DNA of 64,000 nucleotides from Neorhizobium galegae (lineage in GTDB: Bacteria; Pseudomonadota; Alphaproteobacteria; Rhizobiales; Rhizobiaceae). Location of the stretch: the NCBI RefSeq assembly GCF_017877055.1, contig NZ_JAGIPG010000002.1, positions 434,001 through 498,000 on the forward strand, in the 5' to 3' direction. The notes beneath the pieces were generated by a model. The model saw only the letters and a program-made list of their open reading frames with translations, searched no databases and was not told the DNA's origin. The position numbers and the translations under genes were made by a program. Positions 1-64,000 of this stretch are shown piece after piece (the stretch's first letter is position 1; the number at the start of each line of letters is the position of its first letter).

Positions 1-224
1 TGCCCGACATCCTGTTCGTCCTCGCGAGAAAACAGATCGATATAGACATGGCTGGCAGAGAGCGCGCCGACCGCGAGCGGCGTGATGAATTCCTGTGCCG
101 CCTTCGTCATCACCGGCCGGACGGAGGCGCCTCGCTCGCGGAGCCGACGGATGAGATCGAGGCTCTTATAGGCTGCGATGCCGCCGGAGATGATCAGAAG
201 GATGCGCTTGCCAGAGAGTTCCAT
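1..224 (-). CDS. coaBC: Phosphopantothenoylcysteine decarboxylase / phosphopantothenate-cysteine ligase (CoaBC), N-terminal part
   Basis: Only the first 74 codons are present; the gene runs off the left edge. The ATG is the complement of bases 222-224. The protein opens with a flavodoxin-like strand ([16 protein letters not shown]), the signature of the FMN-binding HFCD family to which the CoaC half of CoaBC belongs. CoaBC makes 4'-phosphopantetheine from phosphopantothenate and cysteine in coenzyme A synthesis. The fused ligase half would lie outside the window and cannot be checked. The gene diverges from the small basic protein gene that starts at 353. Confidence 0.85.
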
Positions 225-352
225 GCCCGTACCCGATACCAGAATGGCCGGAAGCTAAGCCTTTGGCCGCCAAGTTGCAATTGTCTTCAGCATCGCTGGT
301 ACCGCGGAACAGTTGCAGCCGACGGGAGTTCGGCGGCAAAGGGAGAACCGTC

Positions 353-712
353 ATGAAAAAGAAGATCGTTCCGAAGAAGGTCGCCGGATTCAAGGTGCCG
401 AAATCCGTGCGCAAGTCGTCCTTGCTGCGCAATATGCTGGCGAGCCGCACCGGCCGGCAGATGCTGGCGAGGGCGCTCGTCGCCGGCGCCAATGCAGCCG
501 CCGCGGTGCTGACCGATGAGCGTGCCGACATCCGTAAGCCCCGCAAGACAAGCGGCCGCAGACGCGCCCTTGCCGCAAGCGTGGCTGGCGAGGCAATCGA
601 GAGCGCGACTGCGGCAGCCACCGACGTCGTCACCAGCCCGACCCGCCCGCTCTTCAAGGCCAGCGCCAAGGCGAAGGAGGGCCGGATTTTCCCGGAGCCG
701 GTTACGCATTGA
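353..712 (+). CDS. Small basic hypothetical protein
   Basis: A 119-residue protein that I do not recognise. The ATG at 353 is chosen because GGGAGAA lies just upstream (341-347); an in-frame upstream extension to 263 reads through sequence without protein character. The N-terminus is strongly basic (MKKKIVPKK, then many Lys/Arg), followed by an Ala-rich helical stretch at about residues 40-55 and another basic block at about 60-75. There is no signal peptide or clear membrane segment. The composition suggests binding to nucleic acid or membrane, but that is only an inference. It diverges from coaBC across a 128-base gap. Confidence 0.55.
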   Translation: MKKKIVPKKVAGFKVPKSVRKSSLLRNMLASRTGRQMLARALVAGANAAAAVLTDERADIRKPRKTSGRRRALAASVAGEAIESATAAATDVVTSPTRPLFKASAKAKEGRIFPEPVTH

Positions 713-934
713 CGCGAAAGCGATCCGAGCATCTTGTGCTAATTTCTGGACTGCGATACTCCTGTTTGCGGCCGGATGCGGCCAGCCGCCCGCGGCGTTT
801 CTTACGTCCAGGTGAACGCATCCCACTGCCTCTCATCCTGTGCCAATCCGGCCAATGATGACGAACGGATCAGTAATGCGGGCGCTGATTGACAGACCTA
901 CCGGTCTTTGTTCGTCTGTTGAAAGGATGATGAG

Positions 935-1495
935 ATGCGCGATTTCCGCGATGCAAAACTGATGGCGAAAAGCCTGCGCGAGGCTTTTGCAGAACGTAAG
1001 ATTGAGCTGACGCACAGCCAGACCCTGGAGCTGGTTGCGGCACAGTTCGGTTATGACAACTGGAATATACTTGCTGCAAAGATCGATGCAGCAGAACCGC
1101 AGCAAAAGAGGCCGGATGCGGTTTCGATCCAGCCGGCGATCCCGATCTTCCGGATGTTCTCCGTCGACAAGGCGATGGAATTCTACCGTGATTTCCTAGG
1201 CTTCACCGTGGACTGGGAACACAGCTTCGGCGAAGATTTCCCGCTCTATTGCCAGATTTCGAGAAGCGGCATGCTGATGCACCTGTCCGAACATGCGGGC
1301 GATGCCTCTCCGGGCGCACGGGTCTTCGTGCCGATGACGGGTGTGCGCGCCTTTCAGCAGGAGCTGATCGGCAAGAACTACCAGTACATGAAGCCAAGGC
1401 TCGAACAGGCGGACTGGGGTCTGGAAGTGACGGTCACCGACCCGTTCAGCAACCGCATCACCTTCTGCGAGCGGGAGATCAAGCCGCAAGCCTGA
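935..1495 (+). CDS. Glyoxalase-related (VOC fold) protein with N-terminal helical domain
   Basis: A 186-residue protein, ATG preceded by AAAGGA at a good distance. Residues 1-50 form a helical module (LTHSQTLELVAAQFGYDNWN) typical of the 'glyoxalase-related protein' domain. Residues 65-180 are a VOC fold: IPIFRMFSVDKAMEFYRDFLG at the front and VTDPFSNRITFCE at the end, as in bleomycin-resistance and glyoxalase-like proteins. The usual metal ligands cannot be assigned with certainty, so substrate and catalysis are unknown. It stands alone, with about 220 bases of non-coding sequence before it and a convergent gene starting 28 bases after it. Confidence 0.7.
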   Translation: MRDFRDAKLMAKSLREAFAERKIELTHSQTLELVAAQFGYDNWNILAAKIDAAEPQQKRPDAVSIQPAIPIFRMFSVDKAMEFYRDFLGFTVDWEHSFGEDFPLYCQISRSGMLMHLSEHAGDASPGARVFVPMTGVRAFQQELIGKNYQYMKPRLEQADWGLEVTVTDPFSNRITFCEREIKPQA

Positions 1496-1523
1496 CCTGG
1501 GGCCCGCAAGGCCGAACGGGACG

Positions 1524-2300
1524 CTAGATCTTCTTCCTGGCCGTCGCGAACGGCTCGGTCGTCAGCTTGAAATCCGTCATTTCCTTCGGCGTCAGGTAAT
1601 AGAGCCGGTCGGGCGGCGTTTCGAGCGCATGGATCCAGAGGCCTGCGCCGATGCCCATCTGGTCGAGATGCCGGGCGACCCGCGCGGTGGTCGCCTGTGC
1701 GGCGAACATCGCCTGTTCCGCCGACGGCCGTTCCTTGGCTCCGTTGAACACCTGGTGCACGCCGATCACCGCATCCTTCTCTGCCAAACGCCCGACGCCG
1801 CCGGCAAATACGATCGGGCAGGAAGAGGCGCAGAGCGCTTTCGACGCCACTTTCGTGTCGAGCTTCCTGTCGCGGATCATCTTCGACATGGCGAGTGCAT
1901 CGTCCACCGAGCCGCCGGGGGAGTTGAGCGTCACGGTCTTTACATATTCCCCGCGCGTTTCGATCTCCTTGGAGAAGCGGGCGGCAGCGCCTGGATCGAT
2001 CGTGCCTTCGGCGAGCAGCACACCGCCTGTGGTGAGCTCGAAGGTCATCGGCTTTCGCAGCACTTCCTTCGAGCTGGCGGGCTGCACCGGCGGCGCGGCG
2101 GGCACGCCCTCGGTGAGTGCCGGTGGCAGCACGGGCTGGCCCTCATGCATAGGATCGAAGCCGGGCAAGGCGGCGTTCATCATCGTCATGTCGCGAATAT
2201 CGACGACGAGGAAAACTGCCGCAGCCGAGAGAAGCACATAGAAGGCGCCGCGCATCAGCATGCCCTCGTCGAGCTTCCTGATCGCCTCACCGATCCTCAT
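1524..2300 (-). CDS. Membrane-anchored ClpP/SppA-like periplasmic serine protease-type protein
   Basis: A 258-residue protein. The ATG (complement of 2298-2300) overlaps the upstream gene by 14 bases, so the two are probably co-translated. Residues 15-34 form one membrane anchor; a Pro/Ala-rich linker follows (50-80), then a ClpP/crotonase-like domain. LNSPGGSVDDA (125-135) matches the oxyanion-hole region of ClpP, ALCASSCP (155-162) sits where ClpP has its nucleophile serine, and GVHQ (180-183) matches the position of the catalytic histidine. The likely place of action is the periplasmic face of the inner membrane. The substrate is unknown; it may process or guard its neighbour, the coiled-coil membrane protein. 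Confidence 0.65.
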   Translation of the reverse strand: MRIGEAIRKLDEGMLMRGAFYVLLSAAAVFLVVDIRDMTMMNAALPGFDPMHEGQPVLPPALTEGVPAAPPVQPASSKEVLRKPMTFELTTGGVLLAEGTIDPGAAARFSKEIETRGEYVKTVTLNSPGGSVDDALAMSKMIRDRKLDTKVASKALCASSCPIVFAGGVGRLAEKDAVIGVHQVFNGAKERPSAEQAMFAAQATTARVARHLDQMGIGAGLWIHALETPPDRLYYLTPKEMTDFKLTTEPFATARKKI

Positions 2301-3624
2301 GCGAACGGTCCCGGCTGCGTGACTTGAGATCGATCGCGGTGATGTTGTTCGGCTCGAGTTCAGACGCTGATTCCGGCCTTGGCGCCGATGTCTTGTCCTC
2401 GGCTTCCGTCTTGGCAATCGTCTGTTCGACGTTCACTCCGCTCGCGGTAACGGCACGTTGAACTTCGAGCGCCCTGAGAAGTTCGGCCGCCGTGATCCGT
2501 TCGGCGAAGGGCAGGTTTTCCTCCTGGCGGCGGATCGCGCCATGCACGGTGGCGAGAATGAACACCATCACGCCGGGCAGAAGATCGATGGAAATAGCGC
2601 CGGCCCAGGCGGGAATGAAGTCCTGCGCATAGTGCAGCACGGCCTCGGCGGACGAGAGCGGCACGAAACGACGCTCCTGCACTGGTGGACGGGTAAGGAT
2701 CTCGTCGGCGGCCTTGGCAAGCGCCTTGGACTGCGCCGTGACCGAGGTGCGGACGGTGTCCATCACCTGGTTCTGGCGGTTGATGAGATCGGCCGCACCG
2801 CCATCCGGAACCGGCGCGATAAAACCAAGCGACAGGTCGTCCGCCGCGCGGCGGATCGACGGGGCGATCGAAGTTTGGGCGAGCGAGGTGATGACGCCGG
2901 TCAGCGCCACGGCTTCGGTGGAAAACTGGTCGGCACGCGGTTCGATCGTGCCGGGTGCCGAGACCAGCGAACGCATCGTCTCGAGCCGTTTCTGGCCCTG
3001 GGTGAAGAGGTCCTCCACCTGCTCGCGGGAGGCGCTGATGTTGGCCTGCAGCGACTTCATCTGCGACGACATCTGGCTGAGAAGCTGCACGACGCTACCC
3101 GATCCGGTCGTGCCGGTCAGCGAGCCGGACTGCCGCTCGACGCCTGCCAGCTGGGAGAAACGTTCGGATGCGCGCTGGATATCCGGCAGCAGGCTTTGCG
3201 CCGCGAGCGCGTTCTGGTGGGCACGATCGAGATCGGCGGTATAGTCCTCGACCGTTTCGGAAAGATGCTGCTCCACGGCTGCGGAGCCGGCAAGGGCCGC
3301 CGCATTCAGCCAGCTCGACATGGCAAGGATCATTGCTGCGCCGATCGCCATGACGCCGAGCATGGCTGACCGCCCGGCACGGGTCGTCACATGCGGATAG
3401 AACCTGGCCATATAGGACCAGAAGGCATAGATGCCGACCGAGACCGAGGCAGAGTAGATGACTGCCGCAAAGAATACGGCCGTCGGCGACCCGTCGAGGA
3501 TGCTGCGCGCCCCGAGATAGGTGTAGACACCGGAGGCGAGCGCCAGCACGGCGAGCGCGAAACGGGTCATCGTCTCGACGGCCGCGACACCGTCATGCAA
3601 GCGTTGAGTTGCGCCTAGCGCCAT
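2287..3624 (-). CDS. Four-helix membrane protein with large coiled-coil domain, function unknown
   Basis: A 445-residue protein that I do not recognise by name. The ATG at 3624 is preferred over a TTG 21 bases upstream because GGAG stands 7 bases before it. Three membrane segments lie at about residues 18-40, 48-70 and 84-108, a soluble helical domain spans about 110-335 with heptad-like stretches rich in Gln, Ser and Glu, and a fourth membrane segment lies at about 340-362. The tail is charged and probably cytoplasmic. It is the first gene of an operon with the ClpP-like protein. The architecture recalls sensor or scaffold proteins, but no known domain could be named. Confidence 0.55.
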   Translation of the reverse strand: MALGATQRLHDGVAAVETMTRFALAVLALASGVYTYLGARSILDGSPTAVFFAAVIYSASVSVGIYAFWSYMARFYPHVTTRAGRSAMLGVMAIGAAMILAMSSWLNAAALAGSAAVEQHLSETVEDYTADLDRAHQNALAAQSLLPDIQRASERFSQLAGVERQSGSLTGTTGSGSVVQLLSQMSSQMKSLQANISASREQVEDLFTQGQKRLETMRSLVSAPGTIEPRADQFSTEAVALTGVITSLAQTSIAPSIRRAADDLSLGFIAPVPDGGAADLINRQNQVMDTVRTSVTAQSKALAKAADEILTRPPVQERRFVPLSSAEAVLHYAQDFIPAWAGAISIDLLPGVMVFILATVHGAIRRQEENLPFAERITAAELLRALEVQRAVTASGVNVEQTIAKTEAEDKTSAPRPESASELEPNNITAIDLKSRSRDRSHEDR

Positions 3625-3652
3625 GAACTGTCTCCGGAAGGGCAAGTCCCAA

Positions 3653-3668
3653 AAGGAATGTATTCCTT
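3653..3668. promoter_or_regulatory. 16-base palindrome upstream of the membrane-protein operon
   Basis: AAGGAAT-GT-ATTCCTT is a perfect inverted repeat (7-base arms, 2-base centre) located 28 bases before the start codon at 3624. Its position fits an operator or the core of a promoter. No regulator could be matched. Confidence 0.35.
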
Positions 3669-3781
3669 AACAGAGAATGAGAACTCGGCGGAATAAAGGC
3701 CGCTTTGGAGTTGCGATATGGCGAAAACCCTTGTGGATCGGGGTTATTTCACCATCAGGAAGCCAGACACCGGGTGTGGGC

Positions 3782-5344
3782 TCAGCTCAGAGCAAAGGCG
3801 AGATACAGCAGAGACAGCGCGATGATCCAAAGCGCGACACGGCCTGAACGATTGTGGCGTGCTTCCGACCTGCCGATCGCGTCCGCGGTCTCCGGATCGA
3901 AGCGCAGGCCGTGCTCGCTCATATGCACAAGTTCCTGGTGTAATTTTTCCGTCTTGGCTGCGATTTCCGGAAGAGCCTCGGCGAGCTTGACGGCGGCTTT
4001 GACGCCGTCGCGCAGATCCGAGACGATCCGTTTCGGCCCAAGATTGTCGCGGATCCACTGGCCAACGACCGGCTCCGACGCCTTCCACATGTTGAAGCGC
4101 GGATCGAGCATGCGCGACACGCCTTCGACCACGACCATGGTTTTCTGCAGCAGGATCAGTTCGGTGCGGGTCTGCATCTCGAACAGGTCGGTGACCTCGA
4201 AGAGCAGGGCCAGAAGGCGCGCCATGGAGATCGTTTCGGCCGGCTGGCCGTGGATCGGTTCGCCGATCGCGCGGATCGCCTGGGCGAAGCTCGCCACGTC
4301 GTGGTGGGAAGGTACGTAACCGGCCTCGAAATGCACTTCCGCCACGCGCAGATAGTCGCGGGTGATGAAACCGTAGAGGATTTCGGCGAGGAAACGGCGC
4401 TCCTTCTTGCCGAGCCGGCCGACGATGCCCATGTCGACCGCGACGATCGTGCCGGCGGAATCCACGAACAGATTGCCGGGATGCATGTCCGCATGGAAAA
4501 AGCCGTCCCGCAGCGTGTGGCGCAGGAAGGACTGGATCAGCACCTCGGCGAGCTTTTCGAGATTATGCCCGGCGGCACGAAGACCCGCGACATCCGACAT
4601 CTTGACGCCATCGATCCACTCCATGGTGATCACGTCGCGGCCGGTGCGTTCCCAGTCGACCAACGGCACCCGGAACCCGGGATCCTCCTTGGTATTCTCG
4701 GCGATCTCGGAAAGCGCCGCAGCCTCCAGGCGCAGGTCCATTTCCACCTTGGTGGTCTGTTCGAGCGTCCGCGTCACCTCGACGGGCCTTAAGCGGCGGC
4801 TGGAGCGCATGAAGCGCTCCTGCATGCGCGACAGCAGATACATGCTCTCGATGTCATGGGCGAAGCGCTGGCGCACGCCCGGGCGCACCACCTTGATGGC
4901 CACTTTCCTGTCATTGACGAGGCCGGGATGGACCTGGGCGATTGAGGCCGCCGCGATCGGCTCGTCGAAGGAGGAATAGAGATCGCCGATCGTTCGGCCG
5001 AGCGATGCCTCGACCGCCGCTTTCGCGATCTCGGTCGGGAAGAAGGCCATACGGTCCTGCAGCATGGCGAGATCGACGGCCCAGTCGACGCCGACCACAT
5101 CCGGACGGGTCGCAAGGAACTGGCCGATCTTGACATAGGAAGGCCCCAGCCGGTCGACGGCGCGGGTCAGGCGCTCGCTGCGTGCCTGTGTCTTGGAGCG
5201 AAACCGCGCCAAGGGCTCGACCAGCGCCTTGATGAGGCCGACGGAAGGCGGCATGTCCTGGGTCGGCAGCGCCGATACCACGCCCTCACGCACAAGAACC
5301 CAGCCGACGCGGACAAGCCGGAAATAAGCGCCGATCGTGCTCAT
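3782..5344 (-). CDS. ubiB: Ubiquinone biosynthesis protein UbiB (ABC1/ADCK-type atypical kinase)
   Basis: A 520-residue protein of normal length for UbiB. The start (ATG, 5342-5344) lies 4 bases after the ubiE stop, so translation is coupled. It carries the family's KxGQ motif (KIGQ at about 73-76), an ATPase-type lysine in KVAIKVVRPG, EWIDG, and the HADMHPGN catalytic loop. The C-terminal hydrophobic segment (about 500-517) should anchor it in the inner membrane. UbiB is an ATPase that helps the lipid-soluble quinone intermediates reach the hydroxylating and methylating enzymes of the Ubi complex. Confidence 0.93.
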   Translation of the reverse strand: MSTIGAYFRLVRVGWVLVREGVVSALPTQDMPPSVGLIKALVEPLARFRSKTQARSERLTRAVDRLGPSYVKIGQFLATRPDVVGVDWAVDLAMLQDRMAFFPTEIAKAAVEASLGRTIGDLYSSFDEPIAAASIAQVHPGLVNDRKVAIKVVRPGVRQRFAHDIESMYLLSRMQERFMRSSRRLRPVEVTRTLEQTTKVEMDLRLEAAALSEIAENTKEDPGFRVPLVDWERTGRDVITMEWIDGVKMSDVAGLRAAGHNLEKLAEVLIQSFLRHTLRDGFFHADMHPGNLFVDSAGTIVAVDMGIVGRLGKKERRFLAEILYGFITRDYLRVAEVHFEAGYVPSHHDVASFAQAIRAIGEPIHGQPAETISMARLLALLFEVTDLFEMQTRTELILLQKTMVVVEGVSRMLDPRFNMWKASEPVVGQWIRDNLGPKRIVSDLRDGVKAAVKLAEALPEIAAKTEKLHQELVHMSEHGLRFDPETADAIGRSEARHNRSGRVALWIIALSLLYLAFALS

Positions 5345-5348
5345 GCGT

Positions 5349-6125
5349 TCAGAGCTTCCAGCCGGAATGCAGCGCCGCGATGCCGCCGGTATAATTGGTG
5401 TAGGTGACGCGCGAAAAACCCGCATTGCGGATCATCGCGGCGAAATTTTCCTGGTTCGGGAATTTTCGGATCGATTCCACCAGATATTGGTAGGGCTCGG
5501 CTTCGCCGGTGATCATCCTGCCGAAGCGCGGGATCGCCTTGAACGACCATTCCTCGTAGAAGCGCTCCAGAAGCGGCATCTCGACTTCGGAAAATTCCAG
5601 CACCAGCAACCGTCCGCCGCGCTTCAGCACGCGGTAGGCCTCCTTCAGCGCCACGTCGATATGCGGCACGTTGCGGATGCCGAAAGCGATCGTATAGGCA
5701 TCGAAGGAATTGGCCTCGAAAGGCAGCGACTCGGCATTGGCTTCGACGAAGGCGAGGTTTTCGGAAAGATGTTTCCTTTCGGCCCGCTCGGCGCCGACTG
5801 CCAGCATCGAGCCATTGATGTCGAGCACGGTCACATGCGCCTTGCGGTCGGAAGCCTCGACGATCCGGAAAGCGATATCGCCTGTGCCGCCGGCCACATC
5901 CAGGGTCTTGTAGCCGACGTCCTTTCGCGGGTTGAGCGAGGCGATCAAGGCGTTCTTCCAGACGCGGTGCATGCCGGCCGACATCACGTCGTTCATCACG
6001 TCGTAGCGTTTGGCGACCTTGTGGAAGACGTCGTTGACGAGGCCCTGCTTCTCGCCGTCCGCGACCTTGCGGAAGCCATAGGATGTTTCCATCCCGCCGT
6101 CGGCGCTGGTACGGGCTTCAGTCAT
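5349..6125 (-). CDS. ubiE: Ubiquinone/menaquinone C-methyltransferase UbiE
   Basis: A 258-residue class I methyltransferase. The ATG at 6125 has AGGAG 8 bases upstream and begins with the segment typical of rhizobial UbiE ([13 protein letters not shown]). Motif I is [12 protein letters not shown] (75-86). The IRNV and RVLKRGG motifs are present, and the C-terminus ends [13 protein letters not shown] as in the family. It adds the C-methyl group to the benzoquinol ring in ubiquinone synthesis using S-adenosylmethionine. It forms an operon with ubiB and diverges from mutM across a 151-base region that should hold both promoters. Confidence 0.95.
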
Positions 6126-6276
6126 CGGTGAACTCCTAACGTCTCTCTTCTGGTCGGCGACCATAGCGAAATCGCTCATCGCACGCTATCTGTGGCACGT
6201 CTCATTACGTGGGTGCGACATCCGGTCCGGTCTATAGACCAGGCGCGATGTCGTTGAAACAGGAAGTTAGTCAATC

Positions 6277-7155
6277 ATGCCCGAATTGCCAGAGGTGGAA
6301 ACCGTCCGGCGCGGTCTCGCCCCGGCAATGGAAGGCGCGGTGATCGCCAAGCTCGAACTCAATCGTCCGGACCTGCGCTTTCCGCTGCCGGAGAATTTCG
6401 CGGCTGCGATCAAAGAGCGCCGCATCGTCTCGCTTGGCCGGCGCGCCAAATACCTGCTGATCGATCTGGAAGACGATCTCACCGTGATCAGCCATCTCGG
6501 CATGTCGGGATCGTTTCGGATCGAGAACGAAATGCTCGGCGAGTTCCACCATCCGCGCTCGAAGGATCAGAAGCACGATCATGTCGTCTTTCATCTGAGA
6601 CAGAAGGAAGGCCTGCTGCGTGTCATCTATAATGACCCGCGCCGTTTCGGCTTCATGCAGTTGTGGAAGCGCAGCGAGCTCGATCTCTATCCGGCTTTCG
6701 TCGAACTCGGACCGGAGCCGACCGGCAATGCGCTCGATGCCGATTACCTAGCGGGGAGGCTGGCGGGCAAGAGCCAGCCGCTTAAAGGTGCGCTGCTCGA
6801 TCAGACGGTGATAGCCGGCCTCGGCAATATCTATGTCTGCGAGGCGCTGTGGCGTTCGCACCTCCTGCCGACTCGCGCTTCAGGCAGCATCGTGACCAAG
6901 ACGGGCAAGCCGAAGAAGGAGATGGTCCTCCTCAACCAGTCGATCCGCGACGTCATTGCCGATGCGATAGCCGCCGGAGGCTCGTCGCTGAGAGACCATA
7001 TCCAGACGGATGGCTCGCTCGGTTATTTCCAGCACTCCTTCTCCGTCTACGACCGGGAAGACGAAGCTTGCCGCACGCCGGGCTGCAGCGGTACCGTCGC
7101 GCGCATCACCCAGGCGGGCCGTTCCACCTTCTATTGCCCGGTCTGCCAGAAATAA
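6277..7155 (+). CDS. mutM: Formamidopyrimidine-DNA glycosylase (Fpg)
   Basis: A 292-residue protein, slightly longer than the E. coli enzyme. It begins with [14 protein letters not shown], which supplies the catalytic N-terminal proline and Glu3. The helix-two-turn-helix region contains [18 protein letters not shown], and the C-terminus carries the zinc finger; its first Cys pair is spaced CX4C and its second CX2C (CPVC). It removes 8-oxoguanine and other oxidised purines and cuts the strand by beta/delta elimination. AGGAAG lies 11 bases before the ATG. The gene diverges from ubiE. Confidence 0.95.
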
Positions 7156-7210
7156 CTGCTGCCACAAATAACCAACTGCCAGAAGTCCAGAGCAGAAGAG
7201 GAGAGATCGG

Positions 7211-7984
7211 ATGAGCTACGAAACCCTGCTGACCGAAACCCGGGGCGCCGTCGCGCTCATCACCCTCAATCGGCCGGCCGCGCTCAACGCGCTCAACTCG
7301 ACCGTCATGGCCGATTTGACCGAAGCGCTTTCCGCATTCGGCAAGGACGAGGCGATCGGTGCGATCGTGCTGACCGGTTCCGAAAAAGCCTTTGCCGCTG
7401 GCGCCGATATCAAGGAAATGCAGGGCATCGATTTCGTCGAGGCCTATGTGAACGACTTCATCTCCGGCTGGGAGGCGATCGCTGCCACCCGCAAGCCGAT
7501 GATCGCTGCCGTCTCCGGTTTCGCGCTCGGCGGCGGCTGCGAACTCGCCATGATGTGTGATTTCATCATCGCCTCGGAAACGGCAAAGTTCGGCCAGCCG
7601 GAGATTACGCTCGGCGTCATTCCCGGCATGGGCGGCTCGCAGCGGCTGACCCGCGCGGTCGGCAAGGCGAAGGCGATGGACATGGTGATGACCGGCCGGA
7701 TGATGGATGCCGCGGAAGCCGAGCGGGCAGGGCTTGTGTCGCGTATCGTTTCGCCGGAGCGGCTGATCGACGAGGCGGTCGAGGCGGCGGCGAAGATCGC
7801 CTCTTTCCCGCGCGCCGCAGTGCTGATGGCCAAGGAGGCCGTCAATCGCTCCTTCGAGACGACGCTTGCCGAAGGCCTGCGCTTCGAACGGCGGCTTTTC
7901 CATTCGCTGTTTGCGACCGCCGACCAGAAGGAAGGCATGGCGGCCTTCGTGGAAAAGCGAAAGCCGCGGTTCTCCAACCGCTAA
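7211..7984 (+). CDS. Enoyl-CoA hydratase
   Basis: A 257-residue crotonase-fold protein of typical length. The oxyanion-hole motif [12 protein letters not shown] is at about 59-70 and the second active-site region [15 protein letters not shown] at about 100-114. Glutamates in PEITLG and in the conserved [10 protein letters not shown] region occupy the catalytic positions of true hydratases. It hydrates short-chain 2-enoyl-CoA in fatty-acid or amino-acid breakdown. GAGGAGAG stands before the ATG. It follows mutM by 55 bases and precedes rpsT, the usual rhizobial order; it may share a transcript with mutM. Confidence 0.9.
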
Positions 7985-8022
7985 ATCCTGCAACAGCGGA
8001 TGGTCATCCACCAAAATGCGCG

Positions 8023-8051
8023 TTGACTGGGGCGGGTATTCCGGTTATATG
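8023..8051 (+). promoter_or_regulatory. Likely sigma70 promoter of rpsT
   Basis: TTGACT (8023-8028), a 17-base spacer and TATATG (8046-8051) give a good housekeeping promoter match 125 bases before the rpsT start. The leader that follows would be about 115 bases. Confidence 0.55.
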
Positions 8052-8175
8052 CCCGCCCACAGTTGGGAAAGCCTGATCACGGCTTCCTCTATTGCTCCCG
8101 AATTGCTGGATTGATGGTCGCAAGGACCGACGCGGCAACGGCGGAGTTTGGTTCGAATTCGTAGAGAGGCATGAA

Positions 8176-8442
8176 ATGGCCAATACAACTTCGGCGAAAA
8201 AAGCGACCCGCAAGATCGCTCGCCGTACCGCAGTCAACAAGTCCCGCCGCTCGCGCGTTCGCGGCTTCATCCGCAAGGTCGAAGAGGCCATCGCTACGGG
8301 CGATGTGGCGGTTGCTGCAGAAGCCCTGAAGGCTGCCCAGCCAGAGATCCAGCGCGCCGCTACCAAGGGCGTGCTTCACAGCAACACGGCATCCCGCAAG
8401 GTGTCCCGTCTTGCTGCACGCGTGAAGGCCCTTTCGGCCTAA
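8176..8442 (+). CDS. rpsT: Small ribosomal subunit protein bS20
   Basis: An 88-residue, Lys/Arg/Ala-rich protein beginning [13 protein letters not shown], the conserved bS20 start. The ATG at 8176 has GAGAGG 6 bases upstream; a longer in-frame reading from 8092 is not supported by homology. bS20 binds 16S rRNA at the base of the 30S body. It lies directly before dnaA, as in most alphaproteobacteria, and is followed by a strong terminator, so it is transcribed separately from dnaA. Confidence 0.97.
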
Positions 8443-8469
8443 TAAATTTCACAAACTGTATCATAATGA

Positions 8470-8497
8470 AGCCTGGTCGTTCTGACTGGGCTTTTTG
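8470..8497 (+). terminator. Rho-independent terminator of rpsT
   Basis: A 9-base stem with two G-T pairs (AGCCTGGTC / GACTGGGCT), a 5-base loop and a run of T. It lies 27 bases after the rpsT stop. Confidence 0.8.
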
Positions 8498-8599
8498 TGA
8501 TTCTCTCAGGGCTCCTTATATTTATCCGGCTCATTAACAATTTCGTGTCATCGGCGTGACAGAAAATAGCCAGTTAAATCAATATTTTACAGGAGGTCT

Positions 8600-8674
8600 A
8601 TGAGTCCATGGGTGACTTTGGCGACGGGTAAAAGCCCCCAGATGGAGTCAAGAAGATTTTTATTTTTTCTGTGA
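8600..8674 (+). CDS. Possible 24-codon upstream ORF
   Basis: ATG at 8600 follows a perfect AGGAGG (8591-8596) with only 3 bases between, and the frame stays open for 24 codons to TGA at 8672. The peptide starts MSPWVTLATGK and ends in a run of Phe/Leu. The spacing is short and the peptide has no known relative that I can name, so it may be a chance match. Confidence 0.25.
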   Translation: MSPWVTLATGKSPQMESRRFLFFL

Positions 8675-8685
8675 ACGATTGTTCA
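8672..8685. repeat. Inverted repeat TGAAC-N4-GTTCA
   Basis: Perfect 5-base arms around GATT. The pattern GAAC-N4-GTTC resembles the Gram-positive LexA box, while rhizobial LexA normally uses a GTTC-N7-GTTC direct repeat, so the binding protein is unknown. Confidence 0.35.
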
Positions 8686-8700
8686 GAATGTATCTCATTT

Positions 8701-8719
8701 TTGAATCCCATTGATTCAA
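8701..8719. repeat. Inverted repeat with GANTC in both arms
   Basis: TTGAATC-CCATT-GATTCAA has perfect 7-base arms and a 5-base centre; each arm contains a GANTC site. A protein that binds here could be sensitive to CcrM methylation. Confidence 0.4.
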
Positions 8720-8922
8720 CAGCGATTCTCCATGAATGCCTCTGTGACATTCAAATCACGCTCGCGGAGTCAACGCCCGCCTCTTAATTTTGCGTAAAAT
8801 TCATCATTGATCTTGGCATTTGATCCTGCCTAAATGGCCTCCAGCAAGGGGCGCGGGGATTACTTCAGAGGGCTGCCGGTCACCGTCATATGTAGGACGC
8901 CAGGCAGACTTTTACCCTTTGC

Positions 8923-8942
8923 AACGGGATAAATCTCCCGTT
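8923..8942 (+). repeat. Hairpin AACGGGA-N6-TCCCGTT in the dnaA leader
   Basis: Perfect 7-base arms around TAAATC, followed by TTTCC. It could act as a weak terminator or attenuator before dnaA, or as a protein site. Confidence 0.35.
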
Positions 8943-8965
8943 TTCCTGATAACCATCGGTTGCGG

Positions 8966-8987
8966 TCCGGAAATTGACATTTCCGGA
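8966..8987. repeat. 22-base palindrome overlapping a TTGACA box
   Basis: TCCGGAAAT-TGAC-ATTTCCGGA has perfect 9-base arms. A consensus -35 hexamer TTGACA (8974-8979) sits at its centre, but no good -10 follows at 16-18 bases. Possible operator of a dnaA promoter. Confidence 0.4.
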
Positions 8988-9298
8988 AACGGCCGGGTTT
9001 TGTCAACGCGATCCGGTCCATATCCGGATGAAGGAGGTGGAAGAGGTTCGGACGGCTCATGATGAGGATGAGGGCGTTCGTATATGCGGGGTGGCTCCTG
9101 CAAGCGCAGACCGTTCACGAGGCGGGCTGAGCGTAACTTTCGATCGGCTGCGAGGACGAGAGAAGGTTTTGAAACAAAAGGGGACGGGCGGCGACGGTTC
9201 TCAATGATTGGGAATGGTTTGCTATGCCTTGAAACGAAGTTTGCTCTGGCGGCGTTAACGAGAACCGCCAGGCTACGCGATTTGGAAGGCGGCGAATT

Positions 9299-10864
9299 AT
9301 GCATATGAATACTATATCAGCCCGTGCAGGTAATGGGGACCAGGCACGGCAGGCATTTGATTCAAGTTGCTCCCAGGCGGCAGGGGAAACGACGGAAATG
9401 AAGCATAATGCTCTTTTTGAGCGGTTTAGTGCACGTCTGAAGGCACAGGTCGGTCAGGATGTTTATGCAAGCTGGTTCGGGCGTTTGAAACTGCATTCCG
9501 TCTCAAAGAGCGTTGTTCGGCTCACGGTACCGACCACCTTTCTGAAGTCCTGGATCAACAATCGTTACCTCGATCTCATCACGTCCATATTCCAGGCGGA
9601 AGATGCTGAAATCCTGAAGGTGGAAATCCTGGTGCGTAGCGCAAGTCGCAGTACCAAGGCGCCTGTGGCAGGTGAAGAACGCAGTCTGGCGCCGGAACCT
9701 GTCGTTGTTGCCTCGTTTCCGCGTTCTCAGGGTCCTCGCGAGATTGGCAAGATCGCCGCTTTCCCGTCGCCGTCTGCTGCGCCGGCGCGTTCCACCCAGG
9801 CTCCCGGACCGCTGTTCGGTTCCCCGCTCGATAGCCGCTTTACCTTCGACACTTTCGTAGAAGGCCCATCGAACCGGGTAGCGCTTGCCGCGGCCAAGAC
9901 CATCGCTGAAGCCGGCGCGAGCGCGGTCCGTTTCAATCCGCTCTTTATTCACTCGGGCGTCGGCCTCGGCAAGACGCACCTACTGCAGGCGATCGCCAAT
10001 GCGGCCGTCGGCAGCGAGCGCATGCCGCGGGTCGTCTATCTGACGGCCGAATATTTCATGTGGCGCTTTGCGACCGCGATCCGCGACAACGACGCACTGA
10101 CGCTCAAGGACTCGCTGCGCAATATCGATCTGCTGATCATCGACGACATGCAGTTCCTACAGGGCAAGATGATCCAGAACGAGTTCTGCCATCTCCTGAA
10201 CATGCTGCTCGACAGCGCCAAGCAGGTGGTGGTTGCCGCCGACCGTGCGCCTTGGGAGCTGGAATCGCTCGATCCTCGTGTTCGCTCGCGTCTGCAGGGT
10301 GGGGTGGCGATCGAAGTCGAGGCGCCGGACTATGAAATGCGTCTCGAGATGATCAAGGGCCGCCTGGCGACTGCCCGACAGGACGATCCGTCCCTCGATA
10401 TCCCGGCAGAAATCCTCAGCCACGTCGCACGCAATGTGACCGCCAGCGGTCGCGAGCTGGAAGGCGCCTTCAATCAGCTTCTGTTCCGCCGCTCCTTCGA
10501 GCCTTCGCTCTCGATCGAGCGTGTCGATGAGTTGCTCGCCCATCTGGTGGGTGCAGGCGAAGCCAAACGCGTCCGTATCGAGGACATCCAGCGCATCGTC
10601 GCCCGTCATTATAATGTATCGCGCCAGGAACTGGTCTCGAACCGGCGCACCCGGGTCATCGTCAAGCCGCGCCAGATCGCCATGTATCTGTCGAAGACGC
10701 TGACGCCGCGCTCCTTCCCGGAAATCGGCCGCCGTTTCGGCGGCAGGGACCATACAACCGTCCTGCATGCGGTCCGCAAGATCGAGGAATTGATTTCGGG
10801 TGACACGAAGCTCAGCCACGAGGTAGAACTGCTGAAACGGCTGATCAACGAGAACAACGCTTAA
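9299..10864 (+). CDS. dnaA: Chromosomal replication initiator DnaA
   Basis: A 521-residue protein. The ATG at 9299 follows GGAAGG by 9 bases; a second ATG two codons on is equally possible. Domain I runs from about 34 ([14 protein letters not shown]) to 110, a variable linker to about 180, then the AAA+ domain with Walker [10 protein letters not shown] (219-227) and Walker [10 protein letters not shown] (278-286). The C-terminal DNA-binding domain ends with the DnaA signature [13 protein letters not shown] (about 483-495). It opens the replication origin in its ATP form. A long control region precedes it and a LysE-type gene follows 5 bases after the stop. Confidence 0.98.
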
Positions 10865-10869
10865 AATAT

Positions 10870-11487
10870 ATGTTTCTGCTTTCTGTAGCAACGATCTGGG
10901 CCGTGGCGTGCATAACGCCAGGGCCCAATACGCTTCTGGTCATGCGCTATGCGCTGACCGCCCCGCGGCGCGTGCCGATCATGGCGGCGATGGGGACGAT
11001 CACCGGCACGCTCTGCTGGGGTTTTGCGGGCTGGCTGGGGATCAATGTCCTGTTCCAGGCGGCTCCCTTTGCCTATGTGGCGCTCAAGATCGTCGGCGGG
11101 CTGTATCTCGTCTGGCTTGGATTGAAGATATTCCTGGATGCACGAAAGTCGCGCCAGTCGGCTGATATCGCGGCGGCGCGTATCGAGGTGCCGCTCAAGA
11201 CCGCCTACCGGATGGGGCTGGCGACCAATCTTGCCAATCCGAAATCGGCGCTCTTCGTTGCCAGTCTTTTCGCTGCGACCATGCCGGCCGGCACGCCCTT
11301 CCTGTATGGCCTGGCGGCGATTGCCGTCATGGTCGCCGTCTCGACGGTCTATTATACCTTCCTGGTGGCGCTGATCACCCACCGAACGGTGGCGGCCGCC
11401 TATATCAAGGCCAAGAAGAAGATCGATCTCGGCGTCGGCATGGTCTTCGTCGGCTTTGGCACCAAGCTGCTGATGTCCCAGCGCTGA
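10870..11487 (+). CDS. LysE/RhtB family amino-acid exporter
   Basis: A 205-residue inner-membrane protein with about six hydrophobic segments. It has the family's N-terminal signature ITPGPNTLLVMRYAL and the central NLANPKSALFVASLF. Members export amino acids or homoserine lactones; the substrate cannot be told from sequence. The ATG lies 5 bases after the dnaA stop with no separate binding site beyond the AT-rich junction, so it is probably transcribed with dnaA. The methyltransferase gene follows 9 bases later. Confidence 0.85.
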   Translation: MFLLSVATIWAVACITPGPNTLLVMRYALTAPRRVPIMAAMGTITGTLCWGFAGWLGINVLFQAAPFAYVALKIVGGLYLVWLGLKIFLDARKSRQSADIAAARIEVPLKTAYRMGLATNLANPKSALFVASLFAATMPAGTPFLYGLAAIAVMVAVSTVYYTFLVALITHRTVAAAYIKAKKKIDLGVGMVFVGFGTKLLMSQR

Positions 11488-11496
11488 GGATCATGA

Positions 11497-12090
11497 ATGG
11501 CTGTCGAAAAGGATCCGATTGCCAGTTTCTACAGCCAAAACGCGGTGATCTACGCGGCGAGTTCTGCGCCGAGCATGCGCCGCCTCGATGGTTTCCTGTC
11601 AAAACTTGCACCGGGCGCCGCCATCCTCGAACTCGGCTGCGGCAGCGGGCGGGAGAGTGCGGTGATGATCGCGCGCGGTTTCGATGTTTCGCCGACCGAT
11701 GGCACGCCCGAAATGGCGGAGGAGGCCTCGAAACATCTGGGCAGGCCGGTCGGCGTGCTGCGTTTCGGGGATGTCGACGCCGCCTCGGCTTTCGACGGCG
11801 TTTGGGCCAATGCATGCCTGCTGCATGCGCCGCGGGCGGAGCTTGGCGGAATTCTCGGCCGCATCCACAGGGCCTTACGACCGGGCGGTATCTTCTACGC
11901 GAGCTTCAAGGCCGGAGAAGCCGAGGGCCATGACGAACTCGGGCGTTATTTCAACTATCCGTCCAAGGCCTGGCTAGGAGCCGCTTACGAGGCGTTTGCC
12001 TGGACTTCCATCGATATCGATGAGGAGCAAGGCAGCGGCTACGACAGAAAGCCGACCGACTGGCTGCACGTTCTGGCGGTAAAAGCCTGA
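11497..12090 (+). CDS. SAM-dependent class I methyltransferase
   Basis: A 197-residue protein with motif I AAILELGCGSGRES (about 40-53), an acidic residue after the second strand (SPTDGTPEM), and post-motif RALRPGGIFYASFK. It resembles small-molecule methyltransferases of the UbiE/tellurite-resistance type, but the substrate is unknown. It is the last gene of the dnaA-side cluster and converges with hemW, whose stop is 11 bases away. Confidence 0.75.
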   Translation: MAVEKDPIASFYSQNAVIYAASSAPSMRRLDGFLSKLAPGAAILELGCGSGRESAVMIARGFDVSPTDGTPEMAEEASKHLGRPVGVLRFGDVDAASAFDGVWANACLLHAPRAELGGILGRIHRALRPGGIFYASFKAGEAEGHDELGRYFNYPSKAWLGAAYEAFAWTSIDIDEEQGSGYDRKPTDWLHVLAVKA

Positions 12091-12100
12091 ACGTCGGATT

Positions 12101-13294
12101 TCAGCAAGCCAGATCGGCAACCACCGCGTCGAGTATCAGCATGCCGGACGGCGTGCAGCGCAGCCGCGAATTGCCGAGGCGCTCGATGAAGCCGTGTTCC
12201 AGCAGCCGCTCCTCGCGGATCGGGTCCGGGTCCCGGCCGGAAAGCTGCTGCCAGCGGGCGAGATCGACGCCTTCCCGCAGGCGCAGGCCCATCAGCAGCA
12301 ATTCGTCGGCCTGTTCCTCGTAGCCGAGGATTTCCTCGTCCAGCATGCCGTGGCCGATGCGTTCCACCTGTTCCAGCCAGGTTTCCGGACGCCGCTCGGT
12401 GGAAGTCGCGATCTTGTTTCTGCCGCGCATCAGGCGGCCGTGGGCGCCAGGGCCGATGCCCGCATAATCGCCGTAACGCCAATAGGTCAGGTTGTGGCGG
12501 CTTTCAGCACCGGGGCGCGCGTGATTGGAGACCTCGTAGGCCGGCATGCCGAAGCGCTCGGTAATCTCCTGCGTCGCCTCGTAGAGCGCTGCTGACTGGT
12601 CGTCGTCCGGCACGATCAGCTTGCCGGCCTTGTGCAGGCCATAGAAGGGCGTGCCTTCCTCGATGGTGAGCTGGTAGAGGGACAAATGGTCGACGGCGTA
12701 GGAAATCGCTTCCTTCAGCTCCGCCTCCCAGGCCTCGACCGTCTGTTTAGGGCGGGCGTAGATGAGATCGAAGGACATGCGCGGAAAGATATCCCGCGCC
12801 AGCCTGATCGCCTTCAGGGCATCGGCGACGTCATGCAGCCGACCGAGGAATTTGAGGTCCGGATCGTTGAGTGCCTGCACGCCGAGCGAGACGCGGTTGA
12901 CGCCGGCGGCGCGATAGCCGCGGAAGCGGGTCGCCTCGACGCTCGAAGGGTTGGCCTCCATGGTGATCTCGATACCATCGGGCACGTGCCAGTGCTTGGC
13001 GATGCCGTCGAGGATCGCCGAGACTGTCGCCGGGTCCATCAGCGACGGCGTACCGCCGCCGAGGAAGATGCTGGTGACGGTTTTCGGCCCGCTCATGCGT
13101 CGCATCACCTCCATCTCCTTCAGGAAGGCAGCGGTGAAGCGCGGCTGGTCCACCGGCTGGTGGCGCACGTGGCTGTTGAAGTCGCAATAAGGGCACTTGG
13201 CCGCGCAGAACGGCCAATGCACATAGACGCCGAAGCCCGGTTCGCCGGTATCCGGCAGAAGGGTATTGGACAGGAGGGGGGCGGCAGAATTCAA
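12101..13294 (-). CDS. hemW: Radical SAM heme chaperone HemW
   Basis: A 397-residue protein of normal length. The iron-sulfur site is CAAKCPYCDF (Cys30, 34, 37); Phe after the last Cys-Asp is typical of HemW, while HemN has a further cysteine there. The start appears to be TTG (complement of 13292-13294), 6 bases after the rdgB stop; the segment LLPDTGEPGFGVYVHWPF supports coding from near this point. HemW binds heme and delivers it to respiratory enzymes; it is often misnamed coproporphyrinogen oxidase. It ends the rph-VOC-rdgB-hemW operon. Confidence 0.9.
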   Translation of the reverse strand: MNSAAPLLSNTLLPDTGEPGFGVYVHWPFCAAKCPYCDFNSHVRHQPVDQPRFTAAFLKEMEVMRRMSGPKTVTSIFLGGGTPSLMDPATVSAILDGIAKHWHVPDGIEITMEANPSSVEATRFRGYRAAGVNRVSLGVQALNDPDLKFLGRLHDVADALKAIRLARDIFPRMSFDLIYARPKQTVEAWEAELKEAISYAVDHLSLYQLTIEEGTPFYGLHKAGKLIVPDDDQSAALYEATQEITERFGMPAYEVSNHARPGAESRHNLTYWRYGDYAGIGPGAHGRLMRGRNKIATSTERRPETWLEQVERIGHGMLDEEILGYEEQADELLLMGLRLREGVDLARWQQLSGRDPDPIREERLLEHGFIERLGNSRLRCTPSGMLILDAVVADLAC

Positions 13295-13300
13295 AGCGCC

Positions 13301-13945
13301 TCAAGCCTCCAGGCAGGTTTCGACGAAACGCTTGAACGCACGGGCGCGGTGCGAAAGCGCTTCCGGCTCGCCGGGTTTCCAGCCGTGTTTCTGATCACTA
13401 CTCATTTCACCGAATGTAATGTCATAGCCTTGCGGTTGGAAGACCGGGTCATAACCAAAACCCTGGGTGCCGCGCGGCGGCCACGCCACCGTGCCTTCCA
13501 CCTCGCCGCGGAACATTTCCGTGTGCCCATCCGGCCAAGCGAGACAAAGCACGCTCACAAAGCGGCAGCTGCGCTGCTCCGGCCTCGTCGCGCCACGCTC
13601 CTCCAGCGCCTTTTCGATCTTCTCCATCGCCATCTGAAAGTCCCGGCTGCCGTCCGCGCGTTCCGCCCAGTTGGCGGTATAGACGCCGGGGGCGCCATCG
13701 AGCGCGTCGATGACGATGCCGGAATCATCCGACAAGGCCGGCAGTCCGGAGGCTTTGGCGGAAGCGATCGCCTTGATCGCTGCATTTTCTTCGAATGTCG
13801 TGCCCGTTTCGTCGGGCTCTTCGAATTTCAGTTCGGCGGCGGATTTCGCGGAAAAGCCGAAGGGACCGATCAGTTCTGCAATCTCGCGGATTTTTCCGGC
13901 ATTGTGGCTGGCCACGACGATCGTCTTGGTATCGAGCTTGCGCAT
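13301..13945 (-). CDS. rdgB: dITP/XTP pyrophosphatase (RdgB/HAM1)
   Basis: A 214-residue protein with the HAM1 N-terminus ([18 protein letters not shown], SHNxGK at 13-18) and the metal-binding [12 protein letters not shown]. The substrate loop FGYDPVF is also present, and the protein ends with SHRARAF. It hydrolyses ITP, dITP and XTP to monophosphates and so keeps deaminated purines out of DNA and RNA. The ATG overlaps the stop of the VOC gene upstream (TAATG), so translation is coupled. Confidence 0.94.
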
Positions 13946-14361
13946 TACAATTCCTGTTCGATATTCCAGAGCCTTGGCTCTGCACATTCCAGGCTGTTGC
14001 CGGCCGGATCGCGGAAATAGATTAAGCGGGCACCGTTCGGCCAGCGGAAATCGCTTTCGATGGCAATACCCGCCTTGTTGAGCTTTTCCCTGATCCTGTC
14101 AATCGCCTCGCCCGTCATGCGAAAGCAGATATGCCCAGGTCCCGTCGCGCCATGTGGCGGTACAGGCAGCGCATCGGCCGGAGGCGGCTTGATCGTCTCG
14201 GCCGGGTTGAAGATCAGCAGGATGCCCGGCCCACAGCGGAAGAACACATGCCTGCTGCCGGCTCGCAGAACTTTTTCAAGGCCGAGAATGCCGCCGTAAA
14301 AGGCTTCGGCGGCATCGAGATCATCAGCGTAAAGCGCGGTTTCGAGAATGCCTTCGATCAA
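13945..14361 (-). CDS. VOC/glyoxalase-like protein
   Basis: A 138-residue protein with a TTG start (complement of 14359-14361) behind GAGGTG. A much longer open frame runs upstream to 15108 but is antisense-frame shadow of rph. The fold is clear from [23 protein letters not shown] at the front, GHICFRM in the middle and [18 protein letters not shown] at the end. Ligands H (GHICF) and E (LECAE) fit a metal site like that of fosfomycin-resistance and glyoxalase enzymes. The substrate is unknown. It lies in an operon between rph and rdgB. Confidence 0.75.
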
Positions 14362-14384
14362 ACAGCACCTCTTTTCAGCGAGTT

Positions 14385-15101
14385 TCAGGCGATCGCCTGC
14401 TTCTGCATCGCCACCAGTTGCTGGGTGCCGTCCTGAGCCAGTGCCAAGAGGTTCAGGAATTCTTCCTGGCTGAAAGGCTTGCCCTCTGCCGTACCCTGCA
14501 CTTCGACAATGCCGCCAGTGCCGGTCATCACGAAATTCGCATCCGTCTCCGCAGCCGAATCCTCGATATAGTCGAGGTCGATTACCGGCTGACCCGCAAA
14601 GATGCCGCAGGAGATCGCCGCGACGTGATCTTTCAGTACCTTCTCGACCTTGGTCATCGAGCGGGCTTCCATCCACTTCAAACAATCGTAGAGCGCAATC
14701 CAGCCACCGGTGATCGAAGCCGTGCGCGTGCCGCCATCTGCCTGGATGACGTCGCAGTCGATGGTGATTTGCTTTTCGCCGAGCGCTTCCAGATCGATGA
14801 CGGCGCGCAGGGACCGGCCGATCAGGCGCTGGATCTCCTGGGTGCGGCCGCCCTGCTTGCCGGAAGCGGCTTCGCGCTTCATCCGGTCGCCTGTGGCGCG
14901 GGGCAGCATGCCGTATTCGGCGGTCACCCATCCCTTGCCGCTGTTGCGCAGCCACGGCGGCGTCTTTTCTTCCAGGCTCGCGGTGCAAAGCACATGCGTG
15001 TCGCCGAACTTCACAAGGCAGGAGCCTTCCGCATGTTTGGAGAAATTGCGCTCGAATGAGACCTTGCGCATCTGGTTCAACTGTCTGCCTGAAGGCCGCA
15101 T
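14385..15101 (-). CDS. rph: Ribonuclease PH
   Basis: A 238-residue protein, full length for RNase PH (the E. coli K-12 frameshift is not present). It begins [20 protein letters not shown] and contains [17 protein letters not shown] with the phosphate-binding arginines of the catalytic site, and [18 protein letters not shown]. It trims the 3' ends of tRNA precursors by phosphorolysis. It is the first gene of the rph-VOC-rdgB-hemW operon and diverges from hrcA across 177 bases. Confidence 0.96.
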
Positions 15102-15278
15102 GCTTCACTCCCTAGATTTCTGTTTCCGCCTTCTACGGCCCCGGCCAAGCTTTTGCAAAGAAAAAGCCCTGGGGCGTTCTGAAGGCGATTGATTGCGGCC
15201 ATGCTGATTTTCCCTTTGGAGAAGGCGAGGCGAATGACTATATTTTGTCGAGAGATCAACGGAACGGTGAAGGTTTAG

Positions 15279-16358
15279 ATGGGATTTTCGGCATCGACGG
15301 GTAGGGACAGCGGCTCTGTGCTCGATGACCGTTCGCGCGAAATTTTCCGCCGCATCGTGGAAAGCTATCTGGAAACAGGTGAGCCGCTCGGCTCCCGCAA
15401 TCTTTCCCGCCTGCTGCCCATATCGCTGTCGCCGGCGTCGGTGCGCAATGTGATGAGCGATCTCGAGGAACTCGGCCTCATCTACTCCCCGCATATCAGC
15501 GCCGGCCGTCTGCCCACCCAGTCCGGGCTTCGCTTTTTCGTTGATGCTTTCATGCAGGTGGGAGACCTCTCCGCCGAGGAACGCGCCAATATCGACCGGC
15601 AGATCCGACCGGCGGATCGCGATCAGCCGATGGAAAGCCTGATGGCGGAGGCGAGCCGCATGCTGTCGGGCGTCTCGCGGGGTGCGGGCATCGTCATCAC
15701 CGCCAAGAGCGATCCGGTCCTCAAGCACGTCGAGTTCATCCGCCTGGAGCCGACCAAGGCGCTTGCGGTGCTGGTCGGCGATCATAACCAGGTGGAAAAT
15801 CGCATCATCGAACTCCCGGCCGGCGTGACATCGTCGCAATTGACCGAGGCGGCGAATTTTCTCAATGCCCATCTGAGCGGTCAGACGCTGCCGGAACTGC
15901 GCGGCCAATTGAAGACGCTCAAGGATCAGGTGCAGGGCGAGCTTTACTCGCTCTCGCAGGAACTGGTCGAGCGCGGTCTGGCGGTCTGGTCGGGCGACAG
16001 CGAGGAAGGCAAGCCGAACCAGCTTATCGTCCGCGGCCGTGCCAACCTGCTCGAAGGCCTGGCGGATGTTGCCGACCTCGATCGTCTGCGGTTGCTTTTC
16101 GACGATCTCGAAAAGAAGGACAGCCTGATCGAGATTCTCGATCTCGCCGAGAAGGGGCCGGGCGTTCGAATCTTCATCGGCTCGGAAAACAAGCTGTTCT
16201 CTCTCTCGGGCTCCTCGCTCATCGTGGCGCCCTATCGTGACGGCGAGGACCGGATCGTCGGTGCCGTCGGTGTCATCGGGCCGACGCGGCTCAACTATTC
16301 GCGCATCGTGCCGATGGTGGATTACACCGCGCAGCTGCTTGCCAGGTTATCGCGCTGA
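15279..16358 (+). CDS. hrcA: Heat-inducible transcription repressor HrcA
   Basis: A 359-residue protein. The N-terminal winged helix contains [27 protein letters not shown] and [18 protein letters not shown], the HrcA signature. The GAF-like middle and the dimerisation segment follow, and it ends with [18 protein letters not shown]. It represses groESL and related genes at CIRCE elements and is kept active by GroEL. No CIRCE repeat was seen in its own upstream region. grpE follows after about 100 bases with its own possible promoter. Confidence 0.95.
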
Positions 16359-16394
16359 TTTCGCGACGGAGCCGCCTCAACTTTCCCACCAAGC

Positions 16395-16424
16395 CTTGAT
16401 TTTTTCACTTTAAACCTCGATATC
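16395..16424 (+). promoter_or_regulatory. Possible sigma32-type promoter of grpE
   Basis: CTTGATT (16395-16401) and CCTCGATAT (16416-16424) lie 38-67 bases before the grpE start. The -35 part fits the RpoH consensus; the -10 part is only partial. Confidence 0.3.
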
Positions 16425-16461
16425 GGGCACAAATCCAAGCCAAGAATAACCGGAGACCGTC

Positions 16462-17103
16462 ATGACCGACGAAACCAACAAGCACGGACCTGACGCAGCT
16501 GCCACTGAGAACGCGGCGGAAGCTGTTGCATCTGCTCTTGAGGACGCGGCCAACCAGAAGAATGCCGAGGCGCCCGCCGCCGAACCGGATCCGCTGGAAT
16601 TGCTGAAGGCCGAGAATAACGAGCTGCGCGACCGCTTTCTGCGGCTTGCCGCCGAGATGGACAACCTGCGCCGTCGCACCGAACGCGAAATCAAGGACGC
16701 AAAGTCCTATGCAGCTGCCGGCTTTGCGCGCGACATGCTCGCCGTTTCGGACAACCTGCGCCGCGCGCTGGACGCCGTGCCGACCGAAATGCGTGCCACG
16801 GCAGATGCCTCGCTGACCACCCTCCTGGAGGGCGTCGAGATGACCGAGCGTTCCATGCTGTCGGCGCTGGAACGCCACGGCGTGAAGAAGATCGATCCGG
16901 AAGGCCAGAAGTTCGATCCGAACTTCCATCAGGCCATGTTCGAGATCCCGAACTCTGCTGTTCCGAACAATACGGTCGTTCAGGTCGTCCAGGCCGGCTT
17001 CACGATCGGCGAACGTGTGTTGCGCCCGGCCATGGTCGGTGTCGCAAAGGGCGGTCCGAAGGCGGAAGCCTCCGCAGAAACCGCCGCCGAGAAGAACGCC
17101 TGA
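16462..17103 (+). CDS. grpE: Nucleotide exchange factor GrpE
   Basis: A 213-residue protein with an acidic, Ala-rich N-terminus (1-50), a long coiled-coil helix ([24 protein letters not shown]) and the conserved C-terminal beta domain with [13 protein letters not shown] and [12 protein letters not shown]. It releases ADP from DnaK. The ATG is preceded by CCGGAGA. It stands after hrcA, as in many alphaproteobacteria, and is followed by a hairpin terminator. Confidence 0.96.
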
Positions 17104-17110
17104 AAGCGTT

Positions 17111-17140
17111 GAAAAGCGGGCGACAAGTCCGCTTTTCGCT
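17111..17140 (+). terminator. Terminator of grpE
   Basis: A perfect 9-base stem GAAAAGCGG / CCGCTTTTC with a 9-base loop, starting 8 bases after the grpE stop. The T run is part of the stem and continues weakly. Confidence 0.55.
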
Positions 17141-17238
17141 TTGCGCCGGACACTCAGTCGGCGTTTCGCAGTCCTGCCGGCAAGTCCGCTCGGCTAACTC
17201 GACGTCGGTCTTCCCGCTAAAATGGCTGCTCAAGAACA

Positions 17239-17275
17239 AAACCGCCCAGCGCTTTATCAGCGGCCGGGCGGTTCT
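17239..17275 (-). terminator. Terminator of the rpoN-hpf-ptsN cluster (possibly bidirectional)
   Basis: An 8-base stem AACCGCCC / GGGCGGTT with a second small helix inside. Read on the minus strand it ends in TTTTGTTCTT, 28 bases after the ptsN stop. It separates ptsN from the convergent grpE. Confidence 0.65.
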
Positions 17276-17302
17276 TTTCGTCCCCATGGAATGCATAGGC
17301 GG

Positions 17303-17767
17303 TCAGGCGGCGTGGTTTGCCTGCTCCTCGTTGAGGAAGGCATAGATCGCCGAAGCGGAATCGGTCTTGCGCAGCTTGGCGACAAGCTCCTGGTCCCGCA
17401 ATACGCGGGCGATGCGCGACAGTGCCTTCAGGTGGTCGGCGCCGGCGCCTTCGGGTGCGAGCAGCAGGAACACCAGATCGACCGGCTCATCATCGAGCGC
17501 TTCGAAATCGACCGGCGCTTCGAGGCGCGCGAAAATCCCCTTGATGGACGAGATGCTGTTGAGCTTGCCGTGCGGGATGGCGATGCCGTGGCCGACGCCG
17601 GTGGAACCGAGCCTTTCGCGCTGCAGGATGATATCGAAGATTTCTCGTTCGCTCACGCCCGTCAGCTTGGAAGCCTTGGCCGCCAGCTCCTGCAATAGCT
17701 GCTTTTTGGAATTTACCTTCAGGGCAGGAATAATCGCATCTTGCTGCAGCAAATCTGCCAATGCCAT
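17303..17767 (-). CDS. ptsN: PTS IIA-like nitrogen-regulatory protein PtsN
   Basis: A 154-residue EIIA-Ntr protein. The ATG at 17767 begins MALADLLQQDAIIPAL, as in rhizobial PtsN; an ATG nine bases earlier is possible but has its Shine-Dalgarno too close. The phosphorylated histidine is His66 in GIAIPHGKL. It receives phosphate from NPr and links nitrogen status to potassium transport and carbon use. It lies downstream of rpoN and hpf, the conserved order, 76 bases after the hpf stop. Confidence 0.95.
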   Translation of the reverse strand: MALADLLQQDAIIPALKVNSKKQLLQELAAKASKLTGVSEREIFDIILQRERLGSTGVGHGIAIPHGKLNSISSIKGIFARLEAPVDFEALDDEPVDLVFLLLAPEGAGADHLKALSRIARVLRDQELVAKLRKTDSASAIYAFLNEEQANHAA

Positions 17768-17810
17768 TCTCGTCATCCTTCGTGCCGCAAGAGCTCGTGC
17801 CCTAGGCGAA

Positions 17811-17838
17811 GGGGAGCGCCGTCTCCGACGCCCTCCCC
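17811..17838 (-). other. Stem-loop between hpf and ptsN
   Basis: GGGGAGCG pairs with CGCCCTCCCC (with a small bulge). On the minus strand it lies just after the hpf stop and before ptsN and is followed by only TT, so it is more likely an attenuator or RNA-stability element than a full terminator. Confidence 0.3.
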
Positions 17839-17843
17839 AAGTG

Positions 17844-18419
17844 TCAGTTCTTGATATTGGTGGAATCGATCCAGCCAATATTGCCGTCATTGCGGCGGTA
17901 CACAATGTTCAGATGTTCCTTGCCGGGGCTGCGGAACAGCAGAACAGGCTCGTCGGTCATATCAAGTGCCATGACGGCGCTTGCGACCGTCATCGTCTTC
18001 AGCTGCTTCGAGCTTTCCGCGACGATAGTCGGCGCGAAATCCTCGGGCACTTCCTCCCCTTCATCCGGTACGCTGTCCATAACAGTGTAGGCAACTTCCG
18101 CAAAACCATTCATATGGTTGCCGGCATGATGATCCTTGAGCCGCCGCTTGTAGCGGCGCAGACGCTTTTCGATCCGCTGTGCCGCGGCGTCGAAACTGAT
18201 CTGCGGATCGTTCGCCTCACCAGCCGCATGCAGGACGATCCCGGTATCGAGATGCACCTTGCAGTCGGCAGAAAAGCGCGAACCTGCCTTTTCCACAATG
18301 ACTTGGCCTGAATAGCCTCCGTCGAAGTATTTTGTAACCGCTTCTCCGATTTGGTCCTCGATCCTCTGACGGAACGAATCGCCAATTTCCATATGCTTAC
18401 CGGATACACGCACACTCAT
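17844..18419 (-). CDS. hpf: Ribosome hibernation promoting factor, long form
   Basis: A 191-residue protein. The ATG at 18419 follows AAGGA at 9 bases. Residues 1-100 are the S30AE domain (SVRVSGKHMEIGDSFRQRIED, RRYKRRLKDHH) and residues 130-187 the C-terminal dimerisation domain (KTMTVASAVMALDMTDEPVLLFRS, IVYRRNDGNIGWID). The long form joins 70S ribosomes into inactive 100S dimers in starvation. In many proteobacteria the gene next to rpoN is of this family, and it is transcribed between rpoN and ptsN here. Confidence 0.94.
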   Translation of the reverse strand: MSVRVSGKHMEIGDSFRQRIEDQIGEAVTKYFDGGYSGQVIVEKAGSRFSADCKVHLDTGIVLHAAGEANDPQISFDAAAQRIEKRLRRYKRRLKDHHAGNHMNGFAEVAYTVMDSVPDEGEEVPEDFAPTIVAESSKQLKTMTVASAVMALDMTDEPVLLFRSPGKEHLNIVYRRNDGNIGWIDSTNIKN

Positions 18420-18668
18420 GGAGTTCTTCCTTCTTGTCGTGACTTGCGTGTTCCAGTCTACGCCAAGCCGTCCCCTCATCCAAGCCGTTCGCACGCCACC
18501 GCGCTAAATTGCTGCAATCGGTGCCTGTCTGGATAATGGGATACGTTTCGTGCCATGTCCCGTGCAGTTGCGGCGGGCTTCTAGCGCCCGATGTTTTAAA
18601 TGTCAACGGTAGCCGATCTCGGGATTTCTACGTAGACCTGTGGAAAATCGCGTGCTTTGGCCGGCATC

Positions 18669-20225
18669 TCAGTATGCCGCGACCCCGGCGATCGCACGCT
18701 TTTCGCGGCGGCGCTGAACGGAGGAGGGGATGTTCATCGCCTCGCGGTACTTAGCGACGGTCCGGCGCGCAAGTTCGACCCCGCCGCGTTTCAGGCTGAT
18801 CACGATATCGTCGTCCGAAAGCACCGCATCCGGCGTCTCCTGGGCGATGAGCAGGCGAATCCGGTGGCGCACGGCCTCGGCCGAATGGCTGTCGCCGCCT
18901 TCTTCCGCCGAGCCGATCGACACCGTGAAGAAATATTTGAGTTCGAACAGGCCGCGCGGTGTCAGCATGTATTTGTTGGAGGTGACGCGGCTGACCGTGG
19001 ATTCATGCATCTTGATCGCTTCGGCAACGGTCTTGAGATTGAGCGGCCGCAGGTGGTCGACGCCGTGCATCAGGAACGCATCCTGCTGGCGGACGATTTC
19101 GGTCGCCACCTTCATGATCGTCTTGGCCCGCTGATCGAGGCTGCGCGTCAGCCAGTTGGCGTTCTGCATGCAATCGGAGAGGAAATTATGGTCGTCGCCG
19201 TTTTTCGGGCAGTTCTTCGACACTGTCTGGAAATAGCTATGGTTCACCAGAACGCGCGGCAGGGTGTCCGGATTGAGTTCCACCATCCAGCCGCCGTCGG
19301 GTGCTGCGCGCACGACGATATCCGGCGAAATCGTCTCTGACATGCCGCGCTCGAAACCCGCGCCGGGCTTGGGGTTGAGGCCGCGAATTTCCGCGAGCAT
19401 GTCGATCAGGTCTTCGTCGTCGACCCCGCAAATCTTTCGAAGCGAGGCGAAGTCGCGTTTGCCGAGGAGATCCAGATGTCTGATCAGTGCATCCATGGCC
19501 GGATCGAGCCGGTCCTTTTCCCGAAGCTGGATTGCCAGGCATTCGCCAAGCGACCGCGCGAAGACGCCCGGCGGATCAAGCGTCTGCAGCGAATGCAGGA
19601 TGGCTTCCACATCCCCGGCGCTTCTGCCGAGGCGAGCAGCGATCTCTTCGATGTCGCCCAGCATGTAACCGGCCTCGTCCAGCTGATCGACGAGATGCTG
19701 AGCAATCAGGCGGCTGGCCGCATCGACGATCAGGAAGGGGATCTGCTGGTTCAGGTGATCACGCAGCGTTACCTGGCCGGCGACGAAGTCATCCAGATCG
19801 TAGTCTTCGCCGGTGTCGCCGCCCGGCATGGACTTCCATTGGCTGAGCAGCTCAGGCGCATCGGCGCGCCGCACCGGGCCGTCGTCCGGGAAGACATTTT
19901 CGAAGCCCGTATCGAGCCCTTCGCCCAGCCTCTCGGCGCTGATGGAAGAGGAGCCCTCATACCAGTCGCTATCGACTTCGGCGGCTGTCGAACTCTCGTG
20001 GCCCTCGGCCGGGGCAAAGTCGTCGGCTGTTTCGAAGCCTGTTTCCGCGTCGTTTTCGCTCTCGCTTGACGTAATTTCGAGCAGCGGGTTCTTTTCGACT
20101 TCCTGGGCGATGAACTGGTTGAGTTCGAAATGCGTCATCTGCAGCAGCTGGATGGATTGCATCAGCTGCGGTGTCATCACCAGCGATTGGGTTTGGCGTA
20201 GGAAAAGATTAGCGGATAAACCCAT
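18669..20225 (-). CDS. rpoN: RNA polymerase sigma54 factor
   Basis: A 518-residue protein. The ATG at 20225 begins MGLSANLFLRQTQSLVMTPQ, the Gln/Leu-rich region I that meets enhancer-binding proteins; a TTG 24 bases upstream is possible. An acidic region II follows (about 50-120), then the core-binding part with DPPGVFARSLGECLA. The C-terminus carries the helix-turn-helix and the RpoN box ARRTVAKYRE (about 486-495). It directs transcription of nitrogen-assimilation, fixation, dicarboxylate and other genes. A sigma54 promoter-like sequence facing the other way lies 98 bases before the start. Confidence 0.97.
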   Translation of the reverse strand: MGLSANLFLRQTQSLVMTPQLMQSIQLLQMTHFELNQFIAQEVEKNPLLEITSSESENDAETGFETADDFAPAEGHESSTAAEVDSDWYEGSSSISAERLGEGLDTGFENVFPDDGPVRRADAPELLSQWKSMPGGDTGEDYDLDDFVAGQVTLRDHLNQQIPFLIVDAASRLIAQHLVDQLDEAGYMLGDIEEIAARLGRSAGDVEAILHSLQTLDPPGVFARSLGECLAIQLREKDRLDPAMDALIRHLDLLGKRDFASLRKICGVDDEDLIDMLAEIRGLNPKPGAGFERGMSETISPDIVVRAAPDGGWMVELNPDTLPRVLVNHSYFQTVSKNCPKNGDDHNFLSDCMQNANWLTRSLDQRAKTIMKVATEIVRQQDAFLMHGVDHLRPLNLKTVAEAIKMHESTVSRVTSNKYMLTPRGLFELKYFFTVSIGSAEEGGDSHSAEAVRHRIRLLIAQETPDAVLSDDDIVISLKRGGVELARRTVAKYREAMNIPSSVQRRREKRAIAGVAAY

Positions 20226-20320
20226 GGCGGACGCGAAACTCCCCTGCAATCCCCTTGAACCACCCGGTCATGGAGTGGTGGACGCTCGATTGGCCGAGCC
20301 TCCACAAGGCCAAATTTGCA

Positions 20321-20340
20321 TCTGGCACAAGAATTGCTTT
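20321..20340 (+). promoter_or_regulatory. Sigma54 (-24/-12) promoter, oriented away from rpoN
   Basis: TGGCAC (20323-20328), then AAGAA after one base, then TTGC (20334-20337) and a T run, which matches the TGGCACG-N4-TTGC consensus with correct spacing. It lies between rpoN and lptB on the plus strand. Transcription from it would start near 20350 and run antisense into the 3' end of lptB. Binding of sigma54 here could also lower rpoN expression. Confidence 0.6.
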
Positions 20341-20359
20341 TTTGAAAGATTTGGTCAAG

Positions 20360-20402
20360 CGCTGCAGTGCGGGAAAGTAAATTTCTTTGTCGCGCTGCAG
20401 CG
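20360..20402. repeat. Inverted repeat between rpoN and lptB
   Basis: CGCTGCAG (20360-20367) and CTGCAGCG (20395-20402) are perfect 8-base arms around a 27-base loop; GCGCTGCAG also occurs as a direct repeat. It follows the lptB stop on the minus strand and lies within the first bases of any transcript from the sigma54 promoter. Confidence 0.4.
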
Positions 20403-20415
20403 ACTGGACTTACGC

Positions 20416-21222
20416 CTAGAGGCTGAACTTGTCGCCGAGGTAAAGACGGCGAACATCCGGGTTGTTGACGATATCGTCGGCCCGGCCATGCGTCAGCACT
20501 TCGCCCGCATGGATGATGTAGGCCCGGTCGATCAGGCCCAGCGTCTCGCGGACGTTGTGATCCGTTATCAGAACGCCGATCCCGCGCGCCGTCAAGTGGC
20601 GTACGAGGTTCTGGATGTCAGAGACGGAAATGGGATCGACGCCGGCAAAGGGTTCGTCGAGCAGCATGAAGGCCGGATCGGTCGCAAGCGCCCGGGCGAT
20701 TTCGAGGCGCCGGCGTTCGCCGCCGGAAAGTGCGACGGCCGCCGATTTCCGCAACTGGCTGATGTGGAACTCTTCCAGCAGTTCGTCGAGCTTGCTTTCC
20801 CGTTTGTCCCTGTCGGGTTCATGCACTTCCAGCACCGCGCGGATGTTTTCCTCGACGGTCAGGCCGCGGAAGATCGAGGCTTCCTGCGGCAGATAGCCTA
20901 CCCCCAGACGGGCGCGGCGATACATCGGCATATGGGTGACTTCGTTGCCGTTGATCGCGATCATGCCTTCGTCCACAGGCACCAGGCCGGTGATCATGTA
21001 GAAGCAGGTCGTCTTGCCCGCCCCGTTCGGCCCGAGCAGCCCGACGGCCTCGCCACGGCGCACGACCAGCGACACGCCGTTGACGACGCGGCGGGTATCG
21101 TAGGTCTTCGAAAGCCCGTGCGCGACCAGCGTGCCCTCGTAGCGCGCTTTATCGCGTACGACGAAGGGTTCGGGCGCGGACGGCTTCCCTGCCGACAGAC
21201 TGGTGAGGAACGGTATTTTCAC
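20416..21222 (-). CDS. lptB: LPS export ABC transporter ATP-binding protein LptB
   Basis: A 268-residue ABC ATPase with a GTG start (complement of 21220-21222), 12 bases after the lptA stop. Walker A is GPNGAGKTT (64-72), the Q-loop region GYLPQEASIF, the signature LSGGERRR, Walker B FMLLDEPFAGVD and the switch histidine ITDHNVRE. An extra 30 residues at the N-terminus are common in rhizobia. It powers LptFG/LptC extraction of lipopolysaccharide from the inner membrane. It precedes rpoN. Confidence 0.95.
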   Translation of the reverse strand: MKIPFLTSLSAGKPSAPEPFVVRDKARYEGTLVAHGLSKTYDTRRVVNGVSLVVRRGEAVGLLGPNGAGKTTCFYMITGLVPVDEGMIAINGNEVTHMPMYRRARLGVGYLPQEASIFRGLTVEENIRAVLEVHEPDRDKRESKLDELLEEFHISQLRKSAAVALSGGERRRLEIARALATDPAFMLLDEPFAGVDPISVSDIQNLVRHLTARGIGVLITDHNVRETLGLIDRAYIIHAGEVLTHGRADDIVNNPDVRRLYLGDKFSL

Positions 21223-21234
21223 GTCAAATGTCTA

Positions 21235-21789
21235 TTATTGCTTTGGTCGCGATTTCGGGTCGAGCAGGATTTCGACGCGCCCGCCACAGGCGTCGAGCTT
21301 GGCCTGGCCGGTTTCCATCAGCACGGTGAGTTTGCAACCCTTGAAGACGTTGGGGCCTTCGGAGAGCACGACCTGCTTGCCGGAAAGCACGAAGGTCTGG
21401 GATTTCATGTCGAACTCGCCCTTCTCGGCGGTCGCCTGCTGCGTCCCCGAGGTCAGGAATACCGTCTCGTCAAGGAAGATCTTGTCGATATTGGCGCTGC
21501 CTGAGGTCACCGAACCACCTTCACCCGTATAGAGAACCGTCATCTTGCCGGCCTTCATCGTGGTCGTACCCTGCACGACCTGGACGTTGCCGGTAAAATA
21601 GGCCTTCTTTTCCTGCTCCTTGATCTCGAGCTGATCGCTCTGGATCTGGATCGGCTGGTCACCGGAAAGCTTCAGGCCTTCCATCTGGCTGGTGGTCGTC
21701 TGGGCATGTGCGGTCGCTGCCAGACAGGAGATAAATCCTGCCGCGATCAGAACTGCGGTATTGCGTGTAAGAAGGCGGCGATTGATCAT
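21235..21789 (-). CDS. lptA: LPS transport periplasmic protein LptA
   Basis: A 184-residue protein with a signal peptide (hydrophobic 11-25, cleavage expected after AHA at 29). The body is the OstA-like beta-jellyroll: DQPIQIQSDQLEIKEQEKKA, FTGNVQVVQGTTTMKAGKM and later VLSEGPNVFKGCKL. Two cysteines near the C-terminus may form a disulfide. LptA units make the bridge that carries lipopolysaccharide across the periplasm. It lies 12 bases after lptC and before lptB. Confidence 0.93.
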   Translation of the reverse strand: MINRRLLTRNTAVLIAAGFISCLAATAHAQTTTSQMEGLKLSGDQPIQIQSDQLEIKEQEKKAYFTGNVQVVQGTTTMKAGKMTVLYTGEGGSVTSGSANIDKIFLDETVFLTSGTQQATAEKGEFDMKSQTFVLSGKQVVLSEGPNVFKGCKLTVLMETGQAKLDACGGRVEILLDPKSRPKQ

Positions 21790-21801
21790 GACGGCCGGGC
21801 T

Positions 21802-22470
21802 CTACTTGCCTTGGTTACGGATGGTGGCTGGATCGAGGTGGACGCGAACCTGGCCCTTGAAGGTGATGGTACGCCCCTTATCCGTTATCTTTAAAGACTC
21901 TGCAACAACAGAGCCTTCTTTCATGGAGATATCGACGTGCTCGGGCGATTCCATCACACCCGCGTTGATATCGAGGTGGGCGGACTTGAAGCGGGCGGTG
22001 ATCCCGTTGCTCAGATTGACGTCGAACGGGGAGTTGAGATCGAGCATGTCGGTGCCGCGGTCGAAGTCGGCGGCGGTCGCGGTCACCCGCGCGATCACGT
22101 CGTCGTTGACCGGTACGGCGGCCTTGACGTCCTCGAGCGTGATCATGTTCGAGTTCTGGATATCCTGCAGCGCGCGGGTGGCGGTCATCGAGTAGCTGAT
22201 GCCGTCCTTGTTGCGGCCAGAGATCGCCGGCCGTTCCATGACGATCTTGCCGTTTTCGATCCGGGCATTTTCAATCGAGAGGTTCTCCGGGAGATAGGCG
22301 CGGATGATCGAGACCCCGATGAAGGCGGCCGAAATCACGCCGGCCAGGATCGGCAGCAGTATCTTGAGCCTGCGCACGAACGCGGAATGCGCCAGCGCCG
22401 CCTGATAGGCATCCACACGCGGCTCCAGCGCCGACGTAAAGCCTGCTGTTTTTCGAATATGCTGCAGCAT
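21802..22470 (-). CDS. lptC: LPS export system protein LptC
   Basis: A 222-residue protein with one membrane helix at about 36-56 (LKILLPILAGVISAAFIGVS) and a periplasmic OstA-like domain. The ATG at 22470 is chosen for the natural N-terminus (MLQHIRKTAGF); the open frame continues upstream without a good ribosome site. LptC passes lipopolysaccharide from LptBFG to LptA. It is the first gene of lptC-lptA-lptB-rpoN and diverges from sppA. Confidence 0.85.
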   Translation of the reverse strand: MLQHIRKTAGFTSALEPRVDAYQAALAHSAFVRRLKILLPILAGVISAAFIGVSIIRAYLPENLSIENARIENGKIVMERPAISGRNKDGISYSMTATRALQDIQNSNMITLEDVKAAVPVNDDVIARVTATAADFDRGTDMLDLNSPFDVNLSNGITARFKSAHLDINAGVMESPEHVDISMKEGSVVAESLKITDKGRTITFKGQVRVHLDPATIRNQGK

Positions 22471-22677
22471 GAGTGCCGGATAGTTCCTTACTAGCCCACC
22501 TCCGTTCTCATCCCGGTTGTGCCGGATGGAGTGGTTGTGAGCTTTGCTTTGTCCGCCAATATGGTTTTGATTCAATCAACAAACAATAATGGACAACATA
22601 AAAACGTGATGTGGTCTGCTGCAAAACACGCTAGAGAGCCTATTTAGCAACGGCGGTTCAGCTCGAAGGGTGATTTT

Positions 22678-23634
22678 ATGGATCAAATGGCAATTGCGGA
22701 CCGGCGTTCCCTGCGCCGCAAGCTGAGTTTCTGGCGGGTCGTCGCACTTGTTTTCCTCGTCGGTATCGGATTCGCGCTTTACCGTGTCGTTGCCGGCGAC
22801 GGTGTCGGATCGGCGGTGCCACATGTCGCCCGCATCGAAATCTCCGGTATGATCACGGATGACAAGGATCTGCTGGAGCGTCTCGAAAAGATCGCCCAGA
22901 GCAGCCAGGCGAAGGCGCTGATCGTCTCGATCTCTTCGCCGGGCGGGACGACCTATGGCGGCGAGCGCATCTTCAAGGCGATCCGAAAGGTTTCCGAAAA
23001 GAAGCCGGTGGTTTCCGATATCCGCACGCTGGCCGCCTCTGCCGGCTACATGATCGCCACGGCTGGCGACCAGATCGTCGCGGGCGAAAGCTCGATCACC
23101 GGCTCGATCGGGGTGATCTTCCAATATCCGCAGATCGACGAGGTGATGAAGAAGATCGGCGTCTCTCTGCAGGAGATCAAGTCTGCGCCGCTGAAGGCCG
23201 AGCCGTCGCCCTTCCATCCGGCAAGCGAAGAAGCCAAGACGATGATCCGCAACATGGTCATGGACAGCTACGCCTGGTTCGTCGATCTTGTCGCCGATCG
23301 CCGCAAGCTGCCGCGCGATGAGGTTCTGAAGCTCGCGGACGGCACGATCTTCACCGGCCGCCAGGCGCTCAGCGCCAAGCTTGTCGACAAGCTTGGCGGC
23401 GAGGAGGACATCCGCGCCTACTTCGAATCGCGCGGCGTTTCCAAGGACCTGCCGGTCGTTGATTGGAAGGAGCGCAATTCGTCCTCGTCCTTCTGGTTGG
23501 CGAGCGCCGTCAGCGAGTTGTTCAAACTCTCCGGTTTCGGCCAGACGATCACTCCCGATGCCCTTCGCACCTTCGGCGCAGACAAGTTGTTTCTTGACGG
23601 TCTTGTCTCCGTTTGGCAGGTTGGGCGCGGTTGA
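22678..23634 (+). CDS. sppA: Signal peptide peptidase SppA (short, 36K type)
   Basis: A 318-residue protein with one N-terminal membrane anchor (about 20-38). The S49 protease core has SSPGGTTYGGERIFKAI, nucleophile Ser121 in TLAASAGYMIA and general base Lys173 in KSAPLKAE, 52 residues apart as in the Bacillus enzyme. It degrades signal peptides left in the membrane after secretion. AAGGG precedes the ATG by 8 bases. ihfB follows 26 bases later, as is usual in this group. Confidence 0.93.
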   Translation: MDQMAIADRRSLRRKLSFWRVVALVFLVGIGFALYRVVAGDGVGSAVPHVARIEISGMITDDKDLLERLEKIAQSSQAKALIVSISSPGGTTYGGERIFKAIRKVSEKKPVVSDIRTLAASAGYMIATAGDQIVAGESSITGSIGVIFQYPQIDEVMKKIGVSLQEIKSAPLKAEPSPFHPASEEAKTMIRNMVMDSYAWFVDLVADRRKLPRDEVLKLADGTIFTGRQALSAKLVDKLGGEEDIRAYFESRGVSKDLPVVDWKERNSSSSFWLASAVSELFKLSGFGQTITPDALRTFGADKLFLDGLVSVWQVGRG

Positions 23635-23660
23635 AAATCTAAACTTTTCAGGGGGCAACC

Positions 23661-23960
23661 GTGATCAAGTCAGAACTGGTGCAGATTGTCGCGGCTCGCA
23701 ATCCGCATCTCTACCACCGCGACGTCGAGAACATCGTGAATGCCGTGCTCGACGAGATCACAGATGCCCTGGCAGGCGGAAATCGTGTCGAACTGCGCGG
23801 CTTCGGCGCGTTTTCCGTTAAGAACCGTCCCTCCCGGTCCGGCCGCAATCCGCGCACCGGCGAGAGCGTTTTCGTCGAGGAAAAATGGGTTCCTTTCTTC
23901 AAGACGGGCAAGGAACTGCGTGAACGCCTGAACCCGGGCCTCGATGACGAAGAAGATTGA
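23661..23960 (+). CDS. ihfB: Integration host factor subunit beta
   Basis: A 99-residue HU/IHF-family protein with a GTG start behind AGGGGG. It has the N-terminal helices ([16 protein letters not shown]), [17 protein letters not shown] and the DNA-bending arm [17 protein letters not shown], where the proline intercalates. The Leu/Phe-rich C-terminus ends [11 protein letters not shown]. With IhfA it bends DNA at sigma54 promoters, origins and recombination sites. It lies between sppA and lapA. Confidence 0.95.
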
Positions 23961-24063
23961 TCCCTTCGACGCAGCTTTCCGCCGCCCTTGAAACCCCACA
24001 AAGCGCGCCTATTCTGCAACAGATGCTGCTAAAACAGCGGACAGTCTGCTGCCGGAGATTCCC

Positions 24064-24399
24064 ATGGACAAGTTCAAAAAGATCGTCTCGCTCGTGGTCT
24101 TTGTACCGCTCGGCATCGTGTTGATCGTGCTCGCCGTGGCGAACCGCCAGATGGTGACCCTGGCGCTCAATCCCTTCCGGCCGGAAGACGGCATGCTGGC
24201 GGTCAGCGCACCCTTCTTCCTGTTCCTGTTCCTGGCCTTGCTGATAGGGATGTTCATCGGTTCGTTCGTGACCTGGTGGAGCCAGGGCAAGCACCGCAAG
24301 CAGGCTCGCGTCGAAGCACGCGAAGCGGTCCGGTGGCAGAACGAACACAAGGCCGCGGTCGCTGGACGGCCGGTCTCCGCGCAACTTCCTTCCAAGTAA
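24064..24399 (+). CDS. LapA-domain inner-membrane protein
   Basis: A 111-residue protein with two membrane segments (about 7-29 and 46-66) joined by a short periplasmic loop and followed by a basic/coiled tail. The pattern ANRQMVTLALNPF is the LapA (DUF1049) signature. In E. coli, LapA works with LapB in control of lipopolysaccharide synthesis; a link here with the lpt genes nearby is possible but not shown. It follows ihfB. Confidence 0.8.
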   Translation: MDKFKKIVSLVVFVPLGIVLIVLAVANRQMVTLALNPFRPEDGMLAVSAPFFLFLFLALLIGMFIGSFVTWWSQGKHRKQARVEAREAVRWQNEHKAAVAGRPVSAQLPSK

Positions 24400-24415
24400 A
24401 TTCAGGTGAAGTAAA

Positions 24416-24871
24416 TCAGGCTTGCGCGGCCTTTGCGACCACGGCCTTGTTGAAATCCGCGAAGAACTGGCCCGCGAGCTTCTGCGATGTGGAATCGATC
24501 AGCCGCGAGCCGAGCTGCGCGATCTTGCCGCCCACCTGAGCCTTTGTGGAGTAGCGTAGCAGCGTATCGCTGCCGTCTTCTACCAGCGTGACGGTCGCGG
24601 AACCCTTGGCGAAACCTGCGATGCCGCCCTTGCCTTCGCCCGATATCGTATAGCTTTCCGGTGGGTTGATGTCGGAGAGGGTCACCTCGCCGGAGAAGCT
24701 GGCCGAAACCGGGCCGACCTTCAGCTTGACGGTTGCGGCAAGCTCGGTTGGAGACTTCTGTTCGAGCGTCTGGCAACCGGGGATGCACTGACGAAGGATT
24801 TCCGGATCATTCAACGCCGCCCAAACCACTTCGCGAGGTGCTGCAATACGTTCTTCGCCGCCCATGTCCAT
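24416..24871 (-). CDS. CoxG-like SRPBCC family protein
   Basis: A 151-residue protein. The ATG at 24871 has GGAGG 8 bases upstream. The START-like fold is clear from ERIAAPREVVWAALNDPEILRQCIPGC, GPVSASFSGEV and the C-terminal helix LAGQFFADFNKAVV. The family is named after CoxG of the carbon monoxide dehydrogenase cluster, where it helps to attach the enzyme to the membrane, but many rhizobial copies stand alone as here. No cox large, medium or small subunit genes are in the window. It is convergent with lapA (16 bases between stops). Confidence 0.8.
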   Translation of the reverse strand: MDMGGEERIAAPREVVWAALNDPEILRQCIPGCQTLEQKSPTELAATVKLKVGPVSASFSGEVTLSDINPPESYTISGEGKGGIAGFAKGSATVTLVEDGSDTLLRYSTKAQVGGKIAQLGSRLIDSTSQKLAGQFFADFNKAVVAKAAQA

Positions 24872-25047
24872 ATGATGATCCTCCGTCCATCGTTGCAAGA
24901 CTTATTGCAAGGGCGATGATCTTTGCCAAGGGGGACAAAAGGCGGACAGGCCGGGCCGTCAATAAAACGCCCCGCTATCGGCTCTCCGGCTTTGAAGAAT
25001 GACCAGCAAATGTTATCTGCTGCCGCAACTCTCAAAAATCCGAGCGG

Positions 25048-26157
25048 ATGAACGTATTGAAGAACAAGGAAAGGCGGCCGGGTGAAAAAGCCCGGAGCGA
25101 GGCGGGCAACCGGTCCTCCCGCGGGTACGCCGCCGCAAAACCAGCGGCAGTCAAGCAGGCCCCGCGGCCACAGGAAAGGGCTTCGAAACCCGCGCCGGCA
25201 GCAGCGCCGGCCGAAACCCGACCGCTTTTGCCGCGCAGCGGCGAGCGACCGCCAGAGCGCGTGCCGATCATTCTCGAATCCTCCGGTGCCGGTGATTTTC
25301 ATCTGATCGATAGCGGCAACGGGCTGAAACTCGAACAATACGGCCCTTATCGCATCGTCCGGCCGGAAGCCCAAGCGCTCTGGCAGCCGTCTCTTCCCGC
25401 CCACGTCTGGGAAAAGGCGGATGCGCTGTTTACCGGAGACACGGATGAGGACGGCATGGGTCGCTGGCGATTCTCCAAGGAAGCGCTGGGCGAAACCTGG
25501 CCGCTATCGCTGCTCGGCGTCGATTTCCTCGGCCGCTTTACCTCCTTCCGCCATGTCGGGGTCTTCCCGGAGCAGATCGTTCACTGGGAATGGATGAAAA
25601 ACCGAATCGAAGAGGCGAAACGGCCGGTGAAGGTGCTGAACCTGTTCGGCTACACGGGCGTCGCTTCGCTGGTCGCGGCGGCTGCCGGCGCGGAAGTCAC
25701 CCATGTGGACGCCTCCAAGAAGGCGATTGGCTGGGCGCGCGAAAACCAGTCGCTTGCCCGTCTGGACAAGGCTCCGATCCGCTGGATCTGCGAGGATGCG
25801 ATGAAGTTCATCCTGCGTGAGGAACGCCGAGGCAACCGCTACGACATCATCCTCACCGATCCGCCGAAATTCGGCCGTGGCCCGAATGGCGAAGTCTGGC
25901 AGCTTTTCGATCATCTACCGCTGATGCTCGATATCTGCCGCGAACTGCTGTCACCGAAGGCGATCGGGCTGGTGCTGACCGCTTATTCGATCCGCGCCAG
26001 CTTCTATTCGATCCATGAGCTGATGCGTGAGACGATGCGCGGCGCCGGCGGCGCCGTGGAATCGGGTGAACTCGTCATCCGCGAGGCGGGGCTGGACGGC
26101 AAGACGCCGGGCCGTGCGCTTTCCACTTCCCTTTTCAGTCGCTGGGTGCCGGCATGA
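25048..26157 (+). CDS. Class I SAM-dependent rRNA methyltransferase (RlmI/RlmK-like)
   Basis: A 369-residue protein. Residues 1-70 are a low-complexity Ala/Pro/Arg/Lys tail. The methyltransferase domain has VLNLFGYTGVASL (196-208), an acidic residue in HVDASKKAI and the catalytic DPPKFGRG (271-278), which matches the DPPxF of the PF10672 group that makes 5-methylcytosine or 7-methylguanine-type changes in 23S rRNA. The exact base is not known. Its stop overlaps the start of the next methyltransferase gene (ATGA). Confidence 0.8.
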   Translation: MNVLKNKERRPGEKARSEAGNRSSRGYAAAKPAAVKQAPRPQERASKPAPAAAPAETRPLLPRSGERPPERVPIILESSGAGDFHLIDSGNGLKLEQYGPYRIVRPEAQALWQPSLPAHVWEKADALFTGDTDEDGMGRWRFSKEALGETWPLSLLGVDFLGRFTSFRHVGVFPEQIVHWEWMKNRIEEAKRPVKVLNLFGYTGVASLVAAAAGAEVTHVDASKKAIGWARENQSLARLDKAPIRWICEDAMKFILREERRGNRYDIILTDPPKFGRGPNGEVWQLFDHLPLMLDICRELLSPKAIGLVLTAYSIRASFYSIHELMRETMRGAGGAVESGELVIREAGLDGKTPGRALSTSLFSRWVPA

Positions 26158-27014
26158 ACGACGATTTTCAGAAGTCCGGACCACGGCGGGTCGGCCAGGT
26201 GAAGGAAGTCACCTCGCTTTCCAATCCGATCATCAAGGACATCAAGGCGCTCACCAACAAGAAGGACCGCGAAGAGAGCGGCACCTTCATGGCCGAAGGC
26301 CTGAAGCTCGTCATCGACGCGCTGGAGCTCGGCTGGGAAATCCGCACGCTGGTCTATGCCAAGGCGGCCAAGGGCAAGGCGCTTGTCGAGCAGGTCGCGG
26401 CAAAGACCATCGCCCATGGCGGGTTGGTGCTGGAGGTCAGCGAGAAGGTGCTCTCCTCGGTCACCCGTCGCGACAACCCGCAGATGGTCGTCGGCATTTT
26501 CGAGCAGCGCTGGAAAAAGCTCGACGAACTGAGGCCGGGCAGAGACGAGACGCTAGTCGCGCTCGACCGCGTGCGCGACCCCGGCAATCTTGGCACCATC
26601 ATCCGCACCGCCGATGCGGCAGGCGCTTCCGGGGTGATCCTGGTCGGCGAATGCACCGATCCGTTTTCGCTGGAAACCGTGCGTGCGACCATGGGGTCGG
26701 TCTTCGCGGTACCGGTCGTCAAATGTTCGGCGGAAGAATTCCTGAACTGGCAGAAGCGATCCGGCACCCAGGTCGTCGCGACGCATCTCGCCGGCGCCGT
26801 TGACTATCGCACTGTGGATTATTCGAAAAAGCCGGTCGTGCTGCTGATGGGCAACGAGCAGTCCGGGCTGCCGGATAATCTTGCCAAGGCCGCCGATCGC
26901 ACCGTTCGCATTCCCCAGCAGGGCAGGGCGGATTCGCTCAACCTCGCCGTCGCGTCCGCCGTGATGCTTTTCGAGGCCCGCCGCCATCTGCTGACCCTGG
27001 ATGAGAAGAAATGA
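26154..27014 (+). CDS. TrmH/SpoU family RNA 2'-O-methyltransferase
   Basis: A 286-residue SPOUT enzyme. The N-terminal substrate-binding part ([27 protein letters not shown]) resembles the L30e-like domain of RlmB and TsnR-type proteins. The knot domain holds [43 protein letters not shown] and the final [14 protein letters not shown], the three classical motifs. It adds a 2'-O-methyl to tRNA or 23S rRNA. ATGA overlaps join it to the genes on both sides. Confidence 0.87.
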
Positions 27015-27502
27015 CCGGACGCAAAGCCCTCCTTTCACGGCCTCTGGTGGCTCTGATCGTCATCGTCGTCGCGGTCATTCTCGATCAGGTGGTGAAGATC
27101 GCCGTCGAAAGATATCTTCCGATGCAGGAGGCGGTGCCACTTCTGCCGGTGCTGGCGCTCTACCGAACCTACAATCTCGGCGTCGCCTTCTCGCTGCTGT
27201 CCGGCATGGAGCGGGAATTCATCGTCGGCATGCGGGTGCTGATCGTCGCCTTCGTGCTCTGGCTCTGGCGCCGCACGCCTAAGGAACGTCCTTTTGCCCA
27301 CAGCGGCTTCGCGTTGATCATCGCCGGCGCGATCGGCAACCTGATCGATGGCTTCGCTTATGGCCACGTGATCGACTACATCCTGTTTCACACCGAGACT
27401 TGGGCCTTCGCCGTCTTCAATCTGGCGGACAGTTTCATCACCATTGGGGCAGGCCTGGTCATCCTCGACGAGCTGTTCGGGCCGAAAAAGGCCGATCAGT
27501 AA
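27011..27502 (+). CDS. lspA: Lipoprotein signal peptidase LspA
   Basis: A 163-residue inner-membrane aspartic protease with four hydrophobic segments. The conserved blocks are [38 protein letters not shown] and [11 protein letters not shown]; the catalytic aspartates are expected to be Asp122 (VIDY) and Asp140 (NLAD). It cuts the signal peptide of lipoproteins after lipidation. It is coupled by an ATGA overlap to the RNA methyltransferase and followed after 54 bases by the histidine kinase. Confidence 0.95.
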
Positions 27503-27556
27503 AATTTTACCTGATTGCTCTAAGGATTGGGAAAGAAACCCGGTTAGTCTTTCCCG

Positions 27557-29338
27557 ATGCGAGATATCGCCGACATACATGAACGAATCTCGAAGGCGTT
27601 CGCGTCTCCCGCCGCGGTCGATATGGCCGACCCGGCGGCGGAAAAGATCGTGCCTGCATTGGGACTGCCGCAGGATGGAGAAAAGAGGGCGGCGCGCGGC
27701 GTCTTTGCCTCGCTCTTTTCCCGGATATCCGAGTGGCGCCGCCAGCGCACGGTTCCCCGCCTCCAGCATGCATTGAAGAATGCCGAGGCGGCCAGCGCTG
27801 CGAAGTCCCGGCAGATTGCCACCGTCGTCCATGAGATCCGCACGCCGCTCAATGGCATTCTCGGCATGACCCACCTCCTCGGCCAGACAAAGCTGACGGC
27901 GGAACAGCAAAACTATCTGAGCGGCATTCGCCAGTCCGGTTATGCGCTGGCGCAGCTCGTTGAAGACCTGCTCGATTATTCGACGCTGGAGGCCGGCCGC
28001 TTCCGGCTCAACAACCGGGCGGAAAATCTCCGTCACCTCATCGAAAACGTCGTTGAGATGCTGGCGCCGCGCGCCCATGAGAAGCGGATCGAGATCGCCG
28101 CGACAATGACTGCCGATCTCCCCGATCTTCTCGATTTCGATCCGGGGCGCATCCGCCAAGTGCTTTTCAACGTCATCGGCAATGCGGTGAAATTCACCGC
28201 CTATGGCGGCGTGCTGGTGCGGGCTGCGGTCGAAGAGGGCAACGTCGCCATTGCCGTCATCGATACCGGTCCCGGCATGGCGCCGGAGGAGCTGACGCGG
28301 GTTTTCGGTGAATTCGAGCAGGCAGGGTCCGCCGAGGCGCGCAGCGGCGGCACTGGTCTCGGTCTCGGCATCGCCTCCCGCATCTTGACCGAGTTCGGCG
28401 GATCGCTTGCCGTCGCCAGCCAAAGGGGGGCCGGCAGCACGTTCACCATCCGCTTCCCTCTGCATTTTGCGGAAACGGCGCAATCGGGCACCGGCGAACG
28501 CAACCAGTTGCTGGCCATGTCCCGGGTTCTGCTTCTGGCGCCGGAAGGACCTGCCGCCAAGGCGACGGTCGCGACGATCGAAACGCTTGGCGGCCGCTGC
28601 CGGCACGTCGCCAACACGGCCGACGCGCAGATGCTGATCGACCGTGCCGAAACGGGCCCGTTGCCCTATACCGACCTGATCGTCGATCACCGGCTGGCAT
28701 CCGATTATGCCAATGAAAAGGCGCATGCGCCGCTCCACCGCATCCTGCTCGTCAACCCCGAGGAACGCGCCTCCCAGCCGCAGGATTTCTTCGACGCCTG
28801 GCTTATCCGGCCGCTCCGGGAAAAATCCCTGATCGATGTCTTGAGCGGCCGCCTGCGCGGCTTCGGCACACGCGACGCGCTGAATGACAATCAGGCCATG
28901 CCGCTGCCGCCCGTCATCGAAAAGCATGGCGAAGGGCTTGATGTGCTGCTCGGTGAGGACGATCCCGTCAACGCGCTGATCATTCGCTCGGTTCTTACAA
29001 AGGCCGGTCATCGGGTCCGTCTGGTCGACGATTTCCCCACGCTGATCGAGACGGTACTCAACCGGGACATATCGTTCGATCTCATCATTTCCGATATGTA
29101 CATGCCTGGAGGAGATGTCTTCAATCTCCTGGCGGCGCTGCGTGCCGAGGAGCAGGAGGGCGTTCGGTCTCTGGTCCCGGTGATCGTGCTGACAGGCGAG
29201 AGCCGCGAGGCGACGCATCGCGAGGTGCTTCTGAATGGGGCCAGCCGCATCTTCGCAAAGCCGGTCGATCCGCTGACGCTTCTGGAGGAGGTCCGAATTT
29301 TGGGGGTACTCTCTACCGACCGCCAACAGGCGCGTTGA
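27557..29338 (+). CDS. Soluble hybrid histidine kinase with receiver domain
   Basis: A 593-residue protein with no membrane segment. After a short N-terminal region, HisKA begins near 85 with phospho-acceptor His92 in VVHEIRTPLNG; HATPase_c follows (about 195-315, with DTGPGMA and GTGLGLGIAS). Residues about 320-430 look like a degenerate receiver: VLLLAPEG lacks the paired acidic residues and the final Lys is replaced (LIRPL). A normal receiver follows at about 465-585, with Asp513 in ISDMYMP and Lys568 in FAKPV. The signal and partner regulator are unknown. It probably shares the transcript of lspA. Confidence 0.88.
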   Translation: MRDIADIHERISKAFASPAAVDMADPAAEKIVPALGLPQDGEKRAARGVFASLFSRISEWRRQRTVPRLQHALKNAEAASAAKSRQIATVVHEIRTPLNGILGMTHLLGQTKLTAEQQNYLSGIRQSGYALAQLVEDLLDYSTLEAGRFRLNNRAENLRHLIENVVEMLAPRAHEKRIEIAATMTADLPDLLDFDPGRIRQVLFNVIGNAVKFTAYGGVLVRAAVEEGNVAIAVIDTGPGMAPEELTRVFGEFEQAGSAEARSGGTGLGLGIASRILTEFGGSLAVASQRGAGSTFTIRFPLHFAETAQSGTGERNQLLAMSRVLLLAPEGPAAKATVATIETLGGRCRHVANTADAQMLIDRAETGPLPYTDLIVDHRLASDYANEKAHAPLHRILLVNPEERASQPQDFFDAWLIRPLREKSLIDVLSGRLRGFGTRDALNDNQAMPLPPVIEKHGEGLDVLLGEDDPVNALIIRSVLTKAGHRVRLVDDFPTLIETVLNRDISFDLIISDMYMPGGDVFNLLAALRAEEQEGVRSLVPVIVLTGESREATHREVLLNGASRIFAKPVDPLTLLEEVRILGVLSTDRQQAR

Positions 29339-29360
29339 CGCGATCAGCCGTGGAACCTAT

Positions 29361-29393
29361 TGTGACAGGGAATGTCACGTTCTTGTCGCAGAG
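29361..29393 (+). promoter_or_regulatory. Pho-box-like direct repeat upstream of olsB
   Basis: TGTCACGTTCT and TGTCGCAGAG form two units with an 11-base period (29372-29382 and 29383-29393), which matches the CTGTCAY-N4 layout of PhoB sites. An inverted repeat GTGACA-N5-TGTCAC (29362-29378) overlaps it. It lies 45 bases before the olsB start. Ornithine lipid synthesis in rhizobia rises on phosphate limitation, so the position makes sense. Confidence 0.45.
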
Positions 29394-29437
29394 AAGTGAT
29401 TAAAGGCGGTGATCAAACCGGGACGGGGAGAATCACC

Positions 29438-30310
29438 TTGGCAATTGAACTCCTGAACCGTGAAGTGATAACTGAAACAACCCAGGCGCCGGCCTCTGCT
29501 CCGGTAAGCGGCGATGTCTTCGGCCGCATTGGCACACTCGAAACGCGGCTTGCTCGCAGCGAGCGCGAGATCGATGCCGCGCAGGCGGTCCGTTATCGCG
29601 TCTTCGTCGAAGAGATGAACGCAACCCTCAATCCGGATGCCATGCGCAGCCGTCGCGATGTCGATGCCTTCGACGCGATCTGCGACCACCTTCTGGTCGT
29701 CGACAATGCAATCGAAGGCGATATCGAAGACCAGATCGTCGGCACCTACCGGCTGCTGCGCCAGGAAGTGGCGCTTGCCAACAATGGCTTCTATTCGGCG
29801 TCGGAATTCGACATCGAGCCGCTGCTTGCGCGTCATCCCGACAAGCAGTTCATGGAACTTGGCCGCTCCTGCGTGCTGCCTGACTATCGCACCAAGCGCA
29901 CCGTCGAGTTGCTCTGGCAGGGCAATTGGGCCTATTCGCTGAAGCACGGCATGAACGCCATGTTCGGCTGCGCGTCATTTCCGGGAGTTTCACCGGAAGA
30001 GCACGCCATGGCGCTCTCCTTCCTGCACCATTCGGTCCTGACCAAGGACGAGTGGGCGGTTTCGGCACTACCGGAACTCTACCGCTCGATGGATCTGATG
30101 CCGATGGAAGGCCTCAACGCTCGCAAGGCGCTCTCCTTGCTGCCGCCGCTGATCAAGGGCTATCTGCGCCTCGGTGCCATGGTGGGTGATGGTGCGGTTA
30201 TCGACCACGCCTTCAACACCACCGACGTGCTGATCGTCCTGCCGATCGCCTCGATCTCGGATCGCTACATTACCCACTTCGGCGCCGACGCGGGCCGGTT
30301 TGCGAGCTAA
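29438..30310 (+). CDS. olsB: L-ornithine N-alpha-acyltransferase OlsB
   Basis: A 290-residue GNAT-fold protein. The start is TTG at 29438, with GGGGAG 7 bases before it; an upstream in-frame ATG lacks a ribosome site and falls on the Pho-box-like repeat. The family is recognised by GRIGTLETRLARSEREIDAAQAVRYRVFVEEM, DHLLVVD, LGRSCVLPDYR and the MNAMFGCASFPG segment. It transfers a 3-hydroxyacyl chain from ACP to ornithine, the first step to ornithine lipids. The second enzyme, OlsA, could be the PlsC-like protein at 46.8 kb, but this is not shown. Confidence 0.88.
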   Translation: MAIELLNREVITETTQAPASAPVSGDVFGRIGTLETRLARSEREIDAAQAVRYRVFVEEMNATLNPDAMRSRRDVDAFDAICDHLLVVDNAIEGDIEDQIVGTYRLLRQEVALANNGFYSASEFDIEPLLARHPDKQFMELGRSCVLPDYRTKRTVELLWQGNWAYSLKHGMNAMFGCASFPGVSPEEHAMALSFLHHSVLTKDEWAVSALPELYRSMDLMPMEGLNARKALSLLPPLIKGYLRLGAMVGDGAVIDHAFNTTDVLIVLPIASISDRYITHFGADAGRFAS

Positions 30311-30528
30311 CGGACGAGGCGAATCGGGCCGTCGTATTGTGCGACGGCTTCGTCCGAGGTGAGCAGCAGCATGCCTTCTTCGGCTCTTCCGCAGGCACTT
30401 CTTCCAAAGGCACGACCTTCACCATCGGCCTGCCCCGCCTTGGCGATGACAAAAGCTTCGCCGTTTGCCGCCTCTTCGACGAGACGCGACAAGTGGGTCT
30501 TGGCTTCATGGATGTTGACGGTTTTCAC
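30307..30528 (-). pseudogene. Remnant of a Phd-type antitoxin fused to the tail of a PIN-type toxin
   Basis: From a GTG at 30528, residues 1-31 are a clear Phd/YefM N-terminus (VKTVNIHEAKTHLSRLVEEA). One extra G in a GGGG run at about residue 32 shifts the frame; without it the sequence reads AKAGRPMVKVVPLEEVPAEEPKK, the normal antitoxin continuation. The last 22 residues (GMLLLTSDEAVAQYDGPIRLV) look like the C-terminus of a PIN-domain (VapC) toxin. So the locus has a frameshift and an internal deletion that removed the end of the antitoxin and most of the toxin. It overlaps the olsB stop by 4 bases. Confidence 0.6.
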
Positions 30529-30537
30529 GGAGCAAAG

Positions 30538-30578
30538 CTCCAAGTGGACTTAGTTCACTGAACCCAGTCCACTTGGAG
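30538..30578. repeat. 41-base palindrome upstream of the antitoxin remnant
   Basis: CTCCAAGTGGACT (30538-30550) and AGTCCACTTGGAG (30566-30578) are perfect 13-base arms; the centre contains a smaller GTTC-ACT-GAAC repeat. It ends 10 bases before the antitoxin GTG, where Phd-type antitoxins bind their own operators, and 18 bases from the maeB stop, where it could also act as a weak terminator. Confidence 0.6.
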
Positions 30579-30595
30579 TTCGCTTTCAAGGAAGT

Positions 30596-32893
30596 TTATG
30601 TCCCCGCGTTGTAAGCCGCGATCGCCGCCATGTTGACGATATCGCTGTCCTTGGCGCCCATCGAGGTGATCTGCACCGACTTGTCGAGGCCGACAAGCAA
30701 CGGGCCGATCACCGTCGAAGCGCCGAGCTCCTGTAGCATGCGGGTCGAGATCGAGGCGGAGTGGATCGCCGGCATGACGAGCACGTTGGCTGTCCCCGAG
30801 AGCCGGCAGAACGGATACTGCTCCATCCGGTGCGGGTTGAGCGCTACGTCCGCAGCCATTTCCCCGTCATATTCGAAATCCACGCGACGCTGGTCGAGGA
30901 TCTTGACCGCCTCGCGGACCCGCTCCGAACGCTCGCCGATCGGCTGGCCGAAGGTGGAATAGGCGAGCATGGCGACGCGCGGCTCGTAACCCATGCGCTT
31001 GGCGACACGGGCGGCTTCGACGGCGATATCTGCAAGATCCTCCGCGTTCGGCATGTCGTGGACGGCGGTGTCGGCGACGAAGATCGTCCGGCCGCGCGAG
31101 ATCACCAGCGACACGCCGATCACCTTGTGCCCCGGCTTGGGATCGATGCAGCGGCTGACGTCCTGCAGGGCCGTTGCATAGTTGCGGGTCGTGCCGGTCA
31201 CCATCGCGTCCGCATCGCCGATCGCCACCATGGTCGCGGCAAAATGGTTGCGGTCGTTGTGGATCAGGCGCTGGACGTCGCGGTAGAGGAAGCCCTGGCG
31301 CTGCAGTCGGGCATAGAGATGATCGATATAGGCATCGAGCCGGTTGGAAAGACGGGCGTTGACGATCTCCACGCCGGGTCGGTCGAGATCGATGCCTGCC
31401 TTTTCCGCTGTCGCGCGGATGACATCGTCGCGGCCGAGAAGGATGGCGGTGCCGAGCTTCTGGCTGGTGAAGGAAATCGCCGCGCGCATGACCTGTTCTT
31501 CTTCGGCCTCGGCGAAGACCACCCGCTTGGGGAACCGGCGGACGCGCTCGTAGATGCCTTGCGTCGTCGCGGCGATCGGATCACGGCGGGCGGAAAGCTC
31601 GCGGCCGTACGCAGCGAGATCGGTGATGTTCTTGCGGGCGACGCCGCTTTCCATGGCAGCTTCGGCGACTGCGACCGGAATTGCCGAGATGAGGCGCGGG
31701 TCGAAGGGGACGGGGATGATGTATTGCGCACCGAACCGGGGACGGTTGCCCTGGTAGGCGGCGGCAACATCGTCCGGTACGTCTTCGCGGGCGAGATTGG
31801 CGAGCGCGTTGACGGCAGCGATCTTCATCGCGTCGTTGATCTGGCTGGCGCGGACGTCAAGCGCGCCACGGAAGATATAGGGGAAACCCAGCACGTTGTT
31901 GACCTGGTTCGGATAGTCCGAACGGCCGGTCGCCATGATCGCGTCGTCGCGGATGCGGGCGACTTCTTCCGGCGTGATTTCCGGATCGGGATTGGCCATT
32001 GCGAAGATGATCGGCCTGTCGGCCATCGAACGGATCATGTCTTCGGTAAAGGCGCCTTTCTGGGACAGGCCGAACACGACATCCGCGCCCTTCATGGCTT
32101 CTTCCAGAGTCCGCTTGGTGGTTTTCACCGCATGGGCGGACTTCCACTGGTTCATGCCCTCGGTGCGGCCCTGGTAGATGACGCCCTTGGTGTCGCAGAG
32201 AATGACATTTTCCGAATTGAAGCCCATCGCCTTGATGAGTTCGACGCAGGCGATCGCCGCGGCGCCGGCGCCGTTGCAGACGAGCTTGGTGGTCTTGAGG
32301 TCCCGGCCGGTCAATTCCAGTGCGTTGATCAGGCCGGCGGCGGCGATGATCGCAGTACCATGCTGGTCGTCATGGAAGACCGGGATATCCATCAGCTCGC
32401 GCAGGCGGCTCTCGATGATGAAACATTCCGGCGCCTTGATGTCCTCGAGATTGATGCCGCCGAAAGAGGGGCCGAGGAAACGCACGCAATTGATGAATTC
32501 GTCGACATTCTCCGTATCGACTTCGAGGTCGATGGAATCCACGTCGGCGAAGCGCTTGAACAGCACGGCCTTGCCTTCCATCACCGGCTTCGAGGCAAGC
32601 GCCCCGAGATTGCCGAGGCCGAGGATCGCCGTGCCGTTCGAGATGACGGCCACCATGTTGCCGCGCGCCGTGTAATCATAGGCAGTCGCAGGATCGGCGG
32701 CGATCGCCTTCACCGGCACCGCGACGCCTGGCGAATAGGCGAGCGACAGATCGCGCTGGGTCGCCATCGGCTTGGTGGGATTGATTTCGAGTTTACCGGG
32801 GCGGCCTTCCGAATGGAAATCGAGCGCTTCCTGTTCGGTCACGGAAGCCCGCGCACGTGCAGCCTTCTCCGTGGCCTTGTCCTTGGCAGGCAT
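30596..32893 (-). CDS. NAD(P)-dependent malic enzyme with phosphotransacetylase-like domain
   Basis: A 765-residue protein of MaeB type. Residues 20-430 are the malic enzyme ([39 protein letters not shown]-like [22 protein letters not shown]-like [13 protein letters not shown]). Residues 440-765 are a phosphotransacetylase-like domain that regulates but normally does not catalyse. The enzyme turns malate into pyruvate and CO2, needed when rhizobia grow on C4-dicarboxylates. Rhizobia have an NAD (Dme) and an NADP (Tme) form; I cannot tell which this is. GGAGGAAAC precedes the ATG. It diverges from mutS. Confidence 0.93.
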
Positions 32894-33006
32894 GTTTCCT
32901 CCAGCTTTTTGTGGGCAGCCGTCCTCTAGGCCGCGGCAGATGTTGTCTTTCAGGTGTCTTCATCGATAGTGTCGCAAATTCCAGCGCGCAACAAAAAATC
33001 GGTTCC

Positions 33007-35739
<2,733 letters not shown>

Positions 35740-35755
35740 CCTTCCGACAAGGATT

Positions 35756-35869
35756 TCAGAGTGAGCGATCCTGGGCTACCCGGAGAAGGATAGATGCCGG
35801 ATCGCCGCCGTCGAACCCCCGATCCGCATGCCTTTCGACCTCGGATATGGTAAGGGCCTTCGAGATCAT
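35756..35869 (-). CDS. Possible 37-residue ORF or gene remnant
   Basis: An ATG-started frame (complement of 35867-35869) of 37 codons between mutS and the AraC gene, reading MISKALTISEVERHADRGF and on to a TGA. The amino-acid composition looks protein-like, but there is no clear ribosome binding site. The rest of the mutS-araC gap holds nothing else that I can name. Confidence 0.2.
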   Translation of the reverse strand: MISKALTISEVERHADRGFDGGDPASILLRVAQDRSL

Positions 35870-35898
35870 GATTTAGGCCGCTTTCACCAAGGCTCCAC

Positions 35899-36930
35899 GT
35901 GTTGTCCGTTCCCTTGCCCTTTCTTGCCGGCCTTGTCTTCGCGCTGACGCTCTACCGCAGTCTGAAGGGCGTCGAAACGCCGGGCTCGCGTCGTTACTTC
36001 TTCGCTTTCCTTGTTCTCTATGCCCTGCAAGGCGTGATCGTCGGCCTGCATTTTGGCTACGGCATCAAAGCGCTCGCGCCGGTTCAGCCGATCACCGCTG
36101 CGATTATGCCGCCGCTTGCCTTCCTGGCCTTCCGCGCGTTGATGGACGAACGCGTCGAAAGGCCCTGGCTGCATATCCTGCCGCCCCTGGCCGCCGCCAT
36201 CGCTGTCGGTTTCCTGCGTGCTCTTGTCGATCCCTTGTTGCTGGCGATCTTCTTCGGCTACGGCATCGCGCTCTGGCGTCTGACGCTCTCGGGTGGCGCG
36301 GACGTGATGGCGGAAGCGTCGCTTCCGCGCATGAAACCGGCGCTGCGTGCTGCCCGGTTGACTGCGGGGCTGATGCTGTTCTTCGCCGTCAGCGACGCCG
36401 CACTGGCGGTCTACACCGATATCCATGGCCCCGGTGATGTGCCGTTGGCGGTGGCGATCATGAACCTGGCGGCGATCGCTGCCGTGATCGCCTACTATTT
36501 TTCACCCGATTTCTCTCCAGCCAAACCGCTTCCCGCTTCGTTCGCAATCAAGCCGACCGAAGAAGACAGGGTCGCGCTATCCCACATCAAGGCGGCCCTG
36601 GAGGAGGGGGAGCTTTACAGGAGCGAAAACCTGAGCCTTGCCAAGCTTGCCCGCAAGGCGAGGCTTCCGGCCCGCGAGGTCTCGGCCGCCGTCAACCGCG
36701 TGACTGGGCTGAATGTTTCGCAATTCGTCAACGACCGCCGCATCGCGGAAGCCTGCCGCCTTCTGCGGGAAACCGAGTGGACGGTGATCCAGGTCATGCT
36801 GGACGTCGGTTTTTCAACGAAATCGAACTTCAATCGTGAATTCCGCCGGGTGACCGGGACGAACCCCAAGCAGTGGAGAGCCGAGGCAAGGGCTGCGCAA
36901 GATGCCGATGCCAGAAAAACACCGGCTTGA
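35899..36930 (+). CDS. Membrane-bound AraC-family transcriptional regulator
   Basis: A 343-residue protein with a GTG start behind AAGG. About seven hydrophobic segments fill residues 3-200, then a short linker leads to an AraC DNA-binding domain (about 235-335) with LSLAKLARKARLPAREVSAAVNRVTG and VIQVMLDVGFSTKSNFNREFRRVTGTNPKQWR. This layout (7-helix sensor plus AraC domain) occurs in regulators that sense signals in the membrane. The target is unknown. It stands alone between mutS and glnD. Confidence 0.85.
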   Translation: MLSVPLPFLAGLVFALTLYRSLKGVETPGSRRYFFAFLVLYALQGVIVGLHFGYGIKALAPVQPITAAIMPPLAFLAFRALMDERVERPWLHILPPLAAAIAVGFLRALVDPLLLAIFFGYGIALWRLTLSGGADVMAEASLPRMKPALRAARLTAGLMLFFAVSDAALAVYTDIHGPGDVPLAVAIMNLAAIAAVIAYYFSPDFSPAKPLPASFAIKPTEEDRVALSHIKAALEEGELYRSENLSLAKLARKARLPAREVSAAVNRVTGLNVSQFVNDRRIAEACRLLRETEWTVIQVMLDVGFSTKSNFNREFRRVTGTNPKQWRAEARAAQDADARKTPA

Positions 36931-36972
36931 ACTTCGACACGGGAAGCAACAACTTTGAAACGTCCGATGATG

Positions 36973-37006
36973 ATAATCGTTGGTCAAGGTGCCTCAAAAC
37001 GATTAT
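36973..37006. repeat. Inverted repeat in the glnD upstream region
   Basis: ATAATCGTT (36973-36981) and AACGATTAT (36998-37006) are perfect 9-base arms around 16 bases, ending 36 bases before the glnD start. It may be an operator or a leader hairpin. Confidence 0.4.
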
Positions 37007-37042
37007 AGCCTCCCTCCGCAGGCCGGGCACCGGCAGGATAAC

Positions 37043-39880
37043 ATGGCCAGACACGACATCGATTTTTCTGAACTTCTCGACGTGGCCCGTCTTCGGGCCG
37101 ATTGCAGGGCGATCGTCAAGGACAAGGATCGCCCTCAGCTCGAATTGCGGGCGGCACTTCTGCCGCTGCTGCGCCGGGCAAGCGTCGAGGGCCGCGAAAA
37201 GGCGCGCCAGCTTCTCTCCAAGGACGGCAGCGGGCTGAATTGCGCCCGCCGCATCTCCTGGCTCCAGGACCAGTTGATCCGCGTTCTCTATGAGACGATT
37301 GCCGAGGGTCTCTATACCGAGGGCACGGATATCGCCGTGGCAGCCGTCGGCGGTTATGGCCGCGATACACTTGCCCCGGGTTCGGACATCGACCTCCTGT
37401 TCCTGCTGCCTCCCCGAAATACCGAGACCATGCGCAAGGCCGTCGAGTTCCTGCTCTATGTGCTGTGGGACATGGGCTTCAAGGTCGGCCATGCCACCCG
37501 CACCGTTGAAGAATGCATCCGTTTATCCAAGACGGACATGACGATCCGCACCGCCATTCTCGAAAGCCGCTACATTTGCGGCCGCGAGGCGCTGGTGGCC
37601 GACCTCGAGAGCCGTTTCGACAACGAAATCGTTGCAGATACCGGCCCGGAATTCATCGCCGCCAAGCTTGCCGAACGCGACAATCGCCACGAGAAGGCCG
37701 GCGATACGCGTTATTTGGTCGAGCCGAACGTCAAGGAAGGCAAGGGCGGCCTGCGCGACCTCCATACCCTCTTCTGGATCGCCAAATATTACTACCGTGT
37801 CCGCGAGACGACCGAACTCGTGAAGCTCGGGGTTCTCTCCCGCGAAGAGGCCCGCTCGTTCGAAAAGGCAGACGACTTCCTGTGGGCGGTGCGTTGCCAG
37901 ATGCATTTCCTGACCGGCAAGGCTGAGGAGCGCCTCTCCTTCGACATCCAGCGCGAGATCGCCGAAAGCCTCGGCTACCATTCGCGTCCCGGCCTCTCCG
38001 CCGTCGAACGCTTCATGAAGCACTATTTCCTCATCTCGAAGAATGTCGGCGACCTGACCCGCATTCTCTGCGCCGCCCTTGAGGAGCAGCAGGCGAAGGC
38101 GGCACCCGGCCTTACCAACCGCGTCATCTCGCGCTTCACCAAGCGTCTCCACAAGATCCCCGGCACCGTGGAATTCGTTGAGGATCGCGGCCGCATCACG
38201 CTTGCCGACCCGAACGTCTTCAAGCGAGATCCGGTCAATATCATCCGCTTTTTCCATGTGGCCGATATCAACGGGCTGGAGCTTCATCCCGATGCCCTGA
38301 AACGCATGACCCGGTCTCTTTCGCTGATCGACAACGATGTGCGCGAGAACGAGGAGGCGAACCGGCTGTTCCTCTCCATGCTGACCTCGCGGCGTGACCC
38401 GGCGCTGATGCTGCGCCGGATGAACGAGGCGGGTGTGCTCGGCCGCTTCATTCCGGAATTCGGCAAGGTCGTCGCGATGATGCAGTTCAACATGTATCAT
38501 CACTATACCGTCGACGAGCACCTGATCCGCTCGGTCGAGGCGCTGTCGGAAGTCGACAAGGGCAAGGCTGCCGATATCCACCCGCTCGCCAACAAGGTGA
38601 TGCCGAGTGTCGAAGAGCGCGAGGCGCTTTATGTCGCGGTGCTCCTGCACGACGTCGCCAAAGGCCGCCAGGAGGATCACTCGATCGCCGGCGCCCGCAT
38701 CGCGCGCAAGCTGTGCCCGCGTCTCGGCCTCAATGCCAAGCAGACCGAACTCGTCGTCTGGCTGATCGAAGTGCATCTCCTGATGTCGATGACGGCCCAG
38801 ACCCGCGACCTGCACGACCGCAAGACGATCACCGACTTCGCCGAAAAGGTACAGTCGATGGATCGGCTGAAGCTGCTCCTGATCCTGACGATCTGCGATA
38901 TCCGCGCCGTCGGCCCGGGTGTGTGGAACGGCTGGAAGGGCCAGCTCCTGCGCACGCTCTATTACGAGACCGAGCTGCTGCTCTCGGGCGGTTTCTCCGA
39001 GGTATCGCGCAAGGAGCGCGCCAAGGTCGCCGAGGAGGAACTCGTCAAGGCATTGGCCGACTGGAGCGCCAAGGACCGCCGCACCTATTCCAAACTGCAC
39101 TACCAGCCCTACCTCCTGTCGGTCTCGCTGGACGACCAGGTCCGCCATACGAAGTTCATCCGCGATACGGACAAGGCAGGCCAGGCGCTCGCCACCATGG
39201 TGAGGACTGACAGTTTCCACGCCATCACCGAGATCACTGTCCTGGCGCCGGACCATCCGCGCCTCTTGTCGATCATCGCCGGCGCCTGCGCTGCGGCTGG
39301 CGCCAACATTGCCGATGCACAGATCTTCACGACCTCCGACGGCCGGGCGCTCGACACCATTCTGATCAACCGGGAATTCCCGGTGGACGAGGACGAATTG
39401 CGCCGCGCCGGCACGATCAGCCGGATGATCGAGGACGTGTTGTCGGGCAAGAAGCGCCTGCCGGAAGTCATCGCGACGCGCGCCAAGTCGCGCAAGCGCA
39501 ACAAGACCTTCACCATTCCACCATCGGTCATCCTCTCGAACGGCCTGTCGAACAAGTTCACGGTCATCGAGGTGGAATGCCTCGACCGCACCGGCCTGCT
39601 TGCGGATATCACCGCCGTGCTCGCCGATCTCTCGCTTGACATCCATTCGGCACGCATCACCACCTTCGGCGAAAAGGTCATCGATACGTTCTACGTTACC
39701 GATCTCGTCGGCCAGAAGGTCGTGAACGAGAACCGCCAGGGCAATATCGCGGCGCGGCTGAAGGCGGTCATGTCCGAGCAGGAGGATGAACTGAGAAGTG
39801 GCATGCCGATGGGCATGATCGCGCCGGCCCCCAATCCGGACCAGACGCCGCAGCCGCGCAAGTCCAAGGCAAGCGTGTGA
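37043..39880 (+). CDS. glnD: Bifunctional PII uridylyltransferase / uridylyl-removing enzyme GlnD
   Basis: A 945-residue protein. The ATG at 37043 follows AGGATA. The nucleotidyltransferase site is [19 protein letters not shown] (about 100-118). The HD hydrolase site is [14 protein letters not shown] (about 534-547). Two ACT domains sense glutamine: [16 protein letters not shown] at about 727 and [17 protein letters not shown] at about 839. It uridylylates PII proteins when glutamine is low and so controls glutamine synthetase and the NtrBC system. murJ follows 10 bases after it. Confidence 0.97.
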
Positions 39881-39890
39881 GCCCCCTGCG

Positions 39891-41459
39891 ATGAGCCTAG
39901 TCCGGAAATTCGCGACAGTCGGTGGCGCGACCCTCGGCAGCCGGATTTTCGGTTTTGCGCGCGAGACCTTCATGGCGGCGGCGCTTGGTACCGGCCCGAT
40001 GGCCGACGTCTTTTATGCGGCCTTCCGCTTCCCGAACCTCTTCCGCCGGCTGTTCGCCGAGGGCGCCTTCAACGCGGCCTTCGTGCCGCTGTTTTCGAAG
40101 GAGATCGAGGCGAACGGCGTCGAGGGCGCCAAGCGGTTTTCGGAAGAGGTTTTCGGCGTTCTCTTCTCGGCCCTGATGATCATCACCATCGTCATGGAAC
40201 TGATGATGCCGTGGCTGGTGGAGTGGATCATCGCGCCGGGCTTCGCCGACGATCCCGAAAAGACCTCCATCACCATCCGTCTTGCGGCGGTGATGTTCCC
40301 CTATCTGATGTGCATGTCGCTGACGGCGATGATGAGCGGCATGCTCAATTCGCTTCATCACTTCTTTGCGGCCGCCATTGCCCCGGTCTTCCTGAACGTG
40401 GTGATGATCGGCGCGCTGTTCTACGGCCTCTGGACCCATGCGGATCCGCTGACGATTGCCTGGTATCTCTCCTGGAGCGTGCTGGCGGCCGGTATCCTGC
40501 AGCTTGCCGTGGTTTATGCCGGGGTTCGCCATGCCGGCATCAGTATCGGCTTCCGGCGCCCCAAAATGACTCCAAACGTCAAGCGCCTGCTGGTGCTGGC
40601 CGTGCCGGCGGCCGTTACCGGCGGCATCACCCAGATCAACCAGATCATCGGCCAGGCGATCGCCTCGGGCAAGGAAGGCGCGATCGCCGCCCTTCAGTAT
40701 GCCGACCGCATCTACCAGCTTCCGCTCGGCGTCGTCGGCGTCGCCGTCGGCGTCGTGCTCCTGCCGGAACTTGCCCGTGCGTTGAAGGGCGGGCATCTCA
40801 AGGAAGCCGCCAATACCCAGAACCGTTCGATCGAATTCGTACTGTTCCTGACGCTTCCGGCCGCTGCCGGGCTTTGGATCCTGTCGGACGCGATCATCCG
40901 CGTGCTCTACGAGCGTGGTGCCTTCTCCGTCGAGAACACCTCGGTCGTCGCCTCGATCCTTGCCATCTACGGCATCGGCCTGCCGGGCTTCGTGCTGATC
41001 AAGGCGTTGCAGCCCGGTTTTTATGCCCGCGAGGACACCAGGACGCCGATGCGGTTCACCATGCTATCGGTCGTCATCAATTCAGGCCTGGCGATCTCGC
41101 TTTTCCCCCTGATCGCCGAGCGCGGCATCGCGACGGCCGAGGCTGCGGCGGGCTGGACCAATACCATCCTGCTGTTCACGACGCTCGTCTGGCGCGGCCA
41201 TCTCACCTGGGAATGGGCACTCGCAAGGCGGACGGCCCTGCTGCTCGTCTCGACCGCGATCATGTCCGCAACGCTGATCTATGCGCTCCGTTATGCCAGC
41301 CCATGGCTGATCCCGGATGCTCTGCTGATCCATCAGATCGCAGCGCTCGCCTGCCTGCTCGTCCTGGCGATGGTTGTCTATTTCGTCTGCGCGTTCCTGA
41401 TCGGCGGTGCCGACATCGGCATGATACGCCGGAACATCAAGCGGAAGCCGAAGGCCTAA
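39891..41459 (+). CDS. murJ: Lipid II flippase MurJ
   Basis: A 522-residue protein with about 14 hydrophobic segments of the MVF family. It has SRIFGFARETFMAAALGTG, DVFYAAFRFPNLFRRLFAEGAFNAAFVP and YADRIYQLPLGVVGVAVGVVLLPEL, all typical of MurJ. It moves lipid II across the inner membrane for peptidoglycan synthesis. It is probably co-transcribed with glnD, which is the usual rhizobial order. Its stop overlaps the stop of the convergent M15 peptidase gene by 4 bases. Confidence 0.95.
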   Translation: MSLVRKFATVGGATLGSRIFGFARETFMAAALGTGPMADVFYAAFRFPNLFRRLFAEGAFNAAFVPLFSKEIEANGVEGAKRFSEEVFGVLFSALMIITIVMELMMPWLVEWIIAPGFADDPEKTSITIRLAAVMFPYLMCMSLTAMMSGMLNSLHHFFAAAIAPVFLNVVMIGALFYGLWTHADPLTIAWYLSWSVLAAGILQLAVVYAGVRHAGISIGFRRPKMTPNVKRLLVLAVPAAVTGGITQINQIIGQAIASGKEGAIAALQYADRIYQLPLGVVGVAVGVVLLPELARALKGGHLKEAANTQNRSIEFVLFLTLPAAAGLWILSDAIIRVLYERGAFSVENTSVVASILAIYGIGLPGFVLIKALQPGFYAREDTRTPMRFTMLSVVINSGLAISLFPLIAERGIATAEAAAGWTNTILLFTTLVWRGHLTWEWALARRTALLLVSTAIMSATLIYALRYASPWLIPDALLIHQIAALACLLVLAMVVYFVCAFLIGGADIGMIRRNIKRKPKA

Positions 41460-41896
41460 CCCCGCTTGCGCCGCCCGCAATAGGCCCACCGGCGTTGCGG
41501 TCCGACATCCACATGCACGATGCCGTTGCAATAGCGGCCGATGCCGCCGATGCCTGGTGCGCTGGCTGCGGCCGCGAGGATGGCTCGTTCCGATACACCG
41601 GGCACCCGGATATCCGCCGCATAACAGTGGCTGTGCTGCGACCGGCCCGAATGCGGCCGGTGGCCGGACGTGACCATCGGCTTGCGGCCGGTCTTCTGCG
41701 CGATATGCGCAAGGATCGCTCCCAGCTTTTCCGGAAAGCAGCTCGTTCGAACGCTGATCCGCTGCACGGTGAAGAAGGCTGAATAATCGTGCTTGAAGGA
41801 AGTGCTTCTTCGCTTTTGGCTTTCGCCAGCTTCGGCAGTAACGTTGAGGCCTAGCGCCAATAGGCAGGTAAGCGCGACGCGAAATAAGATGCGCAT
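41456..41896 (-). CDS. Small secreted M15-family peptidase (D-Ala-D-Ala carboxypeptidase-like)
   Basis: A 146-residue protein with a signal peptide (hydrophobic 4-18, cleavage near AEA-G at 23). The zinc site is SQHSHCYAADIRVPG, where His88 and Asp95 have the HX6D spacing, and His128 in VHVDVG is the third ligand. The start ATG at 41896 follows GGGGGA. It resembles Peptidase_M15_3 proteins that act on cell-wall peptides. Four cysteines could form disulfides. It overlaps murJ tail to tail. Confidence 0.75.
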   Translation of the reverse strand: MRILFRVALTCLLALGLNVTAEAGESQKRRSTSFKHDYSAFFTVQRISVRTSCFPEKLGAILAHIAQKTGRKPMVTSGHRPHSGRSQHSHCYAADIRVPGVSERAILAAAASAPGIGGIGRYCNGIVHVDVGPQRRWAYCGRRKRG

Positions 41897-42267
41897 GATA
41901 TCCCCCGAGATGAGACCGTGTCGTTCATGACCGGTTAACCGTGGTGCGCTTGGGTATTTCCTTTCCAAAAGGGGCACGAATAAGGAGACTTTTGCTCGGA
42001 AATGGGATTGTGGCTGCCTAAAAGACTAACATTCATTAATCTATTCGGAGGTGCCAGGAGAAAAATTTTGCCTTTAGGCGTATTGACTTAGGAGTTGTAC
42101 CCCTAATGAGGTAGGCGTTTCGTGGCCCTACCTCGAATGATATGTGGACCGCTCTTTTGTCGCTGTAGTGTTTCGCGAGGCCTCCTGAATGGAGCTCCTC
42201 GCTCCGTCAAAACCGCCCCGGCCGACAATATGCGGGCGGCTTAATCACTCGAATTCGGAGCTTTCGC
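41897..42267. other. Non-coding region between the M15 peptidase and the VOC gene
   Basis: About 370 bases without a gene. It contains an 8-base inverted repeat GAGGTAGG / CCTACCTC (42108-42115 and 42127-42134) and, near 42213-42240, a weak CCGCCC / GGGCGG hairpin. TTGACT at 42083 could be a -35 box but has no good -10. Confidence 0.4.
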
Positions 42268-42666
42268 ATGCCCGTCCAATCGTTGTTTCTCGTGGCCCTG
42301 ATCGTCGATGACTACGACCGGGCCAAGGATTTTTATTGCGGCGTGCTCCGCTTCGATTGCCTGGAGGACAGCGTGCAGCCGCAGGGCAAGCGTTGGGTCG
42401 TGGTGAAACCGAAGGGCGGCGAGGGCGCGGCCCTGTTGCTGGCTGAGGCCGCCACCGACACGCAGAAGGCTGCGATAGGCAACCAGACCGGCGGCCGGGT
42501 TGGCTTCTTCCTGAAGACTGATAATTTCGCCCGCGACCATGCCGCCATGACTGCCAAGGGCGTCCGTTTCCTCAAGGAGCCGCGGCATGAGATTTACGGG
42601 TCGGTGGCGGTATTTGCCGATCCCTACGGCAACACCTGGGATTTGATTGAACACGCGGCACGCTGA
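42268..42666 (+). CDS. VOC family protein
   Basis: A 132-residue single VOC module: SLFLVALIVDDYDRAKDFYCGVLRFDCLED at the front, RVGFFLKTDNFARDHAAM in the middle and AVFADPYGNTWDLIEH at the end. Glutamate in DLIEH is a likely metal ligand. Members include glyoxalases, dioxygenases and resistance proteins; the substrate is unknown. It stands alone before trpS. Confidence 0.75.
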   Translation: MPVQSLFLVALIVDDYDRAKDFYCGVLRFDCLEDSVQPQGKRWVVVKPKGGEGAALLLAEAATDTQKAAIGNQTGGRVGFFLKTDNFARDHAAMTAKGVRFLKEPRHEIYGSVAVFADPYGNTWDLIEHAAR

Positions 42667-42763
42667 TGCTCTTGATCCCCTGCGCTTCGCCGTGCATAAG
42701 CCCGCGCGTTAGCAACATGACCCTTCGGGTCTGGGGCCCTCCACCAGCCTAATTGAGGACGAT

Positions 42764-43828
42764 ATGAACACCTTCAAGCCGCTTGTCTTTTCCGGCGTCC
42801 AGCCGACCGGCAATCTCCATCTCGGCAATTACCTCGGCGCAATCCGCAAGTTCGTGGCGCTGCAGGAAAACAACGACTGCATCTACTGCGTCGTTGATCT
42901 GCACGCGATCACCGCCCAGCTCGTCCATGACGACCTGCGGGGACAGATCCGCTCGATCGCGGCCGCCTTCATCGCTTCGGGCATCGATCCGAAGAAGCAT
43001 ATCGTCTTCAACCAGTCGGCCGTGCCGCAGCATGCGGAACTCGCCTGGATCTTCAATTGCGTCGCCCGCATCGGCTGGATGAACCGCATGACCCAGTTCA
43101 AGGACAAGGCCGGCAAGGACCGCGAGAACGCCTCGCTCGGCCTGCTCGCCTATCCGAGCCTGATGGCTGCCGACATTCTCGTCTACCGCGCTACCCACGT
43201 GCCGGTCGGCGACGACCAGAAGCAGCATCTGGAGCTTGCTCGCGATATCGCCCAGAAGTTCAACATCGACTTCCAGGAGAAGATCCGCGCCGTCGGCACC
43301 GGCGTCGACATGGTCGTCGGCGAGGAGCCGATCCATGGTTTCTTTCCGCTGGTCGAGCCGCTGATCGAGGGACCGGCGCCGCGCGTCATGTCACTGCGCG
43401 ACGGCACCAAGAAGATGTCGAAATCCGACCCGTCGGACCTGTCGCGCATCAACCTGATGGACGAGCCGGAAGAGATCGCCAAGAAGATTCGTAAGGCCAA
43501 GACCGATCCGGAGGGCCTGCCGAGCGAACTCGAAGGCCTGAAGGGTCGCCCGGAAGCCGACAATCTGGTCGGCATCTATGCAGCCCTTGCCGACAAGACG
43601 AAGGCGGATGTTCTCGCCGAGTATGGCGGCCAGCAGTTCTCGGTCTTCAAGCCCGCGCTGGCCGACCTTGCCGTTCAGGTGCTCGCGCCGATCACGTCGG
43701 AAATGCGCCGCCTGATGGACGACACGACCCATATCGACGCTATCCTCAAGGATGGCGGCGAGCGCGCCCGCGCCCGCGCCGAGAAGGTCATGGGGGATGT
43801 CTTCGATATCGTCGGCTTCCTGCGCTGA
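42764..43828 (+). CDS. trpS: Tryptophanyl-tRNA synthetase
   Basis: A 354-residue class I synthetase of normal length. The HIGH-type motif is [10 protein letters not shown] (16-25) and the KMSKS loop is KKMSKSDPS (about 214-222). It also shows [15 protein letters not shown], the tryptophan-adenylate contact. It charges tRNA-Trp. TTGAGGAC precedes the ATG. A good terminator follows it. Confidence 0.97.
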
Positions 43829-43865
43829 CACTGTCGTCGCAACTCAAGTCACGCAAAGATTGCAT

Positions 43866-43902
43866 ACCCGTCACGACATTCGTGGCGGGTTTTCATTTTT
43901 TT
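43866..43902 (+). terminator. Terminator of trpS
   Basis: An 11-base stem with one G-T pair (ACCCGTCACGA / TCGTGGCGGGT), a 3-base loop and a T-rich tail. Confidence 0.8.
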
Positions 43903-43963
43903 CGGTTGGTATAAGTTCCGCATCACGACTGCTTCAGTCGTCTACATGCGAAGGAGGGGCGGC

Positions 43964-44443
43964 ATGGTATCGAAACGGCTATCGCGGCTTGAAGGGCACC
44001 GGCGCAAGTTCATGGCGGTCATCGACGGCACGCCGGAGTGTGAAAAGGCGGTCCATTACGCCGGGCGCCGCGCCAAGAACTCCAACGGCGGTCTCGTCCT
44101 GCTTTTTGTTATCCCCGAGGGCGATTTCCAGCAATGGCTGGGCGTCGAGCAGATCATGCGTGCCGAGGCCCGCGAAGAGGCGGATGCGGTGATGGCCAAG
44201 GCCGCCCAGAAGGTGCGCGAGACGATCGGCATCGATCCGGAAATCGTCATCCGCGAAGGCAACGCCAGCGAACAGATCATCCAGCTGGTCGACGAGGACC
44301 GCGACATCGCGGTCCTCGTCCTGGCGGCCGGCTCCACCAAGGAAGGGCCGGGACCCCTGGTGTCCGCCGTTGCCGCCTTCCCGATTCCCGTTACCGTGCT
44401 GCCCGACACGCTGACGGCCGAGGAAATTGACGCGCTGGCCTGA
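43964..44443 (+). CDS. Universal stress protein (UspA family)
   Basis: A 159-residue protein. The ATG at 43964 has AGGAGG 6 bases upstream, better than an ATG 18 bases earlier. The fold is shown by RKFMAVIDGTPECEKAVHYAGRRA and LVLAAGSTKEGPGPLVSAVAAFPIPVTVLP; the last part has the glycine-rich loop of the ATP-binding class only in modified form. The cellular role is unknown. It lies between trpS and nfu. Confidence 0.85.
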   Translation: MVSKRLSRLEGHRRKFMAVIDGTPECEKAVHYAGRRAKNSNGGLVLLFVIPEGDFQQWLGVEQIMRAEAREEADAVMAKAAQKVRETIGIDPEIVIREGNASEQIIQLVDEDRDIAVLVLAAGSTKEGPGPLVSAVAAFPIPVTVLPDTLTAEEIDALA

Positions 44444-44558
44444 TTGCGGACTTGATCTTGCGCAGGCAAAGGAGCACTTGAACGAAAAGCTGATACGGCT
44501 TATCTTCTTTTGAAGAGTTCTAAATTTGCGAGGGGCGCCGTGCCCCAGGAGAGACGAG

Positions 44559-45125
44559 ATGTTCATTCAGACGGAAGCCACCCCCAATCCGGCGACCCTG
44601 AAGTTCCTGCCTGGCAAAGTCGTCATGGATAAAGGCACCGCTGATTTCCGCAATGCCGGCGAGGCGGAAGCATCTCCGCTGGCCGAGCGTCTGTTTGGCA
44701 TCTCCGGCGTCACCGGCGTCTATTTCGGCTACGACTTCATCACCGTGACCAAGGAAAGCGCCGAATGGCAGCACCTGAAGCCGGCGATCCTCGGCTCGAT
44801 CATGGAGCATTTCATGTCCGGTGCGCCGGTCATGGGCGGTACGTCCACGCTGGCTGAAGCATCCGACGTCGAAGGCGAGTTCTTCGACGAGGACGACGAA
44901 ACGATCGTCGCGACGATCAAGGAACTGCTGGAAACCCGCGTCCGCCCGGCCGTCGCCCAGGACGGCGGCGACATCACCTTCAAGGGCTTCCGCGACGGCA
45001 CGGTCTACCTTAACATGAAGGGCGCATGCTCCGGCTGCCCGTCCTCCACGGCGACGCTGAAGCACGGCGTGCAGAACCTGCTCAAGCATTTCGTTCCGGA
45101 AGTGCAGGCCGTCGAAGCTCTCTAA
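44559..45125 (+). CDS. NifU-family iron-sulfur scaffold/carrier (Nfu)
   Basis: A 188-residue protein with the N-terminal Nfu domain (MFIQTEATPNPATLKFLPG, residues 1-90) and the C-terminal NifU domain (RPAVAQDGGDITFKGF, then CSGC with Cys157 and Cys160). The two cysteines hold a transient 4Fe-4S cluster between two subunits. This is the housekeeping Nfu of alphaproteobacteria, not the nif-specific NifU. AGGAGAG precedes the ATG. tsaB follows 18 bases later. Confidence 0.93.
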   Translation: MFIQTEATPNPATLKFLPGKVVMDKGTADFRNAGEAEASPLAERLFGISGVTGVYFGYDFITVTKESAEWQHLKPAILGSIMEHFMSGAPVMGGTSTLAEASDVEGEFFDEDDETIVATIKELLETRVRPAVAQDGGDITFKGFRDGTVYLNMKGACSGCPSSTATLKHGVQNLLKHFVPEVQAVEAL

Positions 45126-45143
45126 GCCCGCCGGCACCGTTGA

Positions 45144-45809
45144 ATGATTGTTCTCGCCATCGATACCGCCGGGGTGGATTGCTCCGCAGCGCTCTATGAC
45201 AGCGCCGCGGGCAAAGTGCTGTCTGAAGTCACCGAGACGATCGGCAAGGGCCATGCCGAAAGGCTGATGTCGGTCATCGACGAAGCGCTCGCCGCCGCCA
45301 ACCTTCCTCTCAAGTCAGTCGAGCGTGTGGCGGTCGTGATCGGCCCCGGCTCGTTCACAGGCATTCGCGTCGGCGTTGCGGCTGCCCGTGGTTTGGCGCT
45401 GGCCCTTGATGTCGAATCGGTCGGCGTGACCACGCTTGAGGCTCTTGCGATCAAATTCCTTGGCGAACATCCAGGCCATCCGGTCGTGGTCGCCATGGAT
45501 GCCAAGCGCAACGAAGTCTACACACAGGCGTTTTCCGCTGCTGGCGAGGCGTTGAGCCAACCTGCAGCACTTTCGCCGGAGGACGCTTCGGAACTGGCCA
45601 AGTCCCTCCCGGCGGTGATGACCGGCTCCTGGGTCGAGCACTCCCTTGGTAAGGGAGCGGTCGAGTATGACGGGCGGGACCGCTTCGATATCGCTGTTGT
45701 CGCACGCATCGCCGCCGAAAAACCTGGGGATGCGCAACGTCCCAAACCATTGTATCTTCGTGGACCAGATGCGAAACCGCAGACCGGTTTTGCCCTTGCC
45801 CGTTCGTGA
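45144..45809 (+). CDS. tsaB: tRNA threonylcarbamoyladenosine biosynthesis protein TsaB
   Basis: A 221-residue ASKHA-fold protein with MIVLAIDTAGVDCSAALYD, HAERLMSVIDEALAAA and VVIGPGSFTGIRVGVAAARGLALAL, the TsaB signature. It binds TsaD and TsaE for the t6A37 modification of ANN-decoding tRNAs. Its TGA overlaps the GTG of rimI (GTGA), so the two are coupled. Confidence 0.93.
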   Translation: MIVLAIDTAGVDCSAALYDSAAGKVLSEVTETIGKGHAERLMSVIDEALAAANLPLKSVERVAVVIGPGSFTGIRVGVAAARGLALALDVESVGVTTLEALAIKFLGEHPGHPVVVAMDAKRNEVYTQAFSAAGEALSQPAALSPEDASELAKSLPAVMTGSWVEHSLGKGAVEYDGRDRFDIAVVARIAAEKPGDAQRPKPLYLRGPDAKPQTGFALARS

Positions 45810-46321
45810 ATGTACTGACTGCGCCGATGCTCGACGATTACCTGACCTGGAAGCCGTATTTCGAAGTCGTACCGATGGAGGCCGGTGATTGCCGGGATAT
45901 CTCCGAACTGCATGGCCAGCGATTTCCGCGTCAGTGGAGTGACGGCGAGTTCCAGAACCTGCTCCTGCAGCAGAATGTCTTCGGTTTCATCGCCCGCCAG
46001 ACCAATGCGTTTTTCTCAAAGCCGCTCGGCGGTTTTGTTCTGTCGCGTGAGGCGGCCGGCGAGGCAGAGATCCTGACGGTCGCCGTCAATGAGAAATTCG
46101 GCCGGGTCGGGCTTGGCTGGCGCTTGATGCAGGCGGCTTTGCGCGAGGCCGCGTCGCGAGGCGGAGAGAGCATGTTCCTGGAAGTGGAGGCAGCCAATCG
46201 CCCCGCTGTCGAGCTTTACCGCAAGCTAGGATTCCAGAAAGTGGGCGAACGGCCAGCCTATTATGCAGGGCCGGACGGGACGCGGTCCACGGCGCTTGTC
46301 ATGAGCCGCGTTCTTCGCTAG
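45806..46321 (+). CDS. rimI: Ribosomal-protein-alanine N-acetyltransferase RimI
   Basis: A 171-residue GNAT protein with a GTG start inside the tsaB stop. The acetyl-CoA loop is GRVGLGWRLMQAAL, and LEVEAANRPAVELYRKLGFQKVGERPAYY is the RimI-type C-terminal part. It acetylates the N-terminus of bS18; next to tsaB this is the usual order. The N-terminus is about 20 residues longer than in E. coli. Confidence 0.88.
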   Translation: MNVLTAPMLDDYLTWKPYFEVVPMEAGDCRDISELHGQRFPRQWSDGEFQNLLLQQNVFGFIARQTNAFFSKPLGGFVLSREAAGEAEILTVAVNEKFGRVGLGWRLMQAALREAASRGGESMFLEVEAANRPAVELYRKLGFQKVGERPAYYAGPDGTRSTALVMSRVLR

Positions 46322-46362
46322 TCCGTTAACTTCTACGGGAATGTTTCGAAGGCCAAAACGAC

Positions 46363-46791
46363 ATGACAGACCTTTCCAAGACCCTGGAGGAGCTGTGTGC
46401 CGAGAAAGGCATGCGAATGACGGATCAACGCCGCGTGATCGCGCGTATCCTGCAGGAGTCCGTTGACCATCCGGATGTCGAGGAACTTTATCGCCGGTCC
46501 TCGAAGGTCGATTCGCGCATCTCGATTTCGACGGTCTATCGAACGGTAAAATTGTTCGAGGACGAGGGAATCATCGAGCGTCACGATTTCCGCGACGGCC
46601 GCTCGCGTTACGAGACCGTGCCTGATGAACACCACGACCATATGATCGATCTCAATACCGGCAATGTCATCGAGTTCCGCTCGGCGGAAATCGAGGCGCT
46701 GCAGGAACGCATCGCCCGAGAGCACGGTTTCCGCCTCGTCGGCCACCGGCTGGAGCTTTACGGCATCCCGCTGGACAAGGACGATAAGTGA
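46363..46791 (+). CDS. mur: Fur-family metal regulator, probably the manganese regulator Mur
   Basis: A 142-residue Fur protein. The winged helix includes MRMTDQRRVIARIL and ISISTVYRTVKLFEDEGI; the metal site has HHDH (90-93). The only cysteine is Cys12, so the C-terminal CxxC structural zinc sites are absent. In Rhizobiaceae the single Fur-like protein in this position acts as Mur, which represses manganese uptake genes, while RirA controls iron. The function is inferred from this. plsC starts within its stop codon (GTGA). Confidence 0.85.
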   Translation: MTDLSKTLEELCAEKGMRMTDQRRVIARILQESVDHPDVEELYRRSSKVDSRISISTVYRTVKLFEDEGIIERHDFRDGRSRYETVPDEHHDHMIDLNTGNVIEFRSAEIEALQERIAREHGFRLVGHRLELYGIPLDKDDK

Positions 46792-47591
46792 TTACTTGGG
46801 CGCGGATCGGCTTCGTTTTCGTTGCTCTTTTCGCAGTTACGCTGGCTCTGCTGCCGTTTCAGCTCCTGGGCCTCGCCTTCGACCTCAAGATTCGCCGCTA
46901 TATCCCGCGCTACTGGCATAGGACCGCCTGTTTTCTGCTTGGCATCCGCATTCATGTTCACGGAACGCCGGATCGCCGCCGACCGCTGATGCTCGCCTGC
47001 AATCATGCGTCGTGGAAGGATATTCTCGTGCTCGGCGCAATCGCCGACATCGTCTTCATTGCGAAGATGGAAGTGTCGGAATGGCCTGTCTTCGGCACGC
47101 TCGCCAAGCTGCAGAAGAGCATTTTCGTCGTCCGCGAACAGAAACGCCGTACCGGCGACCAGGTGAACGAGATCGCCGAGCGCATGGCGGCCGGCGAAAT
47201 CGTCGTGCTCTTTCCCGAAGGCACCACCTCCGACGGCAACCGGCTTCTGGAGGTGAAGTCGTCGCTTTTCGGCGCCGCTGCCGCCGCGGTCCGGCAAACG
47301 CCGGAAGGTGTCGTGCATGTCCAGCCGGTGGCGATCGCCTATACACGCGTCCACGGCATGGCCATGGGCCGCTATCATCGGCCGATTGCGGCGTGGCCGG
47401 GCGATATCGAACTCGTGCCGCATCTGCTCGGCGTCCTGAAGGAAGGGGCGTTAGACGTGGAGGTCGCCTTCGGCGAGACGATCGATTTTCGCGCCGGCGA
47501 CAACCGCAAGCATCTGAGCATGGCCGTGACGAGCCGGCTTCGCCGCATGCTGATCCGCCATCTGCGCGGCCGCGACTACGAAGACCTCTAG
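46788..47591 (+). CDS. 1-acyl-sn-glycerol-3-phosphate acyltransferase family (PlsC/OlsA-like)
   Basis: A 267-residue protein with a GTG start overlapping the mur stop. One N-terminal membrane segment (about 5-30) precedes the acyltransferase motifs: NHASWKDI (His73 and Asp78, HX4D), VFPEGTTSDG and VQPVAIAY. It transfers an acyl chain to lysophosphatidate, or to lyso-ornithine lipid if it is OlsA; sequence alone does not decide. miaB follows 45 bases later. Confidence 0.87.
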   Translation: MITWARIGFVFVALFAVTLALLPFQLLGLAFDLKIRRYIPRYWHRTACFLLGIRIHVHGTPDRRRPLMLACNHASWKDILVLGAIADIVFIAKMEVSEWPVFGTLAKLQKSIFVVREQKRRTGDQVNEIAERMAAGEIVVLFPEGTTSDGNRLLEVKSSLFGAAAAAVRQTPEGVVHVQPVAIAYTRVHGMAMGRYHRPIAAWPGDIELVPHLLGVLKEGALDVEVAFGETIDFRAGDNRKHLSMAVTSRLRRMLIRHLRGRDYEDL

Positions 47592-47636
47592 GAAGAAACG
47601 CTTCATTTCCGGGTCTTCTTGCGGTATGGAGCAGCC

Positions 47637-49049
47637 ATGAACGAACACGTCTCCCTTTCCGCGGCCGCCGACGAGCCGGTCCAGCGCTCGAATTCCCGCA
47701 AGGTCTTCATCAAGACCTATGGCTGCCAGATGAATGTCTATGATTCAGGCCGCATGAGCGATGCGCTGGCCGGCGAAGGTTATGTGCCGACCGAGGAGAT
47801 GGGCGAGGCTGACCTCATCCTCCTCAACACCTGTCACATCCGCGAGAAAGCGGCGGACAAGGTGTATTCGGCGCTGGGACGTCTTCGCGACATGAAGAAG
47901 GCGCGCGCTGCCGAAGGCCGGGAGCTGATGATAGGCGTTGCCGGTTGCGTCGCCCAGGCCGAAGGCGAGGAAATCATCCGCCGTGCGCCGGCCGTCGATG
48001 TGGTGATCGGTCCGCAGACCTATCACCGCCTGCCGGAAGCGCTGAAGCGGGCCCGCGCCGGCAAGCCTGTCGTCGATACCGAATACGCTGTCGAGGACAA
48101 GTTCGAGCACCTGCCGGCTACCGAAAAGGCGAAGATCCGTGCCCGCGGCGTCACCGCTTTCCTCACCGTTCAGGAAGGCTGCGATAAGTTCTGCACCTTC
48201 TGCGTGGTTCCGTATACCCGCGGTTCGGAAGTTTCCCGCTCCGTCCAGCAGATCGTCGACGAAGCATGGCGGCTGGTCGATGGCGGCGTTCGCGAAATCA
48301 CGCTGCTCGGCCAGAACGTCAACGCCTGGCGTGCGGAAGGCCCGAAAGGCGGCGAATGGAGCCTCGGCGATCTGCTTTATCGCCTGGCGGAAATCCCGGG
48401 CCTCGCGCGTTTGCGCTACACGACCAGCCACCCGCGCGACATGGACGACCGCCTGATCGAGGCGCATCGCAACCTGCGCACCCTGATGCCCTATCTGCAT
48501 CTGCCGGTTCAGGCTGGTTCGGACCGCATTCTGAAAGCCATGAACCGCCGCCATACGGGCGCCGAATATCTGCGCCTGATCGAGCGCATCCGCGATGCCC
48601 GGCCGGATATCGCCATCGCCGGAGATTTCATCGTCGGGTTCCCTGGCGAGACGGACAAGGACTTCGAAGATACGCTGCGGCTCGTCGAGGACGTGAACTA
48701 CGCCCAGGCCTATTCCTTCAAATATTCGACCCGTCCCGGCACGCCCGGCGCCGACCTCGGCGATCAGGTGCCGGAAGAGGTGAAGGGGGAGCGGCTGGAA
48801 AGATTGCAGGCCCTGCTCTTGAAACAGCAGGCCGAGTTCGCCAAATCCTGCGTCGGAAAGGTCATCGATCTGTTGCTGGAAAAGCCCGGTCGCATGCCAG
48901 GACAGGTCATCGGACGTTCTCCCTGGCTTCAATCTGTGAATGTTGATGCAAAAACATCGCAAATCGGTGACATTATCCAGGTACGAATCAGCGGAACCGG
49001 CCCGAACAGCTTGTTTGCCGAACCGGCAGAGAGTTTAATAGGCGCCTGA
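47637..49049 (+). CDS. miaB: tRNA-2-methylthio-N6-dimethylallyladenosine synthase MiaB
   Basis: A 470-residue radical SAM methylthiotransferase. The N-terminal cluster cysteines are Cys30 (KTYGCQMN), Cys66 (LNTCHIRE) and Cys104 (GCVAQ). The radical SAM cysteines are Cys182, 186 and 189 in [21 protein letters not shown] domain ends the protein. It adds the methylthio group to i6A37 of tRNAs. The ATG at 47637 has GGAG 5 bases upstream. It begins the miaB-phoH-ybeY-corC cluster. Confidence 0.96.
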
Positions 49050-49073
49050 GTTAACATTGAGGAGCTTGCCTAC

Positions 49074-50129
49074 TTGAACGGACGTGAATTGGTTTCTTCA
49101 TCCGCGCGCCAACCCCGCACCGCCGCTACCGACGCCAATCACTTTGTCCTGACGTTCGAGAACAATAGGTTCGCCAGCGAGCTTTTCGGTCAGTTCGATC
49201 AGAATCTCAAACTTCTCGAAGAGCGGCTCCATATCGATGCCAGGGCACGCGGCAACTCGGTGGCCATCTCCGGCGATCTGACCGCGACAAACCAGGCGCG
49301 CCGGGCGCTGGATTTCCTTTATGAGCGTGTCCAGAAGGGTGGCTCGGTCGAAACCTCGGATGTCGACGGCGCGATCCGCATGGCGCAGGCGGCGGACGAC
49401 CAGCTGCAGTTGCCGACGCTGGAGAAAAAAGCCAAGCTCTCCATGAGCCAGATTTCTACCAAGAAGAAGACGGTCGTCGCGCGCACCCCGACCCAGGACG
49501 CCTATATGCGGGCGCTGGAACGGTCGGAGCTCGTTTTCGGTGTCGGCCCGGCCGGTACCGGCAAGACCTACCTTGCCGTTGCGCACGCCGCCCAGCTTCT
49601 GGAACGCGGTGCCGTCGACCGTATCATCCTCTCGCGTCCGGCCGTCGAAGCCGGCGAGCGCCTGGGCTTTCTGCCCGGCGACATGAAGGACAAGGTCGAT
49701 CCCTATCTGCGGCCGCTCTATGATGCGCTTTATGACATGATGCCGGGCGACAAGGTGGAGCGGGCGATCACCGCCGGCGTCATCGAAATTGCGCCACTCG
49801 CCTTCATGCGCGGTCGTACGCTCGCAAACGCTGCCGTCATCCTCGACGAGGCACAGAACACCACGTCGATGCAGATGAAGATGTTCCTGACGCGTCTCGG
49901 CGAAAATGCCCGGATGATCATCACCGGTGACCCGAGCCAGGTCGACCTTCCGCGCGGCGTGAAATCCGGCCTCGTGGAAGCACTGCAGATCCTGAAGGGC
50001 GTCGAGGGCATTTCGGTGATCCGCTTCAAGGATACCGACGTGGTCCGCCATCCGCTGGTCGGCCGCATCGTCAGGGCCTATGATGCGCAATATGCCGTCC
50101 ACGAGGAGAGCGAGGAAGTCGACCGGTAA
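49074..50129 (+). CDS. PhoH-like ATPase
   Basis: A 351-residue protein with a TTG start behind GAGGAG (10-base spacing). The ATPase has Walker [13 protein letters not shown] (156-167), [17 protein letters not shown] and Walker [13 protein letters not shown], with the later [10 protein letters not shown] motif. The family often stands next to ybeY, as here, which suggests a role in RNA metabolism or ribosome maturation. The phosphate link of the E. coli name does not need to apply. Confidence 0.92.
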
Positions 50130-50146
50130 CGGTCGGCTCCAGATTT

Positions 50147-50656
50147 ATGCCCCAACTCGACATACAGATCAGCATTGAAGATGAGGGCTGGCCCGAAGAG
50201 CCGGCCCTTTTGATCTTGAGCGAAAAAACGCTTGGCGCAGCGGCCGAATTCCTGGTGGACCAGGAAAAACAGCCATTCCCGAAAATCGCCCCGGAATTGT
50301 CGCTGGTCTTTACCGACGACGCGGCGATCAAGGAAATCAACGCCGAATGGCGCGGCAAGGACAAGCCGACCAATGTGCTGTCTTTTCCGGCTTTTCCGCT
50401 CGAACCGGGCAAGATGCCCGGCCCGATGCTCGGCGATATCGTCATCGCCCGCGAGACGGTTGAGCGGGAAGCGGTTGATCTCGATAAAAGTTTCGAGGAT
50501 CATCTGACCCATCTGCTTGTCCACGGTTTCCTGCATCTATTCGGCTACGACCATATGCAAACGGACGAAGCGGAAAGAATGGAAGCGTTGGAGACTCGCA
50601 TTTTGGCCACCCTTGGCCTATCTGACCCCTATGCGGGGCAAGACCCGATAGTATAG
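50147..50656 (+). CDS. ybeY: Endoribonuclease YbeY
   Basis: A 169-residue protein with the zinc site [11 protein letters not shown] (His126, His130, His136) and the conserved arginine region [16 protein letters not shown]. It acts in 16S rRNA maturation, ribosome quality control and small-RNA regulation in rhizobia. It lies 17 bases after phoH and 9 bases before corC, which indicates one transcript. Confidence 0.95.
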
Positions 50657-50665
50657 TCTGGACCT

Positions 50666-51853
50666 ATGAACGACTTTTCGACAAACCCGACCCGTGAGGG
50701 CAAGGACGCCGACTCGAGTTCCTCGGAAGAGGGCAGTAGTCCGTCTCGAGCGGAAGCCCAAAAACACCAAAGCTCTTTCTGGTCGCGCGCCGTGAGGCTG
50801 CTCAGGCCGTCGCAGGGCGAAAAGCTCCGCGAGGACCTCGCCGACGCGCTAATGACCGACACCAATATCAGCAATGCCTTTTCGCCCGAGGAACGGGCGA
50901 TGCTGCACAACATTCTCCGGTTCCGTGAGATCCGCGTCGAAGACATCATGGTGCCGCGTGCCGATATCGAGGCGGTCGATATGACCATGACCATCGGCGA
51001 ACTGATGATCCATTTCGAGGAAACCGGCCGCTCGCGCATGCCGGTCTATAACGACACGCTGGATGATCCGCGCGGCATGGTCCATATCCGCGACCTCCTC
51101 TCCTATCTCGCCAAGCAGGCTCGTAACAAACGCCGCACCAGCGCGCGCGCCGCACCCGCCCAGCCGATGCCGCTCGCCACTGACAAGCCGGAAAAGGCGG
51201 AAAAGACGGCGCGCACGCCGCGGCCTGCCTTCGACCTCGGCCGCGTCGACCTTGAGCAGACGGTTGCCGAAGCCGGGCTGATCCGCAAGATCTTGTTCGT
51301 GCCGCCCTCGATGCTCGCCTCCGACCTCATGCAGAGCATGCAGGCCGCCCGTACCCAACTCGCGCTCGTCATCGACGAGTACGGTGGCACCGACGGTCTC
51401 GTCACCCATGAGGATATCGTCGAAATGGTGATCGGCGATGTCGAGGACGAGCACGATAACGAAGAGGTCATGTTCTCGCGCACCAGCGAGGATATCTTCG
51501 TTGCCGATGCGCGTATCGAACTCGAGGAGATCGCCGCGGCAATCGGTTCGGACTTCGACATTCGCGACCGTATCGACGATGTCGATACGCTGGGCGGCCT
51601 GATATTCTCCGCCCTCGGCCGTATCCCGGTGCGCGGCGAAGTGGTGCAGGCGGTGCCCGGCTTCGAATTCCAGATCCTGGAGGCCGATCCCCGGCGCATC
51701 AAGCGCGTCCGGATCCTGCGCAAGCGCACGCTCGCGCGCCGCCGCCAGAAAGGAGAGGGCGAAATGCTGCTCACCGATCAGACGCCGACGACTGCCCTGC
51801 TGCCGGCGCCACCACCCGCCCAGGACGCTGACCGGCGCAATCACCAGGCCTGA
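50666..51853 (+). CDS. CBS-domain protein of the CorC/HlyC family
   Basis: A 395-residue soluble protein without the DUF21 membrane domain. It has two CBS motifs (REIRVEDIMVPRADIEAVDM at about 90-110; ILFVPPSMLASDLMQSM at about 210-227), an Ala/Pro/Lys-rich linker of about 40 residues between them, and a C-terminal transporter-associated domain (about 285-355). The TDGLVTHEDIVEMVIGDVEDEHD segment is typical. E. coli CorC is linked to magnesium and cobalt efflux. It stands between ybeY and lnt, as in E. coli and rhizobia. Confidence 0.9.
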   Translation: MNDFSTNPTREGKDADSSSSEEGSSPSRAEAQKHQSSFWSRAVRLLRPSQGEKLREDLADALMTDTNISNAFSPEERAMLHNILRFREIRVEDIMVPRADIEAVDMTMTIGELMIHFEETGRSRMPVYNDTLDDPRGMVHIRDLLSYLAKQARNKRRTSARAAPAQPMPLATDKPEKAEKTARTPRPAFDLGRVDLEQTVAEAGLIRKILFVPPSMLASDLMQSMQAARTQLALVIDEYGGTDGLVTHEDIVEMVIGDVEDEHDNEEVMFSRTSEDIFVADARIELEEIAAAIGSDFDIRDRIDDVDTLGGLIFSALGRIPVRGEVVQAVPGFEFQILEADPRRIKRVRILRKRTLARRRQKGEGEMLLTDQTPTTALLPAPPPAQDADRRNHQA

Positions 51854-51949
51854 AGATCCCTGAGGTGTCCGCGCCTCTTTGACCTCACGACAAGCCCGTC
51901 ATTTTTTGAAAGACTGCAGCCGCTGATTCGGGGGTGGAAGGGAACATAG

Positions 51950-53551
51950 ATGGAGCGGCTGGCGGGCAGGATCATGCTTCTCTGGGGCTTCCCGCGCGTC
52001 GTCGTTGCTTTTCTCGCAGGAGCGGTCGGGGCGCTCGCCCTGCCGCCCTTCGGCTTCTTCGCGGCGCTTTTCATCTCCTTCACGCTGCTCGTCTGGTTGG
52101 TGGACGGTTCCACCGGCAATCCGGATGGCGGATGGTTCGCCCGGTTTCGTTCGGCCTTCTGGATCGGCTGGGTCTTCGGTTTCGGCTATTTCGTCGCCGG
52201 CCTCTGGTGGCTCGGCAACGCGCTTCTGGTGGAAGCCGATGAGTTTGCCTGGGCCCTGCCGCTCGCGGTTCTCGGCCTGCCTGCCTATCTCGCCCTCTTC
52301 TACGGCCTTGCGGCGGCGGTTGCCCGCATCTTCTGGTCGGATGGGTTCGGGCGGATGGCCTCGCTTGCCTTCGGCTTCGGTCTTGCCGAATGGCTGCGCG
52401 GCTTCGCCGCCACCGGCTTCCCCTGGAATGCGGTCGGATATGGCGCGATGCCCATACCGCTGATGATGCAGTCTGCAGCCGTGCTCGGCATTTTCGGCGT
52501 GACGGTTCTCGCCGTCTTCGTATTTTCGGCACCGGCCCTGATCGGCACCCGGAAGGGCATGGGGGCCGGGCTGACGCTCGCAGGACTACTGTTCGCCGCC
52601 CATCTGGGCTATGGCGGCTACCGTCTGCACATCGCCGGCGCCGCGCCGGCGCCGGCTGCCGACAATCAATCGGTCGTCCGCATCGTTCAGCCCGTGATCG
52701 ATCAGGCGCGAAAACTGGACGATGCCGAACGGGCCGCGATCTTCGAGGAACATCTGGCGTTATCCGCCTTGCCGCCCGAGAACGGCGGGAAGCGGCCGGA
52801 CATCATCGTCTGGCCGGAAACTTCGGTGCCCTTCATTCTGACCCAGAACCCGGACGCGCTGACCCGCATCGCCGAGGTGCTGCAGGACGGCCAGGTTCTG
52901 ATCACCGGCGCGGTCCGATCCGAAGATGCGGGCGCCGGCTTCGCCCCCCGCTTCTATAATTCCATCTATGTGATCGACAGCGAAGGTCAGATCGTTTCGG
53001 CGTCCGACAAGCTGCATCTCGTCCCGTTCGGGGAATATGTCCCCTACGAGGATCTCCTGCGCAACCTTGGCATTCCCGATGCCATCGCCATGCCGGGTGG
53101 GTTCAGTGCGGCGCCCGTGCGGGCCATGCTGACCTTGCCGGGGGGCAGGACCTTCTATCCGCTGATCTGTTACGAGGCGATCTTCCCGGACGAGATCGGG
53201 CCGGACGTGGAGCGGGTGAGCGCGCTCCTGAATGTCACCAATGACGGCTGGTTCGGCGCGACGCCGGGACCGTACCAGCACTTCCAGCAGGCACGAATCC
53301 GTGCGGTCGAAAACGGCCTGCCGCTGATTCGCGGGGCAAATACCGGCATTTCAGCAGTTGTAGACCCCTTCGGAAGGCTGATACGGGGTATGGCCTATAA
53401 TCAAAAAGGCGTGATGGATGCAACCGTGGGAAGTGTTTCAATCTCGCATTGGGATGTGAATGCTCGGGAAAGGCACTTCTGGTTGGTTCTTGCGCTGATG
53501 TTGTTGATTGCAGTCGTCTCGCGCGCTGGTTTTAATTTCAGGACGAATTGA
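51950..53551 (+). CDS. lnt: Apolipoprotein N-acyltransferase
   Basis: A 533-residue protein with about six N-terminal membrane helices (10-220), a periplasmic nitrilase-like domain (230-500) and a last membrane helix. The catalytic triad is visible: Glu in VWPETSVPF (about 290), Lys in SDKLHLVPFGEYVPYE (about 354) and Cys in LICYEAIFP (about 406). It adds the third acyl chain to lipoproteins, after Lgt and LspA. It follows corC by 96 bases. Confidence 0.96.
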   Translation: MERLAGRIMLLWGFPRVVVAFLAGAVGALALPPFGFFAALFISFTLLVWLVDGSTGNPDGGWFARFRSAFWIGWVFGFGYFVAGLWWLGNALLVEADEFAWALPLAVLGLPAYLALFYGLAAAVARIFWSDGFGRMASLAFGFGLAEWLRGFAATGFPWNAVGYGAMPIPLMMQSAAVLGIFGVTVLAVFVFSAPALIGTRKGMGAGLTLAGLLFAAHLGYGGYRLHIAGAAPAPAADNQSVVRIVQPVIDQARKLDDAERAAIFEEHLALSALPPENGGKRPDIIVWPETSVPFILTQNPDALTRIAEVLQDGQVLITGAVRSEDAGAGFAPRFYNSIYVIDSEGQIVSASDKLHLVPFGEYVPYEDLLRNLGIPDAIAMPGGFSAAPVRAMLTLPGGRTFYPLICYEAIFPDEIGPDVERVSALLNVTNDGWFGATPGPYQHFQQARIRAVENGLPLIRGANTGISAVVDPFGRLIRGMAYNQKGVMDATVGSVSISHWDVNARERHFWLVLALMLLIAVVSRAGFNFRTN

Positions 53552-53703
53552 CCAAAAACCCCTAAAATTGCATAGTGGTCTCAGCCTTTCGTCTCGCCAT
53601 ATGCTTCAAACGTCGAGCCTGTTGTGACCAGCCGCGCGAAGTGTATCTCCACACGCAGACCGGGTTGTGAGGATTGAACAACAAACGTCGTCAGGACATT
53701 GTT

Positions 53704-54120
53704 ATGATTGAAAACAAAAAGAAGCCGAACCCGATCGATATTCACGTCGGGAGCCGAATTCGCCTTCGCCGGACCATGCTCGGAATGAGCCAGGAAAAGC
53801 TCGGCGAAAGCCTTGGCATTACGTTCCAGCAGATCCAGAAATACGAAAAAGGCACGAACCGCGTTGGCGCAAGCCGTCTGCAGAACATCTCCAGCATTCT
53901 CAATGTGCCGGTCTCCTTCTTCTTTGAGGATGCGCCGGGCGATCAGGGCGGTCAGGGCGGCATGGCGGAAGCCTCGAGCTCCAACTACGTGGTCGATTTC
54001 CTCTCCTCCTCCGAGGGCCTGCAGCTGAACCGGGCTTTCGTGAAGATCTCGGACCCGAAAGTTCGCCGGCGTGTGGTAGATCTCGTCAAGGCACTGGCAG
54101 CGGATGCCGAGGTCGAATAA
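53704..54120 (+). CDS. XRE-family regulator, PraR/PhrR-like
   Basis: A 138-residue protein. The ATG at 53704 follows AGGA by 8 bases. The helix-turn-helix spans about 17-72 (VGSRIRLRRTMLGMSQEKLGESLGITFQQIQKYEKGTNRV, in parts). The C-terminal half includes a Gly/Ser-rich linker and a helix. In Rhizobium the protein in this place, between lnt and metK, appears to be PraR/PhrR, which represses quorum-sensing and biofilm genes; I rest that name on memory of synteny and N-terminal similarity, so it is tentative. A strong terminator follows. Confidence 0.75.
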   Translation: MIENKKKPNPIDIHVGSRIRLRRTMLGMSQEKLGESLGITFQQIQKYEKGTNRVGASRLQNISSILNVPVSFFFEDAPGDQGGQGGMAEASSSNYVVDFLSSSEGLQLNRAFVKISDPKVRRRVVDLVKALAADAEVE

Positions 54121-54142
54121 AGACTTGTTTATATCAGCACAG

Positions 54143-54167
54143 AAGCGGCCCCCGGGCCGCTTTTTTG
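54143..54167 (+). terminator. Terminator of the praR-like gene
   Basis: An 8-base GC-rich stem AAGCGGCC / GGCCGCTT with a 4-base loop and six T (counting the stem end). Confidence 0.88.
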
Positions 54168-54214
54168 TTGCCTATGACGAGGCGGCGGGTGTTGCGGGAA
54201 TGCCCGGCTTGCAC

Positions 54215-54234
54215 ACATAAAGATATATTTATGT
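54215..54234. promoter_or_regulatory. Palindromic operator candidate in the metK promoter
   Basis: ACATAAA-GATATA-TTTATGT is a perfect inverted repeat (7-base arms) 73 bases before the metK start, in an AT-rich patch that should include the -10 region. Such ATAAAGATAT-type palindromes are bound by ArsR-family SAM/SAH-responsive repressors of methionine-cycle genes; that link is inferred. Confidence 0.5.
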
Positions 54235-54306
54235 CGTTGTACGCTTGTGTTTGTCGATGGAAATCACTAACACAGTTGCGTTCGTTTCTTTGAGGGGAAT
54301 CCCGTA

Positions 54307-55566
<1,260 letters not shown>

Positions 55567-55597
55567 TCGGCCTTTACGGATAGATCCATAAGACTGT

Positions 55598-55634
55598 AAA
55601 GCGGGTGCCTCCTGACGGAGACGCCCGCTTTTAT
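55598..55634 (+). terminator. Terminator of metK
   Basis: An 8-base stem AAAGCGGG / CCCGCTTT with an inner CTCC / GGAG helix and a short T run. It ends just before the trmB frame, so trmB may be read through. Confidence 0.7.
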
Positions 55635-55650
55635 CATGAGAGACCAGCCG

Positions 55651-56352
55651 ATGACCGAACCGCAGCATCCGAGCCGCAGCACCGAAGCCTTCTTCGGGCG
55701 CCGCAAGGGAAAGCAGCTCCGCGAACGCCAGGCGGAGGGGATTGCGACATTGCTGCCGGCGCTGAAGCTCGATCTTCAGGCGCCAGTGCCGGCGGTGCTT
55801 TCAGAGATATTTCCGATACCGGTCGAGGAACTGCGGCTGGAAATCGGTTTCGGCGGCGGCGAACACCTGGTCCACCGGGCACAGGAAAGCGCCAGGACCG
55901 GCTTCATCGGCGTCGAGCCCTTCGTCAATTCCATGGCGAAGCTGCTGTCGCGCGTGAACGAACTGGGGCTCAAGAATATCCGGGTCTATGACGACGACGC
56001 GACGCAGGTGCTGGACTGGCTGCCGGGTGCGTCGCTCGATCGCATCGACCTGCTCTATCCGGACCCGTGGCCGAAGCGGAAACATTGGAAAAGGCGATTT
56101 GTGTCTGACGTCAATCTCGGCCGCTTCCACCGCGTGCTGAAGCCGGGCGGCCTGTTCCTGTTCGCATCCGACATCGACACCTATGTCAACTGGACGCTGA
56201 TCCATTGCCGCGACCACGGCGGTTTCCAATGGCAGGCGGAGCAATCGTCGGATTGGCTGACGCCGTTCGCCGGCTGGCCCGGTACACGATACGAAAACAA
56301 GGCTCGCCGGGAAGGCCGCTCCTCGGCCTATCTGACGTTCAGGAAAACCTGA
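55651..56352 (+). CDS. trmB: tRNA (guanine-N7)-methyltransferase TrmB
   Basis: A 233-residue protein. The ATG at 55651 ([20 protein letters not shown]) is preferred over one 15 bases upstream, which touches the metK terminator. Motif I is [12 protein letters not shown]; the [14 protein letters not shown] segment carries the catalytic and tRNA-binding residues. It makes m7G46 in the variable loop of tRNA. It is 84 bases after metK. Confidence 0.94.
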
Positions 56353-56356
56353 AAGG

Positions 56357-56614
56357 TCAGTGCAGGCTGACGGTCTTCAGGTCGTCTTCAGCAGCCTTGA
56401 AGAAGGTGCTGGAGCGATTGTCGGTCAGGAGGATCGGCGTACCATCTGCGCCGAACAGGGCCCAAAGATCGAGACTTGGGTCGATATCGGGAGCTTCAGG
56501 GAAACAGCGGGACACTTCGTCTGACCGCATCTTGCGAATATATCCGACCTCTCCAGCGCCCAGATGAGCAAGTTCGGACTGCGTCAAACGCGTATTCGCT
56601 TCTTTCAGGAGCAT
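56357..56614 (-). CDS. DUF1150 family protein
   Basis: An 85-residue protein. The ATG at 56614 has GGAGG 5 bases upstream, while an ATG 15 bases earlier has none. The pattern LTQSELAHLGAGEVGYIRKMRSDEV and ALFGADGTPILLTDNRSS is the DUF1150 family of alphaproteobacteria, often next to small heat shock genes. Its function is unknown. It lies 44 bases after the hsp20 stop on the same strand, so it is probably in one transcript and heat-induced. Confidence 0.8.
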   Translation of the reverse strand: MLLKEANTRLTQSELAHLGAGEVGYIRKMRSDEVSRCFPEAPDIDPSLDLWALFGADGTPILLTDNRSSTFFKAAEDDLKTVSLH

Positions 56615-56658
56615 TCCAGCCTCCAGCATTGAGGGGCAACGGCATTAGCGCCATTGAC

Positions 56659-57087
56659 CTACTCTGAGACGGAAATGTTAATTTTTCGCACCATGCGTGC
56701 GGGCTCGGGGCGGATAAGGTCAACCGACAGTAAACCGTTCTTGAGCGAGGCGCCGGAGACCTGCATTCCGTCGGCCAGCACGAACATACGTTGGAACTGC
56801 CGCGCAGCAATGCCGCGGTAAAGATAGTCGCGCTCACCTTGCTCAGTCTGCCGTCCGCGGATCACGAGGTGGTTTTCTTCCGTCGTCACCTCGAGCTCGG
56901 CTTCGGAAAACCCGGCGACAGCCAGCGTGATTCGCAGCCGCTCGGGGACCCCGGAAACGTCTGCCCGGATACGTTCGATATTATAGGGAGGATAACCGTC
57001 GTTCGACTTCGCAAGGCGTTCGAGGGTCTTTTCCATGGCGTCGAAGCCCAAAAGCAGGGGGCTCGCAAACGGCGTCATTCGGCTCAT
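56659..57087 (-). CDS. Small heat shock protein Hsp20 (IbpA-like)
   Basis: A 142-residue protein; the ATG at 57087 has AAGGA 8 bases upstream. The start MSRMTPFASPLLLGFDAMEK and YPPYNIERI are typical of class A rhizobial Hsp20. The alpha-crystallin domain runs from about 35 to 128 and ends with KNGLLSVDLIR, near the GxL motif. The C-terminus has the IxI motif (INISV). It holds unfolding proteins for DnaK and ClpB. A sigma32-like promoter lies upstream. Confidence 0.92.
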   Translation of the reverse strand: MSRMTPFASPLLLGFDAMEKTLERLAKSNDGYPPYNIERIRADVSGVPERLRITLAVAGFSEAELEVTTEENHLVIRGRQTEQGERDYLYRGIAARQFQRMFVLADGMQVSGASLKNGLLSVDLIRPEPARMVRKINISVSE

Positions 57088-57151
57088 CGTCCAGTCCTTG
57101 CAACAAGCGACCATGTCGGCACCCGTCGCGCGGCCCGCCAACTCAGCCGTT

Positions 57152-57180
57152 ATATGGGAGGTTGTGGGGGTGACCGCAAG
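57152..57180 (-). promoter_or_regulatory. Sigma32 (heat-shock) promoter of hsp20
   Basis: On the minus strand CTTGCGG (57180-57174), a 15-base spacer and CCCATAT (57158-57152) fit the RpoH consensus CTTGAAA - 11-16 bases - CCCATNT. The leader would be about 55-60 bases. Confidence 0.6.
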
Positions 57181-57284
57181 TATGGGCGCTGGGGCAGATG
57201 GTCACGATTGCTCTATGCAGGCCACGTAATACTTGACAGAACGCAAGGTTGTGAACCACTAGCCGCGGAAAAACGGGAGCATTC

Positions 57285-58226
57285 ATGCAACGCAGGAAGA
57301 TCATCATCGATACCGACCCGGGTCAGGACGATGCCGCGGCAATCATGCTTGCCTTTGCGAGCCCCGGCGAGATCGAGGTACTTGGCCTCTGCGCGGTCGC
57401 CGGAAACGTGCCGCTTTCCTACACCAGCCGCAACCTCCGGATCATCTGCGAACTCTGCGGCAGGCCGGACGCGCAGGTTTACGAGGGTGCGCCGAAGCCA
57501 ACCATGCGCCCACAGGTAACCGCCGAGCATGTACACGGCAGGACAGGCCTCGACGGCATCGAACTGCCCGAACCGACCATGCCGGTGAAAGATACGCATG
57601 CTGTCGACTTCATCATCGAGACGTTGCGCACCGAACCCGCCGGAACGGTAACGCTCTGCACGCTCGGGCCACTTACCAATATCGCGCTCGCTCTTGAGAA
57701 AGCGCCGGACATCGCGGCCCGTGTGAAGGAATTGGTGATGATGGGTGGCGGCTTTTTCGAGGGCGGCAACATCACGCCGGCTGCCGAATTCAACATTTAT
57801 GTCGATCCGGAAGCGGCAAAGACGGTATTCGCCTCAGGCATTCCGATCGTCATGATGCCGCTTGACGTCACGCACCAATTGCTGACGACCAAAGCCCGCG
57901 TCGAGAAGATCGCCGCGCTTGCCACGCGTCCCGCAAAGGTTCTGGTCGCGTGGCTCGCCTTCTTCGAGCGCTTCGACATCGAAAAATACGGCTCCGATGG
58001 CGGACCGCTGCACGATCCGACCGTCATCGCCTATCTCCTCAAGCCCGAACTCTTCTCGGGCCGCGACTGCAATGTCGAGATCGAGACGCAATCGGAATTG
58101 ACGGTCGGCATGACGGTGGTCGACTGGTGGCACGTCTCCGGCCGCAAGCCGAATGCCAGGGTGATGCGCAACGTTGATGCCGACGGCTTTTTTGAATTGC
58201 TGACGGAGAGGGTCGCCCGGTTCTGA
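57285..58226 (+). CDS. Inosine-uridine-preferring nucleoside hydrolase
   Basis: A 313-residue IUNH protein of normal length. The calcium-binding start is DTDPGQDDA (9-17); the family's active-site histidine region GPLHDPTVIAYLL is at about 244-256. LGPLTNIALAL and MMGGGFFEGGNITPAAEFNIYVDPEAA (in parts) complete the fold. It splits ribonucleosides into base and ribose. The ribose could be used by the ribokinase at 60.8 kb, although another gene lies between. A TTGACA box at 57233 may be its -35. Confidence 0.92.
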   Translation: MQRRKIIIDTDPGQDDAAAIMLAFASPGEIEVLGLCAVAGNVPLSYTSRNLRIICELCGRPDAQVYEGAPKPTMRPQVTAEHVHGRTGLDGIELPEPTMPVKDTHAVDFIIETLRTEPAGTVTLCTLGPLTNIALALEKAPDIAARVKELVMMGGGFFEGGNITPAAEFNIYVDPEAAKTVFASGIPIVMMPLDVTHQLLTTKARVEKIAALATRPAKVLVAWLAFFERFDIEKYGSDGGPLHDPTVIAYLLKPELFSGRDCNVEIETQSELTVGMTVVDWWHVSGRKPNARVMRNVDADGFFELLTERVARF

Positions 58227-58248
58227 GGCGGAGCAAGCCGGCAAAGAA

Positions 58249-58277
58249 AAAAGCCGCCGGTTGCGCGGCGGCTTTTG
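58249..58277. terminator. Bidirectional terminator between nucleoside hydrolase and chemoreceptor
   Basis: A perfect 10-base stem AAAAGCCGCC / GGCGGCTTTT with an 8-base loop. It has A run and T run on both sides, so it can stop both convergent transcripts. Confidence 0.85.
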
Positions 58278-58298
58278 TATTTTGGCCTGCAGGTGCGA

Positions 58299-60650
58299 TC
58301 AGAATTCCTGCCAGTCGTCGGATACGGCGGCTGAACCATGAGAAATCGCAACCCTCGGCGCGGGTTTGGCGCGCGGCTCCGGTGCGGGCCGGCTCGCAGA
58401 TGGCGTCCGCATGGTCTGGGCGACCTGGCGCAGTGCCTGCGGAGCGCTTTGGGTGTGGCCTGCCGAATGCGTCGAAACCCGGAACCGGGAAACCAGCGAC
58501 TTCAGCGTTTCCGCTTCCGTGCTCAGCACCGTGCTTGCGGCGGTGGTCTCTTCCACCATCGCGGCATTCTGCTGGGTCACCTGGTCCATCTGGTTGACGG
58601 CCGAGTTGACCTCCTTGAGGCCGACGGCCTGTTCGCTTGCCGACGCCGAGATCTGGCGGATCAACCCGTTGATCTGCATCACCTGCACGGCAATCTTCTG
58701 CAGCGTGTCGCCGGCCTTGCCGACCAAGTCCACGCCATCGCTGACCTGGCTGGTCGATGCGTTGATGAGCGCCTTGATCTCCTTGGCGGCGGTGGCGGAA
58801 CGCTGGGCGAGTTCGCGGACCTCCTGGGCGACGACAGCAAAACCCTTGCCGGCTTCGCCGGCGCGGGCTGCCTCGACGCCGGCATTCAGCGCCAGCAGGT
58901 TGGTCTGGAAGGCGATCTCGTCGATGACCCCGATGATGCGCGAGATTTCCTGCGAGGACTGGGCAATGCCCTGCATCGAGGCGACGGCCTTCTGTACGAC
59001 TTCCCCGGACTTTTCCGCATCGTCGCAGGCGAGGTTGACCGTGGCAGCGGCGGAACTGGCGTTCTCTGCGCTCGAATTCACCTGCGCAGTGAGCTCGTTG
59101 AGTGCAGCTGCGGTTTCCTCGAGGCTGGCTGCCTGCTGCTCCGTCCGGCGCGACAGGTCCTGCGCGCTGGTTGTGATTTCACGGCTGCCATTGCCGATAT
59201 TGTAGACGGTGGAGCTCACCGTCGCGATCGTCTCTTCGAGACTTTCCAGCGCCTTGTTGAAGTCGACCTTCAGCTTGGCATATTCTCCCGGGAACTCGTC
59301 CTGGATGCGGTAGCCGAGATTGCCGTTGGAGAGTTCGGCCAAGCCATTGGCAAGCGAGCTGACGACGCGCTGCTGCTGCTGGGCGTTCGCCTCCCGCTCG
59401 CCTTCCGAGCGGTGTCGTTCGCTTTCCGCCGCATGGCGCTGAGCTTCCGCTTCCGTTTCGAGCCGGCGGCCGTCTGCCAGTGTGTGGCGGAAACCTTCAA
59501 GCGCTCCGGCAAGCAAGCCGATTTCGTCGGTGCGGTCCTGGCCCTCGACCGGCTGCTCGAACCGGCCCTTTCTCAAGGTATCGACGCTGCCGAGCAGCGC
59601 CCCGAGAGGCCGCCGCACGAAAACGGTGCTGCCGAAATAAAGGGTCGCGATGCAGGCCGCCATGATGACGATCCCACCGAGCACCATCATCAGTGTCTGG
59701 TCCTGAACGGGCGCGGCGATCACGCTCTGCGGCACGTCCAGGACGATCGCCCAGCTTGCGTTGAGGTCCGGAACCGTGAACGGATAGACGACGCGTTCAA
59801 AGGGTTCGGCCGCATCGGCGGTCAGGTTGTCGAGCTGGACCGGCTGGTTCGACTTCAGCGCGGCCAGCAGCTCGCTTGCCTTCTCGCCTTCGACCGGCTT
59901 CATCAGCTTGTCGGGATTGACGGGCACGATCCATTTGCCGCCTTGCGACACTAGGAGAACCCGGCCGGAGCCGAACGGCCGCATCGCCCGGAGCTTCTTT
60001 GTCAAAGTGGCCATCGAAACGTCGAGGCCGGCTACTCCGAGAAGCTTGGAGCCGGATATGACGGGGTAGGCGACAGAGCTCATGGCGACGGCGTCGCCCG
60101 TCGTGCTTTCGATATAGGGCTGGGTAAGCGAGCCTTTCTTCGAGGTTGCCGCGAGCGAATACCATTCCGCCTGGGTATCGATGTCGAAGACGCTATAGGC
60201 GATATCGCCGGTGCGGCTCTTGGTCCAGTAAGGGGCAAGCTCCCCCTTCTTGTTGGCGCCCATCTCCTTGTTGCCGACGAGCTCCGCATTCTTCCCGTCG
60301 AATACGCCGGGAACTTCGGCGAACCAGCTGCCATAGGCAAAGACATTCTGCTCCAGATTGGCCTTGAGAGCGTCGGTGACGCCCTTGCGGTCGAGATAAC
60401 CCGCGGCATGACCACGGCCGATCACGCCAGCCATCGAGCGTGCCGCGCCGGCAAGCTGGCCCATGTCGACGGCAACTTCGTTGGCGATCGAACGCGCCTC
60501 GGCCTGCGCCTGCGCCATGGTCAGCGTCGACACGCGGTTACGGGTTTGGGAAATCAGGAAGAAGTTGGAGAGAACCAGAACGACGGCGATGACCAGGCTC
60601 GTTACCAGTATGAGTTTCGTGGAGAGTGACTTGATCTTAAGCGAAAACAT
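58299..60650 (-). CDS. Methyl-accepting chemotaxis protein with dCache sensor
   Basis: A 783-residue receptor. Membrane helix 1 is at about 13-33, a dCache-type periplasmic sensor follows (about 35-300, with GYLDRKGVTDALKANLEQNVFAYGSWFA), helix 2 is at about 318-342, then HAMP, a second HAMP-like region (about 435-485) and the signalling domain with IDEIAFQTNLLALNAGVEAARAGEAGKG (in parts). The last five residues DWQEF resemble the xWxxF peptide that binds CheR/CheB. The ligand is unknown. The ATG is the complement of 60648-60650. Confidence 0.94.
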   Translation of the reverse strand: MFSLKIKSLSTKLILVTSLVIAVVLVLSNFFLISQTRNRVSTLTMAQAQAEARSIANEVAVDMGQLAGAARSMAGVIGRGHAAGYLDRKGVTDALKANLEQNVFAYGSWFAEVPGVFDGKNAELVGNKEMGANKKGELAPYWTKSRTGDIAYSVFDIDTQAEWYSLAATSKKGSLTQPYIESTTGDAVAMSSVAYPVISGSKLLGVAGLDVSMATLTKKLRAMRPFGSGRVLLVSQGGKWIVPVNPDKLMKPVEGEKASELLAALKSNQPVQLDNLTADAAEPFERVVYPFTVPDLNASWAIVLDVPQSVIAAPVQDQTLMMVLGGIVIMAACIATLYFGSTVFVRRPLGALLGSVDTLRKGRFEQPVEGQDRTDEIGLLAGALEGFRHTLADGRRLETEAEAQRHAAESERHRSEGEREANAQQQQRVVSSLANGLAELSNGNLGYRIQDEFPGEYAKLKVDFNKALESLEETIATVSSTVYNIGNGSREITTSAQDLSRRTEQQAASLEETAAALNELTAQVNSSAENASSAAATVNLACDDAEKSGEVVQKAVASMQGIAQSSQEISRIIGVIDEIAFQTNLLALNAGVEAARAGEAGKGFAVVAQEVRELAQRSATAAKEIKALINASTSQVSDGVDLVGKAGDTLQKIAVQVMQINGLIRQISASASEQAVGLKEVNSAVNQMDQVTQQNAAMVEETTAASTVLSTEAETLKSLVSRFRVSTHSAGHTQSAPQALRQVAQTMRTPSASRPAPEPRAKPAPRVAISHGSAAVSDDWQEF

Positions 60651-60836
60651 CGATTGCCTCGCATTGCGGACGGAGGTGAGGCTCCTTCATGGAGCTGTCG
60701 CGAGGCGGATCATGATCGAAGCCCGCCCCCGCGGAGATATCGATCGCGACCCTAAAAGGGATATCTTAACTTTAACTAAAATTGTGACGCATGCCCTCGC
60801 GCCGCCGCGAAAATGCCGCCTGTGTTTGATCGGAGC

Positions 60837-61736
60837 TCAGACCCGGGCATCGACGGCTTCGGCCGGCGGGATCGACGGCTGGGCGCCACGGGTGAGGCAG
60901 GCGAGCGAACCGGCCACCGCTGCCCGGCGAAGCGCCTTCGCAAAATCGAGCCCCTGTTCGAGGCTGGCGGCCAGATAACCGCAAAACGTGTCGCCGGCTC
61001 CCACGGTGTCGACCGGTTCGATCTTCAATCCCTCCGCCGTCACAATCTCTCCATCGCGGATCGCGACCACGCCGTCGCCGCCGAGTGTGACGACGAACGT
61101 CTGGCCGGTTTCCGCATGCAGTTTTTTCAACATCTCCCAGCGTGCCGCAGCGTCCGGGATCGGGCTTCCGGCCAGCAGTTCGAATTCCGTTTCATTGGCG
61201 ACCACGATATCTGCAAGCCTCGCAAGCCGGGCCGCATCGCCGGTCAGGGGCGCTGTGTTGATCACGGTCAGAACGCTTTTGGCGCGCGCCGCATTGAGCG
61301 CCGTTTCCACCGTCCCGGCGGGGATCTCGAGCTGTAGCATCAGGACGTCACCGCTGTTCATGGCTTCGACTGCCGCCTTGGCCTGCGCCGTGCTCACCGT
61401 ACCATTGGCGCCAGCCACAACCGCGATCATGTTTTCGCCCGTGCCGCCGACCAGGATCAGGGCGGTCCCCGTTGGTTCGCCGACGCGCGCGACTGCCGAG
61501 AGATCGACCTTGGCGTCATCGAGAAGTGCCAGCGCCGGCGCGGCAAACCCATCCTCGCCAACGGCTCCAGCCATATGCACCGTGCTTCCGGCACGGCGCG
61601 CCGCGAGCGCCTGATTGGCGCCCTTGCCGCCGGCGGCCGTCGCAAAGCTCGATCCCGTAACCGTCTCGCCCGGCTGGGGCAGACGCTCGGTCGTGGCGAT
61701 GAGATCCATGTTGATGGAGCCGAGGACGGTGATCAT
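60837..61736 (-). CDS. rbsK: Ribokinase (PfkB family)
   Basis: A 299-residue protein. The ATG at 61736 begins MITVLGSINMDLI, the ribokinase start. GGKGANQALAA (36-46) binds the sugar, and DTVGAGDTFCGYL holds the anion hole and the catalytic Asp249. It phosphorylates ribose at O5. No ribose transporter is present nearby; the nucleoside hydrolase 2.6 kb away could supply ribose. rmuC ends 49 bases upstream on the same strand. Confidence 0.92.
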   Translation of the reverse strand: MITVLGSINMDLIATTERLPQPGETVTGSSFATAAGGKGANQALAARRAGSTVHMAGAVGEDGFAAPALALLDDAKVDLSAVARVGEPTGTALILVGGTGENMIAVVAGANGTVSTAQAKAAVEAMNSGDVLMLQLEIPAGTVETALNAARAKSVLTVINTAPLTGDAARLARLADIVVANETEFELLAGSPIPDAAARWEMLKKLHAETGQTFVVTLGGDGVVAIRDGEIVTAEGLKIEPVDTVGAGDTFCGYLAASLEQGLDFAKALRRAAVAGSLACLTRGAQPSIPPAEAVDARV

Positions 61737-61785
61737 GGCGGGCCTGCTTGCTTGATTTGAAGTCGCGCGACACTGCCCGAGAGGG

Positions 61786-62991
61786 TCACTCCTCGTCAAC
61801 CACCCGCAGTTTGAGAAGGCCGGTACGGCTTTCGACCACTTTTGCCTGCGGCAGGTCGCGGGCTGCTTCGGCCTCTATCGGAGCCTCCAGCTCGAGAGCC
61901 TCGATCTTGGCGCCGCGGCGGTTGAGCTTGTCGGTGGAGGTGAGGATCTGTTCGACATCCTTCTGCGCCGCGAAGAAATGCGCCTGGAGCTTGCGGGTGC
62001 GCTCGTCGAGACGTGAGAGATCCTCGATCAACAGCGCCACCTCGCCCTGAATGAGATGCGCCTGCTCGCGCATCCGCTGGTCCTTCAGGACGGCCTGAAT
62101 GACCTGAATGGACAGCATCAGCAGAGAGGGGGAGACAATGACGATGCGGGAACGTTGCGCCTTCTGTATAGCGCTCTCGAAATGCTCGTGGATCTCCGCG
62201 AAGATCGATTCCGACGGCACGAAGAGGAAGGCCATCTCCTGCGTTTCGCTCGGGATCAGGTACTTTTCCGAGACATCGCGGATGTGAACCTCGAGGTCGC
62301 GCTTGAAGGCCTGGGCGGCGGCCCGTCTGGCTTCGGGTGCCGCGGCCTCGCGAAAGGCATTCCAGGCTTCGAGCGGAAATTTGGCATCGATCACCAAAGG
62401 CGGAGCGCCGTTCGGCATCCTGATCGTGCAGTCGGGCCGGGTGCCGTTCGAAAGCGTAGTCTGGAAGCCGTAGGCCCCCATCGGCAATCCGTCGGCAATG
62501 ATCGCTTCCATTCGGCCCTGGCCGAAGGCGCCGCGTGTCTGCTTGTTCGACAGGATCGCCTGCAGGCCGACGACGTCCTTCGCAAGCGTTTGGATATTGT
62601 TCTGCGCAGCGTCGATCACCGCCAGCCGTTCCTGCAGCCGCTGCAGGTTCTCGTGCGTCGATTTGGTCTGTTCGGTAATCGTTGCGCCGATCCGGTGCGT
62701 CATGCCGTCGAGCCGCTGGCTGACCGACTGGTTAAGTTCCGACTGCCGCGTCGAAAGCGTCTCCGTCATCGCCGAAAGCCTGCCCTGCATCTCGCTCTGT
62801 GCCCGTAGAAGCTCGGCAAGCCGGGCTTCGCCCTCCATCGCCCGCAAAGCCGCATCTTCTTGCCGCTGAAGCGATGCCCGGCGCGCCAGAAAGAGCCATA
62901 ACAGCAGCAATGCCGCTCCACACATCATCGCCACGACGGCAGCGCGCGGATCGTCGAAAAAACGGTAAAGGCTTGCGAGGAGATTATTCAT
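61786..62991 (-). CDS. rmuC: DNA recombination protein RmuC
   Basis: A 401-residue protein with a membrane helix at 18-37, a coiled coil at about 45-135 and the RmuC nuclease-like domain at about 145-345. That domain has [26 protein letters not shown] (Asp and Lys of a PD-(D/E)xK-type core) and SSEIFAEI-like [13 protein letters not shown]. RmuC limits inversions between short inverted repeats and acts against foreign DNA structures; its exact reaction is not settled. It diverges from def. Confidence 0.92.
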
Positions 62992-63102
62992 GACCGGAAG
63001 CTAACAGAAATTTGCAGCTTGAAAAGATCAAAACGTGAACATTGTGCTTCCTGGAGACGTAATTTCTATTTCTTCGGAAAAAAAGATGGGTTATGGGAAG
63101 CC

Positions 63103-63618
63103 ATGACGATCAAGCCTCTGATTATTCTGCCTGACCCGGTCCTGCGCCAGGTTTCCAAGCCCATCGAGCGCGTTGACGCCGAGCTTCTGAAGCTCGCGGA
63201 CGACATGCTTGAGACCATGTATGATGCTCCGGGCATCGGCCTTGCTGCGATCCAGATCGGCGTGCCGCGTCGCCTCCTCGTCGTGGACATTGCCCGTGAG
63301 GGCGAGGAAAAACAGCCCCAGGTCTTCATCAACCCGGAGATCGTCAGATCCTCCGACGAAATTGCGGTCTATGAAGAGGGCTGTCTTTCCATTCCGGAAT
63401 ATTATGCCGAGGTGGAACGCCCGGCGACCGTCAGCGTCAAGCATCTCGGCCGCGACGGCAAGGAATATGTGGTGGAGGCCGATGGGCTGCTGGCCACCTG
63501 CCTGCAGCATGAGATTGATCACCTGAATGGCGTGCTTTTCATCGACCATATCTCCCGCCTGAAGCGCGAGATGGTGATCAAGAAATTCACCAAGGCTGCC
63601 AAGTCCAAGGCGGTCTGA
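63103..63618 (+). CDS. def: Peptide deformylase
   Basis: A 171-residue protein. The ATG at 63103 follows GGGAAG and begins [15 protein letters not shown], as in other rhizobia; a longer reading from 63019 has no homology. The three motifs are present: [10 protein letters not shown] (44-53), EGCLS (Cys94) and QHEIDH (His136, Glu137, His140). It removes the formyl group from new proteins with Fe(II). It is followed by fmt, the usual pair. Confidence 0.96.
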
Positions 63619-63676
63619 ACCGTCGCTCGGGCGATCCGAGTTAAGAAGGCGCGGTCTCTTGAGACGCGGAACGTCC

Positions 63677-64000
63677 ATGTCTCTTCGCATTATTTTCATG
63701 GGAACCCCGGAATTTTCCGTGCCGACGCTCCAGAGCCTCAGGCATGCGGGCCACGAGATCGTCGCGGTCTATACCCAGCCGCCGCGTCCGGGCGGCAGGC
63801 GTGGGCTCGATCTCGTCAAGTCTCCGGTGCATCAGGCCGCGGAACTGCTCGGCATCCCCGTCTCCACGCCGGTGAATTTCAAGGATCCCGAAGAGCGCGA
63901 GAAATTTCGCGCGTTCGATGCGGATGTTGCCGTCGTCGTCGCCTATGGCCTGCTGCTTCCGGAAGCGATCCTGACGGGTACGAAGCTCGGTTGTTACAAC
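63677..64000 (+). CDS. fmt: Methionyl-tRNA formyltransferase, N-terminal part
   Basis: The first 108 codons, cut by the right edge. It begins [21 protein letters not shown] and continues with [12 protein letters not shown] and SPVHQAA, the substrate-binding loop of Fmt, then [14 protein letters not shown]. It formylates Met-tRNA(fMet) using 10-formyltetrahydrofolate. It lies 58 bases after def, with which it forms the classical pair. Confidence 0.95.

Follow-up and report, generated by a model that had tools for sequence, protein, structure and literature searches.

An inverted sigma54 box conserved at two fixed registers in the predicted rpoN promoter of Rhizobiaceae: a candidate site for negative autoregulation

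Results

An inverted sigma54 box in the gap between lptB and rpoN

The window, by which we mean the whole 64-kb stretch of Neorhizobium galegae DNA that was analysed, carries rpoN and lptB in the same direction with lptB upstream, and a gap of 190 bases separates the two genes. The RpoN protein encoded here is 97% identical to RpoN of N. galegae HAMBI 1146 and of N. tomejilense, and an lptB-like gene precedes rpoN in 163 of the 165 regions tested. The features of the locus are as follows.

18669..20225, minus strand: rpoN (sigma54), NCBIfam TIGR02395, 421 bits against a cut-off of 277; the ATG is 20223-20225
20323..20337, plus strand: inverted sigma54 -24/-12 box TGGCAC-N5-TTGC, TGGCACAAGAATTGC, an exact match in the lptB-rpoN gap
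20330..20335, minus strand: predicted rpoN -10 element AATTCT, inside the box and placed from the 17-base spacer
20353..20358, minus strand: predicted rpoN -35 element TTGACC, placed from the conservation of TTGAC, with a putative function
20416..21222, minus strand: lptB (LPS export ATPase), NCBIfam TIGR04406, 380 bits against a cut-off of 240

A preliminary description of this DNA had reported a match to the -24/-12 consensus in this gap on the strand opposite to the genes, which we found exactly as described, and had called it a sigma54 site antisense to lptB; the orientation is correct, but the box lies in the gap and outside lptB.

The box is close to chance on its motif but not on its conservation

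The sequence TGGCACAAGAATTGC is the only match without mismatches to TGGCAC-N5-TTGC within the window, and the GG and GC of the two half-sites are present at the consensus spacing. When up to two mismatches were allowed, 64 matches were found in the window compared to 63.9 expected, so loose matching shows no enrichment and is uninformative. Genome-wide, the exact pattern has 14 matches compared to nine for the reversed control. A 17-position matrix was built from 14 distinct sites tabulated for Mesorhizobium loti in PMC3538637; with it, the box ranked first among the 127,968 window positions, with a score of 13.0 that is under that of the lowest M. loti training site (17.6). On motif evidence alone, the box is close to chance and could be chance. 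Elsewhere in the same genome, one exact match (L012) lies 73 bases upstream of dctA (NF002461, above cut-off), and three others (L001, L006 and L014) precede genes resembling parts of ABC transporters, with scores below the family cut-offs; these four are candidate ordinary sigma54 promoters.

To compare relatives, we searched the 300 bases before the rpoN ATG for GCAA-N5-GNGCCA, the inverted pattern, which reads TGGCNC-N5-TTGC on the opposite strand. This pattern was present in 78 of the 80 named relatives (shuffled-region mean 0.05) and in 101 of the 137 usable regions drawn from the family (shuffled-region mean 0.1); the two sets overlap in part (e.g. L041/L098 and L065/L100), and close relatives among the counted genomes are non-independent samples. 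Of the 151 genomes in the family draw, 140 have rpoN. Three of these were left out, namely G086 for its weak match, L269 because it lies at a contig edge and L290 because its start was not found; L177, a cut region of 139 bases, was kept. Allowing A for one G (the relaxed box) raised the count to 107 of 137 (shuffled mean 0.55), and also permitting T at the last C of TGGCNC raised it to 118 of 137 (shuffled mean 0.8). Half of the 30 family regions that lack the relaxed box (15 of 30) are one mismatch away from it. Among nine-base patterns of the same shape, the inverted box was the top-ranked one in the family draw with 101 regions, and the runner-up with 53 regions is the same box shifted one base out of register. 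The strict pattern in direct orientation was found in none of the 80 named relatives and in two of the 137 family regions. Judged from these comparisons of sequence, conservation carries the box far beyond chance and settles the point.

An example from another genus is Sinorhizobium meliloti Ak57, in which CTTGACC is followed by GCAATTTTTGGGCCA. Two Rhizobiaceae loci have an exact sense-oriented TGGCNC-N5-TTGC, at about -126 from the rpoN ATG in L110, which also has the inverted box, and at about -93 in L197, which is without it.

The only named relatives without the box are L054 and L059. Each is a second rpoN copy that lacks an upstream lptB, and the strains that carry them have the box at their lptB-linked copies (L037 and L073). 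The box was also absent from all five further second copies. Thus it is missing from seven second rpoN copies, and in all seven of these genomes it is present at the main copy.

The box lies at fixed registers within the predicted rpoN core promoter

On the rpoN strand, the box is preceded by CTTGAC, which is likely the rpoN -35 element. We infer this promoter assignment from the conservation of the element and from the CTTGAC-type -35 of rhizobia, which we take to be the form used here. A simple consensus scan of 20150-20500 did not find a sigma70-type promoter. In S. meliloti the -10 element is described as poorly conserved, and the reported rpoN start had matching reads that were below the cut-off of that paper (PMC3616915).

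We define the register as the distance between the T of TTGAC and the G of GCAA; every one of the 78 box-bearing named relatives has a register of 21 bases. Since those relatives were chosen by the very pattern in which GG and GC are fixed, and the half-site columns and TTGAC of the alignment are set by selection, only the remaining columns of the alignment are informative. In the family draw, where 107 regions carry the relaxed box, the register is 7 bases in 57, 21 in 37, and 20 or 22 in four, and TTGAC was not found near the box in the other nine. The window has the 21-base register, in which the predicted -10 element AATTCT and the -12 half of the box share bases. With the 7-base register, the spacer between the -35 and -10 elements of the predicted promoter is taken up by the box, whose half-sites are retained while the five bases between them drift (0.6-1.3 bits). 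The box therefore overlaps, at a fixed register, a predicted CTTGAC-type promoter of another sigma factor.

The surroundings of the box are much less constrained. In the 127 of 165 tested regions for which distances were taken, the box lies 24 to 313 bases from the lptB stop (sd 60) and 39 to 282 bases from the rpoN ATG; the 60-base flanks on each side are little conserved, save short A- and T-runs that touch the elements. With TTGAC and the box 21 or 7 bases apart, the box falls within the predicted core promoter, at one of two discrete registers. Taken together, these alignments indicate that the position of the box is linked to the rpoN core promoter, and neither to lptB nor to the coding sequence.

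The overlap with the -10 element raises the question of whether what is conserved is only the sigma70 promoter of rpoN, with the sigma54 match as a by-product of the -10 sequence. Such an origin would suit the window's register, where the -12 half coincides with the predicted -10 and the central T-run is conserved too. However, in 57 family regions the box sits in the promoter spacer with both half-sites kept, and a sigma70 promoter requires no fixed spacer sequence. The existence of two registers already contradicts a by-product, which we consider extremely unlikely.

The conserved block resembles a sigma54 site more than a site for another regulator

Among 217 boxes, the -24 half-site was TGGCCC in 161, TGGTCC in 28 and TGGCAC in 21, and TGGCAC was found in the window's clade and in L126, L187 and L287. 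With the M. loti matrix, the commonest box in the window's register scored 9.8, a score reached by 10 window positions, and boxes in this register scored as low as 1.5. In the other register, the median was 15.8 and the commonest box scored 16.8, which is above every position of the window.

The predominance of TGGCCC and TGGTCC over TGGCAC, together with the poor matrix score of the common box in the window's register, is what would be expected if another DNA-binding regulator of rpoN, and not sigma54, bound the conserved block. Against this, the block has the spacing of a sigma54 site, with GG and GC where such a site has them, and TGGCAC itself occurs in the window's clade and in the three further loci named above. 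In addition, the RpoN motif reported for Caulobacter, GGCNC-N4-CTTGC, has a wild card at the same variable position (PMC4287350), so that TGGCCC is permitted. Both RpoN proteins of Bradyrhizobium DOA9 also shift an rpoNc promoter fragment and do not shift the nodA1 control (PMC13207237); as that paper describes the gel shift, it used microgram amounts of sigma factor and no core polymerase, and the site was unmapped. A different regulator at this block is thus very unlikely.

The locus offers little for an antisense transcript toward lptB

A plus-strand transcript from the box would hypothetically start at about 20349, 12 bases past the C of TTGC, and about 67 bases further on would run into lptB at its 3′ end. 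The box could then be a working sigma54 promoter giving an antisense or convergent transcript that acts on lptB or interferes with rpoN transcription. The window box matches the promoter consensus in full and faces lptB, and the almost invariant gene order noted above would bring lptB within reach of such a transcript. However, the box does not keep a fixed distance from the lptB stop, the flanks are too little conserved for a conserved activator site to be seen, and the alignment of relatives revealed no conserved activator element within 60 bases of the box. A search for RNA families returned none at gathering score, only two matches to mir-3064 (27.2 and 18.3 bits, cut-off 76), which arise because of an RNA hairpin at 20352-20409 on the minus strand, directly before the rpoN -35 (z -4.6). 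This adjacent hairpin is itself unconserved, with z below -3 in five of 78 relatives. We therefore regard a working antisense or convergent promoter as unlikely. In particular, a sigma54-dependent antisense RNA against lptB, which the preliminary description had put forward, is unsupported: neither the predicted constraint relative to lptB nor a conserved transcript appeared. In Yersinia, mutated intragenic antisense sigma54 sites commonly lowered the expression of the gene in which they lie (PMC7657599), so the effect of an opposing site is not to be presumed.

Beyond the family, the box follows family lines and sense-oriented boxes occur

The order draw comprised 149 genomes with rpoN, of which 88 were counted and 59 were not fetched, while G000 and G029 were counted under the family draw. 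The relaxed inverted box was found in 32 of the 88 order regions, often as GGACCA (TGGTCC on the other strand), and was missing in 56. Its presence mostly follows family: it is complete in f11 (3/3), f13 (3/3), f16 (4/4), f27 (3/3), f41 (4/4) and f43 (4/4), and partial in f35 (3/4) and f44 (3/4). The class draw comprised 88 genomes with rpoN, from which 29 loci apart from the window's own genome were used; L237 and L245 were unusable, and none of the remaining 27 regions, one of which (L248) belongs to the order, had the inverted box.

Other families of the order have instead a sense-oriented sigma54 box upstream of rpoN, namely f20 (4/4), f22 (3/3) and f50 (3/3). Including one in f6, sense-oriented boxes total 11 of the 88 order regions (shuffled mean 0.4). 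These boxes, such as TGGCATGAACCTTGC, lie within about 100 bases of the rpoN ATG, at L215, L217, L224 and L229 in f20, at L337, L351 and L352 in f22, and at L308, L317 and L321 in f50. Their presence in three families suggests, from sequence, a different wiring of rpoN there. PMC12316311 proposes that sigma54 promoters drive rpoN in several classes, alphaproteobacteria among them, and that proposal fits the families with sense-oriented boxes better than it fits the window.

Discussion

The sigma54 holoenzyme forms a stable inactive closed complex at promoters until an enhancer-binding protein acts. We propose that sigma54-RNA polymerase binds the inverted box, which is reversed within the predicted sigma70 core promoter of rpoN. 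At high levels of sigma54, the holoenzyme would sit on the box as an inactive closed complex, which would cover the rpoN -10 element and the start region in the window's lineage, and the spacer between the -35 and -10 elements in the second lineage. The sigma70 holoenzyme would thereby be excluded, and rpoN transcription would drop until free sigma54 holoenzyme declines. The reversed direction may also matter, since an activated complex would not transcribe rpoN, although this is speculation.

We infer both the occupancy of the box by sigma54 holoenzyme and repression by that occupancy, and a block of the housekeeping promoter of rpoN by sigma54-RNA polymerase, that is, negative autoregulation, is the best reading of the locus and a probable one. 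It is the best supported because of the fixed register of the box in the predicted promoter and because of reports on two relatives: rpoN1 of Rhizobium etli is negatively autoregulated during aerobic growth (PMC3916325), and so is rpoN of R. leguminosarum VF39SM (PMC3538637). Strains in our set that are related to R. etli and R. leguminosarum have the box (L048, L056 and L073). According to an abstract by Michiels, rpoN is reportedly negatively autoregulated independently of the nitrogen source. Negative autoregulation had been one of two consequences suggested in the preliminary description, whose interpretation is thus supported in this half and not in the antisense half.

A broader model is tentative, and we think it somewhat more doubtful than not. 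Across the family, the inverted box may serve as a homeostat that senses free, not total, sigma54 holoenzyme through a parked inverted polymerase, with a 14-base shift of register during evolution and with a sense-oriented box in its place in other families of the order. Occupancy would depend on how much holoenzyme is unengaged, so rpoN would be freed automatically by demand from activated sigma54 promoters or by competition for core polymerase.

Several known systems resemble parts of this proposal. At the 'repressive promoters' described for the RpoN holoenzyme of E. coli, unactivated holoenzyme excludes the RpoD holoenzyme where their promoters overlap, as we propose here; the genes reported there are others, e.g. 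mutM and yobF-cspC, whereas here the target would be rpoN itself, with an inverted box conserved at either of two fixed registers (PMC8743547). The autoregulation of R. etli and R. leguminosarum VF39SM concerns the same gene in related organisms with the same direction of effect, but the accounts given of it in PMC3916325 and PMC3538637 leave the DNA element unnamed. In Bradyrhizobium DOA9, RpoN binds upstream of rpoN as proposed here, and section 2.7 of PMC13207237 gives no site, direction or effect. Antisense-oriented sigma54 sites that oppose genes, for which interference or repression has been proposed, are described in Salmonella and Yersinia, but they are mostly intragenic, and the effect of mutation in Yersinia is opposite to that of simple occlusion (PMC3844500, PMC7657599). 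The rhizobial rpoN2 operons activated by NifA likewise have a sigma54 site upstream of an rpoN gene, but unlike the window box it is sense-oriented and activating and stands at a second copy (PMC3538637). The same paper lists M. loti rpoN1 with the genes that have no NifA/RpoN promoter.

Published work already covers three parts of the proposal, namely repression by the sigma54 holoenzyme, an rpoN gene under negative autoregulation, and RpoN bound to its own promoter region. Our literature search, whose reach did not extend to the earlier R. etli and R. leguminosarum papers, did not find a conserved inverted box inside an rpoN promoter; an earlier mention of the box in the older literature is quite possible, and the conserved architecture of an inverted box in the rpoN promoter may be new.

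A register-conserved box in most of the family would provide a specific mechanism for the reported autoregulation, in which sigma54 polymerase represses the gene of its own sigma factor, and the differences between lineages in the register and direction of the box would offer natural comparisons.
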